DNA from: Peptoniphilus pacaensis
GTDB taxonomy: Bacteria > Bacillota > Clostridia > Tissierellales > Peptoniphilaceae
Direction: 5' to 3'
Assembly: GCF_900088125.1 (NCBI RefSeq)
Contig: NZ_FLQT01000003.1
Location: forward strand, 1,673,071-1,737,070
DNA: 64,000 nt
This document shows, in pieces, positions 1 to 64,000 of the stretch. The position numbers and the translations under genes were made by a program. Position 1 is the first letter of the stretch, and each line of letters starts with the position of its first letter. The notes beneath the pieces were generated by a model. That model did no database searches and was not told the origin of the DNA. It saw nothing but the letters and a program-made list of their open reading frames with translations.

Positions 1-892
1 CCTTGCCTTTCTCGGCATCGAAGTCCACGACCCTACCATCTTCAAAGCGCAGCCAAAAGCCGTCGATGATGTTTCCGTTATATGCCAAAGGCATGGAGGC
101 AAAGACGATGCCGTCGACGCCCTTGCGGTGGGGAAGGGTGAAGACTTCTTCCGTGGGAATGTTCGCCACGAAATAACGACCGTCGGGCAGATGGGAGCCG
201 CCGCCGGCCCAAATGTGGCCTTCGGGCAAGGTGATGGTCAGATCCGTTCCCAATCCGTTTTTGTAGTGAAGGGAAGCGTAGGACGCTTCGGTGAGCTTCT
301 TTGCGCGTCCGTCGATGGTTTCCATATGCTCTTCCCAATCAGCCAGCGGGTTTTCCGACACGCGGGACATGTCGAGTATGGCATCCCATAATTTTTTCAC
401 GGCCGCATCGGCTTCTAAGTCCGGATAGACTTTCATGGCCCAAGCCTTGGTTGCGATGCCGGCGACGGTCCAGGGATTTTCGTCTTTCATCATGGCTTCG
501 GAATAAAAGCGCAGGGCCTTGCTCCGACTTCCGGAAGCCTTGTGCAGCTTCTTCGGATCGATTTGCTTGAGAAGGTCGGGATCCGAACCTGTGAATGACA
601 AGAAGGCGGCGCCACGCTCTAAATAATGGCGATACTTGTCTTGTTCGAAATCCGGAACCGTATTTAAAACGTCGTCGGGAGCGCATTGGTATTTTAAAAG
701 AACCAGATCGTCGTCGGACCAAATGACGTGGACATCTGCCGCACCGACCTCATAGGCGACGCGGGCGCAGGCGACGACGAGATCCCTTCCTTCCAGTGGA
801 CTACGGATCACTAAATCCTGTCCTTCCCTTAAAGAAACACCGGTCTTTATTAATAATTCAGCATAAGCTTGTAAGCGTTGTTCGAAATTCAT
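1..892 (-). CDS. M29-family (AmpS/PepS-type) metallo-aminopeptidase, C-terminus outside window
   Basis: I translated this by hand from the ATG at 892; it stays open to the window edge, giving about 297 residues of a family of roughly 410. The start has a GGAGG 5 bases upstream. Visible features match thermophilic-type M29 aminopeptidases: an N-terminal stretch [15 protein letters not shown], the middle [18 protein letters not shown], and the metal-site region [18 protein letters not shown] with the ligand glutamate. The remaining ligands lie off the window. Such enzymes are cytosolic, use divalent metal and release N-terminal residues from peptides. It is divergent from rpsB and appears to have its own promoter. 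The family call is firm; the exact substrate range is unknown. Confidence 0.88.
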
Positions 893-913
893 AATTCCTC
901 CTTTTACAGAAAA

Positions 914-922
914 AGTATATCA
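914..922 (-). promoter_or_regulatory. extended -10 promoter of the M29 peptidase gene
   Basis: On the minus strand the sequence reads TGATATACT, an extended -10 (TGnTATACT), about 22 bases before the start codon. No good -35 is visible at 17 bp. It lies back to back with the rpsB promoter. Confidence 0.55.
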
Positions 923-953
923 CAAGTTCGGGACAAAAAAGGAGAAAGGATTC

Positions 954-982
954 TTGCATGCCCCCAGAGCCCATGTTATAAT
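954..982 (+). promoter_or_regulatory. rpsB promoter (TTGCAT-17-TATAAT)
   Basis: The -35 TTGCAT (954-959) and a perfect -10 TATAAT (977-982) are separated by exactly 17 bases. The -10 is embedded in ATGTTATAATATATCGG (973-989), which recurs almost unchanged at the ftsK and recX promoters. Transcription should start near 989, giving a leader of about 93 bases. Confidence 0.85.
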
Positions 983-1001
983 ATATCGGTACAAATACGC
1001 A

Positions 1002-1056
1002 CACAGTTTCAGAACAGGGCCGTTGCCTACGGGTCGTCCTGTCCATACGAACTGTG
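1002..1056 (+). promoter_or_regulatory. structured 5' leader of rpsB
   Basis: CACAGTTTC (1002-1010) pairs with GAACTGTG (1049-1056) with one bulged base, enclosing an inner hairpin in which ACAGG (1014-1018) pairs with CCTGT (1038-1042) and CGT with ACG around the tip. A GGAGG follows directly at 1056-1060 and the second one, used by rpsB, is at 1073-1077. The position suggests an autoregulatory leader bound by S2, as S2 is known to repress its own operon in E. coli. The pairing is seen; the function is inferred. Confidence 0.45.
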
Positions 1057-1081
1057 GAGGAAAAAAACAATTGGAGGAAAT

Positions 1082-1873
1082 ATGTCTGTAGTATCTATGA
1101 AGAGCCTGCTTGAAGCCGGCGTACACTTTGGTCACCAAACCAGAAGATGGAACCCGAAGATGAAGAAATACATCTTCACCGAACGTAACGGCATTTACAT
1201 TATCGACCTGCAAAAAACCGTAGGTAAAATTGAAGAAGCCTACGACTTCGTTCGCGAAACCGTTGAAAACGGCGGACAAGTATTGTTTGTCGGCACGAAG
1301 AAACAAGCACAAGATGCCATTGAAAAAGAAGCAAAGCGTTGTGGAGAATTCTACATTAACCAACGTTGGTTAGGTGGTCTTCTTACCAACTACCAAACCA
1401 TAAAGAAAAGAATCGCTCGTCTGAAAGATTTGGAAGAAATGGAAACAGACGGTCGTTTCGACGTTCTTCCCAAGAAGGAAGTTATCGGCCTTCGTCACGA
1501 AAGAGAACGTCTTGAAAAGTTCTTAGGCGGCATTAAAGACATGAACGGCCTGCCCGATGTTATGTATGTCGTCGATCCGAAGAAGGAAAACATCGCCGTT
1601 AAAGAAGCACAAAAGCTCGGCATTCCCATCGTCGGTATCTTGGATACTAACTGCGATCCCGATGAATTGGACTTCCCCATTCCCGGCAACGACGATGCCA
1701 TTCGTGCCGTTAAGTTAATTACAGAAACCATGGCCAATGCCGTCCTCGAAGGAAAACAAGGGGCACAAGACCACGCGGAAGAAGAAGCTGAAGTGGCTGA
1801 AGAAGTAGAAGCAACCGAAGAAACTGAAAATCAAAACATGGACAGTGCGGCTGATACAAAAGAACAAGAATAA
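1082..1873 (+). CDS. rpsB: 30S ribosomal protein S2
   Basis: S2 is a small-subunit protein needed for late 30S assembly and S1 docking. The 263-residue product begins [19 protein letters not shown] and contains the family's [20 protein letters not shown] block and the [11 protein letters not shown] motif. The start chosen is the ATG after GGAGGAAAT; an open frame extends upstream but runs through the promoter, so it is not coding. The last ~30 residues are an almost pure acidic tail (Glu/Asp/Ala), beyond the usual core. It is followed by a hairpin terminator and then tsf, the standard partner. Confidence 0.98.
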
Positions 1874-1881
1874 GGTAGATT

Positions 1882-1917
1882 ATAAGAGTTCTAAGCCAAT
1901 GGAACTCTTATTTTTTT
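1882..1917 (+). terminator. intrinsic terminator between rpsB and tsf
   Basis: A 10-bp stem, ATAAGAGTTC (1882-1891) with GAACTCTTAT (1902-1911), has a 10-base loop and runs into seven T residues. No convincing promoter for tsf follows, so it probably lets part of the transcripts through and lowers tsf relative to rpsB. Confidence 0.8.
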
Positions 1918-1952
1918 GAAGATGTGATTCATAATTGAAAGGGGATAGTAAA

Positions 1953-2597
1953 ATGGAAATTACTGCAAAAATGGTTAAAGAACTGAGAGACAAATCCGGC
2001 GCCGGCATGATGGACTGCAAGAAGGCTTTAAAGGAATCCGACGGCGATATCGATCGCGCTGCCGACATTCTCAGAGAACAAGGCTTGAGCAAGGTCGCTA
2101 AGAAGAGCAGCCGTATTGCAGCTGAAGGCATCGTCGAAAGCTACATCCACAACAATCGCATCGGCGTGCTGATCGAAGTCAACTCCGAAACCGACTTCGT
2201 CGCCAAGAACGAAGACTTCAGAGAATTCGTTCGCGACATGGCCATGCAAGTAGCAGCTGCCAATCCGAAATACGTCACCCGCGAAGAAGTGCCCCAAGAA
2301 GAATTGGATCACGAACGTTCCGTATTAAAGGAACAAGCTTTAAACGAAGGCAAACCCGAAAAGATCGTAGAAAAAATGGTCGAAGGCCGTTTAGAAAAAT
2401 TCTACAAAGAAATCGTCTTATTGGATCAACCCTTTATTAAAGACGGCGACAAGAGCGTCAACGATCTGTTAACCGAACTCATCGCAAAGATTGGTGAAAA
2501 GATCAGCATTCGTCGTTTCTGCCGCTATGAAGTCGGTGAAGGCTTAGAAAAACGCAACGAAGACTTCGCCGAAGAAGTTGCAAAACAAATGCAATAA
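1953..2597 (+). CDS. tsf: elongation factor Ts (short form)
   Basis: EF-Ts is the guanine-nucleotide exchange factor that recycles EF-Tu-GDP. The 214-residue product has the N-terminal UBA-like domain ([21 protein letters not shown]) and the conserved [10 protein letters not shown] loop that contacts EF-Tu. At 214 residues it is well below the ~280-295 of E. coli or B. subtilis and nearer the short Thermus type, so part of the duplicated core is reduced. The start is the ATG after GAAAGGGGATAGTAAA; an ATG six codons upstream lacks a ribosome site. It follows rpsB through a terminator. Confidence 0.95.
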
Positions 2598-2610
2598 TCG
2601 GACCGCGACC

Positions 2611-3318
2611 ATGGAACCTAAATATAAGCGAATCGTCTTAAAACTCAGCGGGGAAGCCATGGCGGGTGAAAAAGGAATCGGCATCGATTCTTCCGTCGTC
2701 CGGCTTTTCGCTTCAGAAATCAAGCGTATTTCCGAAGCCGGCGTGGAAACTTGTATCGTCGTCGGCGGCGGCAACTTTTGGCGCGGCCGCGACAGTAAAG
2801 AAATGGATCGTGCCACATCCGATTACATGGGGATGTTGGGAACGGTAATGAATGCCCTGGCCCTTCAAGATGCCTTGGAGCAAATGGAAGTGGTGACGCG
2901 GGTCATGACGGCCATCGAAATGAAACAAGTGGCCGAGCCCTATATTCGTCGCCGCGCCATTCGTCACCTTGAAAAAGGACGCGTGGTTATCTTCTCAGGC
3001 GGCATAGGCAATCCCTATTTCTCCACGGACACCACGGCGGCCCTCCGTGCAGCTGAAATCGACGCGGAAGTCATTTTGCTGGCGAAAAAAGGCGTGGACG
3101 GTATTTACGACTCCGACCCCAATGTCTATGAAGACGCCGTAAAATTTGACAACTTGACTTATTTCGATATTTTAAGCAAGAATTTAAAAATTATGGACTC
3201 GACAGCCACTTCTCTATGCATGGAAAATGAAATTCCCCTACTTGTCTTCGGCATCGACGAATCGAACAATCTGTACGATGCGGCCATGGGCAAGGAGCTG
3301 GGAACCCGTGTGGAATAA
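2611..3318 (+). CDS. pyrH: UMP kinase
   Basis: UMP kinase converts UMP to UDP with ATP, feeding pyrimidine nucleotide synthesis in the cytosol. The 235-residue product starts [19 protein letters not shown], typical of the amino-acid-kinase fold, and has the [10 protein letters not shown] phosphate-binding loop and the DSDPN region near residue 170. It begins 13 bases after the tsf stop without a recognisable Shine-Dalgarno sequence, so translation is probably coupled to tsf. A TTG reading upstream would overlap tsf and add residues foreign to the family. The order tsf-pyrH-frr is highly conserved in bacteria. Confidence 0.97.
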
Positions 3319-3330
3319 GGAGGATTTTGT

Positions 3331-3891
3331 ATGGATTTTAGCGAAATCAAAAAAGAAGTTCAAACCAAAACGCAAAAGACTGCCGATCGCTTAAAGGAAG
3401 AGTTGGCATCTATTCGTGCCGGTCGCGCCAATCCCTCTCTTTTAGACCGAATCACCGTAGAAGCTTACGGCCAACAAACGCCCTTAAACCAAGTTGCCGG
3501 CATTACGGCACCGGAAGCGCGCTTGTTAACCATTCAACCTTGGGACGCATCCTTGATTCCGGCCATTGAAAAAGAGATTCTAAAATCCGATTTGGGTTTA
3601 AATCCTTCCAACGACGGTAAATTAATCCGTCTGGCGATTCCTCAACTGACGGAAGAGCGACGCAAGGACATGATTAAGGTCGTGGGAAAAGATGCGGAGC
3701 AATCGAAAATTGCCGTTCGTAACATTCGTCGCGACGCCATCGATATAGTAAAAAAAGCGGAAAAGAGCAAGGAAATTTCGGAAGATGATCTGAAAGATTA
3801 TGAAGAAGAAATTCAAAAACTTATCGACGCCGCTATCAAAAACATCGATGCCATTGCCAAGACGAAGGAAGACGAATTACTTGAAATTTAA
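3331..3891 (+). CDS. frr: ribosome recycling factor
   Basis: RRF, together with EF-G, splits the post-termination ribosome into subunits. The 186-residue product has the normal family length and the signatures [16 protein letters not shown] near the N-terminus, [18 protein letters not shown] in the middle and the long C-terminal helix of the three-helix bundle ([22 protein letters not shown]). A strong AAGGAGGA lies 7 bases before the ATG. It closes the rpsB-tsf-pyrH-frr block, since an intrinsic terminator lies directly behind it. Confidence 0.98.
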
Positions 3892-3904
3892 ATACAATTG
3901 AATA

Positions 3905-3931
3905 GAGCCCCTTAGGGGGTTCTTTCTTTTT
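3905..3931 (+). terminator. intrinsic terminator after frr
   Basis: GAGCCCC (3905-3911) pairs with GGGGTTC (3916-3922), closed by a 4-base loop, followed by TTTCTTTTT. The ribosome site of uppS overlaps its 3' end (AGGAG at 3932-3936), so the envelope genes downstream are either read through or served by an unseen promoter. Confidence 0.75.
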
Positions 3932-3941
3932 AGGAGAAATC

Positions 3942-4655
3942 ATGGATTCTGCAAAAAAAGAAATGCCGAAACACATCGGCATTATTATGGACGGAAACGG
4001 TCGTTGGGCAAAAAAACGAAATTTGCCCCGCACCTTCGGCCATAAAGAAGGCGTAAAGCGAGTGATAGAAATCGTCAAAGCCTGCTACAAATTAAATATT
4101 CCCTATCTCTCCCTGTATGCTTTTTCCACAGAGAATTGGAAACGGCCCGAGCAGGAAGTGTCCAATCTCATGTTTTTGCTGCGCTCATTTATCGATCAGT
4201 ATCTGGACGAATTGTGTGAAAACGGGGTGAAGCTGAACATCATGGGCGACGTATCGGCTCTGGGAGATAAGACGAGAGAGATGGTAATGGGCGCCGTGAA
4301 GCGTACGGAATCCAATAAAGATCTCGTACTGAACATTGGTCTGAATTACGGCGGACAAGACGAAATCCTTCGTGCGGCAAAGTCTTTGGCTCAAAAAGTT
4401 GAAGCGAAAGAAATCAACCTCGATGCCATCGACAAAGAGGCATTTGAACGAGAGCTCTACACGAAAAATCAGCCGCCCTTGGATCTTTTGATTCGTCCCA
4501 GCGGGGAGTTGCGTGTCAGCAATTTTATGCTCTGGCAGCTGGCCTATGCGGAATTCTGGTTTTCGGATATTTTATGGCCCGACTTTACCGAAGAAACATT
4601 AAAAAGTGCCATCGACGATTACCAATGTAGAAACAGGCGATTTGGAGGCGTATAA
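3942..4655 (+). CDS. uppS: undecaprenyl diphosphate synthase
   Basis: This cis-prenyltransferase extends farnesyl diphosphate with isopentenyl diphosphate to C55-PP, the lipid carrier for cell-wall precursors. The 237-residue product has the N-terminal catalytic MDGNGRWAKKR (the Asp is the Mg ligand), the GHKEG motif, and the C-terminal RPSGELRVSNFMLWQLAYAE, where the family usually has RTSGE. AGGAGAAATC precedes the ATG. It abuts cdsA, whose TTG follows the stop with no gap. Its substrate comes from the MEP pathway, of which ispG, ispD and ispF are in this window. Confidence 0.97.
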   Translation: MDSAKKEMPKHIGIIMDGNGRWAKKRNLPRTFGHKEGVKRVIEIVKACYKLNIPYLSLYAFSTENWKRPEQEVSNLMFLLRSFIDQYLDELCENGVKLNIMGDVSALGDKTREMVMGAVKRTESNKDLVLNIGLNYGGQDEILRAAKSLAQKVEAKEINLDAIDKEAFERELYTKNQPPLDLLIRPSGELRVSNFMLWQLAYAEFWFSDILWPDFTEETLKSAIDDYQCRNRRFGGV

Positions 4656-5426
4656 TTGAGCAATCTATTAAAACGTACGATAACGGCACTGGTTCTTATT
4701 GCGCTCTTGGTCACGATTTTATATTTTGGCGGCAGGGTGCTGCAAATTGCCGTGCTCTTATTCTCCCTGGAGCTGTCCAGGGAGCTGATTGCCGCCTTTA
4801 AGCATAAGGGCAATCACATTCCGGAGCATTACATTTTGCTCGCCTGTGCTTTCCACTTTGTGGTATTTGAATTCGATTGGCCATGGTTTGTCGCATTTAC
4901 CATACCCATGTTCTTCTTAATTCTCTATTATTTAAAAGAAGATGAATTTTCCATCGAGGACATGGGCATTTCCGTCTTAATCCTTATCTATGTGCCCACC
5001 TTTTTGTTTCCCATTATGTCTCTGGACAAGACTCGTTACTTGTATCTGGTCTTCGTTATATCCATTGCCACGGACACCTTTGCCTATTTAACGGGCATGG
5101 CCTTCGGGAAACACAAGCTCTGCCCATCCATCAGCCCGAATAAAACCGTTGAAGGCGCCTTGGGTGGGGTGATAGGCACATTGATTTGCGGATTGATCTA
5201 TTGTCTAATTTTTAATATTGAAATTAACTTCGTTCACGGGCTTTTTATCGGCCTCGCTTCGGTGACGGCACAGCTCGGCGATTTATTTGCATCGAAAATT
5301 AAACGCACGACGGGCATTAAAGACTTCGGAAAATTCCTTCCCGGTCACGGCGGATTTATGGATCGATTCGACAGTATGTTATTAATCATTCCCATGATCT
5401 ATATCTTATTCCGTTTTGCCCTTTAG
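4656..5426 (+). CDS. cdsA: phosphatidate cytidylyltransferase
   Basis: CdsA makes CDP-diacylglycerol from phosphatidic acid and CTP, the precursor used by PgsA (encoded at 26.1 kb). The 256-residue product is a polytopic membrane protein with about seven hydrophobic segments. It ends with the complete family signature SKIKRTTGIKDFGKFLPGHG containing the catalytic aspartates. The TTG start sits 8 bases after GGAGG and immediately after the uppS stop. In most Firmicutes dxr lies between cdsA and the next gene; here only 8 bases separate cdsA from rseP. Confidence 0.96.
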   Translation: MSNLLKRTITALVLIALLVTILYFGGRVLQIAVLLFSLELSRELIAAFKHKGNHIPEHYILLACAFHFVVFEFDWPWFVAFTIPMFFLILYYLKEDEFSIEDMGISVLILIYVPTFLFPIMSLDKTRYLYLVFVISIATDTFAYLTGMAFGKHKLCPSISPNKTVEGALGGVIGTLICGLIYCLIFNIEINFVHGLFIGLASVTAQLGDLFASKIKRTTGIKDFGKFLPGHGGFMDRFDSMLLIIPMIYILFRFAL

Positions 5427-5434
5427 GAGGTTTT

Positions 5435-6433
5435 ATGTCAACCTTATTAGGTTCACTATTTGTCTTTATATTAATCATAGCCATTCATGAATTCGGCCAC
5501 TTTGCCGTGGCCAAAGCCGTGGGTATTCGAGTCAACGAATACGCCATCGGCATGGGCCCCTTAATTTTTAAAAAACAAAAAGGTGAGACCCAGTACAGCC
5601 TTCGGGCCCTGCCCATCGGCGGCTATGTGGCCATGGAAGGGGAGGAATCGGCATCTGACGACCCCAGGTCTTTTAATAATGCAAGCCTTTGGAAACGGGC
5701 GGCGGTGATCGTTAGCGGTGCCGGAATGAATTTCGTCCTGGCCATCGTCGCCTTTTCCCTGTTTTTACTGATCACGGGCTATCCTACCCGCACCGTCGAT
5801 AAAGTGCTTCCCAAATCCCCTGCGGCAGAAGCGGGGATAAAGACCGGCGATGTGATTCACACCATCGACGGAAAAGTTGTCGAAGATTGGGACGCATTTT
5901 CCGAAAAGGTGGCGGCATCGAAAAAGACCTTGACCATCGGCGTTCGTCGCAATGGCGAGGACTTGTCCTTTTCCGTCACGCCGGTGGAAAAAGAAGGTCG
6001 GCCTATCGTCGGCATTCAACCGACGAACAAGAAAGAACCGATCAAAGCCATTGGCGACGGCTTCGCCATGACCGGGAAGACCGTCGTGACGATTTTCGAT
6101 GTCTTAGGCAAATTGTTTTCCGGCAAGCTCGGCGTCGATAATCTCTCAGGGCCGGTGGGCGTGGTAAAAGTCATCGGCGACTCGGTGAAATACGGATTCG
6201 GCTCCCTGCTCTTTATTACGGCTTATATTTCGGCGAATTTAGGCTTTATGAACCTGCTCCCAATCCCCGCCCTCGACGGTGGAAAGCTTGTCTTCCTACT
6301 CATCGAAGGCATCACGGGTAAGCCCGTCAATGAAAGGGTGGAACAGGGCCTGTCCGTAGCAAGCTTTGTTTTATTATTCAGCCTAATGATTTACGTGACG
6401 ATTTTCGGCGACATCGCGCGTTTTTTACACTAG
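5435..6433 (+). CDS. rseP: site-2 protease RseP/RasP (M50 metallopeptidase)
   Basis: This is an intramembrane zinc protease that cleaves anti-sigma factors and leftover signal peptides within the membrane. The 332-residue product has HEFGH at residues 18-22 in the first membrane segment, one PDZ domain at about 110-190, and the second zinc-ligand motif NLLPIPALDGGK near residue 280. Length is typical for the Gram-positive, single-PDZ form. AGGAGG lies 5 bases before the ATG. It sits between cdsA and ispG, as in many Firmicutes except that dxr is absent. Confidence 0.96.
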   Translation: MSTLLGSLFVFILIIAIHEFGHFAVAKAVGIRVNEYAIGMGPLIFKKQKGETQYSLRALPIGGYVAMEGEESASDDPRSFNNASLWKRAAVIVSGAGMNFVLAIVAFSLFLLITGYPTRTVDKVLPKSPAAEAGIKTGDVIHTIDGKVVEDWDAFSEKVAASKKTLTIGVRRNGEDLSFSVTPVEKEGRPIVGIQPTNKKEPIKAIGDGFAMTGKTVVTIFDVLGKLFSGKLGVDNLSGPVGVVKVIGDSVKYGFGSLLFITAYISANLGFMNLLPIPALDGGKLVFLLIEGITGKPVNERVEQGLSVASFVLLFSLMIYVTIFGDIARFLH

Positions 6434-6446
6434 AAAGGACGACAAG

Positions 6447-7499
6447 GTGGCAAAGTACACGAAGCAAATTTCAGTCGGCGACGTTTTAATCGGCGGCGGC
6501 GCCCCGATTAGCATTCAGTCCATGACGAACACGAAGACGAAAGATGCGATTTCGACCATCGATCAGATTCTTCGATTGGAAAAGGCAGGATGCGATATTA
6601 TTCGCGTGGCGGTCAACGACGAGGAAGATGCGAAAGCGTTGGATAAAATCATTCCCGCCATCGCCATTCCGGTCATCGCCGACATTCAATTCGACTATCG
6701 CCTGGCCCTATACGCTCTGGAACACGGCGTCCACGGCCTGCGCATCAATCCCGGAAACATCGGCGAAGAATGGAAGGTAAAGGAAGTGGCAGAGGCGGCG
6801 AATGCAAGAAACGTCTCCATTCGTATCGGCGTCAATTCCGGATCCGTAAAGCCTTCCTTCATCGAAAGGTACCACGGCGTCAATCCAAAGTCTATTGTGG
6901 AATCGGCATTGGAAGAGATCGCCACCTTGGAAAAATTCGGCTTCGACTCCATTAAGGTTTCTTTGAAATCTTCCGACGTTCGCCAGTCTATCGAAAGCTA
7001 TCGCGAGTTTTCAAAAGTGTCCGATTACCCGCTCCATCTCGGTATTACCGAGGCAGGCGCCGCCTTAAACGGCATCGTCAAATCGGCCGTGGGCATGGGA
7101 ACCTTGCTGGAAGAAGGCATCGGCGATACCATGCGCGTCTCCTTGACGGGGGATCCCGTAGATGAAGTCTATTGTGCCAAGGCCATATTGAAGAGCCTGG
7201 ATCTCAGACAAGAGGGGATCGACATCGTCGCCTGTCCCACCTGCGGCCGCACGGAAATCGACTTAATCAACATCGTTGAAGAAGCGGAAGAGCGCTTTAA
7301 GGCTCTGGATTATGAAGGCAAGATCGCCATTATGGGTTGCCGCGTCAACGGCCCCGGCGAAGCACAGGAAGCGGATTACGGCATTACCGGCGGAAACGGA
7401 CGAGGCGTCATCTTTAAAAAGGGAAAAGTGATAAAAACCGTGCCGGAAGCCGAGCTCTTAGACGCTCTTATCGACTTAATAGAAAGGGATCATCGGTGA
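6447..7499 (+). CDS. ispG: 4-hydroxy-3-methylbut-2-en-1-yl diphosphate synthase
   Basis: IspG carries out the penultimate MEP-pathway step, reducing MEcPP to HMBPP with a [4Fe-4S] cluster. The 350-residue product has the TIM-barrel N-terminal half (ISIQSMTNTKT) and the cluster cysteines in CPTCGRTEIDL (near 255) and MGCRVNGPGEA (near 295). It starts with GTG 5 bases after GAAAGGAC. The stop overlaps the polC start as GTGA, so the two are coupled. With ispD and ispF at 53-54 kb this shows a MEP rather than mevalonate route. Confidence 0.97.
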   Translation: MAKYTKQISVGDVLIGGGAPISIQSMTNTKTKDAISTIDQILRLEKAGCDIIRVAVNDEEDAKALDKIIPAIAIPVIADIQFDYRLALYALEHGVHGLRINPGNIGEEWKVKEVAEAANARNVSIRIGVNSGSVKPSFIERYHGVNPKSIVESALEEIATLEKFGFDSIKVSLKSSDVRQSIESYREFSKVSDYPLHLGITEAGAALNGIVKSAVGMGTLLEEGIGDTMRVSLTGDPVDEVYCAKAILKSLDLRQEGIDIVACPTCGRTEIDLINIVEEAEERFKALDYEGKIAIMGCRVNGPGEAQEADYGITGGNGRGVIFKKGKVIKTVPEAELLDALIDLIERDHR

Positions 7500-10400
7500 T
7501 CAATCAAGAAAAGCATCCATCAGAGCGCGCCCTGATGGATTTTATTTTAAATCATTCCATACCTTTCAAAAAGCTCGTCTATAACAGAGACAGATCCGCT
7601 TTAAATTTGCACTTCAACTGTGAAGAAGGGGATTGGAGCGACGACTTCGCACAACTTGTGGCAGAATGTTACCCCACATTGGCCGTTAAGATGTTTTACT
7701 TGGAAAAGAAAAAGGAGCTGCCGTCCTATACGGAAGACGAGATCTATGATTTTTTAAAGACGTCGATTATTTCTTCCGGCGCTTGGCTCGAGAGAGGATG
7801 CTTCTCCTTAAAAGAGAGCCACATCACCCTTCAGGTACCGAATGCCACCGTGGAAAAGACAGTCCTTTCCATGGGCATTGAAAGCCGCTTGGAGGAAATA
7901 ACCGGACGCCATTACTTCCTGGAATGCTGCTGCTCGGAAGAGGGCTGTGAATTAAAAGCCTTAGAGGAGATGATCGAAAGCGAAGAGTCGGTTTTCTGCA
8001 ACGATTTTAAAATTGAAACGCCGACGGCCGTCCAAGCGCCTGCGAAAAACGAGGACGAAGTTTACAGCTTCGGCAAGAATAAATTCGAAGCGCCGACTCC
8101 TCTCAATCAGTGCAGACTCGGCGAGACGGTGACGATTACGGGCTCTGTCTTCGATTTCGACGCCCGACCCATTAAAAATGACAAAACCCTGTTTATCCTG
8201 TCGATTTACGACGGCACGGACAGTACGACGGTAAAGGCTTTCGCCAAAAACAAAGAAGCCGATGCCTTCGCCGGGACCTTCTCCAAAGGCAAGACCGTGT
8301 CCGTTCACGGGAAGTACGATTTCGACAGCTTCGACAAGCGGGAGTGCATGGTGGCAAAAAACATCAAGCTGTCCCCCGCGCCGAAGCGCGTCGATAGAAA
8401 CGAACGCAAGCGTATCGAACTTCACGTCCATACGAAGATGAGCAATATGGACGGCACCAACACCATCGGCGATTTCGCCAAGCAGGCCAAGGCCTGGGGC
8501 CACGAGGCCATCGCCATTACCGACGACAATGTGGTGCAGGGCTATCCGGACGCCATGAATGCGGCTAAGAAAAACGACATACGCATACTTTATGGCATCG
8601 ATGCCGATGTGGTGGACGACGAGGAACTTATTTATAAAAATCCGGCGCAGGTCGATCACGGAACCGGTTACGTGGTTTTTGACTTGGAGACTACGGGTTT
8701 TTCGCCGCGCTACGACGAAGTCACGGAAATCGGCGCCGTAAAAATCGAAGACGGGCGCATCACCGAACGCTTTTCAACCTTCGTCAATCCCATGCGGCCC
8801 ATTCCGGAAAGGGTGGTGGAGCTTACCAATATTACGGACGAGATGGTAGCGAATGCGGACCCCATCGACGTGGTCCTACCGAAATTCGAGACCTTTATCG
8901 GCGATTGTATTTTGGTAGCACACAATGCTTCTTTCGACTCCCGATTTATCGAATACAGACGGAAGGGGAAGGCGCCCTATCCCACCATCGACACCTTGCT
9001 CTTGGCTCGGTCCTTGGATATTCAGGTGAAGAATTTTCGATTGGGCACGCTGGCGAAGCGCTTCGGCATCAATTTGCAGGGCGCTCACCGGGCCGTCAAC
9101 GACGCCGAGGCCACGGCGGAATTATTTTTGCAACTGCAACGGCTGACGGAAAAGTGCGGCGTCGAAAAGCCCGACGACCTAAACACATTGAAACCCGAAG
9201 GGCCGGAAAAATCTTTCCCCGCTAAAATGACCATATTCCCGAAAAATCTGGAAGGCCTTACAGCCATGTACCATTTGGTTTCAAGCTCTCACATGGATCA
9301 TTTTTTCCGTACGGCCCGTATGCTCCGTTCGGAAGTCTTAAAAAATAAAGAGAACTTTATCATCGGATCCGGGGGAGAAGAGGGCGAGTTGATCGATGCC
9401 TATTTGCGCGGTGCAGAAGAAAGGGAGCTAAAGCATATCGCTTCGAATTTCGACTACATCGAAGTGGCGCCGCCGAAACGTTACGGCAAGGCCTATGCCG
9501 ATGGCCTATTAAGAAATGAAGACGACGCCCGGGAAATGATTTTGGATTTAATCAAGCTGGCAAAAGAACTGGATATCCCCGTCGTCGCCTCTTCCGACGT
9601 GCGTTACCTAAACGAAGACAACGCGGAATTTCTTCAAATACTTGAGCATTCGAAATTCCGGGGCCGCCCCTTTACAAATAAGGGCGCATACTTTATGACC
9701 ACCGACGAAATGCTCGATGCCTTTTCCTTTTTGGGAGAAGAGGCCGAAGCCATCGTCATCGACAATCCGAAGAAGATCGCTGATTCCATCGACGTGTTTC
9801 CTCCGATTCCATCGGGAAAATATCCGCCGAAAATTAAAAATGCCGACGTAGATTTAAAGGCCGACGCATTTAAACGGGCGAAAGATATATACGGCGATCC
9901 ACTGCCGAAAATCGTAGAGGACCGTTTAAACACGGAACTTGAAAGCATTATTGGAAACGGCTACGCGGTCATGTATAAAATCGCTCAGCAGCTGGTGCAA
10001 AAATCAAACGACGACGGCTATTACGTCGGCTCTCGGGGCTCCGTAGGCTCCTCCTTTGTCGCCACAATGACCGGCATTACGGAAGTCAATCCCCTCATGC
10101 CTCACTACGTTTGTGGTAACTGTCAATATAGCGAGTTTATCGACGACGGTAAGGTAAGCACGGGCTTCGACTTGCCGAAAAAGAATTGCCCGGTCTGCGG
10201 CGAGCCCTTGATTCGCGAAGGACATAAGATTCCATTCGAAGTCTTCCTGGGCTTTTACGGCGACAAGGAACCGGATATCGACTTAAACTTTGCCGGCGAG
10301 TATCAGCCCACGGCCCACAAATTTATCGAGGATTACTTCGGCGAAGGCTACGTCTTCCGCGCCGGCACTATCGGCACCTTGGCGGAGAAAACCGCCTTCG

Positions 10401-11716
10401 GCTTGGTGAAGAAATTCATCGAAGAAAATGACATTCAGAAAAACCCCGTGGAGATCTTGCGACTGGCCAAGGGCATCGAAGGGGTGAAGCGCACCAGTGG
10501 ACAACACCCGGGCGGCATTATGATCGTGCCGAAGGACGAAGACATCCACCACTTTACGCCGATTCAGTATCCGGCGGATGAGAAGAAGAAAAACGTCATT
10601 ACCACCCACTTCGACTACCACTCCATCAGTGAAAATATTTTAAAGCTGGACATTCTCGGCCACGATGCGCCGTCCATCCTGCGTATGCTGGAAGATTTAA
10701 CCGGCGTTCCCATGGAAAGCATCGACCTGAACGATCCCGATGTCATGAGTTTATTTACCTCCACGGATGCATTAAAGGTGGACGAAACACTCTTCACTTC
10801 CCCGACGGGGACATTGGGGATTCCCGAGTTCGGGACGGATTTCGTCGTGCGCATGCTTATGGACACGAAACCGTCGACCTTCGGCGAGCTGGTGAATATT
10901 TCCGGCCTTTCCCACGGCACCGACGTGTGGACGGGCAACGCCCAGGACCTTGTGCACTCCAATAAGGCCACCATATCGGAAGTTATCAGTACCCGGGAAG
11001 ACATAATGAACTACCTCATCGTCGCCGGTGCGGAAAACAAAGTGGCCTTCGATACCATGGAGGCGGTGCGAAAAGGTCGCGGCCTTCCTGAAAAATACAT
11101 GGACGTCTTAAAGACCTTGGATGTGCCGAGTTGGTATTTCGAAAGCTGCGAAAAGATCAAGTACATGTTCCCCCGGGCCCACGCCGTGGCCTATGTTATG
11201 ACCAGTATTCGCATCGCCTGGTATAAAGTCCATTACCCTCTGGCATTTTACGCCGCTTACTTTACGACCAAGCTGTCGGACCTAAACGGCGATCTGCTGA
11301 TCGGCGGCATCGACAGCATTAAAAAACGGATGGAATGGATCGAAAACAATGACGAGGCGACCAAGGCGGAATTATCCGAAATACCCATTCTGCGCGTCGT
11401 CATGGAAATGATGGCGAGGGGCTATGCCTTTGAGCCCATCCACCTGGGCGTGTCCCATTACGAAAAGTTTTATGTCTACGAAGGAAAGGTGCTTTTGCCC
11501 ATCAGTTCCCTTCAGGGAATCGGACGCACGGTGGCGAAAGAAATTTACGAAGCCGTTGCTGAACAGGAATTTCTTTCCGTAGAAGATATGATGAAGCGGA
11601 CCGGCGCTTCCAAAACTGTCGTGGAGACCTTAAAAGCACACGGCGCCCTCAGGGGAATCCCGCAAGATAACCAGTTAAGCATCATGGATCTTATTGGCGA
11701 TACCGGCAAAATGTGA
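7496..11716 (+). CDS. polC: DNA polymerase III alpha subunit, PolC type
   Basis: PolC is the replicative leading-strand polymerase of low-GC Gram-positives, with built-in proofreading. The 1406-residue product shows, in order: an N-terminal region; an OB fold (about 210-300); the first half of the PHP domain (IELHVHTKMSNMDGTN near 307); a DEDD 3'-5' exonuclease inserted into PHP (VVFDLETTGF near 391, to about 560); the zinc module CGNCQYSEF...CPVCGEP (near 870-900); and the polymerase active site with PDIDLNF near 925. The GTG start overlaps the ispG stop. A promoter for the following rimP operon lies within its last codons. Confidence 0.98.
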   Translation: MINQEKHPSERALMDFILNHSIPFKKLVYNRDRSALNLHFNCEEGDWSDDFAQLVAECYPTLAVKMFYLEKKKELPSYTEDEIYDFLKTSIISSGAWLERGCFSLKESHITLQVPNATVEKTVLSMGIESRLEEITGRHYFLECCCSEEGCELKALEEMIESEESVFCNDFKIETPTAVQAPAKNEDEVYSFGKNKFEAPTPLNQCRLGETVTITGSVFDFDARPIKNDKTLFILSIYDGTDSTTVKAFAKNKEADAFAGTFSKGKTVSVHGKYDFDSFDKRECMVAKNIKLSPAPKRVDRNERKRIELHVHTKMSNMDGTNTIGDFAKQAKAWGHEAIAITDDNVVQGYPDAMNAAKKNDIRILYGIDADVVDDEELIYKNPAQVDHGTGYVVFDLETTGFSPRYDEVTEIGAVKIEDGRITERFSTFVNPMRPIPERVVELTNITDEMVANADPIDVVLPKFETFIGDCILVAHNASFDSRFIEYRRKGKAPYPTIDTLLLARSLDIQVKNFRLGTLAKRFGINLQGAHRAVNDAEATAELFLQLQRLTEKCGVEKPDDLNTLKPEGPEKSFPAKMTIFPKNLEGLTAMYHLVSSSHMDHFFRTARMLRSEVLKNKENFIIGSGGEEGELIDAYLRGAEERELKHIASNFDYIEVAPPKRYGKAYADGLLRNEDDAREMILDLIKLAKELDIPVVASSDVRYLNEDNAEFLQILEHSKFRGRPFTNKGAYFMTTDEMLDAFSFLGEEAEAIVIDNPKKIADSIDVFPPIPSGKYPPKIKNADVDLKADAFKRAKDIYGDPLPKIVEDRLNTELESIIGNGYAVMYKIAQQLVQKSNDDGYYVGSRGSVGSSFVATMTGITEVNPLMPHYVCGNCQYSEFIDDGKVSTGFDLPKKNCPVCGEPLIREGHKIPFEVFLGFYGDKEPDIDLNFAGEYQPTAHKFIEDYFGEGYVFRAGTIGTLAEKTAFGLVKKFIEENDIQKNPVEILRLAKGIEGVKRTSGQHPGGIMIVPKDEDIHHFTPIQYPADEKKKNVITTHFDYHSISENILKLDILGHDAPSILRMLEDLTGVPMESIDLNDPDVMSLFTSTDALKVDETLFTSPTGTLGIPEFGTDFVVRMLMDTKPSTFGELVNISGLSHGTDVWTGNAQDLVHSNKATISEVISTREDIMNYLIVAGAENKVAFDTMEAVRKGRGLPEKYMDVLKTLDVPSWYFESCEKIKYMFPRAHAVAYVMTSIRIAWYKVHYPLAFYAAYFTTKLSDLNGDLLIGGIDSIKKRMEWIENNDEATKAELSEIPILRVVMEMMARGYAFEPIHLGVSHYEKFYVYEGKVLLPISSLQGIGRTVAKEIYEAVAEQEFLSVEDMMKRTGASKTVVETLKAHGALRGIPQDNQLSIMDLIGDTGKM

Positions 11717-11722
11717 TATACT
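11694..11722 (+). promoter_or_regulatory. promoter of the rimP-nusA-infB operon
   Basis: TTGGCG (11694-11699) and TATACT (11717-11722) are exactly 17 bases apart, with the extended -10 dinucleotide TG at 11714-11715. It overlaps the end of polC. Predicted start is near 11729, so the nascent transcript meets a terminator after about 15 bases. Confidence 0.7.
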
Positions 11723-11743
11723 AAAGAAAAGATAGACGAGTAG

Positions 11744-11774
11744 AACTAGAGTGGGTCCACCACTCTAGTTTTTT
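11744..11774 (+). terminator. terminator/attenuator in the rimP leader
   Basis: AACTAGAGTGG (11744-11754) pairs perfectly with CCACTCTAGTT (11760-11770) around a 5-base loop, followed by a T-run to 11774. The rimP ribosome site GGAGGTG begins four bases later. It ends transcripts from polC and, because a promoter lies just upstream, also intercepts transcripts of rimP-nusA, which fits attenuation control. Confidence 0.85.
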
Positions 11775-11789
11775 ATGGGAGGTGAGTTC

Positions 11790-12251
11790 TTGAAACATTC
11801 TCAAGTACGCGGAATCGTCACATCGGCTGCAGAAAAGGCGGCAAGTGAACGAGGTTACGAAATTGTAGAAGTGGAGGTTTCGAACAAGACGCCGTCGCGT
11901 ATTGTGATCACGGTGTATCATCCTGAAGGCGTGAAAATCGACGACTGCGCCGATATTTCCCGCCACATAGGCGAGTTAATCGACGGCGAGGACTTATTCG
12001 AAGGCAAATACACCCTGGAAGTTCAATCGCCGGGATTGGATCGGCCGATTCGCAGCAAAGACGATTACAGGCGAAATATGGGAAAAAAGGTCGAGGTTCA
12101 CCTCTACAAAAAAGTAGACGAGCGGAAAGAATTTGTTGGTATTTTAGCGGACTACGGCGAAGAAACCGTGGATATCCGCACGGAAGATGGAAAAATTGTC
12201 ACCTTTGATTCAAAATCCATCTCATTAATGCGACAGGTCATTGAATTTTAG
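11790..12251 (+). CDS. rimP: ribosome maturation factor RimP
   Basis: RimP helps mature the 30S subunit. The 153-residue product shows the family's two-domain layout: the N-terminal part with IVEVEVSNKTPSRIVITVYHPEG and CADISRHIGELIDGEDL, then YTLEVQSPGLDRPIRSKDDYRR and a C-terminal SH3-like barrel. The start is TTG at 11790, 5 bases after GGAGGTG; an in-frame ATG five codons upstream lies inside the ribosome site and is unlikely. It is first gene of rimP-nusA-rnpM-infB-rbfA, as in nearly all bacteria. Confidence 0.95.
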   Translation: MKHSQVRGIVTSAAEKAASERGYEIVEVEVSNKTPSRIVITVYHPEGVKIDDCADISRHIGELIDGEDLFEGKYTLEVQSPGLDRPIRSKDDYRRNMGKKVEVHLYKKVDERKEFVGILADYGEETVDIRTEDGKIVTFDSKSISLMRQVIEF

Positions 12252-12268
12252 GAGGCAAAGAAAAAACA

Positions 12269-13537
12269 ATGAATGAAGAGTTTATTTTAGCTCTGAAGCA
12301 ATTAGAAAGCGAAAAAGGAATTCCCGAAGATGTAATCATCGAGGCCCTTGAAACGGCACTCTTGTCCAGTTATAAGAAAAATTTCGGCACCTCGCAAAAT
12401 GTGGTCGTCGATATCGATCGAGAGACGGGAAAAATTTCTTTGGCCGCCGAAAAAGAAGTCGTGGAAGAAGTTTTCGACGACAACACGGAAATCTCCGTGG
12501 AAGAGGCGCGACAAGAAAATCCCAGATTGGAAATAGGCGATATTTACTACGAAGACATCGAACCGGAAAAATTCGGTCGCATCGCCGCACAAACGGCGAG
12601 ACAAGTGGTCATCCAACGGATCAAAGACGCCGAAAGAGATGTTATCTACGACGACTACGCCGATCGGGAAAATGAAATTATTACTTGCGACGTACAGCGC
12701 GTGACGAAAGGTAATGTCTTCGTCGACCTGGGAAAGACCGAAGCCATTTTGCCCGTGTCGGAACAAATCCAAGGGGAGTCTTACGAGCAGGGCGACCGCT
12801 ATAAAATGTTGGTCTTGGAAGTCAACAAACAGCCGAAGGGACCGCAAATCGTCCTTTCCAGAAGCCATCCGAATTTAGTGAGACGTCTGTTTGAGTTGGA
12901 AGTGCCGGAGATTCACGACGGAATCGTCGAGATTTTCTCTATCGCGAGAGAAGCGGGGAGCCGGACGAAGATCGCCGTCTTCAGCAAAGACGAAGACGTG
13001 GATCCCTTGGGCGCCTGTGTCGGTTTTAAAGGCAGTCGAGTGAAGACCATTGTCGACGAATTGCACGACGAAAAAATCGACATCGTCATTTGGGAAAAAG
13101 ACATTGCTGCATTCATCGGCAACGCCCTGAGCCCGTCGAAGGTCGTAGAAGTCTTTATCAATCAACGGGAAAAATCCGCCATGGTCGTCGTACCGGACTA
13201 TCAACTTTCTCTGGCCATCGGAAAAGAAGGGCAGAATGCGCGCCTGGCGGCAAAGCTGACGAACTGGAAAATCGATATAAAATCCGAAACGCAATTTGAC
13301 GAATACCTGGATTCCCTTTCCATGGACATGGACGACTTCAGAACCTATTTTGAAAATACGTCGGCGGAATCCACGGAAGACAGTACATCGGACGAATTAT
13401 TCGCAGCCGATGAAAGTGGCGAAACGAAAGTCAGCGACAATTTCGCAAGTATCGGCGGTCTCACCGGCATGGACCTGTCGGAATTATTCCAAGATGCCGG
13501 CGATAGTACAGCGGAGGAAGCAGCGCAAGATGAGTAA
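12269..13537 (+). CDS. nusA: transcription termination/antitermination factor NusA
   Basis: NusA binds RNA polymerase and nascent RNA and modulates pausing, termination and antitermination. The 422-residue product has an N-terminal polymerase-binding domain, an S1 domain (CDVQRVTKGNVFVDLGKTEAI, about 138-200) and two KH domains (about 230-345, including GACVGFKGSRVKTIVDEL). The last ~70 residues form an acidic Ser/Glu/Asp-rich tail without the AR repeats of E. coli NusA. TAGGAGG precedes the ATG. NusA may act on the hairpin terminator in its own operon leader. Confidence 0.97.
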   Translation: MNEEFILALKQLESEKGIPEDVIIEALETALLSSYKKNFGTSQNVVVDIDRETGKISLAAEKEVVEEVFDDNTEISVEEARQENPRLEIGDIYYEDIEPEKFGRIAAQTARQVVIQRIKDAERDVIYDDYADRENEIITCDVQRVTKGNVFVDLGKTEAILPVSEQIQGESYEQGDRYKMLVLEVNKQPKGPQIVLSRSHPNLVRRLFELEVPEIHDGIVEIFSIAREAGSRTKIAVFSKDEDVDPLGACVGFKGSRVKTIVDELHDEKIDIVIWEKDIAAFIGNALSPSKVVEVFINQREKSAMVVVPDYQLSLAIGKEGQNARLAAKLTNWKIDIKSETQFDEYLDSLSMDMDDFRTYFENTSAESTEDSTSDELFAADESGETKVSDNFASIGGLTGMDLSELFQDAGDSTAEEAAQDE

Positions 13538-13549
13538 GAGGATTCATCA

Positions 13550-13819
13550 ATGAACAAAACGAAAAAAGTTCCCTTGCGCAAATGCGTAGGGTGTTCTGAA
13601 TCGAAACCGAAGAAAGAGCTCATACGAATCGTAAAAAATAAAGAACAAGAGGTTTTTATAGATGAAACGGGAAAAGCAAATGGCAGAGGCGCTTATGTTT
13701 GTAAAGATATAAAGTGCCTGGACAGGGCGATTAAAACGAAGGCTATCTACAAGGCCTTGGGAAAAGATCTTACTGAGGAAATGATCGAATCGCTTCGCCA
13801 ATCACTGGCAGATCTATAA
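13550..13819 (+). CDS. rnpM: RNase P modulator RnpM (YlxR family)
   Basis: YlxR-family proteins are small RNA-binding proteins; the B. subtilis member was renamed RnpM after being shown to bind and modulate RNase P RNA. The 89-residue product has the family core VPLRKCVGCSESKPKKEL, then the ETGKANGRGAYVC strand-turn motif. Cysteines occur at CVGC and near the C-terminal half. It lies between nusA and infB; the L7Ae-like ylxQ that usually follows is missing, because infB starts 26 bases downstream. GAGGATTC precedes the start. Confidence 0.9.
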   Translation: MNKTKKVPLRKCVGCSESKPKKELIRIVKNKEQEVFIDETGKANGRGAYVCKDIKCLDRAIKTKAIYKALGKDLTEEMIESLRQSLADL

Positions 13820-13845
13820 TCCTCTTTTAATGAGGAGGTGTTCTC

Positions 13846-16272
13846 ATGTCGAACAAAAGAGTTTACACGGTAGCCAAGGAATTTGGCATGGCCAGCAAGG
13901 ATTTAATGGACATTCTTGAGCAGGCAAATATCACCGTCAAAAGTCACATGAGTACTTTAAGTGAACAGCAACAAAAGGATCTTCTGAGCTATATCAGAAA
14001 GGCGCAAACGGCGCAAAGCGGCGGTGCTCAAAAAGCCGAAGAGACGGAAAAGAAACCGGCACCAAAAGTGGAGGACGAGAAGAAAAAAGATTCGACCCCC
14101 GCAAAGAAGCGGACAACTGAAAAGAGCGAGAAAAAAATCACGACGGAACGTAAGCCGGCGAAAAGGGAAACGGAAAAGACGACGGCGAAAAAACAGGACA
14201 AGGCTCCTGCTCATACGCCTACCAGTCCCGATACGGTAAAAGAATCTTCGCGCAAAGTGCAGGAAAAAAGCGCACCGGAAGTGGATGCTTATGAGGATAA
14301 GCAATATTCCGACGGCACCGGCCAAAAGCATTCGGATCTGAAGAAGAGCAAAAAGAAAAAGCAAAAAGAAGCGAAGAAACAGAAGGAAAGAGAAAAAGCG
14401 AATGCCCGGCCGCAAGACTTTGAAAAGCCGAAGGCACCGAAGAAGAAAACGAGAAGTCAGAAGCGCAAAGAGCGTATGGCGAAGGAAGATGTAAAGGGGG
14501 ACGGGGCTATTAAGATCAAGGCACCGTTAACGGTTAAGGAATTTGCCGATACAGTCGGCATCAGCTTGGCACAAGTTATTACGAAGCTTATCGGCTTAGG
14601 TGTTATGGCGACACAAAACGAATCCATCGATCGTGACGTTATCGAGATTTTAGCCGATGAATTAAAAATAGAGATCGAATTTATTTCCGAAGAAGATTCG
14701 AATATCGAAGAAATCTACGGCTTGGATCAGGAAGATCCCGAGGACAGCTTGGTAGGAAGACCACCGGTAGTCACCGTCATGGGTCACGTCGACCATGGCA
14801 AGACCTCGATCTTGGACGTCATCAAAAAGAGTCACGTCACGGCATCGGAAGCCGGCGGCATTACTCAACATATCGGTGCTTATCAGGTAACGGCAAACGG
14901 TAAGCCCATTACCTTCTTGGATACCCCCGGTCACGAAGCCTTTACGGCCATGCGTTCCAGAGGGGCGTCCATTACGGACATTGCCATTCTCGTCGTCGCA
15001 GCCGACGACGGCGTCATGCCTCAAACCAGAGAAGCCATCCACCACGCCAAGGCAGCCGGCGTTCCCATTATCGTCGCAATCAATAAGATCGACCGCGACG
15101 GCGCCAACCCCGACCGCGTACGCCAAGAGCTGACGGAAGAAGGATTGGTCTGCGAAGACTGGGGCGGCGATACCATCATGGTGGAAGTGTCGGCGAAAAC
15201 CAAGCAAGGGATTCCCGAGCTTCTGGACATGGTGCTTCTCGTAGCCGAAGTGTTGGAATTAAAGGCAAATCCCGATCGTCTGGCCGTAGGCACCATTGTG
15301 GAAGCCCGTCTCGACAAGGGCAAGGGACCCATGGCGACGATTCTCGTTCAAAAGGGAACCTTGACCAACGACAGCTATATCGTCAGCGGCACCTGCTACG
15401 GTCACATTCGCGCCATGAACGACGATAAGAAGAAGCGTCTGAAGACAGCCGGACCGGCGACGCCTGTCGTCGTTCTCGGTCTCGACGGCGTTCCCAATGC
15501 CGGGGATATGGTCTATGCCGTTAAAGATGAAAAGACAGCCAGAGAAATTGCCGCTCGAAACATCGCCCAAGAACGGGAAGAAAAATTGGCATCGAAGAAC
15601 AAGGTCTCTTTGAACAATCTCTTCGACAAGATTAAAGAAGGCGAGTTGAAGGATTTAAACCTGATCGTCAAAGCCGACGTGAAGGGGACCGTAGAAGCCT
15701 TGAATCAATCCTTGCTGAAATTAAACGACAACGAAGATGTGGATGAAGTCCAAGTTAACATTATCCACTCCGGCACCGGCGGAATTAACGAAAGCGATAT
15801 TAACCTGGCCTCCGCATCCAATGCATTGGTCATCGGTTTTAACGTGCGCCCGAACATTAATGCCATCGAACTAGCCAAACAGGAAGAAGTAGACGTGCGC
15901 ACCTACCGCGTCATTTACGACATTTTAAATGATGTGAAAAATGCCATCAGCGGCATGCTCACGCCGGAAATCACCGAAGAAGTCTTGGGTCGTTGCGAAG
16001 TACGTGAAACCTTCAAGCTTCCCTCCAACGACATCGTCGCCGGTATTTACGTCCTCAAGGGAAAAATTGCTCGAAAAGCATTCGTCAAGGTTTTGCGCGA
16101 CGACGTCATCATTCACGAAGGTGCGATCTCTTCTTTGAAGCGCTTCCAAGATGACGCCAAGGAAATCGCCCAAGGCTACGAAGGCGGTCTCATGGTGGAA
16201 AACTTTAACGACATTCAAGTCAACGACTTGCTGGAATGCTATATCGAAAAAGAAATAAAGAAGGAAATTTAA
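13846..16272 (+). CDS. infB: translation initiation factor IF-2
   Basis: IF-2 is the GTPase that brings formyl-Met-tRNA to the 30S subunit and promotes subunit joining. In the 808-residue product, residues 1-50 form the IF2N domain (YTVAKEFGMASKDLMDILEQ), then about 160 residues are Lys/Glu-rich low-complexity linker, then a second IF2N-like segment near 225. The G domain starts at GHVDHGKT (about 312) with DTPGHEAF and NKIDRD. Domains II-IV and the initiator-tRNA-binding C-terminal domain follow. GAGGAGGTG is 6 bases upstream of the ATG. Confidence 0.98.
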   Translation: MSNKRVYTVAKEFGMASKDLMDILEQANITVKSHMSTLSEQQQKDLLSYIRKAQTAQSGGAQKAEETEKKPAPKVEDEKKKDSTPAKKRTTEKSEKKITTERKPAKRETEKTTAKKQDKAPAHTPTSPDTVKESSRKVQEKSAPEVDAYEDKQYSDGTGQKHSDLKKSKKKKQKEAKKQKEREKANARPQDFEKPKAPKKKTRSQKRKERMAKEDVKGDGAIKIKAPLTVKEFADTVGISLAQVITKLIGLGVMATQNESIDRDVIEILADELKIEIEFISEEDSNIEEIYGLDQEDPEDSLVGRPPVVTVMGHVDHGKTSILDVIKKSHVTASEAGGITQHIGAYQVTANGKPITFLDTPGHEAFTAMRSRGASITDIAILVVAADDGVMPQTREAIHHAKAAGVPIIVAINKIDRDGANPDRVRQELTEEGLVCEDWGGDTIMVEVSAKTKQGIPELLDMVLLVAEVLELKANPDRLAVGTIVEARLDKGKGPMATILVQKGTLTNDSYIVSGTCYGHIRAMNDDKKKRLKTAGPATPVVVLGLDGVPNAGDMVYAVKDEKTAREIAARNIAQEREEKLASKNKVSLNNLFDKIKEGELKDLNLIVKADVKGTVEALNQSLLKLNDNEDVDEVQVNIIHSGTGGINESDINLASASNALVIGFNVRPNINAIELAKQEEVDVRTYRVIYDILNDVKNAISGMLTPEITEEVLGRCEVRETFKLPSNDIVAGIYVLKGKIARKAFVKVLRDDVIIHEGAISSLKRFQDDAKEIAQGYEGGLMVENFNDIQVNDLLECYIEKEIKKEI

Positions 16273-16273
16273 C

Positions 16274-16636
16274 ATGAAAGATAAACGGGTTCACCGAATA
16301 TCGGAAGAGGTGAAGAGGGAGCTTTCCGACATCATTCAAAATAAATTGAAAGATCCGCGGATTCCTCCCTTGACCAGTGTCTCCTTTGTCTCGGTGACGA
16401 GAGATCTTTCCTATGCCACCGTGGGCATTTCGATTTTCGGCGACGACGAAGCGAAAAAAGATGCCATGGACGGCTTGGAAAGTGCAAAAGGTTTTATGAA
16501 AAAGGAATTGGGCAGCCGCTTAAAATTACGAGCGATGCCCGAGCTCCTTTTGGAACTAGACGAAAGCATCGAAAAGGGCATGGCTCTGGAAGAAACGATT
16601 AATAGAGTAATGGAATCGGAGCATCGCAGTGAGTGA
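16274..16636 (+). CDS. rbfA: 30S ribosome-binding factor RbfA
   Basis: RbfA binds immature 30S subunits and helps process the 5' end of 16S rRNA; it matters most in the cold. The 120-residue product has the KH-like fold with the motifs RVHRISEEVKRELSDII at the N-terminus and KLKDPRIPPLTSVSFVSVTRDLSYA, close to family length. It starts one base after the infB stop and ends in an 8-base overlap with the following DHH gene, so all three are translationally coupled. Confidence 0.97.
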   Translation: MKDKRVHRISEEVKRELSDIIQNKLKDPRIPPLTSVSFVSVTRDLSYATVGISIFGDDEAKKDAMDGLESAKGFMKKELGSRLKLRAMPELLLELDESIEKGMALEETINRVMESEHRSE

Positions 16637-17615
16637 TATTAAAATTTTCGCCGACGCGCTTCGTGATAAGATTCGCGATGCGCACTCTATTGCGATTATG
16701 TCCCACACCAGCCCCGACGGAGATAATCTCGGCAGCCTGGAGGCTATGTACGGCTTTCTGAAAGGGCTGAACAAAGAAGTCGTCTACCTGTCCAACGACG
16801 ACGTCCCGAAAGACTTTGCTTATTTACCTTCGACAACAGCCCGAGTCGACGTTTCGTCCGTCGATGAAGCCTTTGATCTGCTGATCGCCTTGGATTCATC
16901 GGATGCCGATCGCTTCGGCGCCAAGGGAAAAGAGCTTTTTGAAAAGGCGAAATTTACGGTGAATATCGATCACCACATGAGCAATCTTTCCTATGCCGAT
17001 TTAAACTGCGTGCTTCCCAAGGCCACATCCACCGGGGAAGTGCTCTTTCGCGTGTTGGATGCCATGGATGCCGAGGTTACGCCTGCCATGGCTACGGGCT
17101 TTTACACGGCCATATCGACGGATACCGGGAGCTTCCAATACGACAGCGTCAACGGGGATACCCACCGCATCGTCGCCAAGCTTTACGATGCCGGCTGCGA
17201 TCACAACACGGTCGTTAAATCGGTGTATCAATCCATGTCCAAGGAAAAGTTGGCGCTGTCCGCTCGCGTCCTTTCCGATTTGCGTTTTATGGCCGACGGG
17301 AAAATTTCCATCGCCGTCTGTCGCTTAAAGGATATGGAAGCGGCGGGCGCATCCAAGGACGACACGGAAGGCATCGTTGAAAAAGCCAGAAATATCGATG
17401 GTGTCGAAATGGCGGTCTTTCTCAAAGAAAAAGCCGATGAAGTCAAACTTTCTTTCCGCTCGAAGAGCTATTTAAACTGCACGGAATTCGCGTCCGTCTT
17501 CGGTGGCGGCGGCCATATTCGTGCCTCCGGGGCATCGTCAAGTGAGTCCCTGGAAAGCGTGTTGGAGAAAGTGGAAGCTTTAGTCAAAGAAAAAGTAGAA
17601 AATGCGGGTCAATGA
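16629..17615 (+). CDS. nrnA: DHH/DHHA1 phosphoesterase, NrnA-type (nanoRNase/pAp phosphatase)
   Basis: NrnA-like enzymes degrade 2-5-nt RNA fragments and 3'-phosphoadenosine 5'-phosphate. The 328-residue product has the DHH-superfamily metal motifs: SHTSPDGDN near the N-terminus, IALDSSDADR near 80, IDHHMSN near 117 and DTGSFQYDS near 165. The C-terminal DHHA1 domain holds FGGGGHIRASGAS. The GTG start overlaps rbfA by 8 bases and the stop overlaps truB as ATGA. The rbfA-nrnA-truB order is common in Firmicutes. Family is certain; the balance of the two activities is not known here. Confidence 0.92.
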   Translation: MSDIKIFADALRDKIRDAHSIAIMSHTSPDGDNLGSLEAMYGFLKGLNKEVVYLSNDDVPKDFAYLPSTTARVDVSSVDEAFDLLIALDSSDADRFGAKGKELFEKAKFTVNIDHHMSNLSYADLNCVLPKATSTGEVLFRVLDAMDAEVTPAMATGFYTAISTDTGSFQYDSVNGDTHRIVAKLYDAGCDHNTVVKSVYQSMSKEKLALSARVLSDLRFMADGKISIAVCRLKDMEAAGASKDDTEGIVEKARNIDGVEMAVFLKEKADEVKLSFRSKSYLNCTEFASVFGGGGHIRASGASSSESLESVLEKVEALVKEKVENAGQ

Positions 17616-18487
17616 ACGGAATCCTTTTAATCGATAAACCTGAAGGCTGGACATCTCACGATGTGGTGCAGAAAATGCGCAGGCTCTATGAAACGAAACA
17701 GGTCGGCCATACCGGGACCTTAGATCCCATGGCCACGGGTCTATTGCCCATATGTATCGGACGCGCGACGAAGGTGGCTGAATATATTTCAGACGACCGC
17801 AAAGCGTATATCGCCAAGGCATCAGCGGGCTTTAGAACGGACACAGGGGACACTTCGGGCGAAGTCTATGCAAGATCCCCTAAACCGATTCCCGAGGACT
17901 TAGAAAGCGTTCTGGATGCTTTCAGAGGGGAACAGCTGCAGCTGCCCCCTATGCACTCGGCGCTGAAGTATAAGGGCAAAAAATTATACGAATACGCACG
18001 CAAGGGCATCTGTGTTCCGCGAGAAGAGCGTCCCATCACTGTTTCGAAACTGGAGTGCTTGGCGTCGGATAAAGAATCGGTGACGATTTTAGCCGAGGTG
18101 TCTTCCGGCACCTACATCCGCACGCTCCTCGACGACATCGGCGTGGCGGCCGGTTGTTATTTGACTATGTCCGCATTGCGCCGCGTCTCCGTGGGAGATA
18201 CAAGTATCGACGATGCATTTACCATCGAAGAGGTGGAAGCTATGACCCCTCGGGAGCGGAAAGACGTCCTTCTTCCCATGGACCGGTTGCTTGAGCATAT
18301 GCCTGCGATCCATCTGCCGGCGAATCGCCTGAAGCCTTCCGTCAACGGCATGTCTTCTCGCATTCCTTCGACCGTTCCCTGCGGAGATGTATACCGCGTC
18401 TACGCGGGCGATACATTCGTCGGCTTAGGTACAGTGAAAGAATTGGACGGAGCGATAAACGTATCCATGAAGAAAGTATTAGTTTGA
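17612..18487 (+). CDS. truB: tRNA pseudouridine-55 synthase
   Basis: TruB makes pseudouridine at position 55 in the T-loop of nearly all tRNAs. The 291-residue product begins MNGILLIDKPEGWTSHDVV and carries GHTGTLDPMATGLLPICIG with the catalytic aspartate near residue 39. RKAYIAKASAGFRTDTGD and the GTYIRTLLDDIG strand are also typical. It overlaps the upstream DHH gene by four bases and is followed by ribF, the usual partner. Confidence 0.97.
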   Translation: MNGILLIDKPEGWTSHDVVQKMRRLYETKQVGHTGTLDPMATGLLPICIGRATKVAEYISDDRKAYIAKASAGFRTDTGDTSGEVYARSPKPIPEDLESVLDAFRGEQLQLPPMHSALKYKGKKLYEYARKGICVPREERPITVSKLECLASDKESVTILAEVSSGTYIRTLLDDIGVAAGCYLTMSALRRVSVGDTSIDDAFTIEEVEAMTPRERKDVLLPMDRLLEHMPAIHLPANRLKPSVNGMSSRIPSTVPCGDVYRVYAGDTFVGLGTVKELDGAINVSMKKVLV

Positions 18488-18494
18488 GGTGTTT

Positions 18495-19457
18495 ATGGAG
18501 GTTATACAAGTCGATTTAGAGTCGGAAATTCATAGGGAGGCGACGATTGCCCTGGGCAATTTCGACGGCATACACAAAGGCCATCAAGCCCTGATCGAAG
18601 GTGTTGTCGACATGGCAAAAAAGCTTCACTGTCCCTCTTCTGTTCTCATGTTTACGACGCACACGAAAAACACGACGGAGGGTATTTCCCAGGAACTGTT
18701 AACATCCGGATCTCAAAAACACGACATTCTTCGCTCCTTGGGCATCGACATTATTTACGAGATCGACTTTACCGATGAAATCATGCACATGAGTCCCGAA
18801 GCCTTTGTGACGAAATTTTTAGTTGATCATTTAAAGGCGAAGGGCATCGTCGTAGGCTACGATTATCGATTCGGTTATAAAGCCTCGGGTACTGTTGCCA
18901 CACTTAAAAGCCTTTGCGATTTAAACGGCATCGCCTTGTCCGTCAAAGAAGCGGTAAGCTACGGCGGCGAGACTGTTTCCAGTACGCGCATTCGGGAAGC
19001 TGTAAAAGAAGGGGATGTGGAACTGGCACAATCCCTTTTAATGCGTCCCTTTACCATTCGAGGCACCGTCGTTCCCGGCAAGCAATTGGGGCGGACTATC
19101 GGCATTCCCACGGCAAATATTCTCTACGACGCCCACTACGTTATACCGAAATTCGGCGTTTACCTTACCGGCGTCATCGTAGACGGAAAGTTTTATTACG
19201 GCGCAACGAACATCGGCACCAATCCGACTTTTTCGGAGCAGGAAATAAAAGTCGAAACTTATCTTTACGACTACCACGGCGACAGTCTTTACGGGAAGAG
19301 CATGGACGTGGCTCTATTGGAATTCATTCGTCCGGAGATGACCTTTAAAGATGTGGAAGCTTTAAAGGATCGCATGAACGACGATTTGGAACTGATCCGC
19401 CAACAAATTCTTAAAGATGAATTTACAAATAAGCAGATAAATGGTAGAATACTTTAG
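18495..19457 (+). CDS. ribF: bifunctional riboflavin kinase / FAD synthetase
   Basis: RibF phosphorylates riboflavin to FMN and adenylylates FMN to FAD. The 320-residue product has the nucleotidyltransferase half with ALGNFDGIHKGHQALIEG (HxGH-like) and a SSTRIREAVKEGDVE motif near residue 160. The C-terminal riboflavin-kinase barrel has GKQLGRTIGIPTANI and ATNIGTNPTF. The start chosen is the ATG 5 bases after GAGG; an upstream GTG overlaps the ribosome site. The promoter for rpsO lies within its last codons. Confidence 0.96.
   Translation: MEVIQVDLESEIHREATIALGNFDGIHKGHQALIEGVVDMAKKLHCPSSVLMFTTHTKNTTEGISQELLTSGSQKHDILRSLGIDIIYEIDFTDEIMHMSPEAFVTKFLVDHLKAKGIVVGYDYRFGYKASGTVATLKSLCDLNGIALSVKEAVSYGGETVSSTRIREAVKEGDVELAQSLLMRPFTIRGTVVPGKQLGRTIGIPTANILYDAHYVIPKFGVYLTGVIVDGKFYYGATNIGTNPTFSEQEIKVETYLYDYHGDSLYGKSMDVALLEFIRPEMTFKDVEALKDRMNDDLELIRQQILKDEFTNKQINGRIL
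19422..19450 (+). promoter_or_regulatory. rpsO promoter (TTTACA-17-TAGAAT)
   Basis: TTTACA (19422-19427) and TAGAAT (19445-19450) are 17 bases apart, inside the 3' end of ribF. Transcription would start near 19457, giving a leader of about 75 bases before rpsO. Confidence 0.65.
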
Positions 19458-19532
19458 TATTCGTTAGTTTGGCTCAGTTTGCCGATCCTCGACGCTTACT
19501 TGGTCAAACCGTATTTTTATGAGGAGGAAATT
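19458..19532 (+). promoter_or_regulatory. candidate S15 autoregulatory leader
   Basis: The leader can fold: GTTTG (19467-19471) pairs with CAAAC (19505-19509), and alternatively GGC (19471-19473) pairs with GCC (19481-19483). GAGGAGG at 19521-19527 is the ribosome site. S15 is known to repress its own mRNA through leader structures in several bacterial groups, with different RNA folds in each. Here the fold is weak and the regulatory role is only inferred from position. Confidence 0.35.
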
Positions 19533-19799
19533 ATGTTATCGAAAGAAAAGAAACAAGAAATCATCAAAGCGTATCAAAGAGAAGAAGGCGACACCGGTTC
19601 CCCGGAAGTTCAAATCGCTATTTTAACCTACACTATTAATACGCTGAACGAACACTTGAAAGAACATAAAAAAGACCATCACTCTCGTAGAGGTCTTTTA
19701 AAGATGGTCGGTAAGAGACGGAACCTGCTCCGCTATTTGAAGAACAAGGATGTGGAACGCTACAGAACTCTTATCGAACGTTTAGACATCAGAGGTTAA
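19533..19799 (+). CDS. rpsO: 30S ribosomal protein S15
   Basis: S15 is a primary 16S rRNA-binding protein of the 30S platform. The 88-residue product has exact family length and the motifs [22 protein letters not shown] and [21 protein letters not shown]. The start is the ATG after GAGGAGGAAATT; an in-frame ATG 18 codons upstream lies in the leader and would add unrelated residues. It has its own promoter and terminator and lies in front of pnp, as in most bacteria. Confidence 0.98.
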
Positions 19800-19809
19800 G
19801 ACAGGAATC

Positions 19810-19835
19810 AAAGAGCGGGCGACCGCTCTTTCTTT
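19810..19835 (+). terminator. hairpin terminator between rpsO and pnp
   Basis: AAAGAGCGG (19810-19818) pairs with CCGCTCTTT (19823-19831) around a GCGA tetraloop, followed by CTTT only. The short U-tract suggests incomplete termination, or a processing hairpin like the RNase III site between rpsO and pnp in E. coli. Confidence 0.6.
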
Positions 19836-19854
19836 ATAGAGAAAAGAGTGTGAC

Positions 19855-21984
19855 ATGTATAAAACATTTTCGACTATACTAAACGGCGAGCCTCTGTATG
19901 TAGAGATCGGGAAGGTTGCCAAACAGGCCAATGGCGCCTGCTGGGTCAGACAGGGCGAAAGCGTAGTTCTCGTCACGGCGACGGCATCAACCAAGGCCCG
20001 TGAAGGGGCGGACTTTCTGCCTTTAAGCTGCGATTACGAAGAAAAATATTATTCCTCGGGTAAGATCCCTGGCGGCTTCAACAAAAGAGAAGGGCGTCCC
20101 GGAACCAACGCGATTTTGGTCAGCCGCTTAATCGACCGTCCCATTCGTCCTCTGTTCCCCGATGACTATCACCACAGCATTCAAGTCACGGCCACGGTGC
20201 TCAGTTACGACCCCGATTACCCGACGGATATCTTGGCTATGATCGGATCTTCCATCGCCCTGTCCATATCGGACATTCCCTTTCAAGGGCCTACGGGCTC
20301 CGTGCGCATCGGTCATATCGACGGCGAGATGGTTCTAAACCCTTCCGTCGACGATCAAAAGCGCTCTCGCTTAAATCTCGCCGTATCCGGCACCGCCGAT
20401 GCCATTATGATGGTGGAAGCGGAAGTGGATTTGCTCAATGAAGACGAAGTGCTTGACGCCATACTCTATGCCCACGAGGAAATTAAAAAACTGGTTTCCT
20501 TTATCGACGGCATCGTCGACGAAGTGGGAAGAGAAAAAATGGACTACGATCAATTGGTCATCGACGAAGATTACAAGGCCATGATTATTGACTCGGTATA
20601 CGACAAGGTCGAAAAGGCATTGTGGATCGCCGATAAAACGGAGCAAGGCCACGAGCTTTCCAGAGTGAAGGACGAACTGATCGCCGAATTGGAAGAGAAA
20701 GAAGATTACAGAGAAGTCGAATTAAACGTCATCTTTGAAAACCTGACGCAAGAAATCTTCAGAAAACAAATTCTCGTAGACAGAAAACGGAGCGACGGAA
20801 GAGACTTTACGGAAATCCGCCCCCTGTCTTCGGAAGTCGGTCTTTTGCCTCGCGTACACGGCAGCGGCCTCTTTACTCGCGGACAAACCCAAGCCTTGAC
20901 TTCGGTCACCCTGGCGCCCTTGACGGAAGGCCAAATTATCGACGGCTTGGATCCAGAATACACGAAGCGCTACGTTCACCACTATAATTTTCCGTCCTAT
21001 TCCGTCGGCGAAACCCGTCCGCCGAGAAGCCCGGGCCGTCGCGAAATCGGTCACGGCAATTTGGCCGAACGAGCCTTGCTTCCCGTGCTTCCCACGGAAG
21101 AAGACTTTCCTTACTACATTCGCGTGGTCAATGAAATCCTGGAATCCAACGGTTCTTCGTCACAAGCGAGCATTTGCGGATCGACCCTGGCTTTAATGGA
21201 TGCCGGTGTGCCGATTCAAGCGCCGGTGGCCGGTATCGCCATGGGCCTTATCGACAACGGAGACGATCCCGTGATCCTGACGGACATCCAAGGTCTGGAA
21301 GACCATTACGGCGACATGGACTTTAAAGTGGCGGGAACGTCGGAAGGTATCTCCGCCTTACAAATGGATATTAAAATCAGCGGCGTATCCAGAGAAATTC
21401 TTTCCCGCGCCTTGAAACAGGCACACGACGCCCGTATGGAACTTTTGGCTCACCTCGCAGGCACCATTGCCGAGCCGAGAGCAGAGCTTTCGCCCTATGC
21501 ACCGAAGATTACCGGTTTACAAATCGATCCCGAAAAGATCGGCGAAGTCATCGGCAGCGGCGGCAAGGTGATTCACAAGATTACCGAAGAAACCGGCGCA
21601 CAAATCGAAATCGAAGACGACGGCCGCGTTTCCATTATAGCCAACGATGAAGGCGCCCTTATTGCGAAGAAAATCATCGAAGACATCGTTCACGAATTGG
21701 AAGTGGGCGAGGTATTCGACGGTACGGTAACGAAGGTCGTCGACTTCGGTGCCTTTGTCGAAATCCTCTGGGGAAGAGAAGGCCTCCTGCACATTTCAAA
21801 CATCGACCACAAGCGCGTAGGCAAAGTGGAAGATGTGCTGAAGGAAGGGGATAAGGTCAAGGTTAAGGTCATGAATCTTGAAAAAGGAAAGATCGGTCTT
21901 TCCAGAAAAGCCCTCTTACCCAAGCCGGAGCGCAACCATCCGCCTCGGGATAAAAAACCGGAAGACAAAGAAAATAACAAATAA
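19855..21984 (+). CDS. pnp: polyribonucleotide nucleotidyltransferase (PNPase)
   Basis: PNPase is a phosphorolytic 3'-5' exoribonuclease and partner of RNase Y in RNA turnover. The 709-residue product has two RNase-PH-like domains (the second with DRKRSDGRDFTEIRPLSSEV near 305), a KH domain with GSGGKVIHKITEETGA near 565 and a C-terminal S1 domain (VTKVVDFGAFVEI). The tail is Lys/Pro/Glu-rich. The ATG lacks a strong ribosome site (GAGTG). rny is in the same window at 32.4 kb. Confidence 0.98.
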   Translation: MYKTFSTILNGEPLYVEIGKVAKQANGACWVRQGESVVLVTATASTKAREGADFLPLSCDYEEKYYSSGKIPGGFNKREGRPGTNAILVSRLIDRPIRPLFPDDYHHSIQVTATVLSYDPDYPTDILAMIGSSIALSISDIPFQGPTGSVRIGHIDGEMVLNPSVDDQKRSRLNLAVSGTADAIMMVEAEVDLLNEDEVLDAILYAHEEIKKLVSFIDGIVDEVGREKMDYDQLVIDEDYKAMIIDSVYDKVEKALWIADKTEQGHELSRVKDELIAELEEKEDYREVELNVIFENLTQEIFRKQILVDRKRSDGRDFTEIRPLSSEVGLLPRVHGSGLFTRGQTQALTSVTLAPLTEGQIIDGLDPEYTKRYVHHYNFPSYSVGETRPPRSPGRREIGHGNLAERALLPVLPTEEDFPYYIRVVNEILESNGSSSQASICGSTLALMDAGVPIQAPVAGIAMGLIDNGDDPVILTDIQGLEDHYGDMDFKVAGTSEGISALQMDIKISGVSREILSRALKQAHDARMELLAHLAGTIAEPRAELSPYAPKITGLQIDPEKIGEVIGSGGKVIHKITEETGAQIEIEDDGRVSIIANDEGALIAKKIIEDIVHELEVGEVFDGTVTKVVDFGAFVEILWGREGLLHISNIDHKRVGKVEDVLKEGDKVKVKVMNLEKGKIGLSRKALLPKPERNHPPRDKKPEDKENNK

Positions 21985-21988
21985 ACAG

Positions 21989-22011
21989 AAAACCGCTTCG
22001 GCGGTTTTTTT
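21989..22011 (+). terminator. intrinsic terminator after pnp
   Basis: AAAACCGC (21989-21996) pairs with GCGGTTTT (22001-22008) with a stable TTCG loop and seven T residues. It ends the long left-hand transcription unit before dut. Confidence 0.88.
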
Positions 22012-22026
22012 CATAAAGGAGATTCT

Positions 22027-22470
22027 ATGAACGTAAAAGTAGTGAATAAATCCCGCCATCCCCTTCCGTCTTACAAAACCGAAGGCTCTTGCGGCATGGA
22101 TTTACGGGCGAATTTAGAAGAGTCGAAAATCTTAAAGCCCTTGGAGCGGGCCATGATTCCCACGGGCCTTTTCTTCGAAATCCCCAAGGGCATCGAAGGC
22201 CAAGTGCGGGCGAGGAGCGGCCTTTCCTTAAAAAAAGGCATTACCCTCATTAACGGCATCGGCACCATCGACAGCGACTACCGAGGCGAGCTGGGCATTC
22301 TTGTCGTCAATCTTTCCGACGAAGAGGTCACCATTGAAGACGGCGACCGCATCGCCCAAATGGTCTTTATGGCCTACGAAGTGGCTCATTGGGTTCAAGT
22401 GGAAAGCTTGGACGAATTGTCTGAAACGGAGCGAGGCGAAGGCGGATTTGGCCACACCGGGATACGTTAA
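22027..22470 (+). CDS. dut: dUTP diphosphatase
   Basis: dUTPase hydrolyses dUTP to dUMP and pyrophosphate, keeping uracil out of DNA and feeding thymidylate synthesis. The 147-residue product has the trimeric-dUTPase motifs: [10 protein letters not shown] (1), [11 protein letters not shown] (2), [13 protein letters not shown] (3), DGDRIAQMV (4) and the C-terminal P-loop-like GEGGFGHTG (5). AAAGGAG precedes the ATG. It stands between the pnp terminator and the ftsK promoter. Confidence 0.97.
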
Positions 22471-22493
22471 AATCATGTGGAATCCCGTAAATT

Positions 22494-22510
22494 ATGTTAT
22501 AATATATCCG
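22494..22510 (+). promoter_or_regulatory. ftsK promoter, extended -10
   Basis: The TG at 22495-22496 plus TATAAT (22498-22503) make a perfect extended -10. No good -35 is present at the right distance. The 17 bases ATGTTATAATATATCCG differ by one base from those at the rpsB promoter. Transcription should start near 22510. Confidence 0.75.
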
Positions 22511-22522
22511 AACATACATTTG
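22509..22522. promoter_or_regulatory. possible weak LexA-type operator at the ftsK start site
   Basis: CGAACATACATTTG matches the Gram-positive LexA box pattern (CGAAC-N4-GTTCG) in the left half and three of five positions in the right. It sits exactly at the predicted transcription start. E. coli ftsK is known to be partly SOS-controlled; for this gene it is only an inference from a two-mismatch site. Confidence 0.25.
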
Positions 22523-22539
22523 ACGAAATGAGGATTCCC

Positions 22540-24798
22540 TTGTCTAGAAAAAGAAAATCGACGAAAAAAAAGACTACCGCTCAGAGCCAACAAAAAGCTT
22601 ATATGATCGGTGGCCTCATCATTATTCTGGCCATCCTTTCCATGTTGAGCCTTTTCAGCAAACAGATGGGTGTCTTTGGCGACTTCGTGTCATCGGCCAT
22701 CGGCGTTCTCTTTGGAAAGGTCGGCCCGCTTTTTTGCGCTCTTCTTTTCATCATCGGCCTGTTCTTTATTACGGACTGGGATGTAAAGATAAAAGTAAAA
22801 GTACTAGGCCTGGGTATTTTGGCCTTCCTTATGGGCATGCTCTATACCTATGATCCCACGGGCCCCGTTATGACGTGGAACAGCCGCTTAAATCAGCGAG
22901 GGCCGTATACGGACCCGGGATTTATCGGCGAAAACTTCTCACGACTCCTCGTCGGCCTTCTCGGCATCGTAGGAAGTTGGACGTTGATGATTTTAATCGC
23001 GTCTCTATTGCTTTATCTCTTGCCGTCGAAAGAGCGAAAGGCATTGGTAAAGGAGAAGATAAGCAGCTTCTTCCGCGAACAAAAAGAGAAGAAAAACGAA
23101 AAAGCGAAAGAGAAGGAAAAGCCTGCGGCAAAGAAGAAAAAGAGTGCATCGCCTTCCACAAAGAAAGAGAACAAGACGCCTCTTACTTCCGGCTTCGACG
23201 TATTCGGTGCGTCGGGTAAAAAAGAAAGTACTGAGCCGGCAGCGGAGGCCGTCGAAATTCGCGACTACCGTCCGGCAGCGGAAGAAAAGCCGAAGCGGAC
23301 GGAGACCTTAAAGGAAACGGAAAAAGCCGCCTTTGCTAAGGATGTCAATACGGAAGTCCAAGAGTCCGTCTATCACTTCCCGCCGTTAAAACTTTTGAAA
23401 AAGCCTTCCGGCGGATCCACATTGAGCGACGAAGGCATTCGACAAAACGCCGCCATTATTCAGGAAGTCATGGACAATTTCAACGTGGATTGTCGCGTGC
23501 GGGCCATTAATCGAGGCCCCACCATTACCTCGTACGAATTGGAACCGTCCCCCGGCGTGAAGATTTCAAAAATCGTGTCCCTTCACGACAATCTCAGCCT
23601 TTCTTTGGCGAGCCCGGGTATCCGTATCGAAGCGCCGATTCCCGGCAAGAGCGCCATCGGCATCGAAGTGCCCAATAAGGTGAAGGACAGCGTCAATCTC
23701 AGAGAAATTATCGAAAGCGACGCCTTCGACTCCCTGGATTCAAACGTGCCTTTGACCTTAGGCAAGGACATTAGCGGCAATGCCATCGTTTCATCCATCG
23801 ACAAAATGCCCCACCTGTTAATTGCCGGTGCTACGGGATCGGGAAAATCCGTGTGCATCAACTCGATCTTAATGGGCATTCTATACAAATCAGCGCCTGA
23901 AGACGTGCGCTTAATCCTTATCGACCCGAAAGTGGTGGAACTTGGGATTTACAACGGCATTCCGCACTTGCTTATCCCGGTAGTGACGGATCCTAAGAAG
24001 GCGGCTTTCGCCTTGGCCTGGGCCGTGGACGAAATGGAAAAGCGCTACAAGGCCTTTGCGGAAACCGGCGTGCGCGACGTGTCCGGCTATAACGAAAAGA
24101 TGAAGCTCAGCGGCGAAAGCACCATGCCGAAAATCGTCATTGTCGTAGACGAGTTAAGCGATTTAATGATGGTGGCGGCAAAAGAAGTGGAAGATTACAT
24201 TCCCCGCCTCGCTCAAATGGCGAGAGCGGCGGGAATCCACTTGATCCTCGCCACCCAACGCCCATCTGTGGACGTCATTACCGGTACGATAAAGGCGAAC
24301 ATTCCATCCCGCATCGCCTTCTCCGTATCTTCCTCCATCGATTCCCGCACGATTCTGGACATGTCCGGCGCAGAAAAACTTCTGGGTAAAGGGGATATGC
24401 TCTTTTATCCCTCGAGTTTCCCGAAGCCCAAGCGCTTGCAGGGCGCCTTTGTGTCGGATAAGGAAGTGGAAGATGTATTAAATTACGTGAAGCATCACAC
24501 GGAGTCCACGGACTACGACGAAGAGGCCCTGGACACCATGGAGAAGAAGGTTCAAAAGGCCGTGGCCGATGAAGATCCACTGCTTTACGATGCCGTGGAT
24601 ATCGTCCTGACTCAAGAGCAAGCCTCCATATCCTTTATACAGCGCAAGCTGAAGGTGGGATATGCCCGTGCGGCGCGCATCGTGGACCAAATCGAAGAGA
24701 TGGGGATCATCGGGCCTCACGAAGGCACGAAACCGCGAAAACTGCTTATGACAAAAGAACAAATCGAAGAACTGAAAGAAAATCAGGAGAATATATGA
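22540..24798 (+). CDS. ftsK: DNA translocase FtsK/SpoIIIE
   Basis: FtsK/SpoIIIE hexamers pump chromosomal DNA through the closing septum. The 752-residue product has a basic N-terminus (SRKRKSTKKK), four hydrophobic segments within about 20-170, a Lys/Glu-rich linker, then the motor with Walker A GATGSGKSV near 430 and Walker B IVIVVDELSDL near 535. The C-terminal winged-helix gamma domain has FIQRKLKVGYARAARIVDQIEEMG. TTG 22540 is chosen because GAGG lies 6 bases before it; ATG 22528 in frame is an alternative without a ribosome site. Coupled to rimO by an ATGA overlap. Confidence 0.95.
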   Translation: MSRKRKSTKKKTTAQSQQKAYMIGGLIIILAILSMLSLFSKQMGVFGDFVSSAIGVLFGKVGPLFCALLFIIGLFFITDWDVKIKVKVLGLGILAFLMGMLYTYDPTGPVMTWNSRLNQRGPYTDPGFIGENFSRLLVGLLGIVGSWTLMILIASLLLYLLPSKERKALVKEKISSFFREQKEKKNEKAKEKEKPAAKKKKSASPSTKKENKTPLTSGFDVFGASGKKESTEPAAEAVEIRDYRPAAEEKPKRTETLKETEKAAFAKDVNTEVQESVYHFPPLKLLKKPSGGSTLSDEGIRQNAAIIQEVMDNFNVDCRVRAINRGPTITSYELEPSPGVKISKIVSLHDNLSLSLASPGIRIEAPIPGKSAIGIEVPNKVKDSVNLREIIESDAFDSLDSNVPLTLGKDISGNAIVSSIDKMPHLLIAGATGSGKSVCINSILMGILYKSAPEDVRLILIDPKVVELGIYNGIPHLLIPVVTDPKKAAFALAWAVDEMEKRYKAFAETGVRDVSGYNEKMKLSGESTMPKIVIVVDELSDLMMVAAKEVEDYIPRLAQMARAAGIHLILATQRPSVDVITGTIKANIPSRIAFSVSSSIDSRTILDMSGAEKLLGKGDMLFYPSSFPKPKRLQGAFVSDKEVEDVLNYVKHHTESTDYDEEALDTMEKKVQKAVADEDPLLYDAVDIVLTQEQASISFIQRKLKVGYARAARIVDQIEEMGIIGPHEGTKPRKLLMTKEQIEELKENQENI

Positions 24799-26120
24799 AA
24801 CATGTGTCCATCGTCACCCTGGGTTGTTCTAAAAACGACATCGACTCGGGCCAAATGCGGGGCGTCTTAGACGAATCCCGCTTTGCATTTACGGATCAGG
24901 TAGAGGAGGCCGAAGTCATCGTCGTCAACACCTGCGGTTTTATCGACGCGGCGAAAGAAGAGTCCATCGACACCATCTTGGACTTGGCTAAATTAAAAGA
25001 AATCGGCAAACTGGAGACCCTGCTCTTGGCAGGCTGTCTCGCCCAACGCTATCCGGAAGAATTACTGGAAGCCATACCCGAAGCCGACGGTATTTTGGGG
25101 CCGGGCCATATTCGCTCCATTAACGAAGCAATCGTGGAAGCGGAAAATCACGAAAAGCCCATTTACGCGTCTTCTTTAGAAAATAATTATCTGGAAGATG
25201 CCAGACGTGAAGAGGTTTCCGTCACCGAATACGTTAAAATTTCGGAAGGGTGCAACAATCGTTGCAGTTACTGTATTATTCCCTACCTAAAAGGCAATAA
25301 TCGCAGCAGATCCATGGAGCACATCGTCGATGAAATTCGCCACCTGGTAGAGAACGGCACCCGAGAAGTCATACTTATCGGGCAAAACACCACGGACTAC
25401 GGCATCGATTTATACGGCCGCTACGCCCTTGTCGATCTCTTAAAGGCTCTCAGATCCATCGACGAATTGCGCTGGGTGCGTATCCTTTACGCCTACCCGG
25501 ATCATTTCGACGACGCCTTAATCGAGGAAATGAAAGATAATCCGAAAATTCTTCCCTATATCGACATTCCCATTCAACACGTCGCCGATCCCGTCTTAAA
25601 GCGCATGAATCGAAAAACCGATCGCCGCGCCATCGAAAACTTGATCACGCGACTGCGAAGTGCCATGCCGGATATCGCCATTCGCTCCACCTTTTTGCTG
25701 GGCTTCCCCGGAGAAACCGACGAGGATTTTCAGGAAGTCCTGGATTTTCTGGAAGCATATCCTCTGGATCGAGCCGGCGCCTTTGCCTACTCCCGTGAAG
25801 AGGGCACGCCTGCCGCAACCATGGAAGATCAGGTGGATGATGCCGTAAAGGAACAGCGTGTCGACGCCTTTATGGCGTTGCAAATGGGTGTGTCGGAAGC
25901 TCTCATGGAAAAGCATGTGGGACGGGTCTTGGACGTCTTGATCACGGAGCTCACGGAAGAGGGTGCCTTGGGCCGCTCCTATTTAGATGCACCGGATATC
26001 GACGGCGAGATTGTGATTTATACAGACAAAAATTTATCCGTCGGCGATTTTATTAAAGTTGAAATTACTGAATCCACGGCTTATGATTTAGGTGGTGATT
26101 ACATTGAACATTGCAAATAA
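24795..26120 (+). CDS. rimO: ribosomal protein S12 methylthiotransferase RimO
   Basis: RimO is a radical-SAM enzyme that methylthiolates an aspartate of ribosomal protein S12. The 441-residue product has the UPF0004 N-terminal domain with its cluster cysteines (TLGCSKNDIDS, VVNTCGFIDAAKEES, AGCLAQRYPEEL), the radical-SAM motif EGCNNRCSYCIIPYLKG near 152 and a TRAM domain at about 375-441. The TLGCSKN start and GFIDAAKEES separate it from its paralogue MiaB, encoded at 45.2 kb. It overlaps ftsK by four bases and pgsA by 17. Confidence 0.95.
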   Translation: MKHVSIVTLGCSKNDIDSGQMRGVLDESRFAFTDQVEEAEVIVVNTCGFIDAAKEESIDTILDLAKLKEIGKLETLLLAGCLAQRYPEELLEAIPEADGILGPGHIRSINEAIVEAENHEKPIYASSLENNYLEDARREEVSVTEYVKISEGCNNRCSYCIIPYLKGNNRSRSMEHIVDEIRHLVENGTREVILIGQNTTDYGIDLYGRYALVDLLKALRSIDELRWVRILYAYPDHFDDALIEEMKDNPKILPYIDIPIQHVADPVLKRMNRKTDRRAIENLITRLRSAMPDIAIRSTFLLGFPGETDEDFQEVLDFLEAYPLDRAGAFAYSREEGTPAATMEDQVDDAVKEQRVDAFMALQMGVSEALMEKHVGRVLDVLITELTEEGALGRSYLDAPDIDGEIVIYTDKNLSVGDFIKVEITESTAYDLGGDYIEHCK

Positions 26121-26637
26121 ACTTACGATTATGCGCTTGATTTTGGTACCCGTCTTTGTCGTCTTATTCTTGATGAAGACCCCCGGTACCAGACTTGCCG
26201 CCTCTTTGGTTTTTTGTGTGGCCGCTTTTACCGACTTTCTCGACGGTCATTTGGCGAGAAAGTACCAATTGGTGACCACCTTCGGAAAATTTCTCGATCC
26301 CCTGGCCGATAAAGTCCTTACGATTTCGGCATTTATTATGCTCGTGGAAGAGGGAGTCATCCCGGCGTGGGGCGTTATTATTATCGTGGCACGTGAGCTG
26401 GCCATTACAGGCTTTCGAATTTTGGCGGCTTCGGACAATATAACCATTGCCGCAAGCCCCTTTGGAAAAATTAAAACCATTACGCAGCTTCTGTCCCTGA
26501 TCGCCTTGTTGTTTGCACCGCCCGTACCGCAATCTCTCGGCATCGTTCTTTTTTACATTGCCGTCGTGCTCACGGTTTTAAGCGGCGCGGATTACCTGAT
26601 TAAGAACAAGGGCGTCTTGGATTTGGAAAATATTTAG
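26104..26637 (+). CDS. pgsA: CDP-diacylglycerol-glycerol-3-phosphate 3-phosphatidyltransferase
   Basis: PgsA makes phosphatidylglycerol phosphate from CDP-diacylglycerol, the product of CdsA. The 177-residue membrane protein contains the complete CDP-alcohol phosphatidyltransferase signature, from DFLDGHLARKY through FGKFLDPLADK, with the catalytic aspartates. The start chosen is TTG 26104 (MNIANKLTIMR, the family's usual opening), 8 bases after AGGTGG; two in-frame GTG codons upstream lie in the ribosome site. It overlaps rimO. The rimO-pgsA-cinA-recA order is common in Firmicutes. Confidence 0.95.
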   Translation: MNIANKLTIMRLILVPVFVVLFLMKTPGTRLAASLVFCVAAFTDFLDGHLARKYQLVTTFGKFLDPLADKVLTISAFIMLVEEGVIPAWGVIIIVARELAITGFRILAASDNITIAASPFGKIKTITQLLSLIALLFAPPVPQSLGIVLFYIAVVLTVLSGADYLIKNKGVLDLENI

Positions 26638-26645
26638 GAGCGTCT

Positions 26646-27902
26646 ATGAAAGCTGAGATCATTACTGTAGGGACCGAAATTCTCATCGGATCCATATTAA
26701 ATACCAACGGGCCCTATTTATCCCGAAAGCTCACCGACGTGGGCTACGATGTCTTCTACCACGCTTCGGTAAGGGACAAGTACGAAGCCATTCGGGATGC
26801 CATAGACATCGCCCTGACCCGCTCCGACGTTATTTTTCTCTGCGGCGGTTTAGGACCCACTCAGGACGATATGACGAAGCAGGCCTTGGCCCATGCCCTG
26901 GACTTGGAGCTTATTTTCGATGAAGAACAGTGGGATTACATTCGCAATGTATCCATGAGTTTTTCAAAAAACATTACGGAAAACAACAAGCGGCAGGCGG
27001 AATTTCCCGAAGGCGCCGTGGTCATTCCCAATGCAAAGGGAACGGCGCCGGGCTGTATGCTGAACTACGAGGGCAAGCAATTCTTCATGCTGCCGGGGCC
27101 GCCTCGGGAATTTGAACCCATGGCGGACGATATTGTGGCTAATTACCTGAAGCCCGTTCACGGAAAAAACTTCATCACTTCGCTGCGCCTGGTGAATATC
27201 GGCGAATCGAAGTGTGAATCCATGTTCAGAGCAGCGCAAATCGAAACGGAGCGTGTGGAGATCAACACCTTTGCCAAGAGCGGCGAAGTTGAAATCAAGG
27301 TCATTGCCCACGCCGAAGACGAGGCGGAGGCTGCAGAAATCGAAAAGGAACACACCGAGGCTATTCGCGCCCTACGGGAGCTCTTTGCCGAGTTCATCTA
27401 TGGCGACGGCGAGAAAGACGTCTTCGAAACATTGGTGGATTGCCTCACGCGTGAGAAGATGACCATCAGCTTCGCCGAGTCGGTGACCGGGGGACAGATG
27501 GCCCATATGATCACGTCGGTAGCGGGGGCGAGCAATGTGCTCCACGAAAGCTATATCACTTATAGCGATGCGGTGAAGGAAAAGCTATTGGCCGTGAGTC
27601 CGGAAACCATTGCAAAAGATACCGTCGTATCGGAAGCCGTGGCCACTGAAATGAGCCGCGGTCTTTACGAAAAAACGAAAAGCCGTTACTGTATCGCCAC
27701 CACCGGTGAAGCGGGGCCCGAATCGGCCACGAGAAAAGAAGTCGGCACGGTGATCTATTCCATACGAAAAGACGGAGAAGAAGTGTTGCGGGAAAGCCGA
27801 ATGTTCAAAGGAGATCGAACCACCGTTCAATATCGCAGTTCGAAATACATTTTGGCGCGGATTTTATTACATGAGTTAGGAGAGGGACATGGACGAAAGT
27901 AG
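26646..27902 (+). CDS. cinA: CinA-family nicotinamide-nucleotide amidase / competence-damage protein
   Basis: CinA proteins combine an N-terminal molybdopterin-binding-like (COG1058, ADP-ribose pyrophosphatase-type) domain with a C-terminal NMN deamidase that recycles pyridine nucleotide. The 418-residue product has [18 protein letters not shown] at the N-terminus and [12 protein letters not shown] near 67. The amidase part starts near 255 with [18 protein letters not shown] and includes [10 protein letters not shown]. It precedes recA, as in streptococci and bacilli where the pair is co-transcribed; the two genes overlap by 14 bases. Confidence 0.94.
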
Positions 27903-28920
27903 AAAAAGAGCTTTAGACGATGCCATCGCTAAAATCGAAAAGGAATACGGCAAAGGCGCCATTATGCGTCTCGGCGAAAACGCCAATTTAAATATCGAAT
28001 CGATTCCCACAGGCTCCTTAAGTTTGGACGTGGCGCTGGGGATCGGTGGCATTCCCAGGGGACGGATCATTGAAATTTACGGTCCCGAATCTTCCGGGAA
28101 GACGACGCTTGCCCTACACATGATTGCCGAAGCACAAAAGCTCGGCGGCACGGCGGCCTTTATCGACGCGGAACACGCTTTGGATCCTCAGTACAGCAAA
28201 AACTTGGGCGTGGACACGGAAAATTTAATCATCTCTCAACCGGATACGGGAGAACAGGCCCTTGAAATCACGGAAAGCCTGGTTCGCAGCAACGCCGTGG
28301 ATTTAATCGTCGTGGACTCTGTGGCGGCACTGGTTCCGAAAGCGGAAATCGAAGGGGAAATGGGCGACAGCCATATGGGTCTTCAGGCCCGTCTCATGAG
28401 CCAAGGCTTGAGAAAGCTTACCGGCGCCATCAGCAAATCCAAGGCCTCCGTCATTTTCATAAATCAACTGCGTGAAAAAATCGGCGTCATGTTCGGCAAT
28501 CCGGAAACCACCACCGGCGGCCGCGCCCTTAAATTCTTTACCTCCGTGCGCATGGACATTCGCCGCATCGACAGCTTAAAGAAGGGCGACGAAATTATCG
28601 GCAACCGCGTACGCGTGAAAGTCGTTAAGAACAAAGTGGCGCCGCCCTTCAAGAAAGCCGAATTCGATATTATGTACGGCACGGGTATTTCAAAGGTAGG
28701 CTCCGTCTTGGATGCCGCCGTGGAAGCGGGCATTATTGAAAAATCCGGCTCCTGGTTCAGCTACGGCGATGCAAAACTCGGTCAAGGACGTGAAAATTCC
28801 AAGGCCTATTTGCTGGAAAATCCCGATTTATTAAAGGACATCGACGAAAAAGTGCGCATCCACTACCACATGGGCGAGCACAAGGAAAGCAGCGAAGGCG
28901 TGCCCTCCGAGGAGGAATAA
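27889..28920 (+). CDS. recA: recombinase RecA
   Basis: RecA forms filaments on single-stranded DNA, promotes strand exchange and activates LexA self-cleavage. The 343-residue product has Walker [10 protein letters not shown] near 66, Walker [12 protein letters not shown] near 140, the DNA-binding loops and [26 protein letters not shown] precedes the ATG, which lies within the end of cinA. I saw no LexA operator immediately upstream, so SOS induction, if any, would come from a promoter further up. It is followed by a ribosome site and the SbcD-like gene. Confidence 0.99.
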
Positions 28921-28923
28921 AAT

Positions 28924-29904
28924 TTGAAATTCCTGTACTTCACAGATAGTCACATTCGAGGAACGAATCCGAAATCCAGAACGGATTCGTTTTTCCATAC
29001 GGTCAAAATTAAATTACAGGAGATTCAATCCATCGCTGCCGAAGAAAAAGTCCACGCCATTTTACATGGCGGCGATCTTTTCGATCGACCCGACGTATCG
29101 ATTTCGGTTATGAACGAAATCATTCCGATTTTAAAATCTTTCACGGCGCCGATTTATGCCATTAGCGGCAATCACGATATTTACGGGCACAATCCCATCA
29201 CCCTGCCCAGGACCATGATGGGCCTTTTGGATACCTTGGGGATTATTCACCTGATCAACAATCAGCGCTTTCTTTTAAAGGACGAAGAGACCGTGGTTCA
29301 ATTAAGCGGTTCTCCCTATATTTACGGGATCGACAGGGAGGAGAATCGCGCCCTCTATATCGTCGAGGAGCGAGACCCTTTGGCGGATTACGCCATTCAT
29401 TTGGTCCACGGCTTCCTGATGACCGGCGATGTAAAGGCCATATTTGCAAACACTCTGATCGACGATATTTTAGACACCAAGGCGGATCTGACTCTGTCCG
29501 GCCATTTACACGACGGTTTCCCGACGACAGAGGTAGAGGGAAAGGTCTTCGCCAATCCCGGCGCCGTTGTTCGAATTTCAAATTCCATGACGGAGCTTAA
29601 GCGGCGCCCGAAAGTTTTACTTATCGACGTGAAGAAAAACAGTGCCACCATTACGGAGCGTTATTTAAAATCCGCACGACCAGGATCGGAAATTTTAGAC
29701 CGAACGGAAATCGAGATGCACAAATTTAAGCGCAGGGAGTTGGCCGAGTTTAAGGAATCCATCGATCGCACGGGAAATTACGACCGCATTAATTTCTTTG
29801 ACCTGCTCGCCGATATTTCCGCCAACGAAAAACTGGATCCGGCCATCAAAGAAGAAGCCATGGCACGCATCGCCCAAGTACAGGAGAGGAGGAGCGGCAT
29901 TTGA
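28924..29904 (+). CDS. SbcD/Mre11-like metallophosphoesterase (nuclease)
   Basis: The 326-residue product is a calcineurin-like phosphoesterase with all five motifs of Mre11/SbcD nucleases: FTDSHIRG (D8, H10), GGDLFDRP (D51), SGNHD (82-85), LVHG (H162) and GHLHDG (193-196). SbcD forms a complex with the SbcC/Rad50 ATPase and processes DNA ends and hairpins. Here the ATPase parts follow at once, overlapping by four bases, so a joint nuclease complex is very likely. TTG start with GAGGAGGAAT upstream, three bases after recA. It is shorter than E. coli SbcD (400). Confidence 0.88.
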   Translation: MKFLYFTDSHIRGTNPKSRTDSFFHTVKIKLQEIQSIAAEEKVHAILHGGDLFDRPDVSISVMNEIIPILKSFTAPIYAISGNHDIYGHNPITLPRTMMGLLDTLGIIHLINNQRFLLKDEETVVQLSGSPYIYGIDREENRALYIVEERDPLADYAIHLVHGFLMTGDVKAIFANTLIDDILDTKADLTLSGHLHDGFPTTEVEGKVFANPGAVVRISNSMTELKRRPKVLLIDVKKNSATITERYLKSARPGSEILDRTEIEMHKFKRRELAEFKESIDRTGNYDRINFFDLLADISANEKLDPAIKEEAMARIAQVQERRSGI

Positions 29905-31340
29905 ATTTTATCGAAAAAATTATTCTCGTCAATTTTCAATCCCATGTCTACTCCGAACTTTGCCTCTCCCGCGGCGTCAACGTCATCGTAGGCCCTTCCG
30001 ACAGCGGCAAGACAGCCATTATGCGCGCCCTGCGCTGGAATATGTTTAACGATCCTTCCGGCGTGGAATTCGTTCGGGAAGGGGAGTCGGAGGTATCGGT
30101 CACCGTACGCTTTCAAAACAACGTAGAGGTGGAGCGGCGTCGCAGCCGTTCGAAGAATCAATATATTTTGCGTCGCCCGGACGAAAAGGAGCTCGTTTTC
30201 GAAGGCTTCGGAAAGAATGTGCCGGCAGAAATCGAAGAGGCCACCGGCATCAAAAAAATCATGCTGGACGACAAGAAGTCCTTGCCTTTAAACTTTGCCG
30301 ACCAACTGGACGGTCCCTTTCTGCTTCAGGAAACCGACGCCTATAAGGCCCAGGCCATCGGCCGCATGGTGGGCGTCGATCTTTTAGACGAGACCATGCG
30401 CGATACCTTGCGGGATAAAAAACAGATCTCTATTCACCGGGAATTGATGGAAAAAGATCTCGAGGAAACGGAAGAGTCCCTGAAGGCTTTTTCCGACTTA
30501 GATGATCAAATTGTTTTACGTGAAAAAATTAAGAACATCCTGTCCTCTGTATCGGATCTAAAGGAAAAAACGGAGACGGCCAAAACTTGCGCCGAAGCAC
30601 TGAAGGAAATTAAAAAAGAACGCGTCCTAACCAATGACCTGTTATCTCGCTACGCCGTATTGGATCTACTTCAAGACAAGCTGGTGCACTTGCGGCGAAA
30701 TGTCGATGATTATCGAAGTGAACGTCTGCTTTTCGATCTGTTTATGCAAAATCAGCAGGCGCGAAAAGAGACGAAATACCAACTCTCTCTCTACGAAAAT
30801 GTCGATCTCCTGGAAACAAATCTGACGCAATTGTCGGCAGTCAAGGCTACATACGACGGTATCTTGCCCGAATTTAATCGCATGAAATCCATTTGTGAGG
30901 CAGAGAAAGCTAATGAAGTCATGTTGCAGGAAACGAAAGGTGTTTTTGACGTGGAGGCCATGGATCTCCGGAAGAAATACGCCGCTTTTTGCGATTACAG
31001 CCGTACTCTGGAAGCCTTCAAAGAACTAAAGCTTCGAATGGAGAAGGGGAAACTGTTTCTCTCTCGATTCGATCAACTGGATCGGTTGGCCGAACTAAAC
31101 GCTGAAATTAGTGAAATAATGGTGAAAGAGCGTTCCGTTGAAGCATTAAAAAACGACCAAAGACGTTTAAGGGATGAGAAAAATAAAAAGGCTGTCGAAT
31201 TGAAAAAGTTGATCGAGGGCGACCGACAGGCAATGAATGCTTACCTGGAATGTCTCTCCCACGCCGGCACTTGCCCCTTGTGCAAGCAGACCATCGACTA
31301 CGAGGCGCTTCACGCCATTAAGCACAGTTTGGAGGATTAG
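29901..31340 (+). CDS. SbcC/Rad50-like ATPase, N-terminal part with zinc hook
   Basis: The 479-residue product starts like Rad50/SbcC/RecF proteins (IEKIILVNFQSHVYSEL) and has Walker A GPSDSGKT at 31-38 and an arginine-rich strand near 85. A Q-loop-like DQLDGPFLLQETDA lies near 140. From about 180 it is heptad-rich coiled coil. At the very end is CPLC (C458, C461), placed as in the zinc hook at the tip of the Rad50 coil, then 18 residues and a stop. No signature, Walker B or His loop is present; these are in the third gene downstream. It is thus half of a composite ATPase. Confidence 0.85.
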   Translation: MNFIEKIILVNFQSHVYSELCLSRGVNVIVGPSDSGKTAIMRALRWNMFNDPSGVEFVREGESEVSVTVRFQNNVEVERRRSRSKNQYILRRPDEKELVFEGFGKNVPAEIEEATGIKKIMLDDKKSLPLNFADQLDGPFLLQETDAYKAQAIGRMVGVDLLDETMRDTLRDKKQISIHRELMEKDLEETEESLKAFSDLDDQIVLREKIKNILSSVSDLKEKTETAKTCAEALKEIKKERVLTNDLLSRYAVLDLLQDKLVHLRRNVDDYRSERLLFDLFMQNQQARKETKYQLSLYENVDLLETNLTQLSAVKATYDGILPEFNRMKSICEAEKANEVMLQETKGVFDVEAMDLRKKYAAFCDYSRTLEAFKELKLRMEKGKLFLSRFDQLDRLAELNAEISEIMVKERSVEALKNDQRRLRDEKNKKAVELKKLIEGDRQAMNAYLECLSHAGTCPLCKQTIDYEALHAIKHSLED

Positions 31341-31580
31341 ATGAACTTAGAACAACGGATCAGCGATCTGAATCAACGCTATGAGCAGGCTAAGGACACA
31401 AGAAAGCGCGCCGAATGGCGTATGGAAGAGCTGGAAAGGGAGGAGAAGGAGCTAAACGCGAAAATCAAAGCCTTGGGCTTTGACCCCGACACCTTGGAAG
31501 AAGAGATCGAGCGGATGGAAGGGGAGATCATTCGCCTGTTAGATGAAGCGGAAAAACTCCTTCCCGAGGATCGGTCATGA
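31341..31580 (+). CDS. 79-residue coiled-coil protein of the split SbcC-like set
   Basis: The short product (MNLEQRISDLNQRYEQAKD...) is nearly all predicted coiled coil, rich in Glu, Lys and Arg, with one small break at GFDPDT (residues 46-51). I do not know it as a named family. It begins directly after the TAG of the zinc-hook gene and in the same frame, but has its own GGAGG 5 bases before the ATG, so it looks like an independent gene. It overlaps the next gene as ATGA. By position it corresponds to the returning coil strand after the hook of a one-piece SbcC. Confidence 0.75.
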   Translation: MNLEQRISDLNQRYEQAKDTRKRAEWRMEELEREEKELNAKIKALGFDPDTLEEEIERMEGEIIRLLDEAEKLLPEDRS

Positions 31581-32263
31581 CCTACGACGATGTTTGCCGG
31601 CGTTTCGATGATTTTTCAAAGGAAGTTAACCGACGGGAGGGCATACGAGACTCGATTGAGGAGCAGATTGAAAAAAAGAAGAGCGAGATAGAAGCAGTGG
31701 AAGAGGAGGAGAAGAAGCTAAACGGCGTGGTTTTTCTCCTGCAAAAGGCGGCGGATTTTTCGAGAAATCAGGCGACTCACCAGATCGAAGACATCGTCAC
31801 TCAATCCATCGCCTATATTATGCAAAACAGCTCGAAATTTATCGTGGACCTTTCCGAAAAGCGCGGCCTGCCCATTGCGGAATTTTTCGTCGAATCCGAT
31901 TACGGCGACTACAAAGTCAAGACGAAGCCGGAATTAAGTCGAGGCGGCGGCGTGGTAGATATCGTCAGCCTCGCCCTTCGCATTGCATTTTTGGAAAATC
32001 ATCGGCCGAAAATGGACGGCCCTCTTTTTCTCGACGAGCCTGGCAAACACATTAGCGACGATTACATTTTTAACATGGGCGAATTTTTAAAGGAATGTTC
32101 CCGCCTTTTTTCCAGGCAGATCATCATGGTCACGCACAACGATTACCTGACCAATATTTGCGACAAAGCCTTTCGCGTAGACATACGAAACGGCACCAGC
32201 GAGGTAACTGAAGTAATCGACGATGCTGAGGAAAATGAAATAGTAAATGGACCGCTTGCGTAA
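31577..32263 (+). CDS. SbcC/Rad50-like ATPase, C-terminal part
   Basis: The 228-residue product has about 60 residues of coiled coil, then the second half of an ABC-type ATPase head: the signature LSRGGGVVDIVSLALRIAF (120-138; SRGGG replaces the usual SGGE), Walker B PLFLDEP with the catalytic D153/E154, and the His loop VTHND (H187). There is no Walker A. Together with the gene at 29.9 kb it makes one complete head. GAGGA lies 6 bases before the ATG. A terminator overlaps the last codons, ending the ftsK-to-here unit. Confidence 0.85.
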   Translation: MTYDDVCRRFDDFSKEVNRREGIRDSIEEQIEKKKSEIEAVEEEEKKLNGVVFLLQKAADFSRNQATHQIEDIVTQSIAYIMQNSSKFIVDLSEKRGLPIAEFFVESDYGDYKVKTKPELSRGGGVVDIVSLALRIAFLENHRPKMDGPLFLDEPGKHISDDYIFNMGEFLKECSRLFSRQIIMVTHNDYLTNICDKAFRVDIRNGTSEVTEVIDDAEENEIVNGPLA

Positions 32264-32274
32264 GCGGTCTTTTT
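32250..32274 (+). terminator. intrinsic terminator overlapping the end of the SbcC-like C-part gene
   Basis: GACCGCTT (32250-32257) pairs with AAGCGGTC (32262-32269), loop GCGT, followed by five T residues. The stop codon of the upstream gene lies within the loop and 3' arm. Confidence 0.85.
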
Positions 32275-32324
32275 GTCGCAAATTTTATTAATAGGGTAAA
32301 TCATCAAACAAAAGTTTCGAACTA

Positions 32325-32333
32325 TGATATAAT
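32325..32333 (+). promoter_or_regulatory. rny promoter, extended -10
   Basis: TGATATAAT (TG plus a perfect TATAAT at 32328-32333) lies 55 bases before the rny start, after the preceding terminator. No clear -35 is seen at 17 bp. Confidence 0.7.
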
Positions 32334-32388
32334 AAACAAGTGGTTTATACCATTTGAATCATGAAAACTAAATAAGGAGGTGTTCCAT

Positions 32389-33933
32389 ATGCCCGCATAC
32401 TTGGTACCTTTTCTAGGGGCATTGGTAATTGGAATCCTCGGAGTAGCTATTGGTTATTTTGTACGTAAGTCATTGGCTGAAGGAAAAATCAACCGTGCAG
32501 AAGAATTAGCCAAGAATATCATTATTGATGCGGAACGTGAAGCCGAAAACAATAAACGCGATATTTTATTCCAAGCGAAAGAGGAAATTCACAAGCTTCG
32601 GGATACGGTCCAACAGGAAAGCGATGCTCGGAAAAACGAACTTCAACGCTACGAAGATCGTTTGAATTCGAAGGAAGATTTGCTGCAATCGAAAAGTGCG
32701 ACCTTGGAAAAAAAGGAAAGCCAAATTTTCGATCAACAAAATCGCATTCAAGAAAAAGAAGACCTGATCGACGAATTGGTGGAAAAGAAATCCGAAGAAA
32801 TTCAACGGATCTCCGGCCTATCTAAAGAAGAAGCAAAGCAGATTCTGCTCAACGAATTGGAAAATGAGTTGACTCAGGAATCGGCTGTGAAAATCAGAGA
32901 ATACGAACGCCACATTAAGGATGAGAGCAAAAAGATCGCCCAAGACGTCATCGTCCATGCCATTCAACGGATTGCAGCCGACGAAGTGGCCGAGACGACG
33001 GTATCCGTGGTCAATCTTCCCAACGATGAAATGAAGGGACGCATTATCGGCAGAGAGGGACGAAACATTCGCGCCATCGAAGCCTTGACTGGCGTCGACT
33101 TGATTATCGACGATACGCCGGAAGCGGTAGTCGTTTCATCCTTTAATCCCATTCGCCGGGAAATTGCCCGCGTCGCTTTGGAAAAATTGGTCCTTGACGG
33201 ACGGATCCACCCGACTCGTATCGAAGATACGGTGGAAAAGGCGAGACAGGAAGTGGATGAGATCATCAAAGAAAGCGGCGAAGAAGCTGCCTTTGAAGCC
33301 GGCGTTCACGGCCTTCACCCGGAATTGGTGAAGTATTTAGGTCGACTGAAATTCCGTACCAGCTTTGGACAAAACTGTCTGCGTCACTCCGTGGAAGTGT
33401 CGAAAATCGCCGGCTATTTAGCTGAAGAGATCGGCATCGATTCGAAATTGGCTAGACGCGCCGGTCTGCTCCACGACTTGGGCAAATCCATCGACCACGA
33501 AGTGGAAGGACCCCACGTGGAATTAGGTGTGGAACTTGCAAGGCGTTACAAGGAGCCTGAAGCCGTCATTAACGGCATCGAGGCACACCACGGCGATGTG
33601 GAATTCGACTCGTTGGAATCCGTCTTAGTACAGGCGGCCGACGCCATCAGTGCGGCTCGACCCGGTGCACGACGTGAAACCATCGAAAACTACATTAAGC
33701 GACTGGAACAATTGGAAGAAATCGCCACCGGTTTCGACGGCATTGAAAAATCCTATGCCGTTCAAGCCGGCCGCGAACTGCGCATCATCGTGAAGCCCAA
33801 GGAAATCGACGAGGCACACATGGTGACTACGGCTCGAAATATAGCCAACGAAATCGAAGCGCAGCTGGATTTCCCCGGACAGATCAAAGTCAATGTGATC
33901 CGCGAAACCCGCGCCGTCGAATATGCAAAATAA
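32389..33933 (+). CDS. rny: ribonuclease Y
   Basis: RNase Y is the membrane-anchored endoribonuclease that starts mRNA decay in many Gram-positives. The 514-residue product has an N-terminal membrane helix ([18 protein letters not shown]), a long coiled coil (about 30-195), a KH domain with [15 protein letters not shown] near 216 and an HD domain with [12 protein letters not shown] near 361. AAGGAGGTG is 6 bases before the ATG; a GTG three codons earlier lies in the ribosome site. recA and rny are neighbours in many clostridia; here the SbcCD-like genes lie between them. Confidence 0.97.
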
Positions 33934-33960
33934 AAAAACCTGCCTACGGGCGGGTTTTTT
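33932..33960 (+). terminator. intrinsic terminator after rny
   Basis: A-run, then CCTGCC (33939-33944) pairs with GGGCGG (33949-33954), with a 4-base loop, then six T residues. The A- and T-runs can also pair, so it may work in both directions. Confidence 0.85.
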
Positions 33961-33971
33961 ATTGCTTTCTT

Positions 33972-33980
33972 TGCTATGAT
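33972..33980 (+). promoter_or_regulatory. possible promoter of the tyrosine recombinase gene
   Basis: TGCTATGAT is an extended -10 (TG-n-TATGAT) 17 bases before the ATG, directly behind the rny terminator. A -35 would fall inside the terminator T-run and is not recognisable. Confidence 0.4.
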
Positions 33981-33996
33981 AGTTAGGAGGTGAAAC

Positions 33997-35010
33997 ATGA
34001 TTCGGGCAAATATATTGGACGATTACTTAAATTATATGCGCGCCGCCAGAGGCCGCAGCGAAGGCACGGTGAAAGAATATTTTTACGATATACGCCAATT
34101 CCTCCGCTACATGCGCGTAAGAAAAGAGGGCCTCGCCGTGGAATCTCTAGACGAGGTAGACATCGATACCGTCGACGGCGACTTGCTCAGAAAAATTGAA
34201 AAATCGGATATTTACGCCTACATTTCCTATTTAGACCGGGAGCGGAAAAACAACAGCCGTACGAAATTTCGAAAGATCTCTTCCGTGCGCTCATTTTTCG
34301 ATTACCTGACTTATAAGGTGGATGTCCTGGAAAAAAATCCTGCGGAAAATATCGATATGCCGAAAATGGAAAAATCCCTTCCCGTTTATTTAACCCTGGA
34401 AGAGTCTATCCGGCTGCTTCGAAGTATTCAGAACTTCAAACAAAAAAACATCTATCGTCTCAGGGACTATGCCATTGCCATGCTTTTTTTAAACTGCGGC
34501 CTGCGGCTCAGCGAGCTCGCTTCTTTGAATGTTAAGGATCTAAATAAGGATCGTACTTTGCGCATTATCGGCAAGGGTTTCAAGGAGCGCTTGGTCTATT
34601 TAAACGACAATGTGGAGCGCTCCATCGACGCCTATTTGCTTGCCCGCAAGACCGAAGGCTTGGCAGATGAAGAGCCGCTGTTTTTGAGCATGCGCAAAAC
34701 TCGCATGAGCAATCGCTCCATTCAGCATATGTTGGAGAAGCATTTAAAAAATGCCGGCTTCGATACGCGGAAATACACCGTGCATAAATTGCGCCACACG
34801 GCCGCCACCTTAATGTATCAGTTCGGCGACGAAGATTTAAAATCACTGCAAGAAATCCTTGGCCACGAATCCATTTCCACGACGCAAATTTATACCCACG
34901 TGAATCTGGAAGACATTCGCCACACCATGAATCAAAACCCATTGGCTAATATTGATGATGTAGAAAAAATGCTCGAGGATGCGGAAAAAGAAAATGAGTC
35001 AAAGGAATGA
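33997..35010 (+). CDS. tyrosine recombinase of the XerC/XerD type
   Basis: This site-specific recombinase has a SAM-like N-terminal DNA-binding domain (ILDDYLNYMRAARGRSEGTV) and a full catalytic set: R170 (CGLRLSEL), K193 (IIGKGFKER), H263 and R266 (HKLRH), H290 (LGHESI) and the nucleophile Y299 (IYTHV). Length 337 is slightly longer than XerC/D (about 300), owing to an extra segment near 45-70 and a charged C-terminal tail. Xer proteins resolve chromosome dimers at dif. It could also be an element-derived integrase; no att sites or element genes are visible. TAGGAGG precedes the ATG. Confidence 0.85.
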   Translation: MIRANILDDYLNYMRAARGRSEGTVKEYFYDIRQFLRYMRVRKEGLAVESLDEVDIDTVDGDLLRKIEKSDIYAYISYLDRERKNNSRTKFRKISSVRSFFDYLTYKVDVLEKNPAENIDMPKMEKSLPVYLTLEESIRLLRSIQNFKQKNIYRLRDYAIAMLFLNCGLRLSELASLNVKDLNKDRTLRIIGKGFKERLVYLNDNVERSIDAYLLARKTEGLADEEPLFLSMRKTRMSNRSIQHMLEKHLKNAGFDTRKYTVHKLRHTAATLMYQFGDEDLKSLQEILGHESISTTQIYTHVNLEDIRHTMNQNPLANIDDVEKMLEDAEKENESKE

Positions 35011-35013
35011 TAT

Positions 35014-35045
35014 AACCGTATGTTCGAACATACGGTTTAAATTTT
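35014..35045 (+). terminator. perfect palindrome after the recombinase gene, probable terminator
   Basis: Bases 35014-35037 form a perfect 24-base palindrome centred on TTCGAA, giving a 9- to 10-bp stem, followed by TAAATTTTT. It starts four bases after the stop codon. The arms contain CGAACATAC, which resembles half a LexA box, but spacing does not fit an operator. Confidence 0.7.
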
Positions 35046-35418
35046 TGTACCATTGCTCATAGGTCCTTCGATAAAAACTCCTTTAAGCCGGCTTTATATG
35101 TCTATAAATCCTTCTTCATACCATAATTTAGGCTATTACGTCCTTAAAGGGCCTTAGACGCCTTTTAAGAAACTTCCCTGTTTCTTTCATGCAGTTATAT
35201 GATTTGAACCACAAAAGCCCGCTATTTTGATCCTACGACGTCATTTTTCAGATATGTACATTGGAGTTGCCTTATTGTTTAAATGAGACATGCTTTAGGC
35301 CATTGATAGTAACTTTGACAGCATTAAGTATAAGTATAAGGATTAGATGTGGTAATAGAATCTGCCAATAATAACAATAGATTTGTTTGATGATCATTAA
35401 AAGCTTTTAAAGGGAAGG

Positions 35419-35520
35419 TCCGGAATTAATTTACAGATTTTAAAAAATAAACTCCGAAATTAAATTAGAGACTTTGAAAAACAAACTACGGAATCGCACT
35501 CAAGATCTTTAAATAAGAAA
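35419..35520. repeat. three degenerate 34-base tandem repeat units
   Basis: Units start at 35419, 35453 and 35487, each 34 bases. Units 1 and 2 share TCCG(G/A)AATTAA(T/A)TTA at the 5' end and (A/C)AAAC at the 3' end; unit 3 keeps CGGAAT, AAGAT and the A-rich end but has diverged. The exact period in all three argues for old tandem duplication. Units are contiguous with no spacers. Confidence 0.65.
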
Positions 35521-35610
35521 ATAGAAAACTTGTTAGGTCACATAAGAAGACATGATTGCCGCTTTAAAGGCTTTACATAAACCTCAGCTCGTCCTTTCTT
35601 TAATGCGATG

Positions 35611-35646
35611 TATTTAGTCACAAAATCTTTATTTTGTGACTAAATA
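35611..35646. repeat. perfect 16-bp inverted repeat with 4-base loop
   Basis: TATTTAGTCACAAAAT (35611-35626) is exactly complementary to 35631-35646, with CTTT as the loop. Only three T residues follow on the plus strand, so it is not a classic terminator. It could be a small-RNA hairpin, the end of a decayed element or a protein-binding cruciform. Confidence 0.8.
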
Positions 35647-35704
35647 TTTCAGGCCATCTATTTAATGATCCGTTGTTCCTTCTCTTTCCTCTCTTTTATC
35701 TCAC

Positions 35705-35734
35705 TAAAAAAGACGACCGAAGTCGCCTTTTTTT
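35705..35734 (-). terminator. terminator downstream of the yneA-like gene
   Basis: On the minus strand an A-rich run leads into GGCGAC TTCG GTCGTC and then six T residues; four central base pairs plus a mismatch and a final G-C pair, TTCG loop. A/T runs on both sides make it likely bidirectional. It lies about 70 bases past the stop of the minus-strand gene. Confidence 0.7.
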
Positions 35735-35805
35735 ATTCCATATTTATTTGGATTTGGAGTTTATCTTCCGAGAAAAAATCGAGAAATCAAAGTCTGCTCT
35801 TAAAT

Positions 35806-36162
35806 CTATAACGAAAGATCCCGCTCGTCTAATACGACCATGATTTTGTCGCCGGGTTTTAAAGCGTAGTCGTCACCTAAGTGATTGGCTTCCACCATGC
35901 GATCGACCATGAGCCTTATGTCGTCGCCTTCTTCGGCGTAGCTCGTAGCAATGGACCACAGGGTGTCGCCGGGTTGTACCAGGTGTTCTTCCTGCACTTG
36001 GTAAGTATTAGTGCGGTTATGTGGCACCGTCGTTCCCATAATGCTCATGAGCAAAAGAATGACGATCGGCAGCAGACGCAGCCGCTTTCTATTTTTTAAA
36101 GCCCGGGAAGACGGGCGCGAATTTTTATTATTTTGCTTTTGCATGCTTTTATCCTTTTTCAT
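35806..36162 (-). CDS. YneA-type SOS cell-division suppressor (membrane anchor plus LysM)
   Basis: The 118-residue product has a basic N-terminus, one membrane segment at about 28-44 (RLLPIVILLLMSIMG) and a LysM domain at 60-109 (EHLVQPGDTLWSIA ... LKPGDKIMVV). This is the architecture of B. subtilis YneA, which delays division during SOS, and, as there, the gene is divergent from lexA. The start is the ATG five bases after GGAGGT; the open frame extends 26 codons upstream through the promoter and operators. Function is inferred from architecture and position; sequence similarity alone is limited. Confidence 0.8.
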   Translation of the reverse strand: MKKDKSMQKQNNKNSRPSSRALKNRKRLRLLPIVILLLMSIMGTTVPHNRTNTYQVQEEHLVQPGDTLWSIATSYAEEGDDIRLMVDRMVEANHLGDDYALKPGDKIMVVLDERDLSL

Positions 36163-36198
36163 TTTAGACCTCCATGCAATTGATTCAGACCATTTATT

Positions 36199-36212
36199 CG
36201 AATGTCCGTTCG
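36199..36212. promoter_or_regulatory. LexA box A
   Basis: CGAATGTCCGTTCG fits CGAAC-N4-GTTCG with a single mismatch. It lies downstream of the yneA-like -10, where bound repressor would block transcription. Confidence 0.7.
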
Positions 36213-36224
36213 TACGTTTGTTCT
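36211..36224. promoter_or_regulatory. LexA box B, abutting box A
   Basis: CGTACGTTTGTTCT keeps an intact GTTC right half and one mismatch in the left GAAC half. It overlaps box A by two bases and the start-site region of the yneA-like promoter. Confidence 0.5.
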
Positions 36225-36225
36225 C

Positions 36226-36254
36226 ATTGTATCTGAACAACTGTTCCCTGTCAA
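36226..36254 (-). promoter_or_regulatory. promoter of the yneA-like gene (TTGACA-17-TACAAT)
   Basis: On the minus strand a consensus -35 TTGACA (36254-36249) and -10 TACAAT (36231-36226) are exactly 17 bases apart. The spacer contains LexA box C, so repression by LexA should be tight and induction strong. Confidence 0.85.
36234..36247. promoter_or_regulatory. LexA box C, inside the yneA-like promoter spacer
   Basis: TGAACAACTGTTCC has both half-sites intact (GAAC-AACT-GTTC). It lies between -35 and -10 of the divergent promoter and is the best-conserved of the operators in this region. Confidence 0.85.
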
Positions 36255-36261
36255 GCTTTTT

Positions 36262-36275
36262 TGAATGTATGTTTG
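36262..36275. promoter_or_regulatory. LexA box D, next to the lexA -35
   Basis: TGAATGTATGTTTG has two mismatches to GAAC-N4-GTTC and overlaps the lexA -35 (36273-36278). A further isolated GTTCG half-site follows at 36284-36288 inside the spacer. Weaker sites at lexA's own promoter would permit basal expression. Confidence 0.55.
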
Positions 36276-36301
36276 AAATGTTTGTTCGTCTCTGATATAC
36301 T
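36273..36301 (+). promoter_or_regulatory. lexA promoter (TTGAAA-17-TATACT)
   Basis: TTGAAA (36273-36278) and TATACT (36296-36301) are 17 bases apart, with an extended -10 TG at 36293-36294. It overlaps LexA box D, giving the expected autoregulation. Confidence 0.8.
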
Positions 36302-36335
36302 AAACTTACTTCATGAAAAGGAGCGATTGAAATTT

Positions 36336-36959
36336 ATGTATGAAGATCTTGAAAAACGGGAAATGGAAATTCTCTTTTATATTAAACGCTTTATCGACTC
36401 CAAGGGTTACCCCCCTTCTATTCGCGAAATCTGTAATGGCTGCAATATTAAGAGCACCTCGACGGTTCACTCCAATTTAGAAAAGCTGGAGCTGAAAAAT
36501 TATATTCGCCGCGGCGCCACCATTAACCGCGCCATCGAGGTCATTCACCAAGACGACGATTTTCTTTCGGCAAAAAAGAAAACCACGGACATTCCCATTC
36601 TCGGGCGCGTCGCCGCTGGCTTGCCTATTTTGGCATCTGAAAATATTTCTGATACGGTGCCTATGGCCACGGACTTCGTCAATGATCGCAATCTCTTCTT
36701 TTTAACGGTTCAAGGCGAAAGTATGATCGAGGTCGGTATTTTAGATGGTGACCAAGTCTTGATCGAACCTACTTCTACTGCCAGAGAGGGCGAAATTATT
36801 TTGGCTCTTATCGAAGACGAAGCCACCATTAAAACTTTTTATCGCGACGAGGCCAATCGCCGCTTCCGCCTTCAACCGGAAAACAGTACCATGGATCCCA
36901 TTTATGTCGACGATTTAAAGATCTTGGGCCGCGTGATCGGTCTCTATCGCCTGTTTTAA
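36336..36959 (+). CDS. lexA: LexA repressor
   Basis: LexA represses SOS genes and cleaves itself when RecA filaments form. The 207-residue product has a winged-helix DNA-binding domain (EKREMEILFYIKRFI; recognition helix near SIREICNGCNIKSTSTVHSN). Its S24 peptidase domain has the cleavage site A94-G95 (RVAAGLPI), S129 (GESM) and K166 (EATIKTFYR). The ATG is 12 bases past AAGGAG; TTG three codons earlier is 3 bases past it, so the exact start is ambiguous. At least four operator-like sites lie upstream. Confidence 0.96.
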   Translation: MYEDLEKREMEILFYIKRFIDSKGYPPSIREICNGCNIKSTSTVHSNLEKLELKNYIRRGATINRAIEVIHQDDDFLSAKKKTTDIPILGRVAAGLPILASENISDTVPMATDFVNDRNLFFLTVQGESMIEVGILDGDQVLIEPTSTAREGEIILALIEDEATIKTFYRDEANRRFRLQPENSTMDPIYVDDLKILGRVIGLYRLF

Positions 36960-36973
36960 TATTTAGCCTGATG

Positions 36974-37008
36974 CCGCCGAGAAAATGCTCGGCGGTTTTT
37001 TCTTTTTT
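36974..37008 (+). terminator. intrinsic terminator after lexA
   Basis: CCGCCGAG (36974-36981) pairs with CTCGGCGG (36988-36995), 6-base loop, followed by a T-run interrupted by one C. Confidence 0.92.
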
Positions 37009-37044
37009 CTTACAACTTTTACTGCTTAAAATGAGTATAAAGGT

Positions 37045-37050
37045 TATAAT
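37045..37050 (+). promoter_or_regulatory. -10 element of the Mga-type regulator gene
   Basis: A perfect TATAAT lies 37 bases before the ATG, after the lexA terminator. No clear -35 or extended TG is present, so this may be a weak or activator-dependent promoter. Confidence 0.5.
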
Positions 37051-37086
37051 AGTTGAAAGTCTTCGTTATCTATTTTGGGAGGCAAT

Positions 37087-38655
37087 ATGTTATTTTTAAA
37101 TCAAGACAAAAATTTAATGGCGCTCTTGACCATTCTCTATAAGGAACGGAATAAGTGGATTCAAATGGCTGATTTAGCCGCATTAATCGGCGTTACGCGA
37201 AAAACCGTTCGCAATTATATTCTTTCCATTGAGGAAAAATTCAGGGAGCACGTACGCTTTTATTACAACGGCTCCATGGTTTATGTACAATTTCATCCTA
37301 ATTTCGGCTTAATTAGCATGAAAAAATTACTAATCCGTGAATCTCTTCTCTATAGAATTCTCGTCAATTCTTTTTTTGAACCGGAAACCAAAAAAGCGGA
37401 GTTGGCTTTCGAACTCGGTTTCAGTGAAACATCTATTTATCGGCATGCACAAAATTTTAATGAACTCCTCGACAGCGCTTATGAACTGGAATTTTCTTAC
37501 TCCGATTTCCAATTGCTCGGTGAAGAAGATGAAATTAGAAAGTTTTATGTCAATATGTTTAAGGAGACCATGGTCTTTCCGGGTGAATGGCCCTTTGAGG
37601 GCTATGTCTGCGAGGAAGTTATAGATTCTTTTGTCGAGCGCATGTATCGCTTCTTGAACTTCTCCCCTACCCCGGCACAGCACATGTACGTAAAAACCTC
37701 GATCGCCGTTTCGTTTGTCCGTTTGATGCAAGGCCATTCCATCCACACGGAAAACTATCGAGACCATTTATTGGAAAAGGCACAGCTCCTCGCCTCCGAT
37801 GATGTTGTCAATGACATTTGGGATGAAATTTCCTCAAAAGTCGGAGACAATTCCCTGGATGATATTTTAGTGAGCGTTTTATCGATTTTTTACGCCGAGG
37901 AAAATCCCATTCTTTTTGACGATCCGAAACTCTTAGACGAACGACTTCGGACCATTAAAAGCAAAGAAGACTTTTTCGAATCTCATATTCCGGGTTTCCT
38001 GGAAAAATATGATTTGGACTTAAAGGATCGAGACGAATTGTATCAATCCTTGGCGGCCTATTTTACTTTTCGTTTGGCCAATTTTAAGAAAGAGGAGTTT
38101 TTTCTTAAGCGATCGACCTATCTATTGTCCTATATCAGCCTCGCCAATCCCGAATTGCATGAGGAAATCATGGGAATTTTTACGGATTTTGTTCGGGAGT
38201 TTCCGGAGTTTTCCGATTACAAAATCGAGGAGCTAACGCTCGCATTCTATGGTTTGTGGCCCGATTTATTGTCTCAACTATTTTATGAGCGACAACCACT
38301 TCGCGCCTTGGTGATTAGTCAAAGCGATTCCTTCTTCGGAAAAGCCTTAGTTGAATTGATCAATAAGGGTACGTCGAACTTCATTCAGGCAGAGCTTTAT
38401 GAGGGCTATCGAATCGATATGGAGGAGCTTACGAAGGCACCTTATGATCTTTTTATTACCGACTTTTTCGTCGAGCCGGCACCGGGCGGCGCGCCGGTTT
38501 ACACATTCGGTCAGTTGCCTTCGCCTTATGAACTGCAGGGCTTGTGTCGTGATTTACGGCTGAAGCGGCAGGGTTTCAAGCATAAGCAAGCGAAGAGGTC
38601 CAATAGCTACACCGACTTATTTGAATTTAAGCGCATTCTTTCCATTTATTCGTAA
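37087..38655 (+). CDS. Mga-type helix-turn-helix transcription regulator
   Basis: The 522-residue product has an N-terminal helix-turn-helix (WIQMADLAALIGVTRKTVRNYILSIEE, about 25-52) and a second one near 115-135 (AELAFELGFSETSIYRHAQNFNELL), followed by a long all-alpha region. This is the layout of Mga/AtxA-type regulators, whose middle part is PRD-like. I see no clear EIIA or EIIB catalytic motif. GGGAGG precedes the ATG. It stands alone between terminators, so its targets cannot be read from context. By eye it is more AT-rich than the housekeeping genes, which may point to later acquisition. Confidence 0.65.
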   Translation: MLFLNQDKNLMALLTILYKERNKWIQMADLAALIGVTRKTVRNYILSIEEKFREHVRFYYNGSMVYVQFHPNFGLISMKKLLIRESLLYRILVNSFFEPETKKAELAFELGFSETSIYRHAQNFNELLDSAYELEFSYSDFQLLGEEDEIRKFYVNMFKETMVFPGEWPFEGYVCEEVIDSFVERMYRFLNFSPTPAQHMYVKTSIAVSFVRLMQGHSIHTENYRDHLLEKAQLLASDDVVNDIWDEISSKVGDNSLDDILVSVLSIFYAEENPILFDDPKLLDERLRTIKSKEDFFESHIPGFLEKYDLDLKDRDELYQSLAAYFTFRLANFKKEEFFLKRSTYLLSYISLANPELHEEIMGIFTDFVREFPEFSDYKIEELTLAFYGLWPDLLSQLFYERQPLRALVISQSDSFFGKALVELINKGTSNFIQAELYEGYRIDMEELTKAPYDLFITDFFVEPAPGGAPVYTFGQLPSPYELQGLCRDLRLKRQGFKHKQAKRSNSYTDLFEFKRILSIYS

Positions 38656-38664
38656 GTAAAGAAA

Positions 38665-38700
38665 ACTCCCGAGTTTCTCATAAGAGAAGATCTCGGGAGT
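38665..38700. terminator. bidirectional terminator between convergent genes
   Basis: ACTCCCGAG (38665-38673) pairs with CTCGGGAGT (38692-38700), and an inner TTCTC (38675-38679) pairs with GAGAA (38684-38688). A-rich on the left and T-rich on the right, it can serve both the Mga-type gene (+) and the ynbB-like gene (-). Confidence 0.85.
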
Positions 38701-38703
38701 ATT

Positions 38704-39930
38704 TTATTGCTCTTCTTCAAGGGCGTTGAGCACGCGAATTAAGGCGAGCTTGATGTGTTCGTAGGTGAGTCCGCCTTGGAAATAGACGCGGTAGGGCGGG
38801 CGCATGGGTCCGTCGGCGGAAAGTTCGATGCTGCTGCCTTCGATAAAGCCGCCGGCAGCCATTATGACCTGATCTTCGTAGCCGGGCATGTCCCACGGAT
38901 AGGGTGTCACGTGGGAGTCTACAGGAGAGGCCGCTTGAATGGCGCGGCAGAAGCGGACCAAATTATCCGGCGTTTCGAGAGCAATGGACTGTACGATGTC
39001 GCTTCTGGGATCTGACGATGCGGGAACGCAATCGTAGCCCATGTTCTCGAAGGTTTTGGCGAAAAGCATGGCTCCTTTAATGCACTGGACCACGCGGTGG
39101 GGCGCGAGAAACAGGCCCATAAGCGTGTTACGGCTTTGGCCGAAGGTAAGGCCGCATTCTTTGCCGATGCCCGGTGCCGTAAGCTCCGAGGCCACCCGTT
39201 CGATAAGCGACTCCTTCCCCACGACGTAGCCGCCGGAGAGGCTCAGGCCGCCGCCTGGATTTTTAATGAGGGAGCCGGCCATGATATCCACGCCCACTTC
39301 CGTGGGCTCGATTGTTTCCGTAAACTCGCCGTAGCAATTGTCGAGAAAAATAATGCCGTCGAAACTTTTTCTTACTTCATCCACGGCCCGCTTCATCTCA
39401 TTCACCGTAAAGGCGCGTCGATTTGAGTAGCCCGTGGAGCGCTGCATAATCACCAGATCCGTATCGTGGGAAACGAAATCGGCGATGGCATCGTAGTCGA
39501 TGGTGCCGTCGACCAAGGGAAGCTCCCGATAATCGACGCCTTTAGATCGTAAATTGCCCGGTGCTTCGCCGGATGTGCCCAGAACTTTATGCAAAGTGTC
39601 GTAGGGCGTGCCGGTGATGGAAACGATGGTGTCTCCCGCAGACGTCAATGCCTTGATCGCGAGGGCGATGGCATGAGTGCCGGATACGATATTGGGACGC
39701 ACCAGGGCATTTTCCGTGCGAAAGAGGGCCGCATAGACGGCCTCCACCTTATCGCGACTTACATCGCCGTAGCCGTAGCCCGTGGTCCAGTTGAAATCCG
39801 TGGACGCCAAACGCACGGACTGCATGGCGTTTAATACTTTTTCCTGATTGATCAGACAAATTTCGTCCAGGGCGGCAAAGGGTTCACGAAGACTATTCTC
39901 TATCTCCCGCAGATCCGCAATCTGTACCAT
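38704..39930 (-). CDS. PLP-dependent methionine-gamma-lyase/'aluminum resistance' family protein (YnbB-like)
   Basis: The 408-residue product is a fold-type I PLP enzyme of the Met_gamma_lyase (YnbB) family: substrate-side GTHAIALAIKAL near 84, LDNCYGEF with the PLP-binding Asp near 197, and the Schiff-base lysine K223 in SLIKNPGGG. The physiological reaction is not established; family members were once called aluminium-resistance proteins. The ATG has GGAGAG upstream and the gene overlaps miaA by 38 bases. In Firmicutes it commonly follows mutL-miaA-(hfq) near lexA, as here, but hfq is absent. Confidence 0.88.
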   Translation of the reverse strand: MVQIADLREIENSLREPFAALDEICLINQEKVLNAMQSVRLASTDFNWTTGYGYGDVSRDKVEAVYAALFRTENALVRPNIVSGTHAIALAIKALTSAGDTIVSITGTPYDTLHKVLGTSGEAPGNLRSKGVDYRELPLVDGTIDYDAIADFVSHDTDLVIMQRSTGYSNRRAFTVNEMKRAVDEVRKSFDGIIFLDNCYGEFTETIEPTEVGVDIMAGSLIKNPGGGLSLSGGYVVGKESLIERVASELTAPGIGKECGLTFGQSRNTLMGLFLAPHRVVQCIKGAMLFAKTFENMGYDCVPASSDPRSDIVQSIALETPDNLVRFCRAIQAASPVDSHVTPYPWDMPGYEDQVIMAAGGFIEGSSIELSADGPMRPPYRVYFQGGLTYEHIKLALIRVLNALEEEQ

Positions 39931-40837
39931 ATTTTTCTCTCTCCAGTTCTAAAATCTTTTCTACTGCTTCTTCTCTCGTCATTTCGGACATGGGAAGAAA
40001 GATAGCATCTTCTTCCTTGCGAAACCAGGTCATTTGCCTTTTTGCAAAATTTCTGGAATGTTGCTGTATTTTTTCGATGGTCGTAGCCTCGTCCCACTCC
40101 CATTTTAAATATTTCACTACTTCTTTGTAGCCGATGGATCCCATGGGCTTGACATCGTCGCCATAGGTCCTATAGAGGCTTTCTACCTCATCAAACAGCC
40201 CGGACGCTACCATTTTGATTACACGGCTGTTAATGCGGTCGTAGAGCGCCTCGCGTTCCCAATCCAATACGATGTATAGGGGGTCGACGTCCTCTCTCAC
40301 TTTACGGAGCTGTTCCGTTTCCACATGGCCGGATTCGATGCGCTCCAAGGCTCGTATGACGCGGCGCGGATTGTTTAAGTCCACGGCATGGGCCATGGCC
40401 TCATCTTTTTCTTTCAAGAGTTCCGCCATGTATTCCAAGCCATGTTCGTCGAAGAGGCGATTTAAATGATTCCGAAGCTCCGATGAAGGTTTCTTGGAAA
40501 AATCCAAATCGTAGATCAAACTATGGATATAAAGAGCTGTGCCTCCGCAAACGACGGGAATCTTTCCCTCGGCCCAAAGGCGATGGAAAATCGGCAGAGA
40601 CGCTTCGTAAAAATCCGCGGCGGAATAAAATTCCTCAGGATTCTTTATATCGATTAAATGATGGACGACGCCGTCCGTTTCATCGGCCGTGATTTTTCCG
40701 CTGCCGATGGTAAAGCCGCAGTAGACCTGAACGGAATCCGCAGAAATGACTTCCGTATTCAGCGCTTTGGCCAAGGCCACAGACAGATCCGACTTGCCGG
40801 AGCCGGTGGGCCCGGTGATTAAAATTAAGGGCTTCAT
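39893..40837 (-). CDS. miaA: tRNA dimethylallyltransferase
   Basis: MiaA adds a dimethylallyl group to A37 of tRNAs reading UNN codons; MiaB (encoded upstream in the same run) then methylthiolates it. The 314-residue product has the P-loop GPTGSGKS at 9-16, the ISADSVQVYCGFTIGSGK segment and HHLIDIKNPEEFYSAADF. The tRNA-binding C-terminal half contains NFAKRQMTWFRKE. It overlaps mutL by four bases and the PLP gene by 38. The dimethylallyl donor comes from the MEP pathway. Confidence 0.97.
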   Translation of the reverse strand: MKPLILITGPTGSGKSDLSVALAKALNTEVISADSVQVYCGFTIGSGKITADETDGVVHHLIDIKNPEEFYSAADFYEASLPIFHRLWAEGKIPVVCGGTALYIHSLIYDLDFSKKPSSELRNHLNRLFDEHGLEYMAELLKEKDEAMAHAVDLNNPRRVIRALERIESGHVETEQLRKVREDVDPLYIVLDWEREALYDRINSRVIKMVASGLFDEVESLYRTYGDDVKPMGSIGYKEVVKYLKWEWDEATTIEKIQQHSRNFAKRQMTWFRKEEDAIFLPMSEMTREEAVEKILELEREKYGTDCGSAGDRE

Positions 40838-42681
40838 AGACCCTCCCTTAAAAATAATTTTTCAAAGGCGCGCTTTTCCACGTGAATCATCGTCGGACGA
40901 CCGTGAGGACAGGTAAAGGGCGTGTCGGCATCGTTTAGTTCGTCCAAAAGGGCGTAGGCTTCGGTTTCGGAAATGGCATCCCCCGCCTTAATGGCGCTTC
41001 TGCAGGCGAGGCGCATGATTTTATATATATTTTGCTCCTTCACATGGACGCCGTCATCCAATTGATGGATGGAATCCAGGAAAAATTGCCGGAAGTCGTC
41101 GATAAGAATATGTTCCGGCACTTCGCGGATGAGGATATCCTGTTCGCCGAAGACTTCGGGAAAGATGCCCAGTCGCTCGTAATCCGTCCTGTGCATTTCC
41201 ACCGCCTGCATTTCCTCGGGGCTTAAATGGATGGTTATTGGCGCCAAAAGAAGCTGGGTCGCCACGGCGTGTTCCTGAATCTTCTTGCTGTAGCGCTCGT
41301 ATAGAATCCGCTCGTGAGCGGCGTGTTGATCTACGACGAGAACGCGATGGTCCCGCTTGTTTTCGAAAAGCAGGTAGGTCTTGAATACCACGGCCAAAAA
41401 TTCGTATAGGCTTGCGTCCAAGGGCGGTTCATAGGACGGTTCATAGGACGATTCTTTTTCTTCGCCTTCATCTTTAACCGCCGAGTCAATATAAGGTGGT
41501 TCTTTATCGTATTCTCTTTCGCTTTCCGCAGCCACCGGCATCTCTTCCGTCAAGACAAAGGCAGGTGCTTTCGGTTTCGGCACCTCTCTTTCCTGCTTTC
41601 GCTCCCTGCTCAGTTCAAAAATGGTCTTCTCCGGCACGGGTGCCTCTGTTTTTTCGGTCCCGTCTTTTAAATCGTCCACCGACGGAATTTCCCGCTTCGG
41701 CATGAGCTTTTCTTCCACCAGACGCTCTAGAATCGTCGTCAATTGATTTTCATTGGAAAGACGAATGGTTTGCTTCTGGGGATGGATGTTTACGTCGATT
41801 AAAATGGGGTCGATTGTAATGTATAGGACGTAAACCGGATAGTGGTTCAATGGAATCAATGATCGATAGATCTTTCGAATGGCCTGGGCGATGTCGTTAC
41901 TCCTCACCCCCCTGCCGTTGACGAAGAGAAATTCCCGATCCGGCGACGAGCGGTGAAGCAAATTATTGGAGACAAAGCCTTCGATTTGGTAAGACTCCGT
42001 TTCAAAGGAAATGGGCAACAGATTTCTGGCGATGTCTTTGCCTAAGATCGAATAGATGTGATTGATCTTGTTCTCGGCGCTTTGGGAATGCAAGAGAGTC
42101 TTCTGATTGCGGGATAAGTGGATGGACACATCTTGATGGCTCAGGGCTAAGAGCTCCACCACCTCTACGATTCGACGAACTTCCTTCGCCGTAGTGTTCA
42201 GAAACTTTTTCCTCACCGGCGTGTTGTAAAAGATATCTCTCACGATCATGGTAGTGCCTACCGGTGCCCCTACGGGCTCGCCGCGAGAGACGACGCCTTT
42301 TTCAACGGTAAATTTGTAAGCGAAGTCGCTGTCCGCCGTCTTCGTGACGCATTCCACTTGGCTGATATTGGCGATGCTCGCCAAGGCTTCGCCGCGAAAG
42401 CCCAGGCTGGTAATCATATCCAAATCGGAAATGGTACGCAGCTTCGATGTGGCGTGTCGGGCAAAAGCCTTGGGTACTTGGCTCTTATCCATGCCCGTGC
42501 CGTTGTCGGCGATGCGAATTTCATCCAGAAGATTGTCTGAAAGACGAATGCTGATTCGATCGGCACCGGCATCCATGGCGTTTTCGACCAATTCTTTAAT
42601 AATGGAGGCGGGGTTTTCTATGATTTCGCCGGCGGCGATTTGAGAAATCGTCTGATCGCTCAGTGCATAGATTTCATGCAT
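40834..42681 (-). CDS. mutL: DNA mismatch repair protein MutL (endonuclease type)
   Basis: MutL links mismatch recognition by MutS to strand removal. The 615-residue product has the GHKL ATPase with IAAGEIIENPASIIKELVEN, DNGTGM and GFRGEALASI. The dimerisation domain holds the endonuclease motif DQHAAHERILYE (DQHA-x2-E-x4-E), plus ACRSAIKAG and CPHGRPT metal-site motifs. It therefore nicks by itself and no MutH is expected. The start is the ATG six bases after GGAGG; an in-frame ATG two codons earlier touches the ribosome site. It overlaps mutS by 8 bases. Confidence 0.97.
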   Translation of the reverse strand: MHEIYALSDQTISQIAAGEIIENPASIIKELVENAMDAGADRISIRLSDNLLDEIRIADNGTGMDKSQVPKAFARHATSKLRTISDLDMITSLGFRGEALASIANISQVECVTKTADSDFAYKFTVEKGVVSRGEPVGAPVGTTMIVRDIFYNTPVRKKFLNTTAKEVRRIVEVVELLALSHQDVSIHLSRNQKTLLHSQSAENKINHIYSILGKDIARNLLPISFETESYQIEGFVSNNLLHRSSPDREFLFVNGRGVRSNDIAQAIRKIYRSLIPLNHYPVYVLYITIDPILIDVNIHPQKQTIRLSNENQLTTILERLVEEKLMPKREIPSVDDLKDGTEKTEAPVPEKTIFELSRERKQEREVPKPKAPAFVLTEEMPVAAESEREYDKEPPYIDSAVKDEGEEKESSYEPSYEPPLDASLYEFLAVVFKTYLLFENKRDHRVLVVDQHAAHERILYERYSKKIQEHAVATQLLLAPITIHLSPEEMQAVEMHRTDYERLGIFPEVFGEQDILIREVPEHILIDDFRQFFLDSIHQLDDGVHVKEQNIYKIMRLACRSAIKAGDAISETEAYALLDELNDADTPFTCPHGRPTMIHVEKRAFEKLFLREGL

Positions 42682-45235
42682 CAACATCCTCCTTTAAAGA
42701 TTCCAGTAACATCAAAGCTTCCAATGGCGTCGTGTGGTTAATGTCGATGGAGCGAATTTTCTCACGTAAAGGATCCGGTCCCTTTTCCGAAACGACGCTT
42801 TTTTCCTCCACCCGTTCGGCAATCTTTCCGTCTTCCTTCGATTCCAGATGGTTCAGCACATCTCGTGCACGATCGATGACTTCTTCCTTGACGCCGGCGA
42901 GCTTCGCCACATCGATGCCGAAGGAGTAATTGCTTTGTCCCACGACGAGCTTTCGTAAAAAGCGTATCTCGTCGTCTACTTCTTCCGTGGCCACGGTGAC
43001 ATTTAAAATGCCGTCGTAGCGATCCTCCAATTCCGTCAGCTCGAAATAGTGAGTGGCAAAGAGGGTTTTCGCCCGCACGTCATTGCAAATGTATTCGATA
43101 ATGGACCAGGCGATGGATAGGCCGTCGTAGGTGCTGGTGCCGCGACCCACTTCGTCAAATAAAATCAGGGACCTGGCCGTAGCCAGACGCAAAATCTCCG
43201 CCACTTCCGTCATCTCCACCATAAAAGTGGATTGACCCCGCGTCAGGTAATCGGAGGCGCCGATCCGCGTAAAGATCTGATCCACCAAGGGAAGGTCGGC
43301 TGCATCGGCCGGTACAAAGGAGCCGATCTGAGCCATAATCTGAATCAAGGCCACTTGCCGCATATAGGTGGATTTGCCCGCCATGTTCGGCCCCGTAATA
43401 ATTTGCAGAAGCACCTTCTCGTCGTCGAGATAAGTGTCGTTAGGGATGTAGGGGTCCTCCATAGACTGCTCGACCACGGGATGGCGACCGCCTTTTATGG
43501 AGATCACGCCCTTGTCGTTAAAGGTGGGTCGAATGTAGTGGTGGCGTTCAGCAATAGTGGCCAAAGAACATGCCACATCCAGCTTTTGTACAGCTTCCGA
43601 CAGCTTTTGAATGGATAGAAGATTGGAGCGAATGGTTTGTTGAATTCCTTCCAGCAAATCCAGCTGACGCGCTAGGGCACGCTCTTTTGCGTGAAGAATT
43701 TCCTCTTCCCTGTCCTTTAATTCCTCTGTAAAAAAGCGCTCGCTGCCCACCAGGGTTTGTTTGCGAATAAAATGATCAGGCGCTTGGTTTACATAAGACT
43801 TGGACACCTCGAAAAAGTAGCCGAGAATTTTATTGTACTTAATTCGCAAATTCTTTATGCCGCTCGCTTCCCGCTCTTTTTCTTCTAGCTGCAAAATCCA
43901 CTGCTTGCCGCTTTCGGATAGGGCGAAAAGGCGGTCCAACTCCTCGTCGAAGCCTTCGGCCATAAAACGCTGTTCGCGGAAGTTGACGGGCACGTCTTCG
44001 ATAAATGTTTCTTTCAACTGTTCCGATAGATCCCACATGAGATCCACGCCGTCGAAAAGGCGGAGCAGGGCACTATTGTCTGCATTTTCGAGAAGTCGCA
44101 CGATCTCCTGCACGGCATCCAAACTTTTTTCCAGCCGCTGAATCTGTTTCGGCGTCATGGTTTCGTTGGCGATGTAGATGGACAGGCGATCGATGTCGTA
44201 AATCGCCGCCAACTGTTCACGAATATCGTCAAATAGAATTCGATTGCCGTGAAGGGCATCGATGCGGTCGTAACGATCATTTAAGGCATCGGCGTCCATT
44301 AAGGGATGCAGAATAGCCGTACGAAGGTAGCGACTGCCCATTTTCGTCTTGCATCGATCCAAAATGGCGTAGAGGGAATGTTCCTTTTCGTTGTCGTGGC
44401 TGTTGCTTACCAGCTCCAAATTGCGAATGGTCGTCTCCGACAAATCCATGGTATCGTCGTGATCCTTGCGCTCGGCAATATGGAGGTGATTCTGTTTATG
44501 TTGCTGGGTCGCTTCCAAATAGGCCAATAAATTGGCGAGGGACAAGCTGTCGTAATCGATGCCCCGATTTAATTCGGCGTAATCGGCCAAAAGTGAGCGA
44601 TTGTCTTCCGTCACTTCTGTCGTCTTCAAGACGTGATGACGACGCGCCAGCTTATGGATAATCTTTTTTTCCTTAAAGCCGTCTTCGTAAAGGATCTCCG
44701 TAGGACGATAGAGGGCGAATTGCTTTTCGAGAAAGCTTTCCGTTTCCCGCTTGTCCCAGCACACCTTGCGCTCCAGGACCAATGTCCCGGAAGGATAGTC
44801 GCAATGCACAAGCTCCACGATTTTCCCCCCTTGGGCGATTGAGGTCAGTATGCGGGGCTCGTCTGTGTCGTCCTCGTCGATAAAAGTGCCCGGCGTAATG
44901 ACCTTTGTGACTTCTCTCTTCACCAGGCCCTTCGCCTCTTTGGGATCTTCCACTTGATCGCAAATGCTCACGGAATAACCCATTTTCACCAGCCGCTTCA
45001 CGTATTGATTGGCCACGCGATAGGGCACGCCGCACATGGGGATTTTGTCTTCCAGACCTCCGCTTTTTTTAGTTAATGTTAGATCCAGCAGGTCGGATAC
45101 GACGATGGCATCGTTAAAAAAGAGCTCGTAAAAATCCCCGAGGCGATAAAACAAAAAGGCATCGGGGTTTTCATTTTTTGTTTCGACGTAATGGCGCATA
45201 GCCGGCGTCAATTTTTCGAAATCACTGCTTTCCAT
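42674..45235 (-). CDS. mutS: DNA mismatch repair protein MutS
   Basis: MutS recognises mismatches and small loops. The 853-residue product has the mismatch-reading F35-Y-E37 (RLGDFYELF), connector and lever domains, the clamp, and the ABC ATPase with TGPNMAGKSTYMRQV (about 615), LILFDEVGRGTS and the ATHYFEL His loop. Length is that of MutS1 and no Smr domain is present, which excludes MutS2. It overlaps miaB by 14 bases and is followed by mutL. Confidence 0.98.
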   Translation of the reverse strand: MESSDFEKLTPAMRHYVETKNENPDAFLFYRLGDFYELFFNDAIVVSDLLDLTLTKKSGGLEDKIPMCGVPYRVANQYVKRLVKMGYSVSICDQVEDPKEAKGLVKREVTKVITPGTFIDEDDTDEPRILTSIAQGGKIVELVHCDYPSGTLVLERKVCWDKRETESFLEKQFALYRPTEILYEDGFKEKKIIHKLARRHHVLKTTEVTEDNRSLLADYAELNRGIDYDSLSLANLLAYLEATQQHKQNHLHIAERKDHDDTMDLSETTIRNLELVSNSHDNEKEHSLYAILDRCKTKMGSRYLRTAILHPLMDADALNDRYDRIDALHGNRILFDDIREQLAAIYDIDRLSIYIANETMTPKQIQRLEKSLDAVQEIVRLLENADNSALLRLFDGVDLMWDLSEQLKETFIEDVPVNFREQRFMAEGFDEELDRLFALSESGKQWILQLEEKEREASGIKNLRIKYNKILGYFFEVSKSYVNQAPDHFIRKQTLVGSERFFTEELKDREEEILHAKERALARQLDLLEGIQQTIRSNLLSIQKLSEAVQKLDVACSLATIAERHHYIRPTFNDKGVISIKGGRHPVVEQSMEDPYIPNDTYLDDEKVLLQIITGPNMAGKSTYMRQVALIQIMAQIGSFVPADAADLPLVDQIFTRIGASDYLTRGQSTFMVEMTEVAEILRLATARSLILFDEVGRGTSTYDGLSIAWSIIEYICNDVRAKTLFATHYFELTELEDRYDGILNVTVATEEVDDEIRFLRKLVVGQSNYSFGIDVAKLAGVKEEVIDRARDVLNHLESKEDGKIAERVEEKSVVSEKGPDPLREKIRSIDINHTTPLEALMLLESLKEDVDA

Positions 45236-46598
45236 GAACGATTTCTCCTTCTAAAGAGAATGTATTGCCTCCCGTAATCTTTACTTGCGCTATGCGACCG
45301 ATGTATTCCGGATCGTAGGGTGCGTGGACCAATTTAAAACCGCTAGTGCGTCCGCTCATTTTCGTCGGATCGTTTTTGCTCGCCGATTCGAACAAGACTT
45401 CCTGTACGGTACCGTGTAAAGCCTCGTACTTTTCCCGTTGTATGGCATACACTGCATCCAAGAGCCGCTGGAATCGCGCATCTTTTACTTCCTTAGGCAC
45501 CTGATCTTCCATTTTGTCGGCACGAGTGCCTTCTCGTCTGGAGTAAATAAAGGTAAAGGCATTGTCGTACTTCACGCGCTTCACCAGATCCAAAGTGTCT
45601 TCGAAGTCCTCTTCCGTTTCCCCGGGAAAGCCCACCATAATATCGGTGGAAAGGGAAATATCCGGGCGAACGGAGCGCACTTTATCGATCAGCGTAAAGT
45701 AATCTTCCCGCGTGTAGTGGCGGTTCATCATTTTCAGCACGCGATCGGAACCCGATTGCACGGGCAAATGCAGATAATTGGCAAGCTTCGGCAAATCCTT
45801 AAAGCAGGCGATTAAGTCGTCGGACATATCCTTGGGATGGGAGGTCATAAAGTGGATGCGGTCGATTCCCTCCACCTCGTGTACCATGCGCAGAAGCTCG
45901 GCGAAGGTGGTCTTCTCTTCTAAATTTTTTCCGTAGGAATTGACATTTTGTCCCAAAAGAGTTACTTCGTTAACGCCGTCGGCCACCAGATTCTTGATTT
46001 CATCTAAAATATCTTCCGGCTCTCTGGACACTTCCCGGCCCCGGGTATAGGGCACGATACAGTAGGTGCAGAAATTATTGCAGCCATAAACGATGTTGAC
46101 GTATGCGGCATTGCTCGCCGTTCTGGAATAAATCTGATTGTCGAAATTGGTGTAGCTTTCGTCGATTTCCACCACGGCATTTTTCCTATCGTCGCTCTCC
46201 AAAATTAATTGAGGCAGACGGTAAATATTATTGGTACCGAAGACGATGTCGACATGATTAAACGTATTAAGTACGTAGTCTCGGGATTCCTTTCGTTGCA
46301 TCATGCAACCGCAGACCGCCACTTTCAGTTTTTTATTTTTCTTTTTAATGTGCTTTAAGCGACCGATATGACCGATGACTTTGTCTTCCGCACTATGGCG
46401 AACGGAGCAGGTATTGATAATCGACAGGTCGGCATCTTCTTCTCTGTCGATTTCTTTAAAGCCCATTGTATTTAATAAGGTTTTTATTTTTTCGGAATCG
46501 TGTTCGTTCATCTGGCATCCATGAGTGGTGATGACGTAAGTTTCGCCGCCGTGGACTTCCTTGACACGATCGATTAAATGTTGAAATTGCTCTTCCAT
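45222..46598 (-). CDS. miaB: tRNA (N6-isopentenyladenosine(37)-C2)-methylthiotransferase MiaB
   Basis: MiaB is a radical-SAM enzyme that turns i6A37 into ms2i6A37 in tRNA, acting after MiaA. The 458-residue product has the UPF0004 domain with THGCQMNEHDSEKI, NTCSVRHSAEDK and CGCMMQRKES, the radical-SAM motif YGCNNFCTYCIVPYTRG and a C-terminal TRAM domain. THGCQMN separates it from RimO. It is the first gene of miaB-mutS-mutL-miaA-ynbB-like, with AAGGAG 8 bases before the ATG. Confidence 0.97.
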   Translation of the reverse strand: MEEQFQHLIDRVKEVHGGETYVITTHGCQMNEHDSEKIKTLLNTMGFKEIDREEDADLSIINTCSVRHSAEDKVIGHIGRLKHIKKKNKKLKVAVCGCMMQRKESRDYVLNTFNHVDIVFGTNNIYRLPQLILESDDRKNAVVEIDESYTNFDNQIYSRTASNAAYVNIVYGCNNFCTYCIVPYTRGREVSREPEDILDEIKNLVADGVNEVTLLGQNVNSYGKNLEEKTTFAELLRMVHEVEGIDRIHFMTSHPKDMSDDLIACFKDLPKLANYLHLPVQSGSDRVLKMMNRHYTREDYFTLIDKVRSVRPDISLSTDIMVGFPGETEEDFEDTLDLVKRVKYDNAFTFIYSRREGTRADKMEDQVPKEVKDARFQRLLDAVYAIQREKYEALHGTVQEVLFESASKNDPTKMSGRTSGFKLVHAPYDPEYIGRIAQVKITGGNTFSLEGEIVHGKQ

Positions 46599-46627
46599 GC
46601 TTACTCCTTTGATTAACAGTACCCTTA

Positions 46628-46636
46628 ATTATACCA
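46628..46636 (-). promoter_or_regulatory. promoter of the miaB-mutS-mutL-miaA operon, extended -10
   Basis: The minus strand reads TGGTATAAT, a perfect TATAAT with extended TG, about 30 bases before the miaB start. The -35 region is not recognisable and there is no LexA-like box. Confidence 0.7.
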
Positions 46637-46659
46637 TAGTTGAAATTAAAATTTCGGGC

Positions 46660-46689
46660 ATGAAAAAAAGACATCCGAAGATGTCTTTT
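46660..46689 (-). terminator. intrinsic terminator after rubrerythrin
   Basis: Minus strand: AAAAGACATC (46689-46680) pairs with GATGTCTTTT (46675-46666) around TTCG, followed by more T. It begins just after the stop codon and insulates rubrerythrin from the miaB operon. Confidence 0.9.
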
Positions 46690-46695
46690 CAGATC

Positions 46696-47241
46696 TTAGT
46701 AAGCGACGAATGCTTTTGCCTTGGTGTGGCAGATGGGGCATTCTTCTTCGTTTGCATCGAAGGTGATGTAACCGCAAACGGGGCAGAGAAGAATGTCTTC
46801 AGCATCCAAGTCTTTACCTGCATCAACTGCTTTTTTCGCTTCTTCGTAGCGAACGGCGTGGATCTTTTCAGCTTCAATAGCATATTCCATAGCCTTGACC
46901 GCTTCTTTTTCCCCTTGCATCTTAGCGACTTCAATAAAAGCGGGATACATTTCAGTAAATTCAAAGGTTTCGCCGTCGATACCCTTTTGAAGGTTTTCAG
47001 AGGTGCTTCCGATTCCGAAGCCTGCCATACTGGTGACGGGGAAATCGCCGTGCACATCTTTCATAGCTTTGAAGTGCAGGGTTGCGTGGACTCTTTCGGC
47101 TTCGCCGGTGCAGTTAAAGAGTCTTTCGACATTGGGGAAACCTTCTTTGGCAGCGGTTTTCGCCCAAATACCGTAACGCATATGTGCTTGGCTTTCGCCA
47201 CCAAAAGCACTTCTTAAGTTGTCTTGAGTCATTGCGTGCAT
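46696..47241 (-). CDS. rbr: rubrerythrin
   Basis: Rubrerythrin is a cytosolic non-haem iron peroxidase that protects anaerobes from hydrogen peroxide. The 181-residue product has the four-helix diiron domain with repeated Glu-x-x-His ligands (GESQAHMRY, TGEAERVHATLHF, EAEKIHAVRYEEA). The C-terminal rubredoxin-type site is CPVCGY...CPICH. Length is slightly below the ~190 of clostridial Rbr. GGAGG is 7 bases before the ATG. It is monocistronic, with its own strong promoter and terminator. Confidence 0.97.
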   Translation of the reverse strand: MHAMTQDNLRSAFGGESQAHMRYGIWAKTAAKEGFPNVERLFNCTGEAERVHATLHFKAMKDVHGDFPVTSMAGFGIGSTSENLQKGIDGETFEFTEMYPAFIEVAKMQGEKEAVKAMEYAIEAEKIHAVRYEEAKKAVDAGKDLDAEDILLCPVCGYITFDANEEECPICHTKAKAFVAY

Positions 47242-47280
47242 AATAATGCCTCCTTATATCTTGTTGCTTTTCGCTCGTTC

Positions 47281-47309
47281 ATCATATCACGTAATTGATA
47301 ATAAAACAA
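47281..47309 (-). promoter_or_regulatory. rubrerythrin promoter (TTGTTT-17-TATGAT)
   Basis: Minus strand: -35 TTGTTT (47309-47304), -10 TATGAT (47286-47281), 17 bases apart, with TG one base before the -10. No recognisable PerR box was found by eye in the short leader. Confidence 0.7.
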
Positions 47310-47334
47310 GTTTTTGAGCTAACCGATAAGAGGT

Positions 47335-48402
47335 CTAGTCCACGCTTTCGATCTTCGCTGCTTGATCCGCCGCAGTCAGGGCATCAATGAGATCGTCCAG
47401 ATCGCCGTTATTGATATCGTCTATGCGGTGACTGGTGTAATTGATACGGTGATCCGTCACACGGCCTTGAGGATAGTTGTAGGTGCGAATCCGTTCGGAA
47501 CGATCGCCGGAGCCGATTTGGGATTTCTTTTCCTTGCTGACAGCATCTTCCTGTTTTTGAAGCTCCATATCGTAAAGCTTCGCCTTCAAAATTTTAAAAG
47601 CCTTGTCCTTGTTTTTCAATTGGCTCTTCTCGTCCTGGCAACTGACGACGATCCCCGTGGGTTCGTGGGTCAGGCGAACGGCGGAGTCCGTGGTGTTAAC
47701 CGACTGGCCGCCGTTTCCGGAGGAGCGGAACACGTCGACCCGTACGTCGTTGGGGTCGATCTCGATCTCCACATCGTCGATTTCCGGCATGACGATGACC
47801 GTGGCCGTTGATGTATGAATGCGACCGGAAGATTCCGTTTCGGGCACCCGTTGCACACGGTGAACCCCCGATTCGTATTTTAGTCGGGAATAGGCGCCCT
47901 TGCCTTGAATCAAAAGAATGGCTTCTTTAAAACCGCCGATGCCGTTTTCGTTACTGGACATGAGCTCCGACTTCCAGTTGTGATTGTCGGCGTAGTGAAT
48001 GTATTGGCGCAAGAGCACGCCGGCGAAAAGCGCCGCTTCGTCGCCGCCGGCACCGCCACGGATTTCGACGATGACGTTTTTGTCGTCGTTTTCGTCTTTG
48101 GGAATCAAGAGAATCTTCAATTCTTCTTCGATTTCAGCCAAGCGTTCTTCTTCTATCTTCAATTCCTCTTTCACCAGCTCGCGCATTTCGTCGTCGATCT
48201 TCTCGTCAAACATGCTCTTGTTTTCGGCGATGGCTTCGGAGGTTTCAGTATATTCTCTGTATTTTTTTACGATGGGTTCGATTTCCGCGTGTTCGATGGC
48301 CGTTTTTTGAAGCAATTTGCTGTCGCTTTGCACCTTGGGATCCATCATCATATCGTTTAATTCATTATAGCGATCTTCATATACCGATAAGTTTTCAAAC
48401 AT
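47335..48402 (-). CDS. prfA: peptide chain release factor 1
   Basis: RF1 ends translation at UAA and UAG. The 355-residue product has the catalytic GGQ in [20 protein letters not shown] and the RF1-type stop-reading tripeptide of the PxT form (here PET, in RVPETES), not the SPF of RF2. Its GGQ glutamine is the target of PrmC, encoded just upstream and overlapping by 8 bases. No terminator is evident behind it; the rubrerythrin promoter follows within 60 bases. Confidence 0.97.
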
Positions 48403-49219
48403 TTTCTATCCTCCCGTAAACGACGCGATCCAAACCGCTGAAATCTTTCTCGCAACCGATGGCCGAAAAACGATGTTCACGTAATAATTTTTCCACGTCT
48501 TCTCTCTGTTTGGCGCCGATCTCAAAAACCAGGTAACCGCCGCGATTTAAATACTTCGGAGCCTCAACCGTAATTTTTCGGTAGAAATCCAATCCGTCCT
48601 CACCGCCGTAGAGCGCCCCTTCCGGTTCGTAATCGGCGACGCTTTTATCCAGATTTTCCATTTCCTCGGCCGTAATATAAGGCGGATTGGAATAGATTAT
48701 ATCGTAAGTTCCCCGCACCTGTGTAAAAAGATCGGATTCCATAAAGCACACATTTTCTACGCCGTGATGCTTTGCGTTTAATACGGCAACATCCAGGGCA
48801 TCGGATGAAATATCCACAGCATGAACCTGTGATTCGGGAAAAAGTCGAGCCAAGGTAATGGCCACGCAGCCGGAGCCCGTGCCGATTTCAAGGATGGACT
48901 CGGCATTCGGCGCCAGGGCTTTGATACAATCCACACTTCTTTCCGTATCGTAGCGGGGAATCAAGACCCTCTCGTCGACGTAAAATTTTTCGCCGTAGAA
49001 ATATTCCTGTTTCAACGCATAGGCCATGGGCTTTCCACTTGCCATGTCGCCAATCACTCGACGCAACTCTGCAATTTCGGAATCCGTCAGATTTTTCTCC
49101 GGATAAAGAAGCAAGGCCTTTTGATCCAGTTGAAAGAGGGCGTCGAAGACAAGGTATGCGCGACGTCGATCCCCTTCTAAGGCCGCAGAAGCCTCTCCAA
49201 AGGCTTTCTTTACTTCCAT
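48395..49219 (-). CDS. prmC: release factor glutamine methyltransferase
   Basis: PrmC (HemK) methylates the GGQ glutamine of release factors with SAM. The 274-residue product has an N-terminal helical domain, a SAM-binding [16 protein letters not shown] near 95 and the catalytic SNPPYI tetrad near 160. Family length is normal. It overlaps prfA by 8 bases and the DUF1385 gene by 10, so the three are translationally coupled. Confidence 0.96.
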
Positions 49220-50136
49220 AGGTCGCTTTCCCCTGCTTCGGGAAGAACCGCCTTTAAAGAGGCGATACCCACTTCGATTTGGCTGTCGTCCGGCTCGCGC
49301 ACGGTGAAATGTTTTTGAATCATGAGGCCCGGGTAGCGCAGGGCCATAGTGAGGGGCGTGTCGTATTTGCCGATGAGACGGTTCACTTCATAGCTGATTC
49401 CCGCAATTAAGGGAAAGATTAAGATGCGCACGAGGATGCGACCGATAAAAGAAGGCCAGCCGAAGAAGGACAATATAATGACCGATAAGATCAACACCAT
49501 AAACAAAAAGCTGGTTCCGCATCGAGGATGCAGACGGGAATACTTCCGTACTTCCTCCACCTCCAAGGGTGCGCCGGCCTCGTAGCACGCGATGGATTTA
49601 TGCTCCGCCCCGTGGTACTCGAAGACGCGGCCGATATCTTTTTGTTTAGAGATTAATGCCATATAGGCAAAGAAAATTCCGATACGGAAAACCCCTTCCA
49701 CCAGATTCAGCAGAAAGGAACTTTCAATATGGCGTTGGAAGAATGTGGCCAGTGCGTTAGGAAGCACCATGAAAAAAAGAACGGCTAATAAAAACGAAAA
49801 AGCTACCGTAAAAATCTGCTCCATCTTTTCGCCGTGTTCCGGGAAATGTTCTCTGAAAAAGCCTTCATCGGCCCCTTCCTCCTCTTCCCAAAAAGAGGCG
49901 GAATACATAATGGCATCAACGCCGATAACCATGGCCTCGATTAATTTCACGGCACCTCGCAATATAGGCCAATTTAAAAAGGGATACTTGTCGGCGACGC
50001 TCTTGTTCTTTCCCGTGCGAAGGGCGATCTCGCCGTCGGGCTTCCTTACGGCATACGCTGTCTTGGAAGGCCCCCGCATCATCACGCCTTCGATAAGGGC
50101 TTGGCCGCCGATGGTCGTCTTAAAGGATTCGTTCAT
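49210..50136 (-). CDS. DUF1385 membrane protein (YqhQ-like)
   Basis: The 308-residue product belongs to the DUF1385 family, whose function is unknown. It opens with TIGGQALIEGVMMRGPSK, the family hallmark, followed by hydrophobic segments at about 100-150 and 165-185, the cytosolic EYHGAEHKSIACYEAG motif with conserved His/Glu/Cys, then HPRCGTSFLF and two more membrane spans. The conserved His/Cys residues hint at metal binding or catalysis. The start is the first family Met, 12 bases after GGAG. It sits between rpmE and prmC, as in many clostridia. Confidence 0.9.
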   Translation of the reverse strand: MNESFKTTIGGQALIEGVMMRGPSKTAYAVRKPDGEIALRTGKNKSVADKYPFLNWPILRGAVKLIEAMVIGVDAIMYSASFWEEEEGADEGFFREHFPEHGEKMEQIFTVAFSFLLAVLFFMVLPNALATFFQRHIESSFLLNLVEGVFRIGIFFAYMALISKQKDIGRVFEYHGAEHKSIACYEAGAPLEVEEVRKYSRLHPRCGTSFLFMVLILSVIILSFFGWPSFIGRILVRILIFPLIAGISYEVNRLIGKYDTPLTMALRYPGLMIQKHFTVREPDDSQIEVGIASLKAVLPEAGESDLWK

Positions 50137-50154
50137 AGATTGGTGAAACTCCTT

Positions 50155-50180
50155 AAAAAAAAGGCCCGCTTTCACGGGCC
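50155..50180 (-). terminator. intrinsic terminator after rpmE
   Basis: Minus strand: GGCCCG (50180-50175) pairs with CGGGCC (50168-50163) with a 6-base loop, followed by eight T residues. Read-through is needed for the DUF1385-prmC-prfA genes unless they have an unseen promoter. Confidence 0.88.
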
Positions 50181-50185
50181 GTCTT

Positions 50186-50386
50186 TTATGATCTTTTGTA
50201 TTTTTTGTTAAATTTATCAATACGTCCGCCCGTATCAGTAAACTTTTGACGTCCTGTGAAGAAAGGATGACATTCGGAACAAACTTCCACTTTTAAATCC
50301 TCTTTTACAGAGCCCGTCTTGAAGGTGTTGCCACATGCACAAGTGACCGTCGCTTCTTTGTATTCGGGATGGATACCTTTTTTCAT
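50186..50386 (-). CDS. rpmE: 50S ribosomal protein L31 (zinc-binding type)
   Basis: L31 lies at the intersubunit bridge region of the ribosome. The 66-residue product has family length and four cysteines, C16, C18, C36 and C39, which mark the zinc-containing C+ form; cells under zinc limitation often swap this for a C- paralogue, not seen here. [18 protein letters not shown] and [10 protein letters not shown] are family signatures. AAGGAGTG is upstream. Promoter and terminator make it largely a single-gene unit. Confidence 0.97.
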
Positions 50387-50436
50387 CTGTCCACACTCCT
50401 TTCTCTAAAAATTTAATTCGTATTACTAACTTTTAT

Positions 50437-50465
50437 AGGATAGCATACTTTCTTCTTTTTGTCAA
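50437..50465 (-). promoter_or_regulatory. rpmE promoter (TTGACA-17-TATCCT)
   Basis: Minus strand: consensus -35 TTGACA (50465-50460) and -10 TATCCT (50442-50437), spaced by 17 bases. The -35 starts two bases after the glpX stop codon, so the gap between operons is minimal. Confidence 0.75.
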
Positions 50466-50466
50466 T

Positions 50467-51435
50467 TTACTTTGCGTACTCGGGCTTGTTCTTTAAATCG
50501 TGAACGCTGTCGATAAAGCGTACCGTCTTCGAAGGCAGCCGCAGTACCATGGATTGCGTCGTCGCCTTATTGTCCTTCATGTAGCGAACGCCCTTGAGCA
50601 AATCGCCGTTGGAGACACCGGTAGCGGCAAAGATCACTTCATCGCCCTTTACTAAGTCTTCAATGGTAAAGATCTTTTCGGGATCAGCGCCGCTTTTTGC
50701 GACACGTTCTTTTTGCGCATCGTCGGTAGCGACGAGCTTTCCCTGGAAGTCGCCACCGAGGCATTTTAAAGCAGCCGCTGCAATGACGCCTTCCGGTGCG
50801 CCGCCTATACCCATTATCATATCAATACCGCTCTCTTCAAAGCAAGTGTAAATGGCGGTAACGATATCGCCGTCTTTGATTTTTTTAATGCGGGCGCCGG
50901 TGGCGCGTATTTGTTTGATCAAATCGTCGTGTCTCGGACGATCGAGAACGGAAATGGTCATTTCCTCCGGAGCTTTGCCGATGGCTTCGGACACGCGACG
51001 AATATTTTCTTCTACGGAGTCTTCCAAGCGAATGGCCCCTTTAGCCTTGGGACCCGCGGCGATTTTTTTCATGTAGACGTCCGGTGCGTGCAACAAGCAG
51101 CCTTCCGGTGCCACGGCGACAACGGCTATGGCGTTGTTCATGCCGTTGGCGATGGCCGTCGTCCCGTCAATGGGGTCTACGGCAATGTCAACGGCTTCGT
51201 CGGATTGATGGCGCGTGCCGATTTCTTCACCGATATAAAGCATGGGCGCTTCGTCGATTTCGCCTTCGCCGATTACGACGGTTCCGCGAATGTGAACCGT
51301 ATCAAACATGCGGCGCATGGCATCGACGGCAGCCCCGTCGGCGCCGTTTTTGTCGCCTTTTCCGAGAAAGCGTGCTCCGCTTAATGCGGCCGCTTCCGTT
51401 ACCCGTGCTAAGTTTAAACTGAGATCTCTATCCAT
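50467..51435 (-). CDS. glpX: class II fructose-1,6-bisphosphatase
   Basis: GlpX removes the 1-phosphate from fructose 1,6-bisphosphate in gluconeogenesis. The 322-residue product has the lithium-sensitive phosphatase fold: [17 protein letters not shown] with metal ligands, [19 protein letters not shown] near 85, and [15 protein letters not shown]. The start is the ATG that overlaps the end of tal by 8 bases. It is the last gene of an eight-gene run that opens with the FHA gene. No terminator is visible between it and the rpmE promoter. Confidence 0.96.
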
Positions 51436-52084
51436 TGGCTCTCTTCGTCCCTTCAAAATCCTTGTTAAATTGATCGATGCCCTTGTCCGTCAAGGGATGT
51501 TTCAACATTTGCTTAAACACCTTGTAAGGCACGGTGGCGATGTGCGCCCCTGCCTCCGCCGCTTCTTTCACGTGCATGGGGTGGCGAATGCTTGCGGCGA
51601 TCATTTCGCAGTCGTAGCCGTAGTATTCCATGATTTCCGAAAGGTCGTGTACCAATTCCATGCCGTCGTGGCCGATGTCGTCGAGCCGCCCGATAAATGG
51701 GCTGATAAATGAGGCGCCGGCCGCCATGGCTAAAAGACCTTGGTTTACGGAAAAAATCAAAGTGCAATTCGTGCGAATGCCTTCTTTTTTCAGGGTGCGT
51801 ATGGCCTTCAAGCCTTCTTCGTTCATGGGAACCTTGATGACGATGTTCTTATGGATGGCGGCGAGCTTTTTTCCTTCGGCGATCATGCCCTCGGCATCCA
51901 TAGCCGTCACTTCCGCACTGATGGGACCGTCGACGATGGATGCAATCTCTTCGATGACATCTTCGAAAACCACGTCCTTCTCCTTAGCGATAAGGGAAGG
52001 ATTGGTGGTTACACCGTTCAGGACGCCCCAAGCTTCTATTTCTTTAATCTCCGCAATATTCGCCGTATCGATGAAAAACTTCAT
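51428..52084 (-). CDS. tal: transaldolase-like / fructose-6-phosphate aldolase family protein
   Basis: This short (218-residue) transaldolase subfamily moves dihydroxyacetone units between sugar phosphates in the non-oxidative pentose-phosphate pathway. The Schiff-base lysine is K84 in [16 protein letters not shown] and [13 protein letters not shown] are family motifs. Some relatives are fructose-6-phosphate aldolases, and sequence alone does not settle which activity is present. The ATG shares one base with the fba stop (TAATG), and the 3' end overlaps glpX. Neighbours fba and glpX act on connected substrates. Confidence 0.92.
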
Positions 52085-52941
52085 TATTTCCAAGCCTTTG
52101 CATCGCTGCCGAATACTTTGATTTTTTCCTTTACCGTTTCGGCCATGGCAGCGCGAGCCGGTTTCAAAATCTTTCTCGGGTCGATTTCATCGGGATTTTC
52201 GGTGACAAAAGCCTTTACCGAGCCGGCAAAGCTGGCGCGAATGTCCGTGTCGATATTGATCTTGCGAATCCCTGCGCCGACGGCTTTTTCCAAAGTGTCG
52301 TAGGGAACGCCGCTGGAGCCGTGAAGAACCAAGGGAACGCTGACGACGCGGTCGATTTCTTTAATGCGATCAATATCCACTTTCGGCTCGCCTTTATAGA
52401 CACCGTGTGCCGTGCCGACGGCAATGGCCAAGCTATCCACACCGGTCTCTTCCACAAAAATACGGGCTTCTTCGGGATCGGTATAGGTGGCTTCCGCTTC
52501 AGAAACCACGATTTGATCTTCCGTGCCGCCGATTTTGCCCAGTTCAGCTTCCACGGAAACGCCGACGGCGTGCGCGATTTTTACGATTTCTTTCGTCAAG
52601 CGGATGTTTTCTTCCAGTTCGTGCTTCGATGCGTCGATCATCACGGATGTAAAGCCGTTGCGAATACAGCTCATGATTTCGTTAAAATCAGTGCCGTGGT
52701 CCAAGTGCAAAGCGATGGGCACGTCGATTTGTTGTGCCGTGGTCTTTACCAGGGATGTGATGTATTCGATGCCGGCATATTTAATGGCACCTTGAGATGC
52801 CTGTAAAATGACCGGAGCGCGAAGTTCATCGGCCGCTTGGGCGATGGCCTGAATAATTTCCATATTGTTGACATTAAAGGCGCCGACGGCATAACCGTGT
52901 TCGTCCGCATGTTGTAAAATTTGTTTTCCCGTTACTAACAT
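52084..52941 (-). CDS. fba: class II fructose-bisphosphate aldolase
   Basis: Fba cleaves or makes fructose 1,6-bisphosphate, a central step of glycolysis and gluconeogenesis, using zinc. The 285-residue product has the catalytic/metal motif LHLDHGTD (D81, H82), the second signature near [15 protein letters not shown] and the phosphate site [10 protein letters not shown] related subfamily uses tagatose bisphosphate, but context with glpX favours fructose bisphosphate. Ribosome site GAAAGGACG; the gene starts one base after ispF ends. Confidence 0.94.
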
Positions 52942-52942
52942 T

Positions 52943-53431
52943 TTATCGTCCTTTCTTTTCCGAGGATTCCAAGAGCACCACCGCCATGGCGGTCATGCCT
53001 TCTCCCCTTCCTTCATACCCCATTTGTTCACTGGTCGTCGCTTTAATCGAGACGTCGCTTAAATCTTTTTCGCAAACCTCGGCGATGTTCTCCCGCATGG
53101 CGGTGATATAGGGCGCGAGCTTCGGCTTCTGAGCAATAATGGTCGCATCGATATTGCCGATAACATACCCTTCTTTCTTTACGAGGGCCATGACCTGCTT
53201 AAACATTTCCATGCTCGAAGCGTCTTTGTAGGCCGGGTCCGTATCCGGAAAATGCTTCCCGATATCGCCCATGGCCAAGGCGCCAAGGATGGCATCCTCG
53301 ATGGCGTGAACGAGAACATCGGCGTCGCTGTGACCCAAGAGTCCTCGTTCATAAGGTATATCCACACCGCCGAGAACCAGTTTTCTTCCTTCGACTAATT
53401 GATGGACGTCGTATCCAATTCCAATTCTCAT
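52943..53431 (-). CDS. ispF: 2-C-methyl-D-erythritol 2,4-cyclodiphosphate synthase
   Basis: IspF forms the cyclic diphosphate MEcPP from CDP-ME-phosphate in the MEP pathway; the trimer binds zinc. The 162-residue product has the metal ligands D8 and H10 (GIGYDVHQL), H42 ([10 protein letters not shown]) and the C-terminal [22 protein letters not shown]. It overlaps ispD by four bases, the usual partner. The product is the substrate of IspG (encoded at 6.4 kb). Confidence 0.97.
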
Positions 53432-54129
53432 GTGCCCTTCCTATCTGAATAGATGGCGTCGGCAAAGATCAAATCTTCCGGCGTTGTGATTTTAATATTG
53501 TTATAGGAACCGCGAATTAACTTCACCTTTCGACCCGTCTTCTCCACCAGGGAGCAGTCGTCGGTTCCGTAGTAACCTTCGTCATAGGCCTGGATATAGG
53601 CTCGAACCAAAATATCCTTTTGAAAGCCCTGTGGCGTCTGAATGGCAAAGAGCTTCGACCGATCGGGGGTGACGCCGCTCCACCGTCCGTCTTCGCTGAT
53701 TTTTACCGTATCTTTCATCGGAGTCGACAGGCAGCATGCGCCACTCTCCTCGGCTCCTTCGATAACCGCCAGCACTTCTTCTTTCGTTACGAAGGGTCTG
53801 GCACCGTCGTGGGTCAGGACGATACCGTCCCAGTCCCTTAAAAACTGAAGCCCTTCCCAAATGGTGTCCTGGCGTTCGTCGCCGCCGACGACCATGTAGA
53901 TGCTGTGATTTAAGTCCATGTCTTCCAGAATATCTTTCATCATGGCTTCCTCGCCTTCGCGAATTAAAAGCACGAGAAAGGTAATTTCGTCCATGTCGTC
54001 GAATATTTCGATGGTGTGGCGCACCATGGGTTTGTCGTGAATCGGCAGATACTGCTTGTTCTGCTTTAGATTCATGCGCTTTCCCATGCCCGCTGCGGCG
54101 ATCATGACGCAAACCTCGCGATCAATCAT
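53428..54129 (-). CDS. ispD: 2-C-methyl-D-erythritol 4-phosphate cytidylyltransferase
   Basis: IspD joins CTP to MEP, giving CDP-ME. The 233-residue product has the nucleotide-binding [20 protein letters not shown] (family: AAGxGxRM...KQ), [11 protein letters not shown] near 105 and [14 protein letters not shown]. Normal length. It overlaps the PBP gene by 8 bases at its start and ispF by 4 at its end. Placing isoprenoid genes behind rodA/PBP fits the need for undecaprenyl carrier in wall growth. Confidence 0.96.
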
Positions 54130-55576
54130 CGTCGTCCTCCAATTGAATGTCAGAGGCGTTGAAATCGATATTGTTTAGAGCATAGGCGATAATATCCCGT
54201 GCCATAGGTGCTGCCACACTGCCGCCGGATCTGCCCGCCTGCTCGACGATGACGGCGACGGCGATTTGCGGATCTTCTGCCGGCGCAAAGCCGATAAACC
54301 ACGCGTGGTTTTCTCCGGACGCATTTTCCGCCGAACCGGTCTTGCCTGCCACTTGAGTATTTCTTAAAGCGGCTCTGCGGCCCGTCCCGTCTTGAACGAC
54401 GGAGATCATATACTTGGTCAGCTTCTTTGCAATCTCCGGCGTGGTGGATTCGATTAACACCTTAGGCTCTTTCGTTTCAATAGCCGATCCTTTTGTGTCT
54501 TCCACTTCTTTAACCAAAATAGGTTGCATCATCTTCCCGTCATTGGCCACCGCCGATGCGACCATGGCCATGTGAAGGGGCGTCGCCAAGACATCCCCCT
54601 GCCCTATAGCCGATGCGGCTAAAGTCGTTTTCGGCAAATTCTTTTTATAGTCAAAGACCGAAACCGACACGGGCAGATCGAAGGGAATTTTGCTGTTGAA
54701 GTAGAATTTATCGGCGGCCCCGCCCAGGTTGTCCTTTCCTAATTTCGAACCCTTTTCGACAAAATAAGTGTTGATGGATTTTACCAAGGCTTCTTGCAGA
54801 TCCACGGAGCCGTATTGAGCGCCCTCAGCGTTTTTAAACGTTCGGCCGTCGATGACTTGAGAGCCTTTATCTTCATAGTCTAAATCGATGCGATCTTGAC
54901 TTAAAAGAGACGTCGCAGTTATAAGCTTAAAAGTTGACCCCGGCGGGTAGCGACCGTTAATGGATCGATTCAGCAATGCGCCGGATTCATTCTTCTGCAG
55001 CTCGTTCCAATCCTGGGCGATGGTCGATGCATTAAAATCGGGTAAAGAGACCATGGCGTAAATTTCCCCGGTTTTCGGGTTCATGACCACGATGCTGCCT
55101 TTTTTCGCATTTTCTTCCAACATTTCCCGCGCCTTGGATTGGACTTGGGTGTCGATGGTAAGAACCAAGGAGTTGCCGTCTTGTTTTTTCGAGCGAATCA
55201 TATCGGAAATCGCCTTTAAGGTGCGATTGCCGTTGCGATTCAACAAATAGTCGTTGTAAGAAGATTCCAAGCCGCTCTTTCCCAAAGAGGGATGAGAGTA
55301 GCCGATAATGTGGGAATACAAAATCGGATAGGCGTATTCCCTGCGGTAATTCCCCGGCTCCCCTTTCGACGTAGCCAGAACTTCGCCGTTGCGGTCGTAA
55401 ATATCTCCGCGCTTAATCTGGGCCTCTTCAATATAGCCCCGACGATTTGACGGATTCTTCTTTACCTCTTCCGCCTGGAAGAAATAAAAGTAGGTCAAAT
55501 AGATAATGCAAGATAAAAATAAAAGGATCAATCCGGCGAGCAAAATAATGATGCGCTTATTTTCTGATCGGTTCAC
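54122..55576 (-). CDS. penicillin-binding protein (PbpA-type class B transpeptidase)
   Basis: This class B PBP cross-links peptidoglycan. The 484-residue product has an N-terminal membrane anchor (about 9-32), a short dimerisation region (KRGDIYDRNGEVLATS) and a transpeptidase domain with S214-TFK (GSTFK), S267-I-N269 and K411-TG. It is short compared with PBP2/FtsI (550-700), like actinobacterial PbpA. The GTG start overlaps the rodA-like gene by 20 bases. A RodA/FtsW glycosyltransferase and its cognate class B PBP acting as a pair is well established. Confidence 0.93.
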   Translation of the reverse strand: MNRSENKRIIILLAGLILLFLSCIIYLTYFYFFQAEEVKKNPSNRRGYIEEAQIKRGDIYDRNGEVLATSKGEPGNYRREYAYPILYSHIIGYSHPSLGKSGLESSYNDYLLNRNGNRTLKAISDMIRSKKQDGNSLVLTIDTQVQSKAREMLEENAKKGSIVVMNPKTGEIYAMVSLPDFNASTIAQDWNELQKNESGALLNRSINGRYPPGSTFKLITATSLLSQDRIDLDYEDKGSQVIDGRTFKNAEGAQYGSVDLQEALVKSINTYFVEKGSKLGKDNLGGAADKFYFNSKIPFDLPVSVSVFDYKKNLPKTTLAASAIGQGDVLATPLHMAMVASAVANDGKMMQPILVKEVEDTKGSAIETKEPKVLIESTTPEIAKKLTKYMISVVQDGTGRRAALRNTQVAGKTGSAENASGENHAWFIGFAPAEDPQIAVAVIVEQAGRSGGSVAAPMARDIIAYALNNIDFNASDIQLEDDDD

Positions 55577-56825
55577 TGCTCACCTCGCCTTTCATAATTT
55601 CCCGCTCGTATTTCCACGATAAGTCTTCCGATGCGACCTGTAAAATACCCAGGGCGATAAAGCTGGACAGGATCGAGCTGCCGCCGTAGGACATAAAGGG
55701 CAGCGTGATCCCCGTCATGGGTATCAGCTTGATGACGCCGCCGATATTTAAAAAGGCCTGGACGGAAATAAGCACCGTCGCCGAAATGGCGAGCATGCGA
55801 TAAAACTTATACTCTTGCTCCAAAGCGATCTTGATGCCGCGATAGATTAAGAGGATGTACAAGAGGATAATAGCAAATCCCGCAAACAGACCCATTTCTT
55901 CGCATATAACCGGGAAGATGAAGTCCGATACGGCGACGGGTATTAACTCCGGATGGCCGAAGCCGATGCCGGCGCCGAAAAATCCCCCTTCCGCAATGGC
56001 AAAAAGAGATTGAACGATTTGTCTTCCCGTGCTGTAAGCATAGGTCCAGGGATCGAGCCAAATATCGATTCTGGTACGCACGTGGCCGAAAAGGAAGTAG
56101 CCCAGCACGCCCCCCAAAGCCAAAAGGCCCAGGTTGATGAAAAAGGCCTTAATGTCCGGGTCGTAGACGAATTGAATGGCGATGTACATGGCCATAAACA
56201 GAACGGCTGTCCCCAAATCCCGCTGAATAAACAAAAGCAGGACGAAAAAGTAAATAACCGCCATGATGATATAGCTGGTGTAGGGATATTTCTTGTATTT
56301 TTCGTAATTGCTGTAAAAGCTGCCTAAGATAAACATAAGCAGGATCTTGATAAACTCCGTCGGTTGAAAGACGATGGACCCGATACTGAGCCAGTTTCTC
56401 GCACCCCGCACGGTATTGCCGAATATCAGCGTCGATAGAAACAACAGAACGCTGATCAGTAAGGCTAGAGAGCCGTAGCGTTCAACCCGAGGAACGATGC
56501 GAACGACAAAGTAAGTGGCGTAAAAAAACAATACCCCTATAAATGCCCATTGAAGTTGCTTAATCCCCGTCTCCGGCTGAATGCGGAAAATCGTGATTAT
56601 GCCGATGGTCAAAAGAAGGGATACGATTAAGAAAATGTAATTATCGCCGGTGGTAATTTTTCCCAGGATAAAATTGGAAATGTAGATGACAAAAATAAGA
56701 CCGCCCGTTAAAAATAACAACTGGCGATCCAGATGCCCTTCGTAGGTGTAAAAAACCAATGCGATGGACAAAATTTCTAAAACGAGCAGTATGTCTCGCG
56801 GACGTCTGAAAATTTTTTTATCCAC
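55557..56825 (-). CDS. FtsW/RodA/SpoVE-family peptidoglycan glycosyltransferase
   Basis: SEDS proteins polymerise lipid II into glycan strands. The 422-residue product has about ten membrane segments, with GARNWLSIGSIVFQPTEFIKI near 155 and the C-terminal GITLPFMSYGGSSILSSF, both SEDS hallmarks. The start is GTG, five bases after AGGTG and four after the FHA stop; an in-frame TTG eight codons earlier overlaps the FHA gene. Whether it acts in elongation or division cannot be told from sequence; pairing with a PbpA-type PBP favours a RodA-like role. Confidence 0.93.
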   Translation of the reverse strand: MDKKIFRRPRDILLVLEILSIALVFYTYEGHLDRQLLFLTGGLIFVIYISNFILGKITTGDNYIFLIVSLLLTIGIITIFRIQPETGIKQLQWAFIGVLFFYATYFVVRIVPRVERYGSLALLISVLLFLSTLIFGNTVRGARNWLSIGSIVFQPTEFIKILLMFILGSFYSNYEKYKKYPYTSYIIMAVIYFFVLLLFIQRDLGTAVLFMAMYIAIQFVYDPDIKAFFINLGLLALGGVLGYFLFGHVRTRIDIWLDPWTYAYSTGRQIVQSLFAIAEGGFFGAGIGFGHPELIPVAVSDFIFPVICEEMGLFAGFAIILLYILLIYRGIKIALEQEYKFYRMLAISATVLISVQAFLNIGGVIKLIPMTGITLPFMSYGGSSILSSFIALGILQVASEDLSWKYEREIMKGEVSSEPIRK

Positions 56826-56829
56826 TGTA

Positions 56830-57264
56830 TCACCTACTTTGGTCGACAAATAAGAATTGAATGAAACCTACGCCGATGCGGTCGCCGTTCTTCAATTCCG
56901 TTTCCTCGTGAAGGGTTTGGCCGTTTAAAAAGGTTCCGTTGGCGCTGTTTAAATCGCGAATGTAATAGTGGCCGTTTTCCTTTTCAATGAGCAAATGATT
57001 CTTCGAAACGAAATTATCTTTAATGACGATGTCATTTTTACTGCTCCGTCCCAATTTCGTTAAGCCGCGCAAGACGTAGTATTCCTGCATTTTAAAGTTC
57101 AGTGAATCCAATCGATTGACGACTTTCAAATACGCTTCATCCTTGCCTATATCCATGGACTGCATGGAGCGAATATCTAAGTAAATCATGCGAATGATCG
57201 TAAAAATAAACAGGTATATAATCAGAATGAAGATGTATTTGAAAATCTGTGATATTATTGCCAT
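56830..57264 (-). CDS. membrane-anchored FHA-domain protein (FhaB-like)
   Basis: The 144-residue product has a membrane helix at about 8-28 and a C-terminal FHA domain (66-140) with the phosphothreonine-binding residues in LGRSSKND (71-78), SKNH (87-90) and NSANGTFLNG (106-115). FHA domains bind phosphothreonine peptides, so a Ser/Thr kinase elsewhere in the genome probably controls this wall-synthesis set. In mycobacteria a similar fhaB-rodA-pbpA order is next to pknA/pknB; no kinase is in this window. GAGGTG is 5 bases upstream of the ATG. First gene of the eight-gene operon. Confidence 0.92.
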   Translation of the reverse strand: MAIISQIFKYIFILIIYLFIFTIIRMIYLDIRSMQSMDIGKDEAYLKVVNRLDSLNFKMQEYYVLRGLTKLGRSSKNDIVIKDNFVSKNHLLIEKENGHYYIRDLNSANGTFLNGQTLHEETELKNGDRIGVGFIQFLFVDQSR

Positions 57265-57291
57265 TCCGCACCTCTTCTCAATTTTACATAA

Positions 57292-57320
57292 ATAGTATCA
57301 CAGCAAGGGTTCATTTTCAA
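57292..57320 (-). promoter_or_regulatory. promoter of the FHA-rodA-PBP-ispDF-fba-tal-glpX operon
   Basis: Minus strand: -35 TTGAAA (57320-57315), -10 TACTAT (57297-57292), 17 bases apart, with extended TG. All eight genes downstream are within 4 bases of each other or overlap. Confidence 0.75.
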
Positions 57321-57370
57321 CGTTTCCGCAGCTTCAAAGGCCGGGAACATCGAGAAGAAAAATCTAATTT

Positions 57371-57387
57371 ATGTTAAAATATATCGG
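57371..57387 (+). promoter_or_regulatory. recX promoter, extended -10
   Basis: TG (57372-57373) plus TAAAAT (57375-57380), within ATGTTAAAATATATCGG, which is one base from the rpsB element. Transcription would start near 57387, leaving a leader of only about 10 bases before recX. Confidence 0.6.
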
Positions 57388-57395
57388 TGATACCT

Positions 57396-57998
57396 ATGGA
57401 AATTATGAGAATAAAAAAAGAGGGCGGACGCTACGTCCTGCACCTTTCAAATAACGAAACACTGTCTCTGAAAGAGTCGGTTTTTGTTCGCCACAATTTA
57501 TATAAGGGAAAGGAAATCGACGGGGATCAAATCGCCGCCATCGTCTTCGACGGCGAGCGACAAGACGGAATCGATCTCGCCTTGAAGAAATTAACCAACC
57601 GGAAAACAGAGCATGAAATTCGAACGCTTCTGTCTTCGGAAAATTTCGATGAAGAAGTCATCGATGAAGTCGTGAATTACTTAATCGAGTACGGCTTTGT
57701 GGACGACGAGTCCTATGCCCTCTTATTCTGTCGAGATAAACGAAACATTAACGGTTACGGGCCGGTAAAAATCGCCTATATCCTTCGCCAAAAGGGCGTC
57801 GACGATGCCACTATCGCCCGCGGCCTGGAAGAATATACGGCGGATGTGGAACAAGCGATGATCGCATCCATCGTCGAAAAAAAATACCTTCGCGACGGCA
57901 TTCTTGTAAAGGAACGAGAAAAGATCATCCGCTTCCTCCTTTCGAGGGGCTTTCACTACAGCGAAATTAAAGAAGTGTTGAAGCGATGGAAAAACTGA
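57396..57998 (+). CDS. recX: regulatory protein RecX
   Basis: RecX binds RecA filaments and limits or tunes RecA activity. The 200-residue product consists of three-helix repeats typical of RecX: ALKKLTNRKTEHEIRTLL and YLIEYGFVDDESYALLFCRDK in the middle, then GYGPVKIAYILRQKGVDDATI and the C-terminal FLLSRGFHYSEIKEVL. The ATG at 57396 is six bases after GGTGA; GTG 57387 is an in-frame alternative. It is 28 kb from recA, divergent from the FHA gene, and overlaps the GIY-YIG gene by 13 bases. Confidence 0.92.
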   Translation: MEIMRIKKEGGRYVLHLSNNETLSLKESVFVRHNLYKGKEIDGDQIAAIVFDGERQDGIDLALKKLTNRKTEHEIRTLLSSENFDEEVIDEVVNYLIEYGFVDDESYALLFCRDKRNINGYGPVKIAYILRQKGVDDATIARGLEEYTADVEQAMIASIVEKKYLRDGILVKEREKIIRFLLSRGFHYSEIKEVLKRWKN

Positions 57999-58273
57999 GC
58001 AAACATTACGTCTATATACTTCTGTGTAGGGATGGCACTTTATATACGGGCTACACGACGGATCCCGCAAGACGCCTCGAGGAACACAATAAGGGCACGG
58101 GTGCCAAGTACACCCGCTCTCGCCTCCCCGTCTCCATGGTCTATATAGAAGAGGGAGAAGATCTGTCCTGGGGGCTTCGTCGCGAAGCCGCCATAAAGAA
58201 ATTGACACGCAGAGAGAAATTAAAACTGATAGAGAAAGCAGGTGATATCCATGGAAAAACGCCACGTCGGTAA
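57986..58273 (+). CDS. GIY-YIG nuclease-fold protein (UPF0213, YazA/YhbQ-like)
   Basis: The 95-residue product is a stand-alone GIY-YIG domain: YVYILLCRDGTLYTGYT at residues 8-24, the conserved Arg in ARRLEEHNKG, the catalytic-type Glu in GLRREAAIKKLTRREK. The family is widespread but its role is not settled; some members cleave DNA. It overlaps both recX and the ThrE-like gene. Cotranscription with recX could hint at a repair role, which is speculative. Confidence 0.9.
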   Translation: MEKLSKHYVYILLCRDGTLYTGYTTDPARRLEEHNKGTGAKYTRSRLPVSMVYIEEGEDLSWGLRREAAIKKLTRREKLKLIEKAGDIHGKTPRR

Positions 58274-59039
58274 TTTAAACGAAGCCAAGAGCATGATAAA
58301 CTTGGCCATGATCACCGGTCAAATGCTGATAAAAAATGGTGCGGAAATTTACCGCTCCGAAGACACCATTGTGCGTATGTGCGCTTGTGTGGAAGAAATC
58401 CGAGAGGTGGAAGTCTTTGCCCTGAGTTCTGCGATCTTCGTATCCGCTCAGTACGAGGGCGAAACCATCACGATGTTTAAGGACATCAAAAACCAAGGCG
58501 TACACTTGTCCCGCATCGATGCCATCAATTCTTTTTCCAGAAATTTCGTATCCGGCACCATTTCTCTGGACGATGCCCGTAGTGAACTGCTGGCGATTTC
58601 CTCTATGGAAAAATGTTCGCTACCCATGTCCATGTTTTTTATCGGACTCTGTAGTGCGTCTTTTGCTGTCATGTTCGGCGGGGATTGGTATGATTTCGGC
58701 TACACTTTCTTCGTCGGCATGGTATTAAGTTTTTGTATGCGCACTACTTCACGATACAATATAAATTTCTTCGCAGATACGCTCATCGGCACCATGGTCG
58801 TGTCCATCCTCGCATTTATCGGAGCAAATGCTACGAATCGGCTTCATATGGACATGATCATTATCGGATCCATTATGCCTTTAGTCCCCGGGATGCAAAT
58901 CACCAATTCACTCAGGGACATTATGAGCGGGGACTTTGTCTCCGGCATGATCGGAATTACAAAGGGAATTTTCGTCGCTCTCGCCATCGCATTAGGCGTC
59001 GGCTTTATTTTAAACATACAAAAGATTATCGGAGGCTGA
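58251..59039 (+). CDS. ThrE-family threonine/serine exporter, N-terminal type subunit (DUF1212)
   Basis: The 262-residue product has the DUF1212 layout: a cytosolic N-terminal domain (LAMITGQMLIKNGAEIYRSEDTI, then VFALSSAIFVS) and five membrane spans from about 125 onward. ThrE of Corynebacterium exports threonine; in many Firmicutes it is split into a long and a short subunit, as here. The ATG lies 6 bases after GGTG. It ends one base before the short subunit. The transported substrate in this organism is unknown. Confidence 0.9.
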   Translation: MEKRHVGNLNEAKSMINLAMITGQMLIKNGAEIYRSEDTIVRMCACVEEIREVEVFALSSAIFVSAQYEGETITMFKDIKNQGVHLSRIDAINSFSRNFVSGTISLDDARSELLAISSMEKCSLPMSMFFIGLCSASFAVMFGGDWYDFGYTFFVGMVLSFCMRTTSRYNINFFADTLIGTMVVSILAFIGANATNRLHMDMIIIGSIMPLVPGMQITNSLRDIMSGDFVSGMIGITKGIFVALAIALGVGFILNIQKIIGG

Positions 59040-59040
59040 T

Positions 59041-59529
59041 ATGGAACTGTCTAAACTTATTTTGATGTTTGTCGTTTCAGTGGCATCGACTATCGGCTAT
59101 GCGGTGCCCGTGGAGGCGCCGAAGCGTTCCTTAATCCCCAGTGCCTTGAGCAGCGGCTTCGCTTATTTAATTTATTTGAAAATTATAGACTTGGATGGCA
59201 GTGCGTTTTTCGGCGCCTTCGTTGCCGCACTTATTATGGGAATTTTAGGCGAATTTTTCTCTCGACACTATAAAATGCCCGCCACGATTTTTGTTTTGCC
59301 CCAATTGATTACATTGGTCCCCGGGGGCGGCATGTATTACACCATGAGCTATTTGATTCAGGACAATATGGAATTTTTTGTGCGGGAAGGCGCCAATACT
59401 TTCTCTATCGCCGTCGCTCTCTCTTTGGGCATCGTAGCGTCCAGTTTGTTCTCCAGGTCCCTTCGAGCCTTTCGCAAGCGGTCTTTGCACAATGCCCGGC
59501 CCATCTTTCACAAATCTAAATCATTTTAG
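59041..59529 (+). CDS. ThrE-family exporter, short subunit (ThrE_2/DUF3815)
   Basis: The 162-residue product has five hydrophobic segments and the family motifs GFAYLIYLKI, FFSRHYKMPATIFVLPQLITLVPGGGMYY. It matches the C-terminal part of one-piece ThrE and should form a complex with the product of the preceding gene. A bidirectional terminator follows 16 bases after the stop. Confidence 0.9.
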   Translation: MELSKLILMFVVSVASTIGYAVPVEAPKRSLIPSALSSGFAYLIYLKIIDLDGSAFFGAFVAALIMGILGEFFSRHYKMPATIFVLPQLITLVPGGGMYYTMSYLIQDNMEFFVREGANTFSIAVALSLGIVASSLFSRSLRAFRKRSLHNARPIFHKSKSF

Positions 59530-59545
59530 CCCATTGGCTCAACAT

Positions 59546-59577
59546 AAAAAATCCATGCGCGAAGCATGGATTTTTTT
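59546..59577. terminator. bidirectional terminator between the ThrE-like and RseC-like genes
   Basis: An A-run, ATCCATGC (59551-59558), loop GCGAA, GCATGGAT (59564-59571), then T-run to 59577. It serves both convergent genes; its last base overlaps the stop codon of the minus-strand gene. Confidence 0.9.
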
Positions 59578-59993
59578 CATAGTATTCGAATCATTTTCAG
59601 ACGGGCCGCGTCGCCGTGTTTTTTGTCTACAGACTTTAAAATAAAGAAACTGATGACCAAAGATAAGGCGCCCAGTATAAAGACATATAGATCGCGCTTC
59701 GGCAAGGCATCGGGCAGGAGGAGCTGCCCCAGGCCGATGGCAAGCAAGAAGACGATCAGGGGAATGCCGTAGACTCTATAAATCGAGTGGAGGACGAAAT
59801 GGTCGTTGACGAACAACTCCACGCTGTCCCCTTCTTTGGCGTTTAAATCATTGGGTACGGAGATAAACTCCGACTTCGATTCACAGGCCGAACTCGAGCA
59901 GGTGGCGCAGGCGGAACCGCAGGCGCCTTTTCTGCTCACCTCCATGTAAGCCAGTCCGTTTTTTACAGATAAGATACGTCCAATTTGGATCAT
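59577..59993 (-). CDS. RseC/MucC-family membrane protein
   Basis: The 138-residue product has a cytosolic N-terminal domain with a cysteine cluster (C25, C29, C32, C37 in ACGSACATCSSSAC) and two membrane helices at about 77-95 and 105-122. This is the RseC/MucC architecture; relatives take part in reducing SoxR or accompany Rnf complexes and may carry an Fe-S cluster. No rnf genes are visible here. It starts four bases after the aspS stop, so it belongs to the hemZ-Mur ligase-aspS run. Function in this organism is not established. Confidence 0.85.
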   Translation of the reverse strand: MIQIGRILSVKNGLAYMEVSRKGACGSACATCSSSACESKSEFISVPNDLNAKEGDSVELFVNDHFVLHSIYRVYGIPLIVFLLAIGLGQLLLPDALPKRDLYVFILGALSLVISFFILKSVDKKHGDAARLKMIRIL

Positions 59994-59997
59994 GAGA

Positions 59998-61776
59998 TCA
60001 CTCCTCTATGACGTGAATGTGAACTTCCTCTAGTTGTTTTTCAGGCAAAGCCACGGGTGCTCCGGTGAGTAAGTCGCTGGCCGATTGAGTTTTCGGGAAG
60101 GCGATGACGTGGCGCATGTTCTTTTCTCCGGTTAAAAGCATGATGAGGCGGTCGAGACCGTATGCCAGGCCACCGTGCGGCGGTGCCCCGTAGCGGAAAG
60201 CTTCGATGAGGAAGCCGAACTTCTCTTCCGTTTCTTCCTTGGTAAATCCGAGGGCTTTAAACATGCGGGATTGCACTTCGCTATCGTGGATACGGATGGA
60301 GCCGCCGCCCATTTCATCGCCGTTAATGACGATGTCGTAGGCTTTCGCGCGGCAAGCGCCGGGATCGGATTCCAGCTTATCCAGGTCTTCGTCCATAGGT
60401 GATGTAAAGGGGTGGTGCTTGGCCACGTAGCGCCCTTCTTCTTCGTCGTATTCGAATAAGGGGAATTCGACGATCCAAAGAGGTGCTATCACATCTTCGG
60501 GAATGAGACCCATCTCATTGGCAATGTGATTTCTTAAATTGCCCAGAGCCGCATAAACCGTGTCGTTTTTGTCCGCAACAAAGAGAACCAAATCGCCGAC
60601 CTTTGCTTCGAGCTGATTAAGAATTGCATCCATGGTGTCGTCGCCGATGAATTTTAAAATAGGCGATTGGATTTCGTCCTCTTTCACCTTGGCCCAGGCC
60701 AGTCCCTTCGCCTTGAAATCTTTGACGAAGGCTTCCAGCTTGTCTATTTTCTTCCGGGAGTAAGCTTCCGCCCCGCCTTCGACGACGATTGCGCGAACGC
60801 TGCCTCCGCTTTCCACTGCGGAGGTAAATACTTTAAAGTCGCAATCCTTCACCAGTTCGGAAACGTCTTTCAGCTCCATGCCGAAGCGCACGTCCGGTTT
60901 ATCCACGCCGTAGCGATCCATGGCTTCTTGATAGGTCATGCGATTAAAGGGAATGGTTAAATCCTTGTTCAGAACCTCTTTAAAGAGCATTTTTAAATAA
61001 CGCTCGTTGACGTCGATTATGTCTTCCATTTCGACGAAACTGAGCTCCATGTCGATTTGCGTAAATTCCGGTTGGCGGTTAAAGCGCAGGTCTTCGTCTC
61101 TGAAGCAGCGGGCGATTTGAATGTAGCGATCGAATCCCGCCACCATAAGCATTTGCTTCATGAGCTGCGGCGATTGAGGCAGCGCGTAGAATTCGCCTTC
61201 GTGGATACGGCTGGGCACCAAGTAGTCCCGAGCCCCTTCCGGCGTCGGCTTGTTTAACATAGGCGTTTCCACTTCGACGAAGCCTTCGCTGTCGAAGAAA
61301 TCCCGTGTCAATTTATATACGCGGGAGCGGGTGCGCAAAATTTCCTGGCTTTTCGGCTTTCTCAAGTCGAGGGCCCGGTACTTCAGGCGCAAGTCGTCGG
61401 AGACGTCATCGTCGTCTTTTACATAAATGGGAGGAACGTCGGATTCGGATAAAATCTTCAGCTCCGTCGCCAAAATTTCGATCTTGCCCGTGGGGATTTG
61501 TTCGTTTACAGAGCTTCTCATGCGTACCTTGCCGACGACAGCGACGCAAAATTCCGAGCGCAGCTTCGTCGCCTTCTCGAAAATAGCCTCGTCCGTATCG
61601 CCGTCAAAGACCACTTGAACAATCCCCGTGTAATCGCGTAAATCGGCAAATACGATGGCGCCGAGATTTCTGGATTTTTGCACCCATCCCATGACCGTGA
61701 CGCTTTCACCGATATGTTCTTCTCGTAATGTTCCGCAGAAATGGCTACGTTTTAAAGAGCCCAATGCTTCTCCCAT
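59998..61776 (-). CDS. aspS: aspartyl-tRNA synthetase (bacterial type)
   Basis: AspRS charges tRNA-Asp. The 592-residue product has the N-terminal OB anticodon domain (VTVMGWVQKSRNLGAIVFADLRD), class II motif 2 (FRDEDLRFNRQPEFTQID), motif 3 (GLAYGLDRLIMLLTG) and the inserted GAD domain that marks the bacterial type. The start is the ATG four bases after GGAGG; an in-frame upstream TTG/ATG is less likely. If the genome lacks AsnRS, this enzyme may also serve tRNA-Asn; that cannot be seen here. Confidence 0.97.
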   Translation of the reverse strand: MGEALGSLKRSHFCGTLREEHIGESVTVMGWVQKSRNLGAIVFADLRDYTGIVQVVFDGDTDEAIFEKATKLRSEFCVAVVGKVRMRSSVNEQIPTGKIEILATELKILSESDVPPIYVKDDDDVSDDLRLKYRALDLRKPKSQEILRTRSRVYKLTRDFFDSEGFVEVETPMLNKPTPEGARDYLVPSRIHEGEFYALPQSPQLMKQMLMVAGFDRYIQIARCFRDEDLRFNRQPEFTQIDMELSFVEMEDIIDVNERYLKMLFKEVLNKDLTIPFNRMTYQEAMDRYGVDKPDVRFGMELKDVSELVKDCDFKVFTSAVESGGSVRAIVVEGGAEAYSRKKIDKLEAFVKDFKAKGLAWAKVKEDEIQSPILKFIGDDTMDAILNQLEAKVGDLVLFVADKNDTVYAALGNLRNHIANEMGLIPEDVIAPLWIVEFPLFEYDEEEGRYVAKHHPFTSPMDEDLDKLESDPGACRAKAYDIVINGDEMGGGSIRIHDSEVQSRMFKALGFTKEETEEKFGFLIEAFRYGAPPHGGLAYGLDRLIMLLTGEKNMRHVIAFPKTQSASDLLTGAPVALPEKQLEEVHIHVIEE

Positions 61777-61784
61777 GATGCCTC

Positions 61785-63317
61785 CTAACAAATTCTGTTT
61801 TCTATTTTATTCAACCAATAGGTTTTTTCTTCACCTTCGGATTGTTCGGCTAAAGTTTCCCACACGTACTTGGCGCCGTGGTCCATGCCTTGGCAGCCGG
61901 CCAACAAAAAGACGTCGTGCTCGCCGACTTTGTCCCACACTTTGGCGATGGCGCTTTTTAAATCGTCGACGACGGGTACGTCGTATCCGGCGTCTTTCAT
62001 AACTTCGTAAAAAGCGGCCAGTTCGGAATCGGTGACCACGTCTTTCGAGGATACCACTTCCTCGCTTCGGGTGGCGTAAAAAGTCTTTAACGGCAATTTA
62101 TCCATCCACTTCACCATTTCCAAAGCGTTGTCGCGATTAAGCGCCGCTCCCCTTCCGCCGCGAACGGCATAAAGGACGTGGAGATTTTTATAATCCATTT
62201 GACAAAGAGTCTCCAAGGTCACGGCGATGTTTTTTTCGTTGGCAAAGTGATCGTCCAGGATCATATAGTCTTTATTATAAATCAATTCGAAGCGTCTTTC
62301 GACCCCGGAAAAATTGCGAAGGGCCTTTTGAATCGTCGCCCCGTCGACGCCTTCCAGCAAACCGTAAGTAATGGCAATCATGGCATTGAGGACGGAGTGG
62401 TAGCCCGCCACTTCCAGCTCAATAGGAAGGACCACAGGATCCAAATTCCATTGGGAACTGTGATGGGCCTTTTTGACCACGTAATTAAATTTCGCAAAGC
62501 CCGTAGACAAATCGATGTCCTCGATGCCGATGGAGGCATCTTTTTCGATCCCTGCCGTTAAAACATCGCCCTTCGTCTTATCAACCAGTCCTTCAATAAG
62601 GGGCGCATCGATGTTTAAAATCACCGCCGTCTTCTCGTCGGCGTGGCGAATGAGGCGACTTTTGAAGTGGAAGTAATTTTCAAAGGTGCCGTGCTGTTCC
62701 AAATGCTCTTCGGAAATATTGTTGAAGCTGACGATGTCGTAGTCGATGCCTCTGCTTCGGTAAAGCTCTTGAGCAGAGGAGGATACCTCCATGACCACGA
62801 CCTCGATGCCGGCATCCACCATGTCTCTCAAATGCTTTTGCAGGTGAATGCTTTCCGGCGTGGTCAAAATTGATGGAATAGATACGTCCTTGTACTGCAC
62901 TTCCACCGTGCCCACGACGCCCACTTCATAGCCTGCCGCTTTAAAGATGTCTCGAATCATATAGGCGGTGGAGGTCTTTCCGTTGGTGGCCGTCACGCCG
63001 AAGACCTTTAATTCCTTCGACGGGTGATTGTAAAATATGCACGCCAAATCCGCCAGAGCTTTCCGCGGATTTTCTACGACGATTTGAGGAATATCGTCGT
63101 CTGTCAAGTGATCGACCACAGCCAATACGGCGCCGTTGGCCTTGGCTTTTTGAATGTAGTCGTGACCGTCGACCAAGACGCCTTTCATGGCGACAAAAAT
63201 ATCTCCCTGGCCGATCTCTCTGGAATCGTTGGCGATATGGGGTATGTCGAGATTTTCGTCGATCTCGCCTTTTCGATCTAATATTTCAATCCCGTCTAAA
63301 AGTGTTTTTAAAATCAT
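61785..63317 (-). CDS. divergent MurE-like Mur ligase family protein
   Basis: The 510-residue product has three Mur-ligase domains: N-terminal (NDSREIGQGDIFVAMKG), central ATPase with GVTATNGKTSTAYMI (107-121), TTPESIHLQ and the carbamylated-lysine segment HGTFENYFHFKSRL (K219). The C-terminal domain departs from MurE: EVSSSAQ replaces EVSSHA, DDHFANEKN replaces the DYAHTPD block, and no DNPR-type diaminopimelate motif is present; the end reads AGCQGMDHGA instead of AGKGHE. It may attach another residue or act on another substrate. Overlaps hemZ by four bases. Confidence 0.85.
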   Translation of the reverse strand: MILKTLLDGIEILDRKGEIDENLDIPHIANDSREIGQGDIFVAMKGVLVDGHDYIQKAKANGAVLAVVDHLTDDDIPQIVVENPRKALADLACIFYNHPSKELKVFGVTATNGKTSTAYMIRDIFKAAGYEVGVVGTVEVQYKDVSIPSILTTPESIHLQKHLRDMVDAGIEVVVMEVSSSAQELYRSRGIDYDIVSFNNISEEHLEQHGTFENYFHFKSRLIRHADEKTAVILNIDAPLIEGLVDKTKGDVLTAGIEKDASIGIEDIDLSTGFAKFNYVVKKAHHSSQWNLDPVVLPIELEVAGYHSVLNAMIAITYGLLEGVDGATIQKALRNFSGVERRFELIYNKDYMILDDHFANEKNIAVTLETLCQMDYKNLHVLYAVRGGRGAALNRDNALEMVKWMDKLPLKTFYATRSEEVVSSKDVVTDSELAAFYEVMKDAGYDVPVVDDLKSAIAKVWDKVGEHDVFLLAGCQGMDHGAKYVWETLAEQSEGEEKTYWLNKIENRIC

Positions 63318-64000
63318 AATCCTTCTCCCAAATACATGGCCTTTTTTCTCAATACTTCGCCGAAACGATCGGTGTAGTCCCGCATATTTCTGAAATTCGA
63401 AAACTTACGAATGGTTTTGCCCTCCCGGTCGACGAGTTTGGTCGTAGCAGACATGCCGACGCCGATGACGGAATGGATCTCCTCCATCATAATCATATTA
63501 TACAAAGACTCCGTGCCTTCTTTCGCGTAACCGATGTTGGAGCCGTTGCCTAAAATTCGCTTTTGCCGATAGAGATAATAAGGCCGATAGCCTCTCTCCA
63601 CCAAGTAATTCATGGTGTAGTCCTGCATGGCACCCGTGTTTTTTACGTACACGCTGTTGTTTTCAAAAATCTTCGAACCGTTCTTTAAAGACAGCATGTG
63701 AACCGTAATGTTTTCCGGATCCAATTCAGAAAGGCGGTCCAAAGTATAGGCCACCTCCTCCACCTCTTCGTCACCCAGTCCCAGAATCATATCCATATTG
63801 ACCTGAAAATCGGTTTGTTCCCGGACGAGGGCGTAGGCCCTTAAAATGTCCTCCGGAGCATGAGGCCGCTTCACCGCTTTGAGGGTGCGCTCCACCATCG
63901 TCTGCGGATTAATGCTGATCCTCGTAATGGGATAGTTCGCGAGACTTTGCACCAGTTCTCTTGTAATGGTCTTCGGCCTTCCTGCTTCCAGGGTAAATTC
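63314..64000 (-). CDS. hemZ: oxygen-independent coproporphyrinogen III oxidase-like radical-SAM protein HemZ, C-terminal part
   Basis: The frame is open to the window edge, so the N-terminus with the radical-SAM CxxxCxxC is missing; 228 residues are visible. EFTLEAGRPKTITRELVQ, ITRISINPQTM, NMDMILGLGDEEVEEVAYTL and ENITVHMLSLKNGS are typical of HemZ/HemN-like proteins. HemZ relatives decarboxylate coproporphyrinogen in haem synthesis, but some HemN-like proteins insert haem or methylate other substrates. It overlaps the Mur ligase gene by four bases (ATGA). Confidence 0.88.
   Translation of the reverse strand, partial: EFTLEAGRPKTITRELVQSLANYPITRISINPQTMVERTLKAVKRPHAPEDILRAYALVREQTDFQVNMDMILGLGDEEVEEVAYTLDRLSELDPENITVHMLSLKNGSKIFENNSVYVKNTGAMQDYTMNYLVERGYRPYYLYRQKRILGNGSNIGYAKEGTESLYNMIMMEEIHSVIGVGMSATTKLVDREGKTIRKFSNFRNMRDYTDRFGEVLRKKAMYLGEGL

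Follow-up and report, generated by a model that had tools for sequence, protein, structure and literature searches.

Four consecutive genes between recA and rny in Peptoniphilus pacaensis were found to encode what we consider, with a probability of roughly 85%, to be a split Mre11-Rad50 (SbcCD-type) complex that in this lineage has replaced canonical SbcCD. Rad50/SbcC is normally one chain, the ends of which meet in the head and the middle of which forms the arm. A sequence-only reading of the window (the whole stretch of DNA analyzed, 64,000 nucleotides) had proposed an SbcCD/Rad50-Mre11-like complex directly behind recA, in which the SbcC/Rad50 chain is cut just after the hook and is accompanied by its Mre11-type nuclease. 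Our analysis bore this out, as four open reading frames (MPE, NH, SM and CH) with the corresponding motifs lie at the positions given below. The same reading had the ATPase split over three genes; the split is real, but it involves only NH and CH, since SM carries no ATPase motif.

27889..28920, + strand: recA, directly upstream of MPE with a 3-bp gap; the usual neighbour
28924..29904, + strand: MPE, Mre11/SbcD-type calcineurin-like phosphoesterase, 326 aa, TTG start (open reading frame, Pfam, motif conservation)
29901..31340, + strand: NH, N-terminal Rad50 half, 479 aa, TTG start (Walker A, Q-loop, arm, CPxC hook)
29991..30014, + strand: Walker A GPSDSGKT, NH residues 31-38 (all 77 rows of alignment A5 have G31, G36 and K37)
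30303..30305, + strand: putative Q-loop Gln135 of NH (invariant in the 77 A5 rows)
30372..31271, + strand: NH arm, residues 158-457, about six tandem helical modules of ~47 aa (profile autocorrelation at lags 47 and 94)
31272..31283, + strand: CPLC zinc-hook motif, NH residues 458-461 (C458, P459 and C461 invariant in the 77 A5 rows)
31341..31580, + strand: SM, 79-aa protein (helical by reading of the sequence, with a conserved break around GxxP)
31577..32263, + strand: CH, C-terminal Rad50 half, 228 aa (signature, Walker B, His switch)
31937..31951, + strand: ABC signature SRGGG, CH residues 121-125 (G123 in 172/175 rows, G124 in 172/175, G125 in 173/175)
32024..32041, + strand: Walker B LFLDEP, CH residues 150-155 (D153 and E154 in 175/175 rows)
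32135..32137, + strand: His switch H187 of CH (174/175 rows, one gap)
32249..32270, + strand: terminator-like hairpin, nine pairs followed by a T-rich tail, at the end of CH and before rny

MPE overlaps NH by 4 bp and SM overlaps CH by 4 bp (ATGA), and at the NH/SM boundary a single in-frame TAG is followed directly by ATG. As read from the sequence, a Shine–Dalgarno-like purine-rich stretch lies just 5' of all four starts. Twelve terminator-like sites were found in the region, compared with 6.8 expected, and the hairpin at the end of CH, which has the longest stem, suggests that the four genes are part of the recA transcript rather than that of rny. In 72 of 80 chromosomal loci, MPE began within 250 bp downstream of recA.

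MPE contains the five phosphoesterase motifs that had been claimed for it (DSH, GGD, GNHD, VHG and GHLH), namely those of the calcineurin-like phosphoesterases to which the Mre11/SbcD nucleases belong. D8, H10 and D51 were present in 145 of 147 rows (with two gaps), H162 and H196 in all 147 and H194 in 139. In a wider set of 169 rows, 142 had the Walker A residues of NH; of the other 27, 26 are frames truncated where a short stretch runs out, and one (L136) is broken. Gln135 (Q in 165/169 rows) is assigned to the Q-loop by analogy with Rad50. The CPLC motif, earlier described as terminal, is nearly so, but 18 residues follow it in NH. As in Rad50/SbcC, a CxxC hook comes after a long arm of predicted helices, and where NH is at least 280 aa long (147 loci), a CxxC was present within its last 130 residues at 144 (exceptions: L045, L053 and L118). 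CH carries the signature, diverged to SRGGG, as well as the Walker B and THN noted previously, and the Walker A pattern was absent from all 175 CH rows. The ABC motifs accordingly divide cleanly between NH and CH, and the Rad50/SbcC set (Walker A, signature, Walker B and His switch) is complete, but over two chains. The alignments comprised the window with 76 of 81 NH references (A5, leaving out L039, L040, L042, L046 and L143), 45 of 53 references (A6, leaving out L039, L041-L044, L046, L109 and L118) or 46 of 49 references (A7, leaving out L039, L040 and L042), all pre-limited by length (420-545 aa for NH) and redundancy.

In Pfam, MPE matched Metallophos (3e-12) and NH matched AAA_23 (1.8e-14). 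The best NCBIfam matches were Rad50 PRK03918 for NH (1.4e-15) and Mre11_Sulfo for MPE (2.3e-9), and all scores against SbcC, SbcD, Rad50 and Mre11 models were far under the curated cut-offs (for MPE, 30.2 bits versus 77.65 for sbcd, and 37 versus 500 for Mre11_Sulfo). In PHROGs, NH matched phrog_16465 (3.6e-61), SM phrog_18563 (1.9e-6) and CH phrog_15167 (5.1e-58). These families are annotated merely as exonuclease, unknown function and ATPase, respectively, and the PHROGs descriptions seen do not link the three as one split protein.

The predicted folds of NH and CH resemble those of complementary lobes of one Rad50 head. The CH model (pLDDT 92.9), which begins with an 80-residue helix, matched the C lobe of Pyrococcus furiosus Rad50 (9a9j_B, Z 14.9, rmsd 3.6, 165 aligned residues) and residues 738-882 of 1f2u_B (Z 14.7). 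The NH model (pLDDT 84.2; pTM 0.36, the arm geometry not being fixed by the model) matched the Rad50 N lobe (9a9j_A, Z 12.2, rmsd 4.6, 177 aligned residues; 1f2u_C, Z 13.1), to which SMC and RecF chains fit equally well. Several solved Rad50 heads (1f2u, 3qkr and 9a9j) themselves have a separate chain entry for each lobe. The models are consistent with the earlier suggestion that the two ATPase halves form one head, and by homology NH and CH would do so jointly.

The NH arm is predicted to consist of helices at residues 159-195, 200-251, 253-297, 301-344, 353-388 and 393-455. Arm lengths across the family had peaks at 255, 302 and 348 aa, with a looser one near 200 aa, and 116 of 123 arms of at least 240 aa were within 3 aa of 20 + 47n, in a sample that includes many near relatives and near-identical viral contigs. 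In the 302-aa class (n = 92), lag 47 was the strongest period and was reached by none of 300 block shuffles; in the 349-aa class, the top lag was 139, followed by 47 and 94. No significant lag was obtained for the class near 200 aa (n = 7, 197-205 aa; 116/300 shuffles reached it), and the best period of the window NH alone was not lag 47. The 47-aa period is a signal of the family. Arm length was not correlated with the length of CH (rho 0.005, n = 114) or of SM (rho –0.14, n = 110). In contrast, the up- and down-arms of 16 canonical SbcCs were matched (rho 0.93), and no period stood out in them. Judged by lengths only, NH, SM and CH do not make up the two-strand arm with matched lengths that is characteristic of Rad50/SbcC. 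The number of modules varies while SM and CH stay unaltered in step, which does not support an ordinary antiparallel coil, and we file a single-chain modular arm ending in a zinc-hook motif, combined with a two-piece head, as a variant of Mre11-Rad50.

The sequence-only reading had instead rebuilt head and coil from three polypeptides. In an ordinary Rad50 coil made in this way, SM and the helix at the start of CH would form the strand descending opposite NH. Several observations agree with this arrangement: NH holds the hook motif and, in the model, the start of a descending helix; CH starts with its long helix; SM looks helical; and SM lies at most 60 bp 5' of CH at 79 of 80 chromosomal loci. 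However, an arm of ~300 aa would face only ~140 residues, composed of the 79 of SM and an estimated ~58 of free CH helix, and the arm changes by whole modules that SM and CH do not follow. We therefore consider a three-chain coil unlikely. SM was also considered as an extra arm module, which was rejected as profile comparison revealed no similarity to the module (probability 0.6%) or to the arm (probability 0.9%); a weak profile match to the descending SbcC arm (probability 18%) was not trusted. Several copies of SM may tile the arm.

In the split complex that we favor, NH would supply Walker A and the Q-loop, and CH the signature, Walker B, D-loop and His switch, and in solution the two would assemble a joint ABC head in the way that the Rad50 N and C lobes form theirs. 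A pair of these NH/CH heads would hold ATP between them and control access to the MPE nuclease, which might nick or resect DNA ends and hairpins and thereby feed RecA in repair. The arm would consist of one NH strand, built from helical modules of ~47 aa and ending in the CPxC hook, rather than a one-chain antiparallel hairpin, and would probably pair with the NH strand of a second protomer; having no partner strand from the same protomer, it could change in length by whole modules. SM would most likely act as a clamp between the arm's base and the helix with which CH begins.

We searched the genome of P. pacaensis for a one-piece SbcCD, a check proposed previously, and found none. Among 61 genomes (its own and those of relatives), 35 had the split form, 17 had canonical SbcCD and one had both (Fisher's exact test, P = 3.5e-7), and 10 had neither. 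Three genomes with weak CH matches (G018, G029 and G030; E ~1e-4) were not counted as split, and three whose SbcD passed the cut-off only when pieces were summed (G022, G043 and G059) were not counted as canonical; with the latter three included, SbcD was present in 20 of 61, both in one, the split form only in 34, SbcD only in 19 and neither in seven. Among 243 genomes of the class, 20 had the split form, 109 had SbcD and one had both (P = 8e-5). The two forms thus nearly exclude each other in both samples, although the samples share genomes and the tests treat related genomes as independent. Since the SbcC profile TIGR00618 reached its curated cut-off in none of the 61 genomes, canonical ones included (10 candidates scored per genome), SbcC was counted by strong partial matches beside SbcD; 16 of the 17 canonical SbcCs were fetched, leaving out that of G055, which is split over two contigs. 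Displacement of SbcCD by the split form seems to be a tendency and not a rule, because both systems occurred in two of three Bacillaceae genomes checked and neither in 10 of 61. Two candidates in the genome of P. pacaensis were rejected: a 1249-aa frame, at first resembling a one-piece SbcC, is taken to be SMC, with rnc- and ftsY-like genes next to it (labels by reading), and a 583-aa neighbour of a second phosphoesterase looks like YhaN/YhaO. For AddA, no match in this genome exceeded the cut-off, and only partial helicase-type matches were obtained.

This near exclusion also bears on whether the locus is a defence (Lamassu- or Gabija-like) or mobile-element system rather than one of house-keeping repair. 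Lamassu combines an LmuA effector and LmuC with the SMC-like LmuB. In PADLOC, NH matched LmuB (9.9e-14) and CH matched mad3 (2.1e-11), and relatives are present in phages and plasmids. However, these matches look like the common ABC fold, no LmuA- or LmuC-type match was obtained among the four proteins, and on chromosomes (80 loci, which form nearly one clade) the genes mostly adjoin recA. Given these points and the near exclusion with SbcCD, a defence or mobile-element role appears quite improbable.

The split itself is conserved in relatives. We examined 168 loci, of which 167 contained CH (161 distinct CH proteins), and NH and CH were separate in all 167; a continuous gene in close relatives was looked for and none was found, so the N and C lobes are not on one polypeptide as in Rad50/SbcC. 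Related bacteria, as well as phages and plasmids, have the arrangement too, and in six viral contigs NH and CH are ~19-92 kb apart. Pairwise dN/dS values against A. urinae (L127) were 0.06 for MPE, 0.14 for NH, 0.03 for SM and 0.09 for CH; together with the PHROGs matches, these low values indicate that the four genes are not chance open reading frames. It had been suggested that the two halves could be swapped, regulated or lost independently, which holds only insofar as NH and CH can be unlinked, as on the viral contigs.

It is highly improbable that the pieces are rejoined in translation into one working chain, by read-through of the stop between NH and SM and a frameshift between SM and CH. 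The TAG-ATG and ATGA junctions would allow it, and one frame is preferred for the SM-CH gap (52/78), as is also the case with overlapping stop-start pairs. However, the NH-SM gap is variable in spacing and not fixed in frame (24, 21 and 33 of 78 in the three frames), each of the three stop codons is used to end NH, and in phages the halves are far apart or have other genes in between. A frameshift, an assembly error or a decaying pseudogene of a one-piece SbcC can be dismissed outright: a single TAG parts NH from SM in the window and broken frames occur in a few relatives (NH in L136 and L158; MPE in L151 and L167), but separate frames are conserved at 167 loci, dN/dS is well below 1 for all four genes, the NH-SM frames and stop codons vary, and the viral halves are unlinked.

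The split complex shares its nuclease motifs, ABC motif order, Rad50 lobe folds and CPxC hook with archaeal-type Mre11-Rad50, and the window locus also shares the adjacency of nuclease and ATPase genes. It differs in its head on two chains, the extra SM, the tandem single-chain arm and SRGGG. Bacterial SbcCD (TIGR00618/TIGR00619) resembles it in predicted role, hook motif and phosphoesterase partner, whereas the 16 SbcCs were single chains of 880-1185 aa with matched arms and no 47-aa period. One report describes Mre11/Rad50 fusion proteins (Mimivirus R555 and others), as well as fusions from Bacillus phage 0305phi8-36 and Anaerostipes without one P-loop segment (PMC3175470). These fusions resemble the split loci in which MPE is fused to NH (L041, L043, L047, L057 and L062); at L062, a 218,948-bp contig that is possibly phage 0305phi8-36 but gave no near DNA match in the phage collection, CH is a separate gene downstream, unlike the fusion described there. 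A two-piece Rad50 head with a modular arm was not found described in the literature searched.

In many Firmicutes, Peptoniphilus and Tissierella among them, profile search detects no canonical sbcCD; the split complex is a candidate for the SbcCD function there, and would account for the half-protein-like phage 'exonuclease' and 'ATPase' genes. A natural two-piece head makes it testable whether the lobe-lobe link through the arm matters for hook-to-head signalling, and natural steps of ~47 residues make the function of arm length testable.

Finally, eight open reading frames were found between NH and SM in viruses and phages; two matched HNH_3 (L039 and L067; below the cut-off in Pfam), one is a primase and five had no match. 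An HNH gene as the cause of the split is thus only a hint. Tentatively, and with rather less than even confidence, we combine these observations into one possible picture: arms in which two NH strands pair from heads to hooks and whose length is set by the number of ~47-aa modules, about four to seven; a detachable CH held by SM, so that head assembly could be regulated; and a phage origin, perhaps through insertion of a homing endonuclease at the hook, followed by entry beside recA in Firmicutes chromosomes and displacement of SbcCD. As a separate observation, MPE is also located between NH and SM at two loci (L046 and L100).

In the window, recA is followed, after a 3-bp gap, by four densely packed ORFs, a terminator-like hairpin and rny. 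By our reading, each of the four ORFs listed below has a Shine-Dalgarno-like stretch.

28924-29904: MPE, the Mre11/SbcD-type phosphoesterase
29901-31340: NH, the N-terminal Rad50 half
31341-31580: SM, a small protein of 79 aa
31577-32263: CH, the C-terminal Rad50 half

Pfam and NCBIfam assigned MPE to the calcineurin-like phosphoesterases and NH to the Rad50-type N lobe and returned only weak ABC matches for CH; in PHROGs, NH and CH matched two strong, distinct families and SM a third.

The split is real and old. Its conservation in related genomes, which the sequence-only reading had suggested checking, was borne out: CH was detected at E < 1e-30 in 35 of 61 genomes (the window's own and 60 relatives; three weaker matches were left out), and a frame shared by NH and CH occurred at none of 167 CH-bearing loci. 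These belong to a collection of 168 loci, comprising the best 80 of 164 confirmed chromosomal loci from named genomes (a set thereby biased towards the window), the best 80 of 90 viral-contig loci and eight from phage and plasmid records (L039 and L049 being one phage, judged by content and length); CH was present in all but one, as 161 distinct proteins. Among the best 80 of 164 chromosomal loci, the closest by CH came from Aedoeadaptatus and Peptoniphilus, and most had the order recA-MPE-NH-SM-CH. In 72 of these 80 loci, recA was at most 250 bp upstream of MPE, in 2 it was farther away, and in 6 it was absent, the stretch having no room for it; rny followed in the same orientation at 60 loci and in the opposite one at 8, and lay outside the stretch at 12. 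At 78 chromosomal loci, the NH-SM gap used all three frames (24, 21 and 33) and NH ended on all three stops (38 TAA, 26 TAG and 14 TGA), which argues against a conserved re-fusion. A small Peptoniphilus harei contig of 6466 bp (L160) carried CH and NH fragments in inverted arrangement, perhaps through misassembly or a rearrangement; the record to which this contig belongs also has an intact locus (L147). Frames broken by sequencing error or decay were seen in genomes or MAGs for MPE (L151, L167) and NH (L136, L158).

The motifs of the ATPase head were divided between the two halves. In alignments that include near-copies, NH (169 rows) bore Walker A and a presumed Q-loop, and CH (175 rows) the signature, Walker B, D-loop Ser and His switch; Walker A was found in all 142 NH rows long enough to show it and in none of the 175 CH rows. 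AlphaFold models were computed from alignments of 77 rows (NH; pLDDT 84.2, pTM 0.36) and 46 rows (CH; pLDDT 92.9, pTM 0.75). CH residues 38-214 matched the C lobe of P. furiosus Rad50 (9a9j_B; Z 14.9, rmsd 3.6, 165 aligned), and the CH model also matched 1f2u_B (residues 738-882; Z 14.7, rmsd 2.3, 143 aligned). NH residues 2-188 matched the P. furiosus N lobe (9a9j_A; Z 12.2, rmsd 4.6, 177 aligned), and the NH model matched 1f2u_C (residues 1-148; Z 13.1, rmsd 2.9, 131 aligned); SMC chains scored equally with NH (1xex_A, Z 13.2) and RecF nearly so, and the fold alone is therefore insufficient to name the family. Several of the matched solved Rad50 heads are listed with one chain per lobe, so that the natural split resembles the crystallographers' constructs. 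Such one-chain-per-lobe constructs of Rad50 reportedly reconstituted ATPase activity.

We further compared the distribution of the split form with that of canonical SbcCD. The sequence-only reading had raised the question of a separate one-piece sbcCD; none was found in the window's own genome, nor any SbcD above the cut-off. The other strong AAA_23 matches of this genome were read, with labels that are partly ours, as SMC, a YhaN/YhaO-like pair and RecN/RecF-like proteins; the best, which could be mistaken for SbcC, was an smc-like gene that has rnc- and ftsY-like genes nearby (L207, C3:1759000-1772000). This contig also has a frame of 967 aa (C3:241309-243465) that matched AddA in part, under the cut-off. 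Across the 61 genomes, 35 had the split form, 17 a full SbcD with adjoining SbcC matches, one (G014) both and 10 neither (Fisher P = 3.5e-7, inflated by kinship); adding three genomes in which SbcD passed the cut-off only by summed pieces gave 20 with SbcD and still one with both. In a sample of 243 genomes of the class (at least 90% completeness requested, some genomes common to both samples), 20 from six families had the split form, 109 had SbcD and one had both (P = 8e-5, inflated by kinship). Among 12 genomes reached via split-form loci, SbcD was present in two, both Bacillaceae; the exclusion, strong in Tissierellia and relatives, is accordingly not absolute.

The locus encodes a genuine Rad50 that is conserved and naturally in two pieces, together with its Mre11; its predicted function is most likely that of an SbcCD equivalent. 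Under a strict definition of Rad50/SbcC, the split system lacks both the single chain and the matched arm strands, and we thus class it as a variant within the Mre11-Rad50 kind rather than a standard member. No description of a split Rad50/SbcC was found in the portion of the literature searched, which covered few subscription journals and no preprints, and the available text of PMC7824862, PMC2147016, PMC6375668 and PMC12153180 makes no mention of one.

The construction of the arm, the helical stretch of NH from G158 to the zinc-hook motif, differs from that of SbcC. A CxxC lay within the last 130 residues at 144 of 147 loci with NH of at least 280 aa (75/75 chromosomal loci), the exceptions being L045, L053 (broken) and L118, a viral frame of 785 aa, far longer than the others. 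All 123 NH proteins of at least 400 aa with a CxxC near the end had CPxC, with the first Cys 8-28 residues before the C-terminus (48 in one). The lengths of 135 arms peaked at 255 (5), 302 (65) and 348 aa (14), seven more clustered loosely at 197-205 aa, and 118/135 fell within 3 aa of 20+47n (116/123 of arms of at least 240 aa; 15% expected under an even spread, although the sequences are related and many 348-group arms come from near-identical viral contigs). For the 302 class (n = 92), profile autocorrelation gave lag 47 and then 94, with the same outcome for its chromosomal (69) and viral or plasmid (23) members taken separately; lag 47 ranked first and 94 third in the 255 class (n = 7), and lag 139 preceded 47 and 94 in the 349 class (n = 21). 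The top lag in these three classes was reached by 0/300 heptad-block shuffles; the class of about 200 aa (n = 7) had no significant period (116/300). Breaks in the predicted NH helices recur at intervals of ~40-55 residues and coincide, or nearly so, with a pooled LxKLKNI motif.

In 16 one-piece SbcC proteins from relatives, up-arm and down-arm lengths were tightly correlated (rho 0.93), and no period stood out in six of similar arm length (155 and 158 of 300 shuffles reached the top). In contrast, NH arm length was uncorrelated with CH length (rho 0.005, P = 0.95, n = 114) and SM length (rho -0.14, P = 0.15, n = 110), and the NH arm is therefore not the usual matched hairpin; the earlier proposal of an ordinary coil rebuilt from three chains was not supported. 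Our preferred reading is an extended arm whose simplest partner would be that of the other protomer. The main alternative is that several SM copies tile the arm. A strict up-down zigzag would shift the hook between tip and base with each extra module, and the existence of five-, six- and seven-module arms thus favours the extended form.

NH was the least conserved of the four genes: dN/dS values (NG86) against A. urinae were 0.06 (MPE), 0.14 (NH), 0.03 (SM) and 0.09 (CH), compared with 0.02 for recA, 0.03 for rny and 0.06 for cinA. Against the more distant loci L128, L131 and L133, NH reached 0.23, with several dS values saturated or undefined.

In the CH tree (159 rows), chromosomal copies required 2 changes versus 52.9 in shuffles, and viral rows were deeper and more diverse. 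A phage origin of the split form is a suggestion from these sequences, as the tree is midpoint-rooted with many long branches and its chromosomal set was picked by similarity to the window. Among the best 80 of 90 viral loci, NH lay outside the fetched stretch in 14; six of these records had it elsewhere on the contig, ~19-92 kb from CH (contigs taken as linear), and it was not found in the other eight, none of which is known to be complete. Microbacterium phage Magritte carries CH as gene 2 and NH as gene 155. RecA was also upstream in viral loci L046, L100, L101, L104, L108 and L116. At five of the 168 loci (L062, L047, L057, L041 and L043), MPE and NH share a single frame and CH is a separate gene. 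According to the available part of PMC3175470, Mre11/Rad50 fusions occur, two without one P-loop segment, which our fusions may explain. Bacillus phage vB_BboS-125 carries a gene annotated as an AP2 domain protein between NH and SM (HNH match sub-threshold). Between MPE and SM, some viral loci carry a primase-like ORF: the one at L100:6000-6677 matched DNAG_N and Toprim, and those in L092, L097, L101, L103 and L104 resemble it by appearance.
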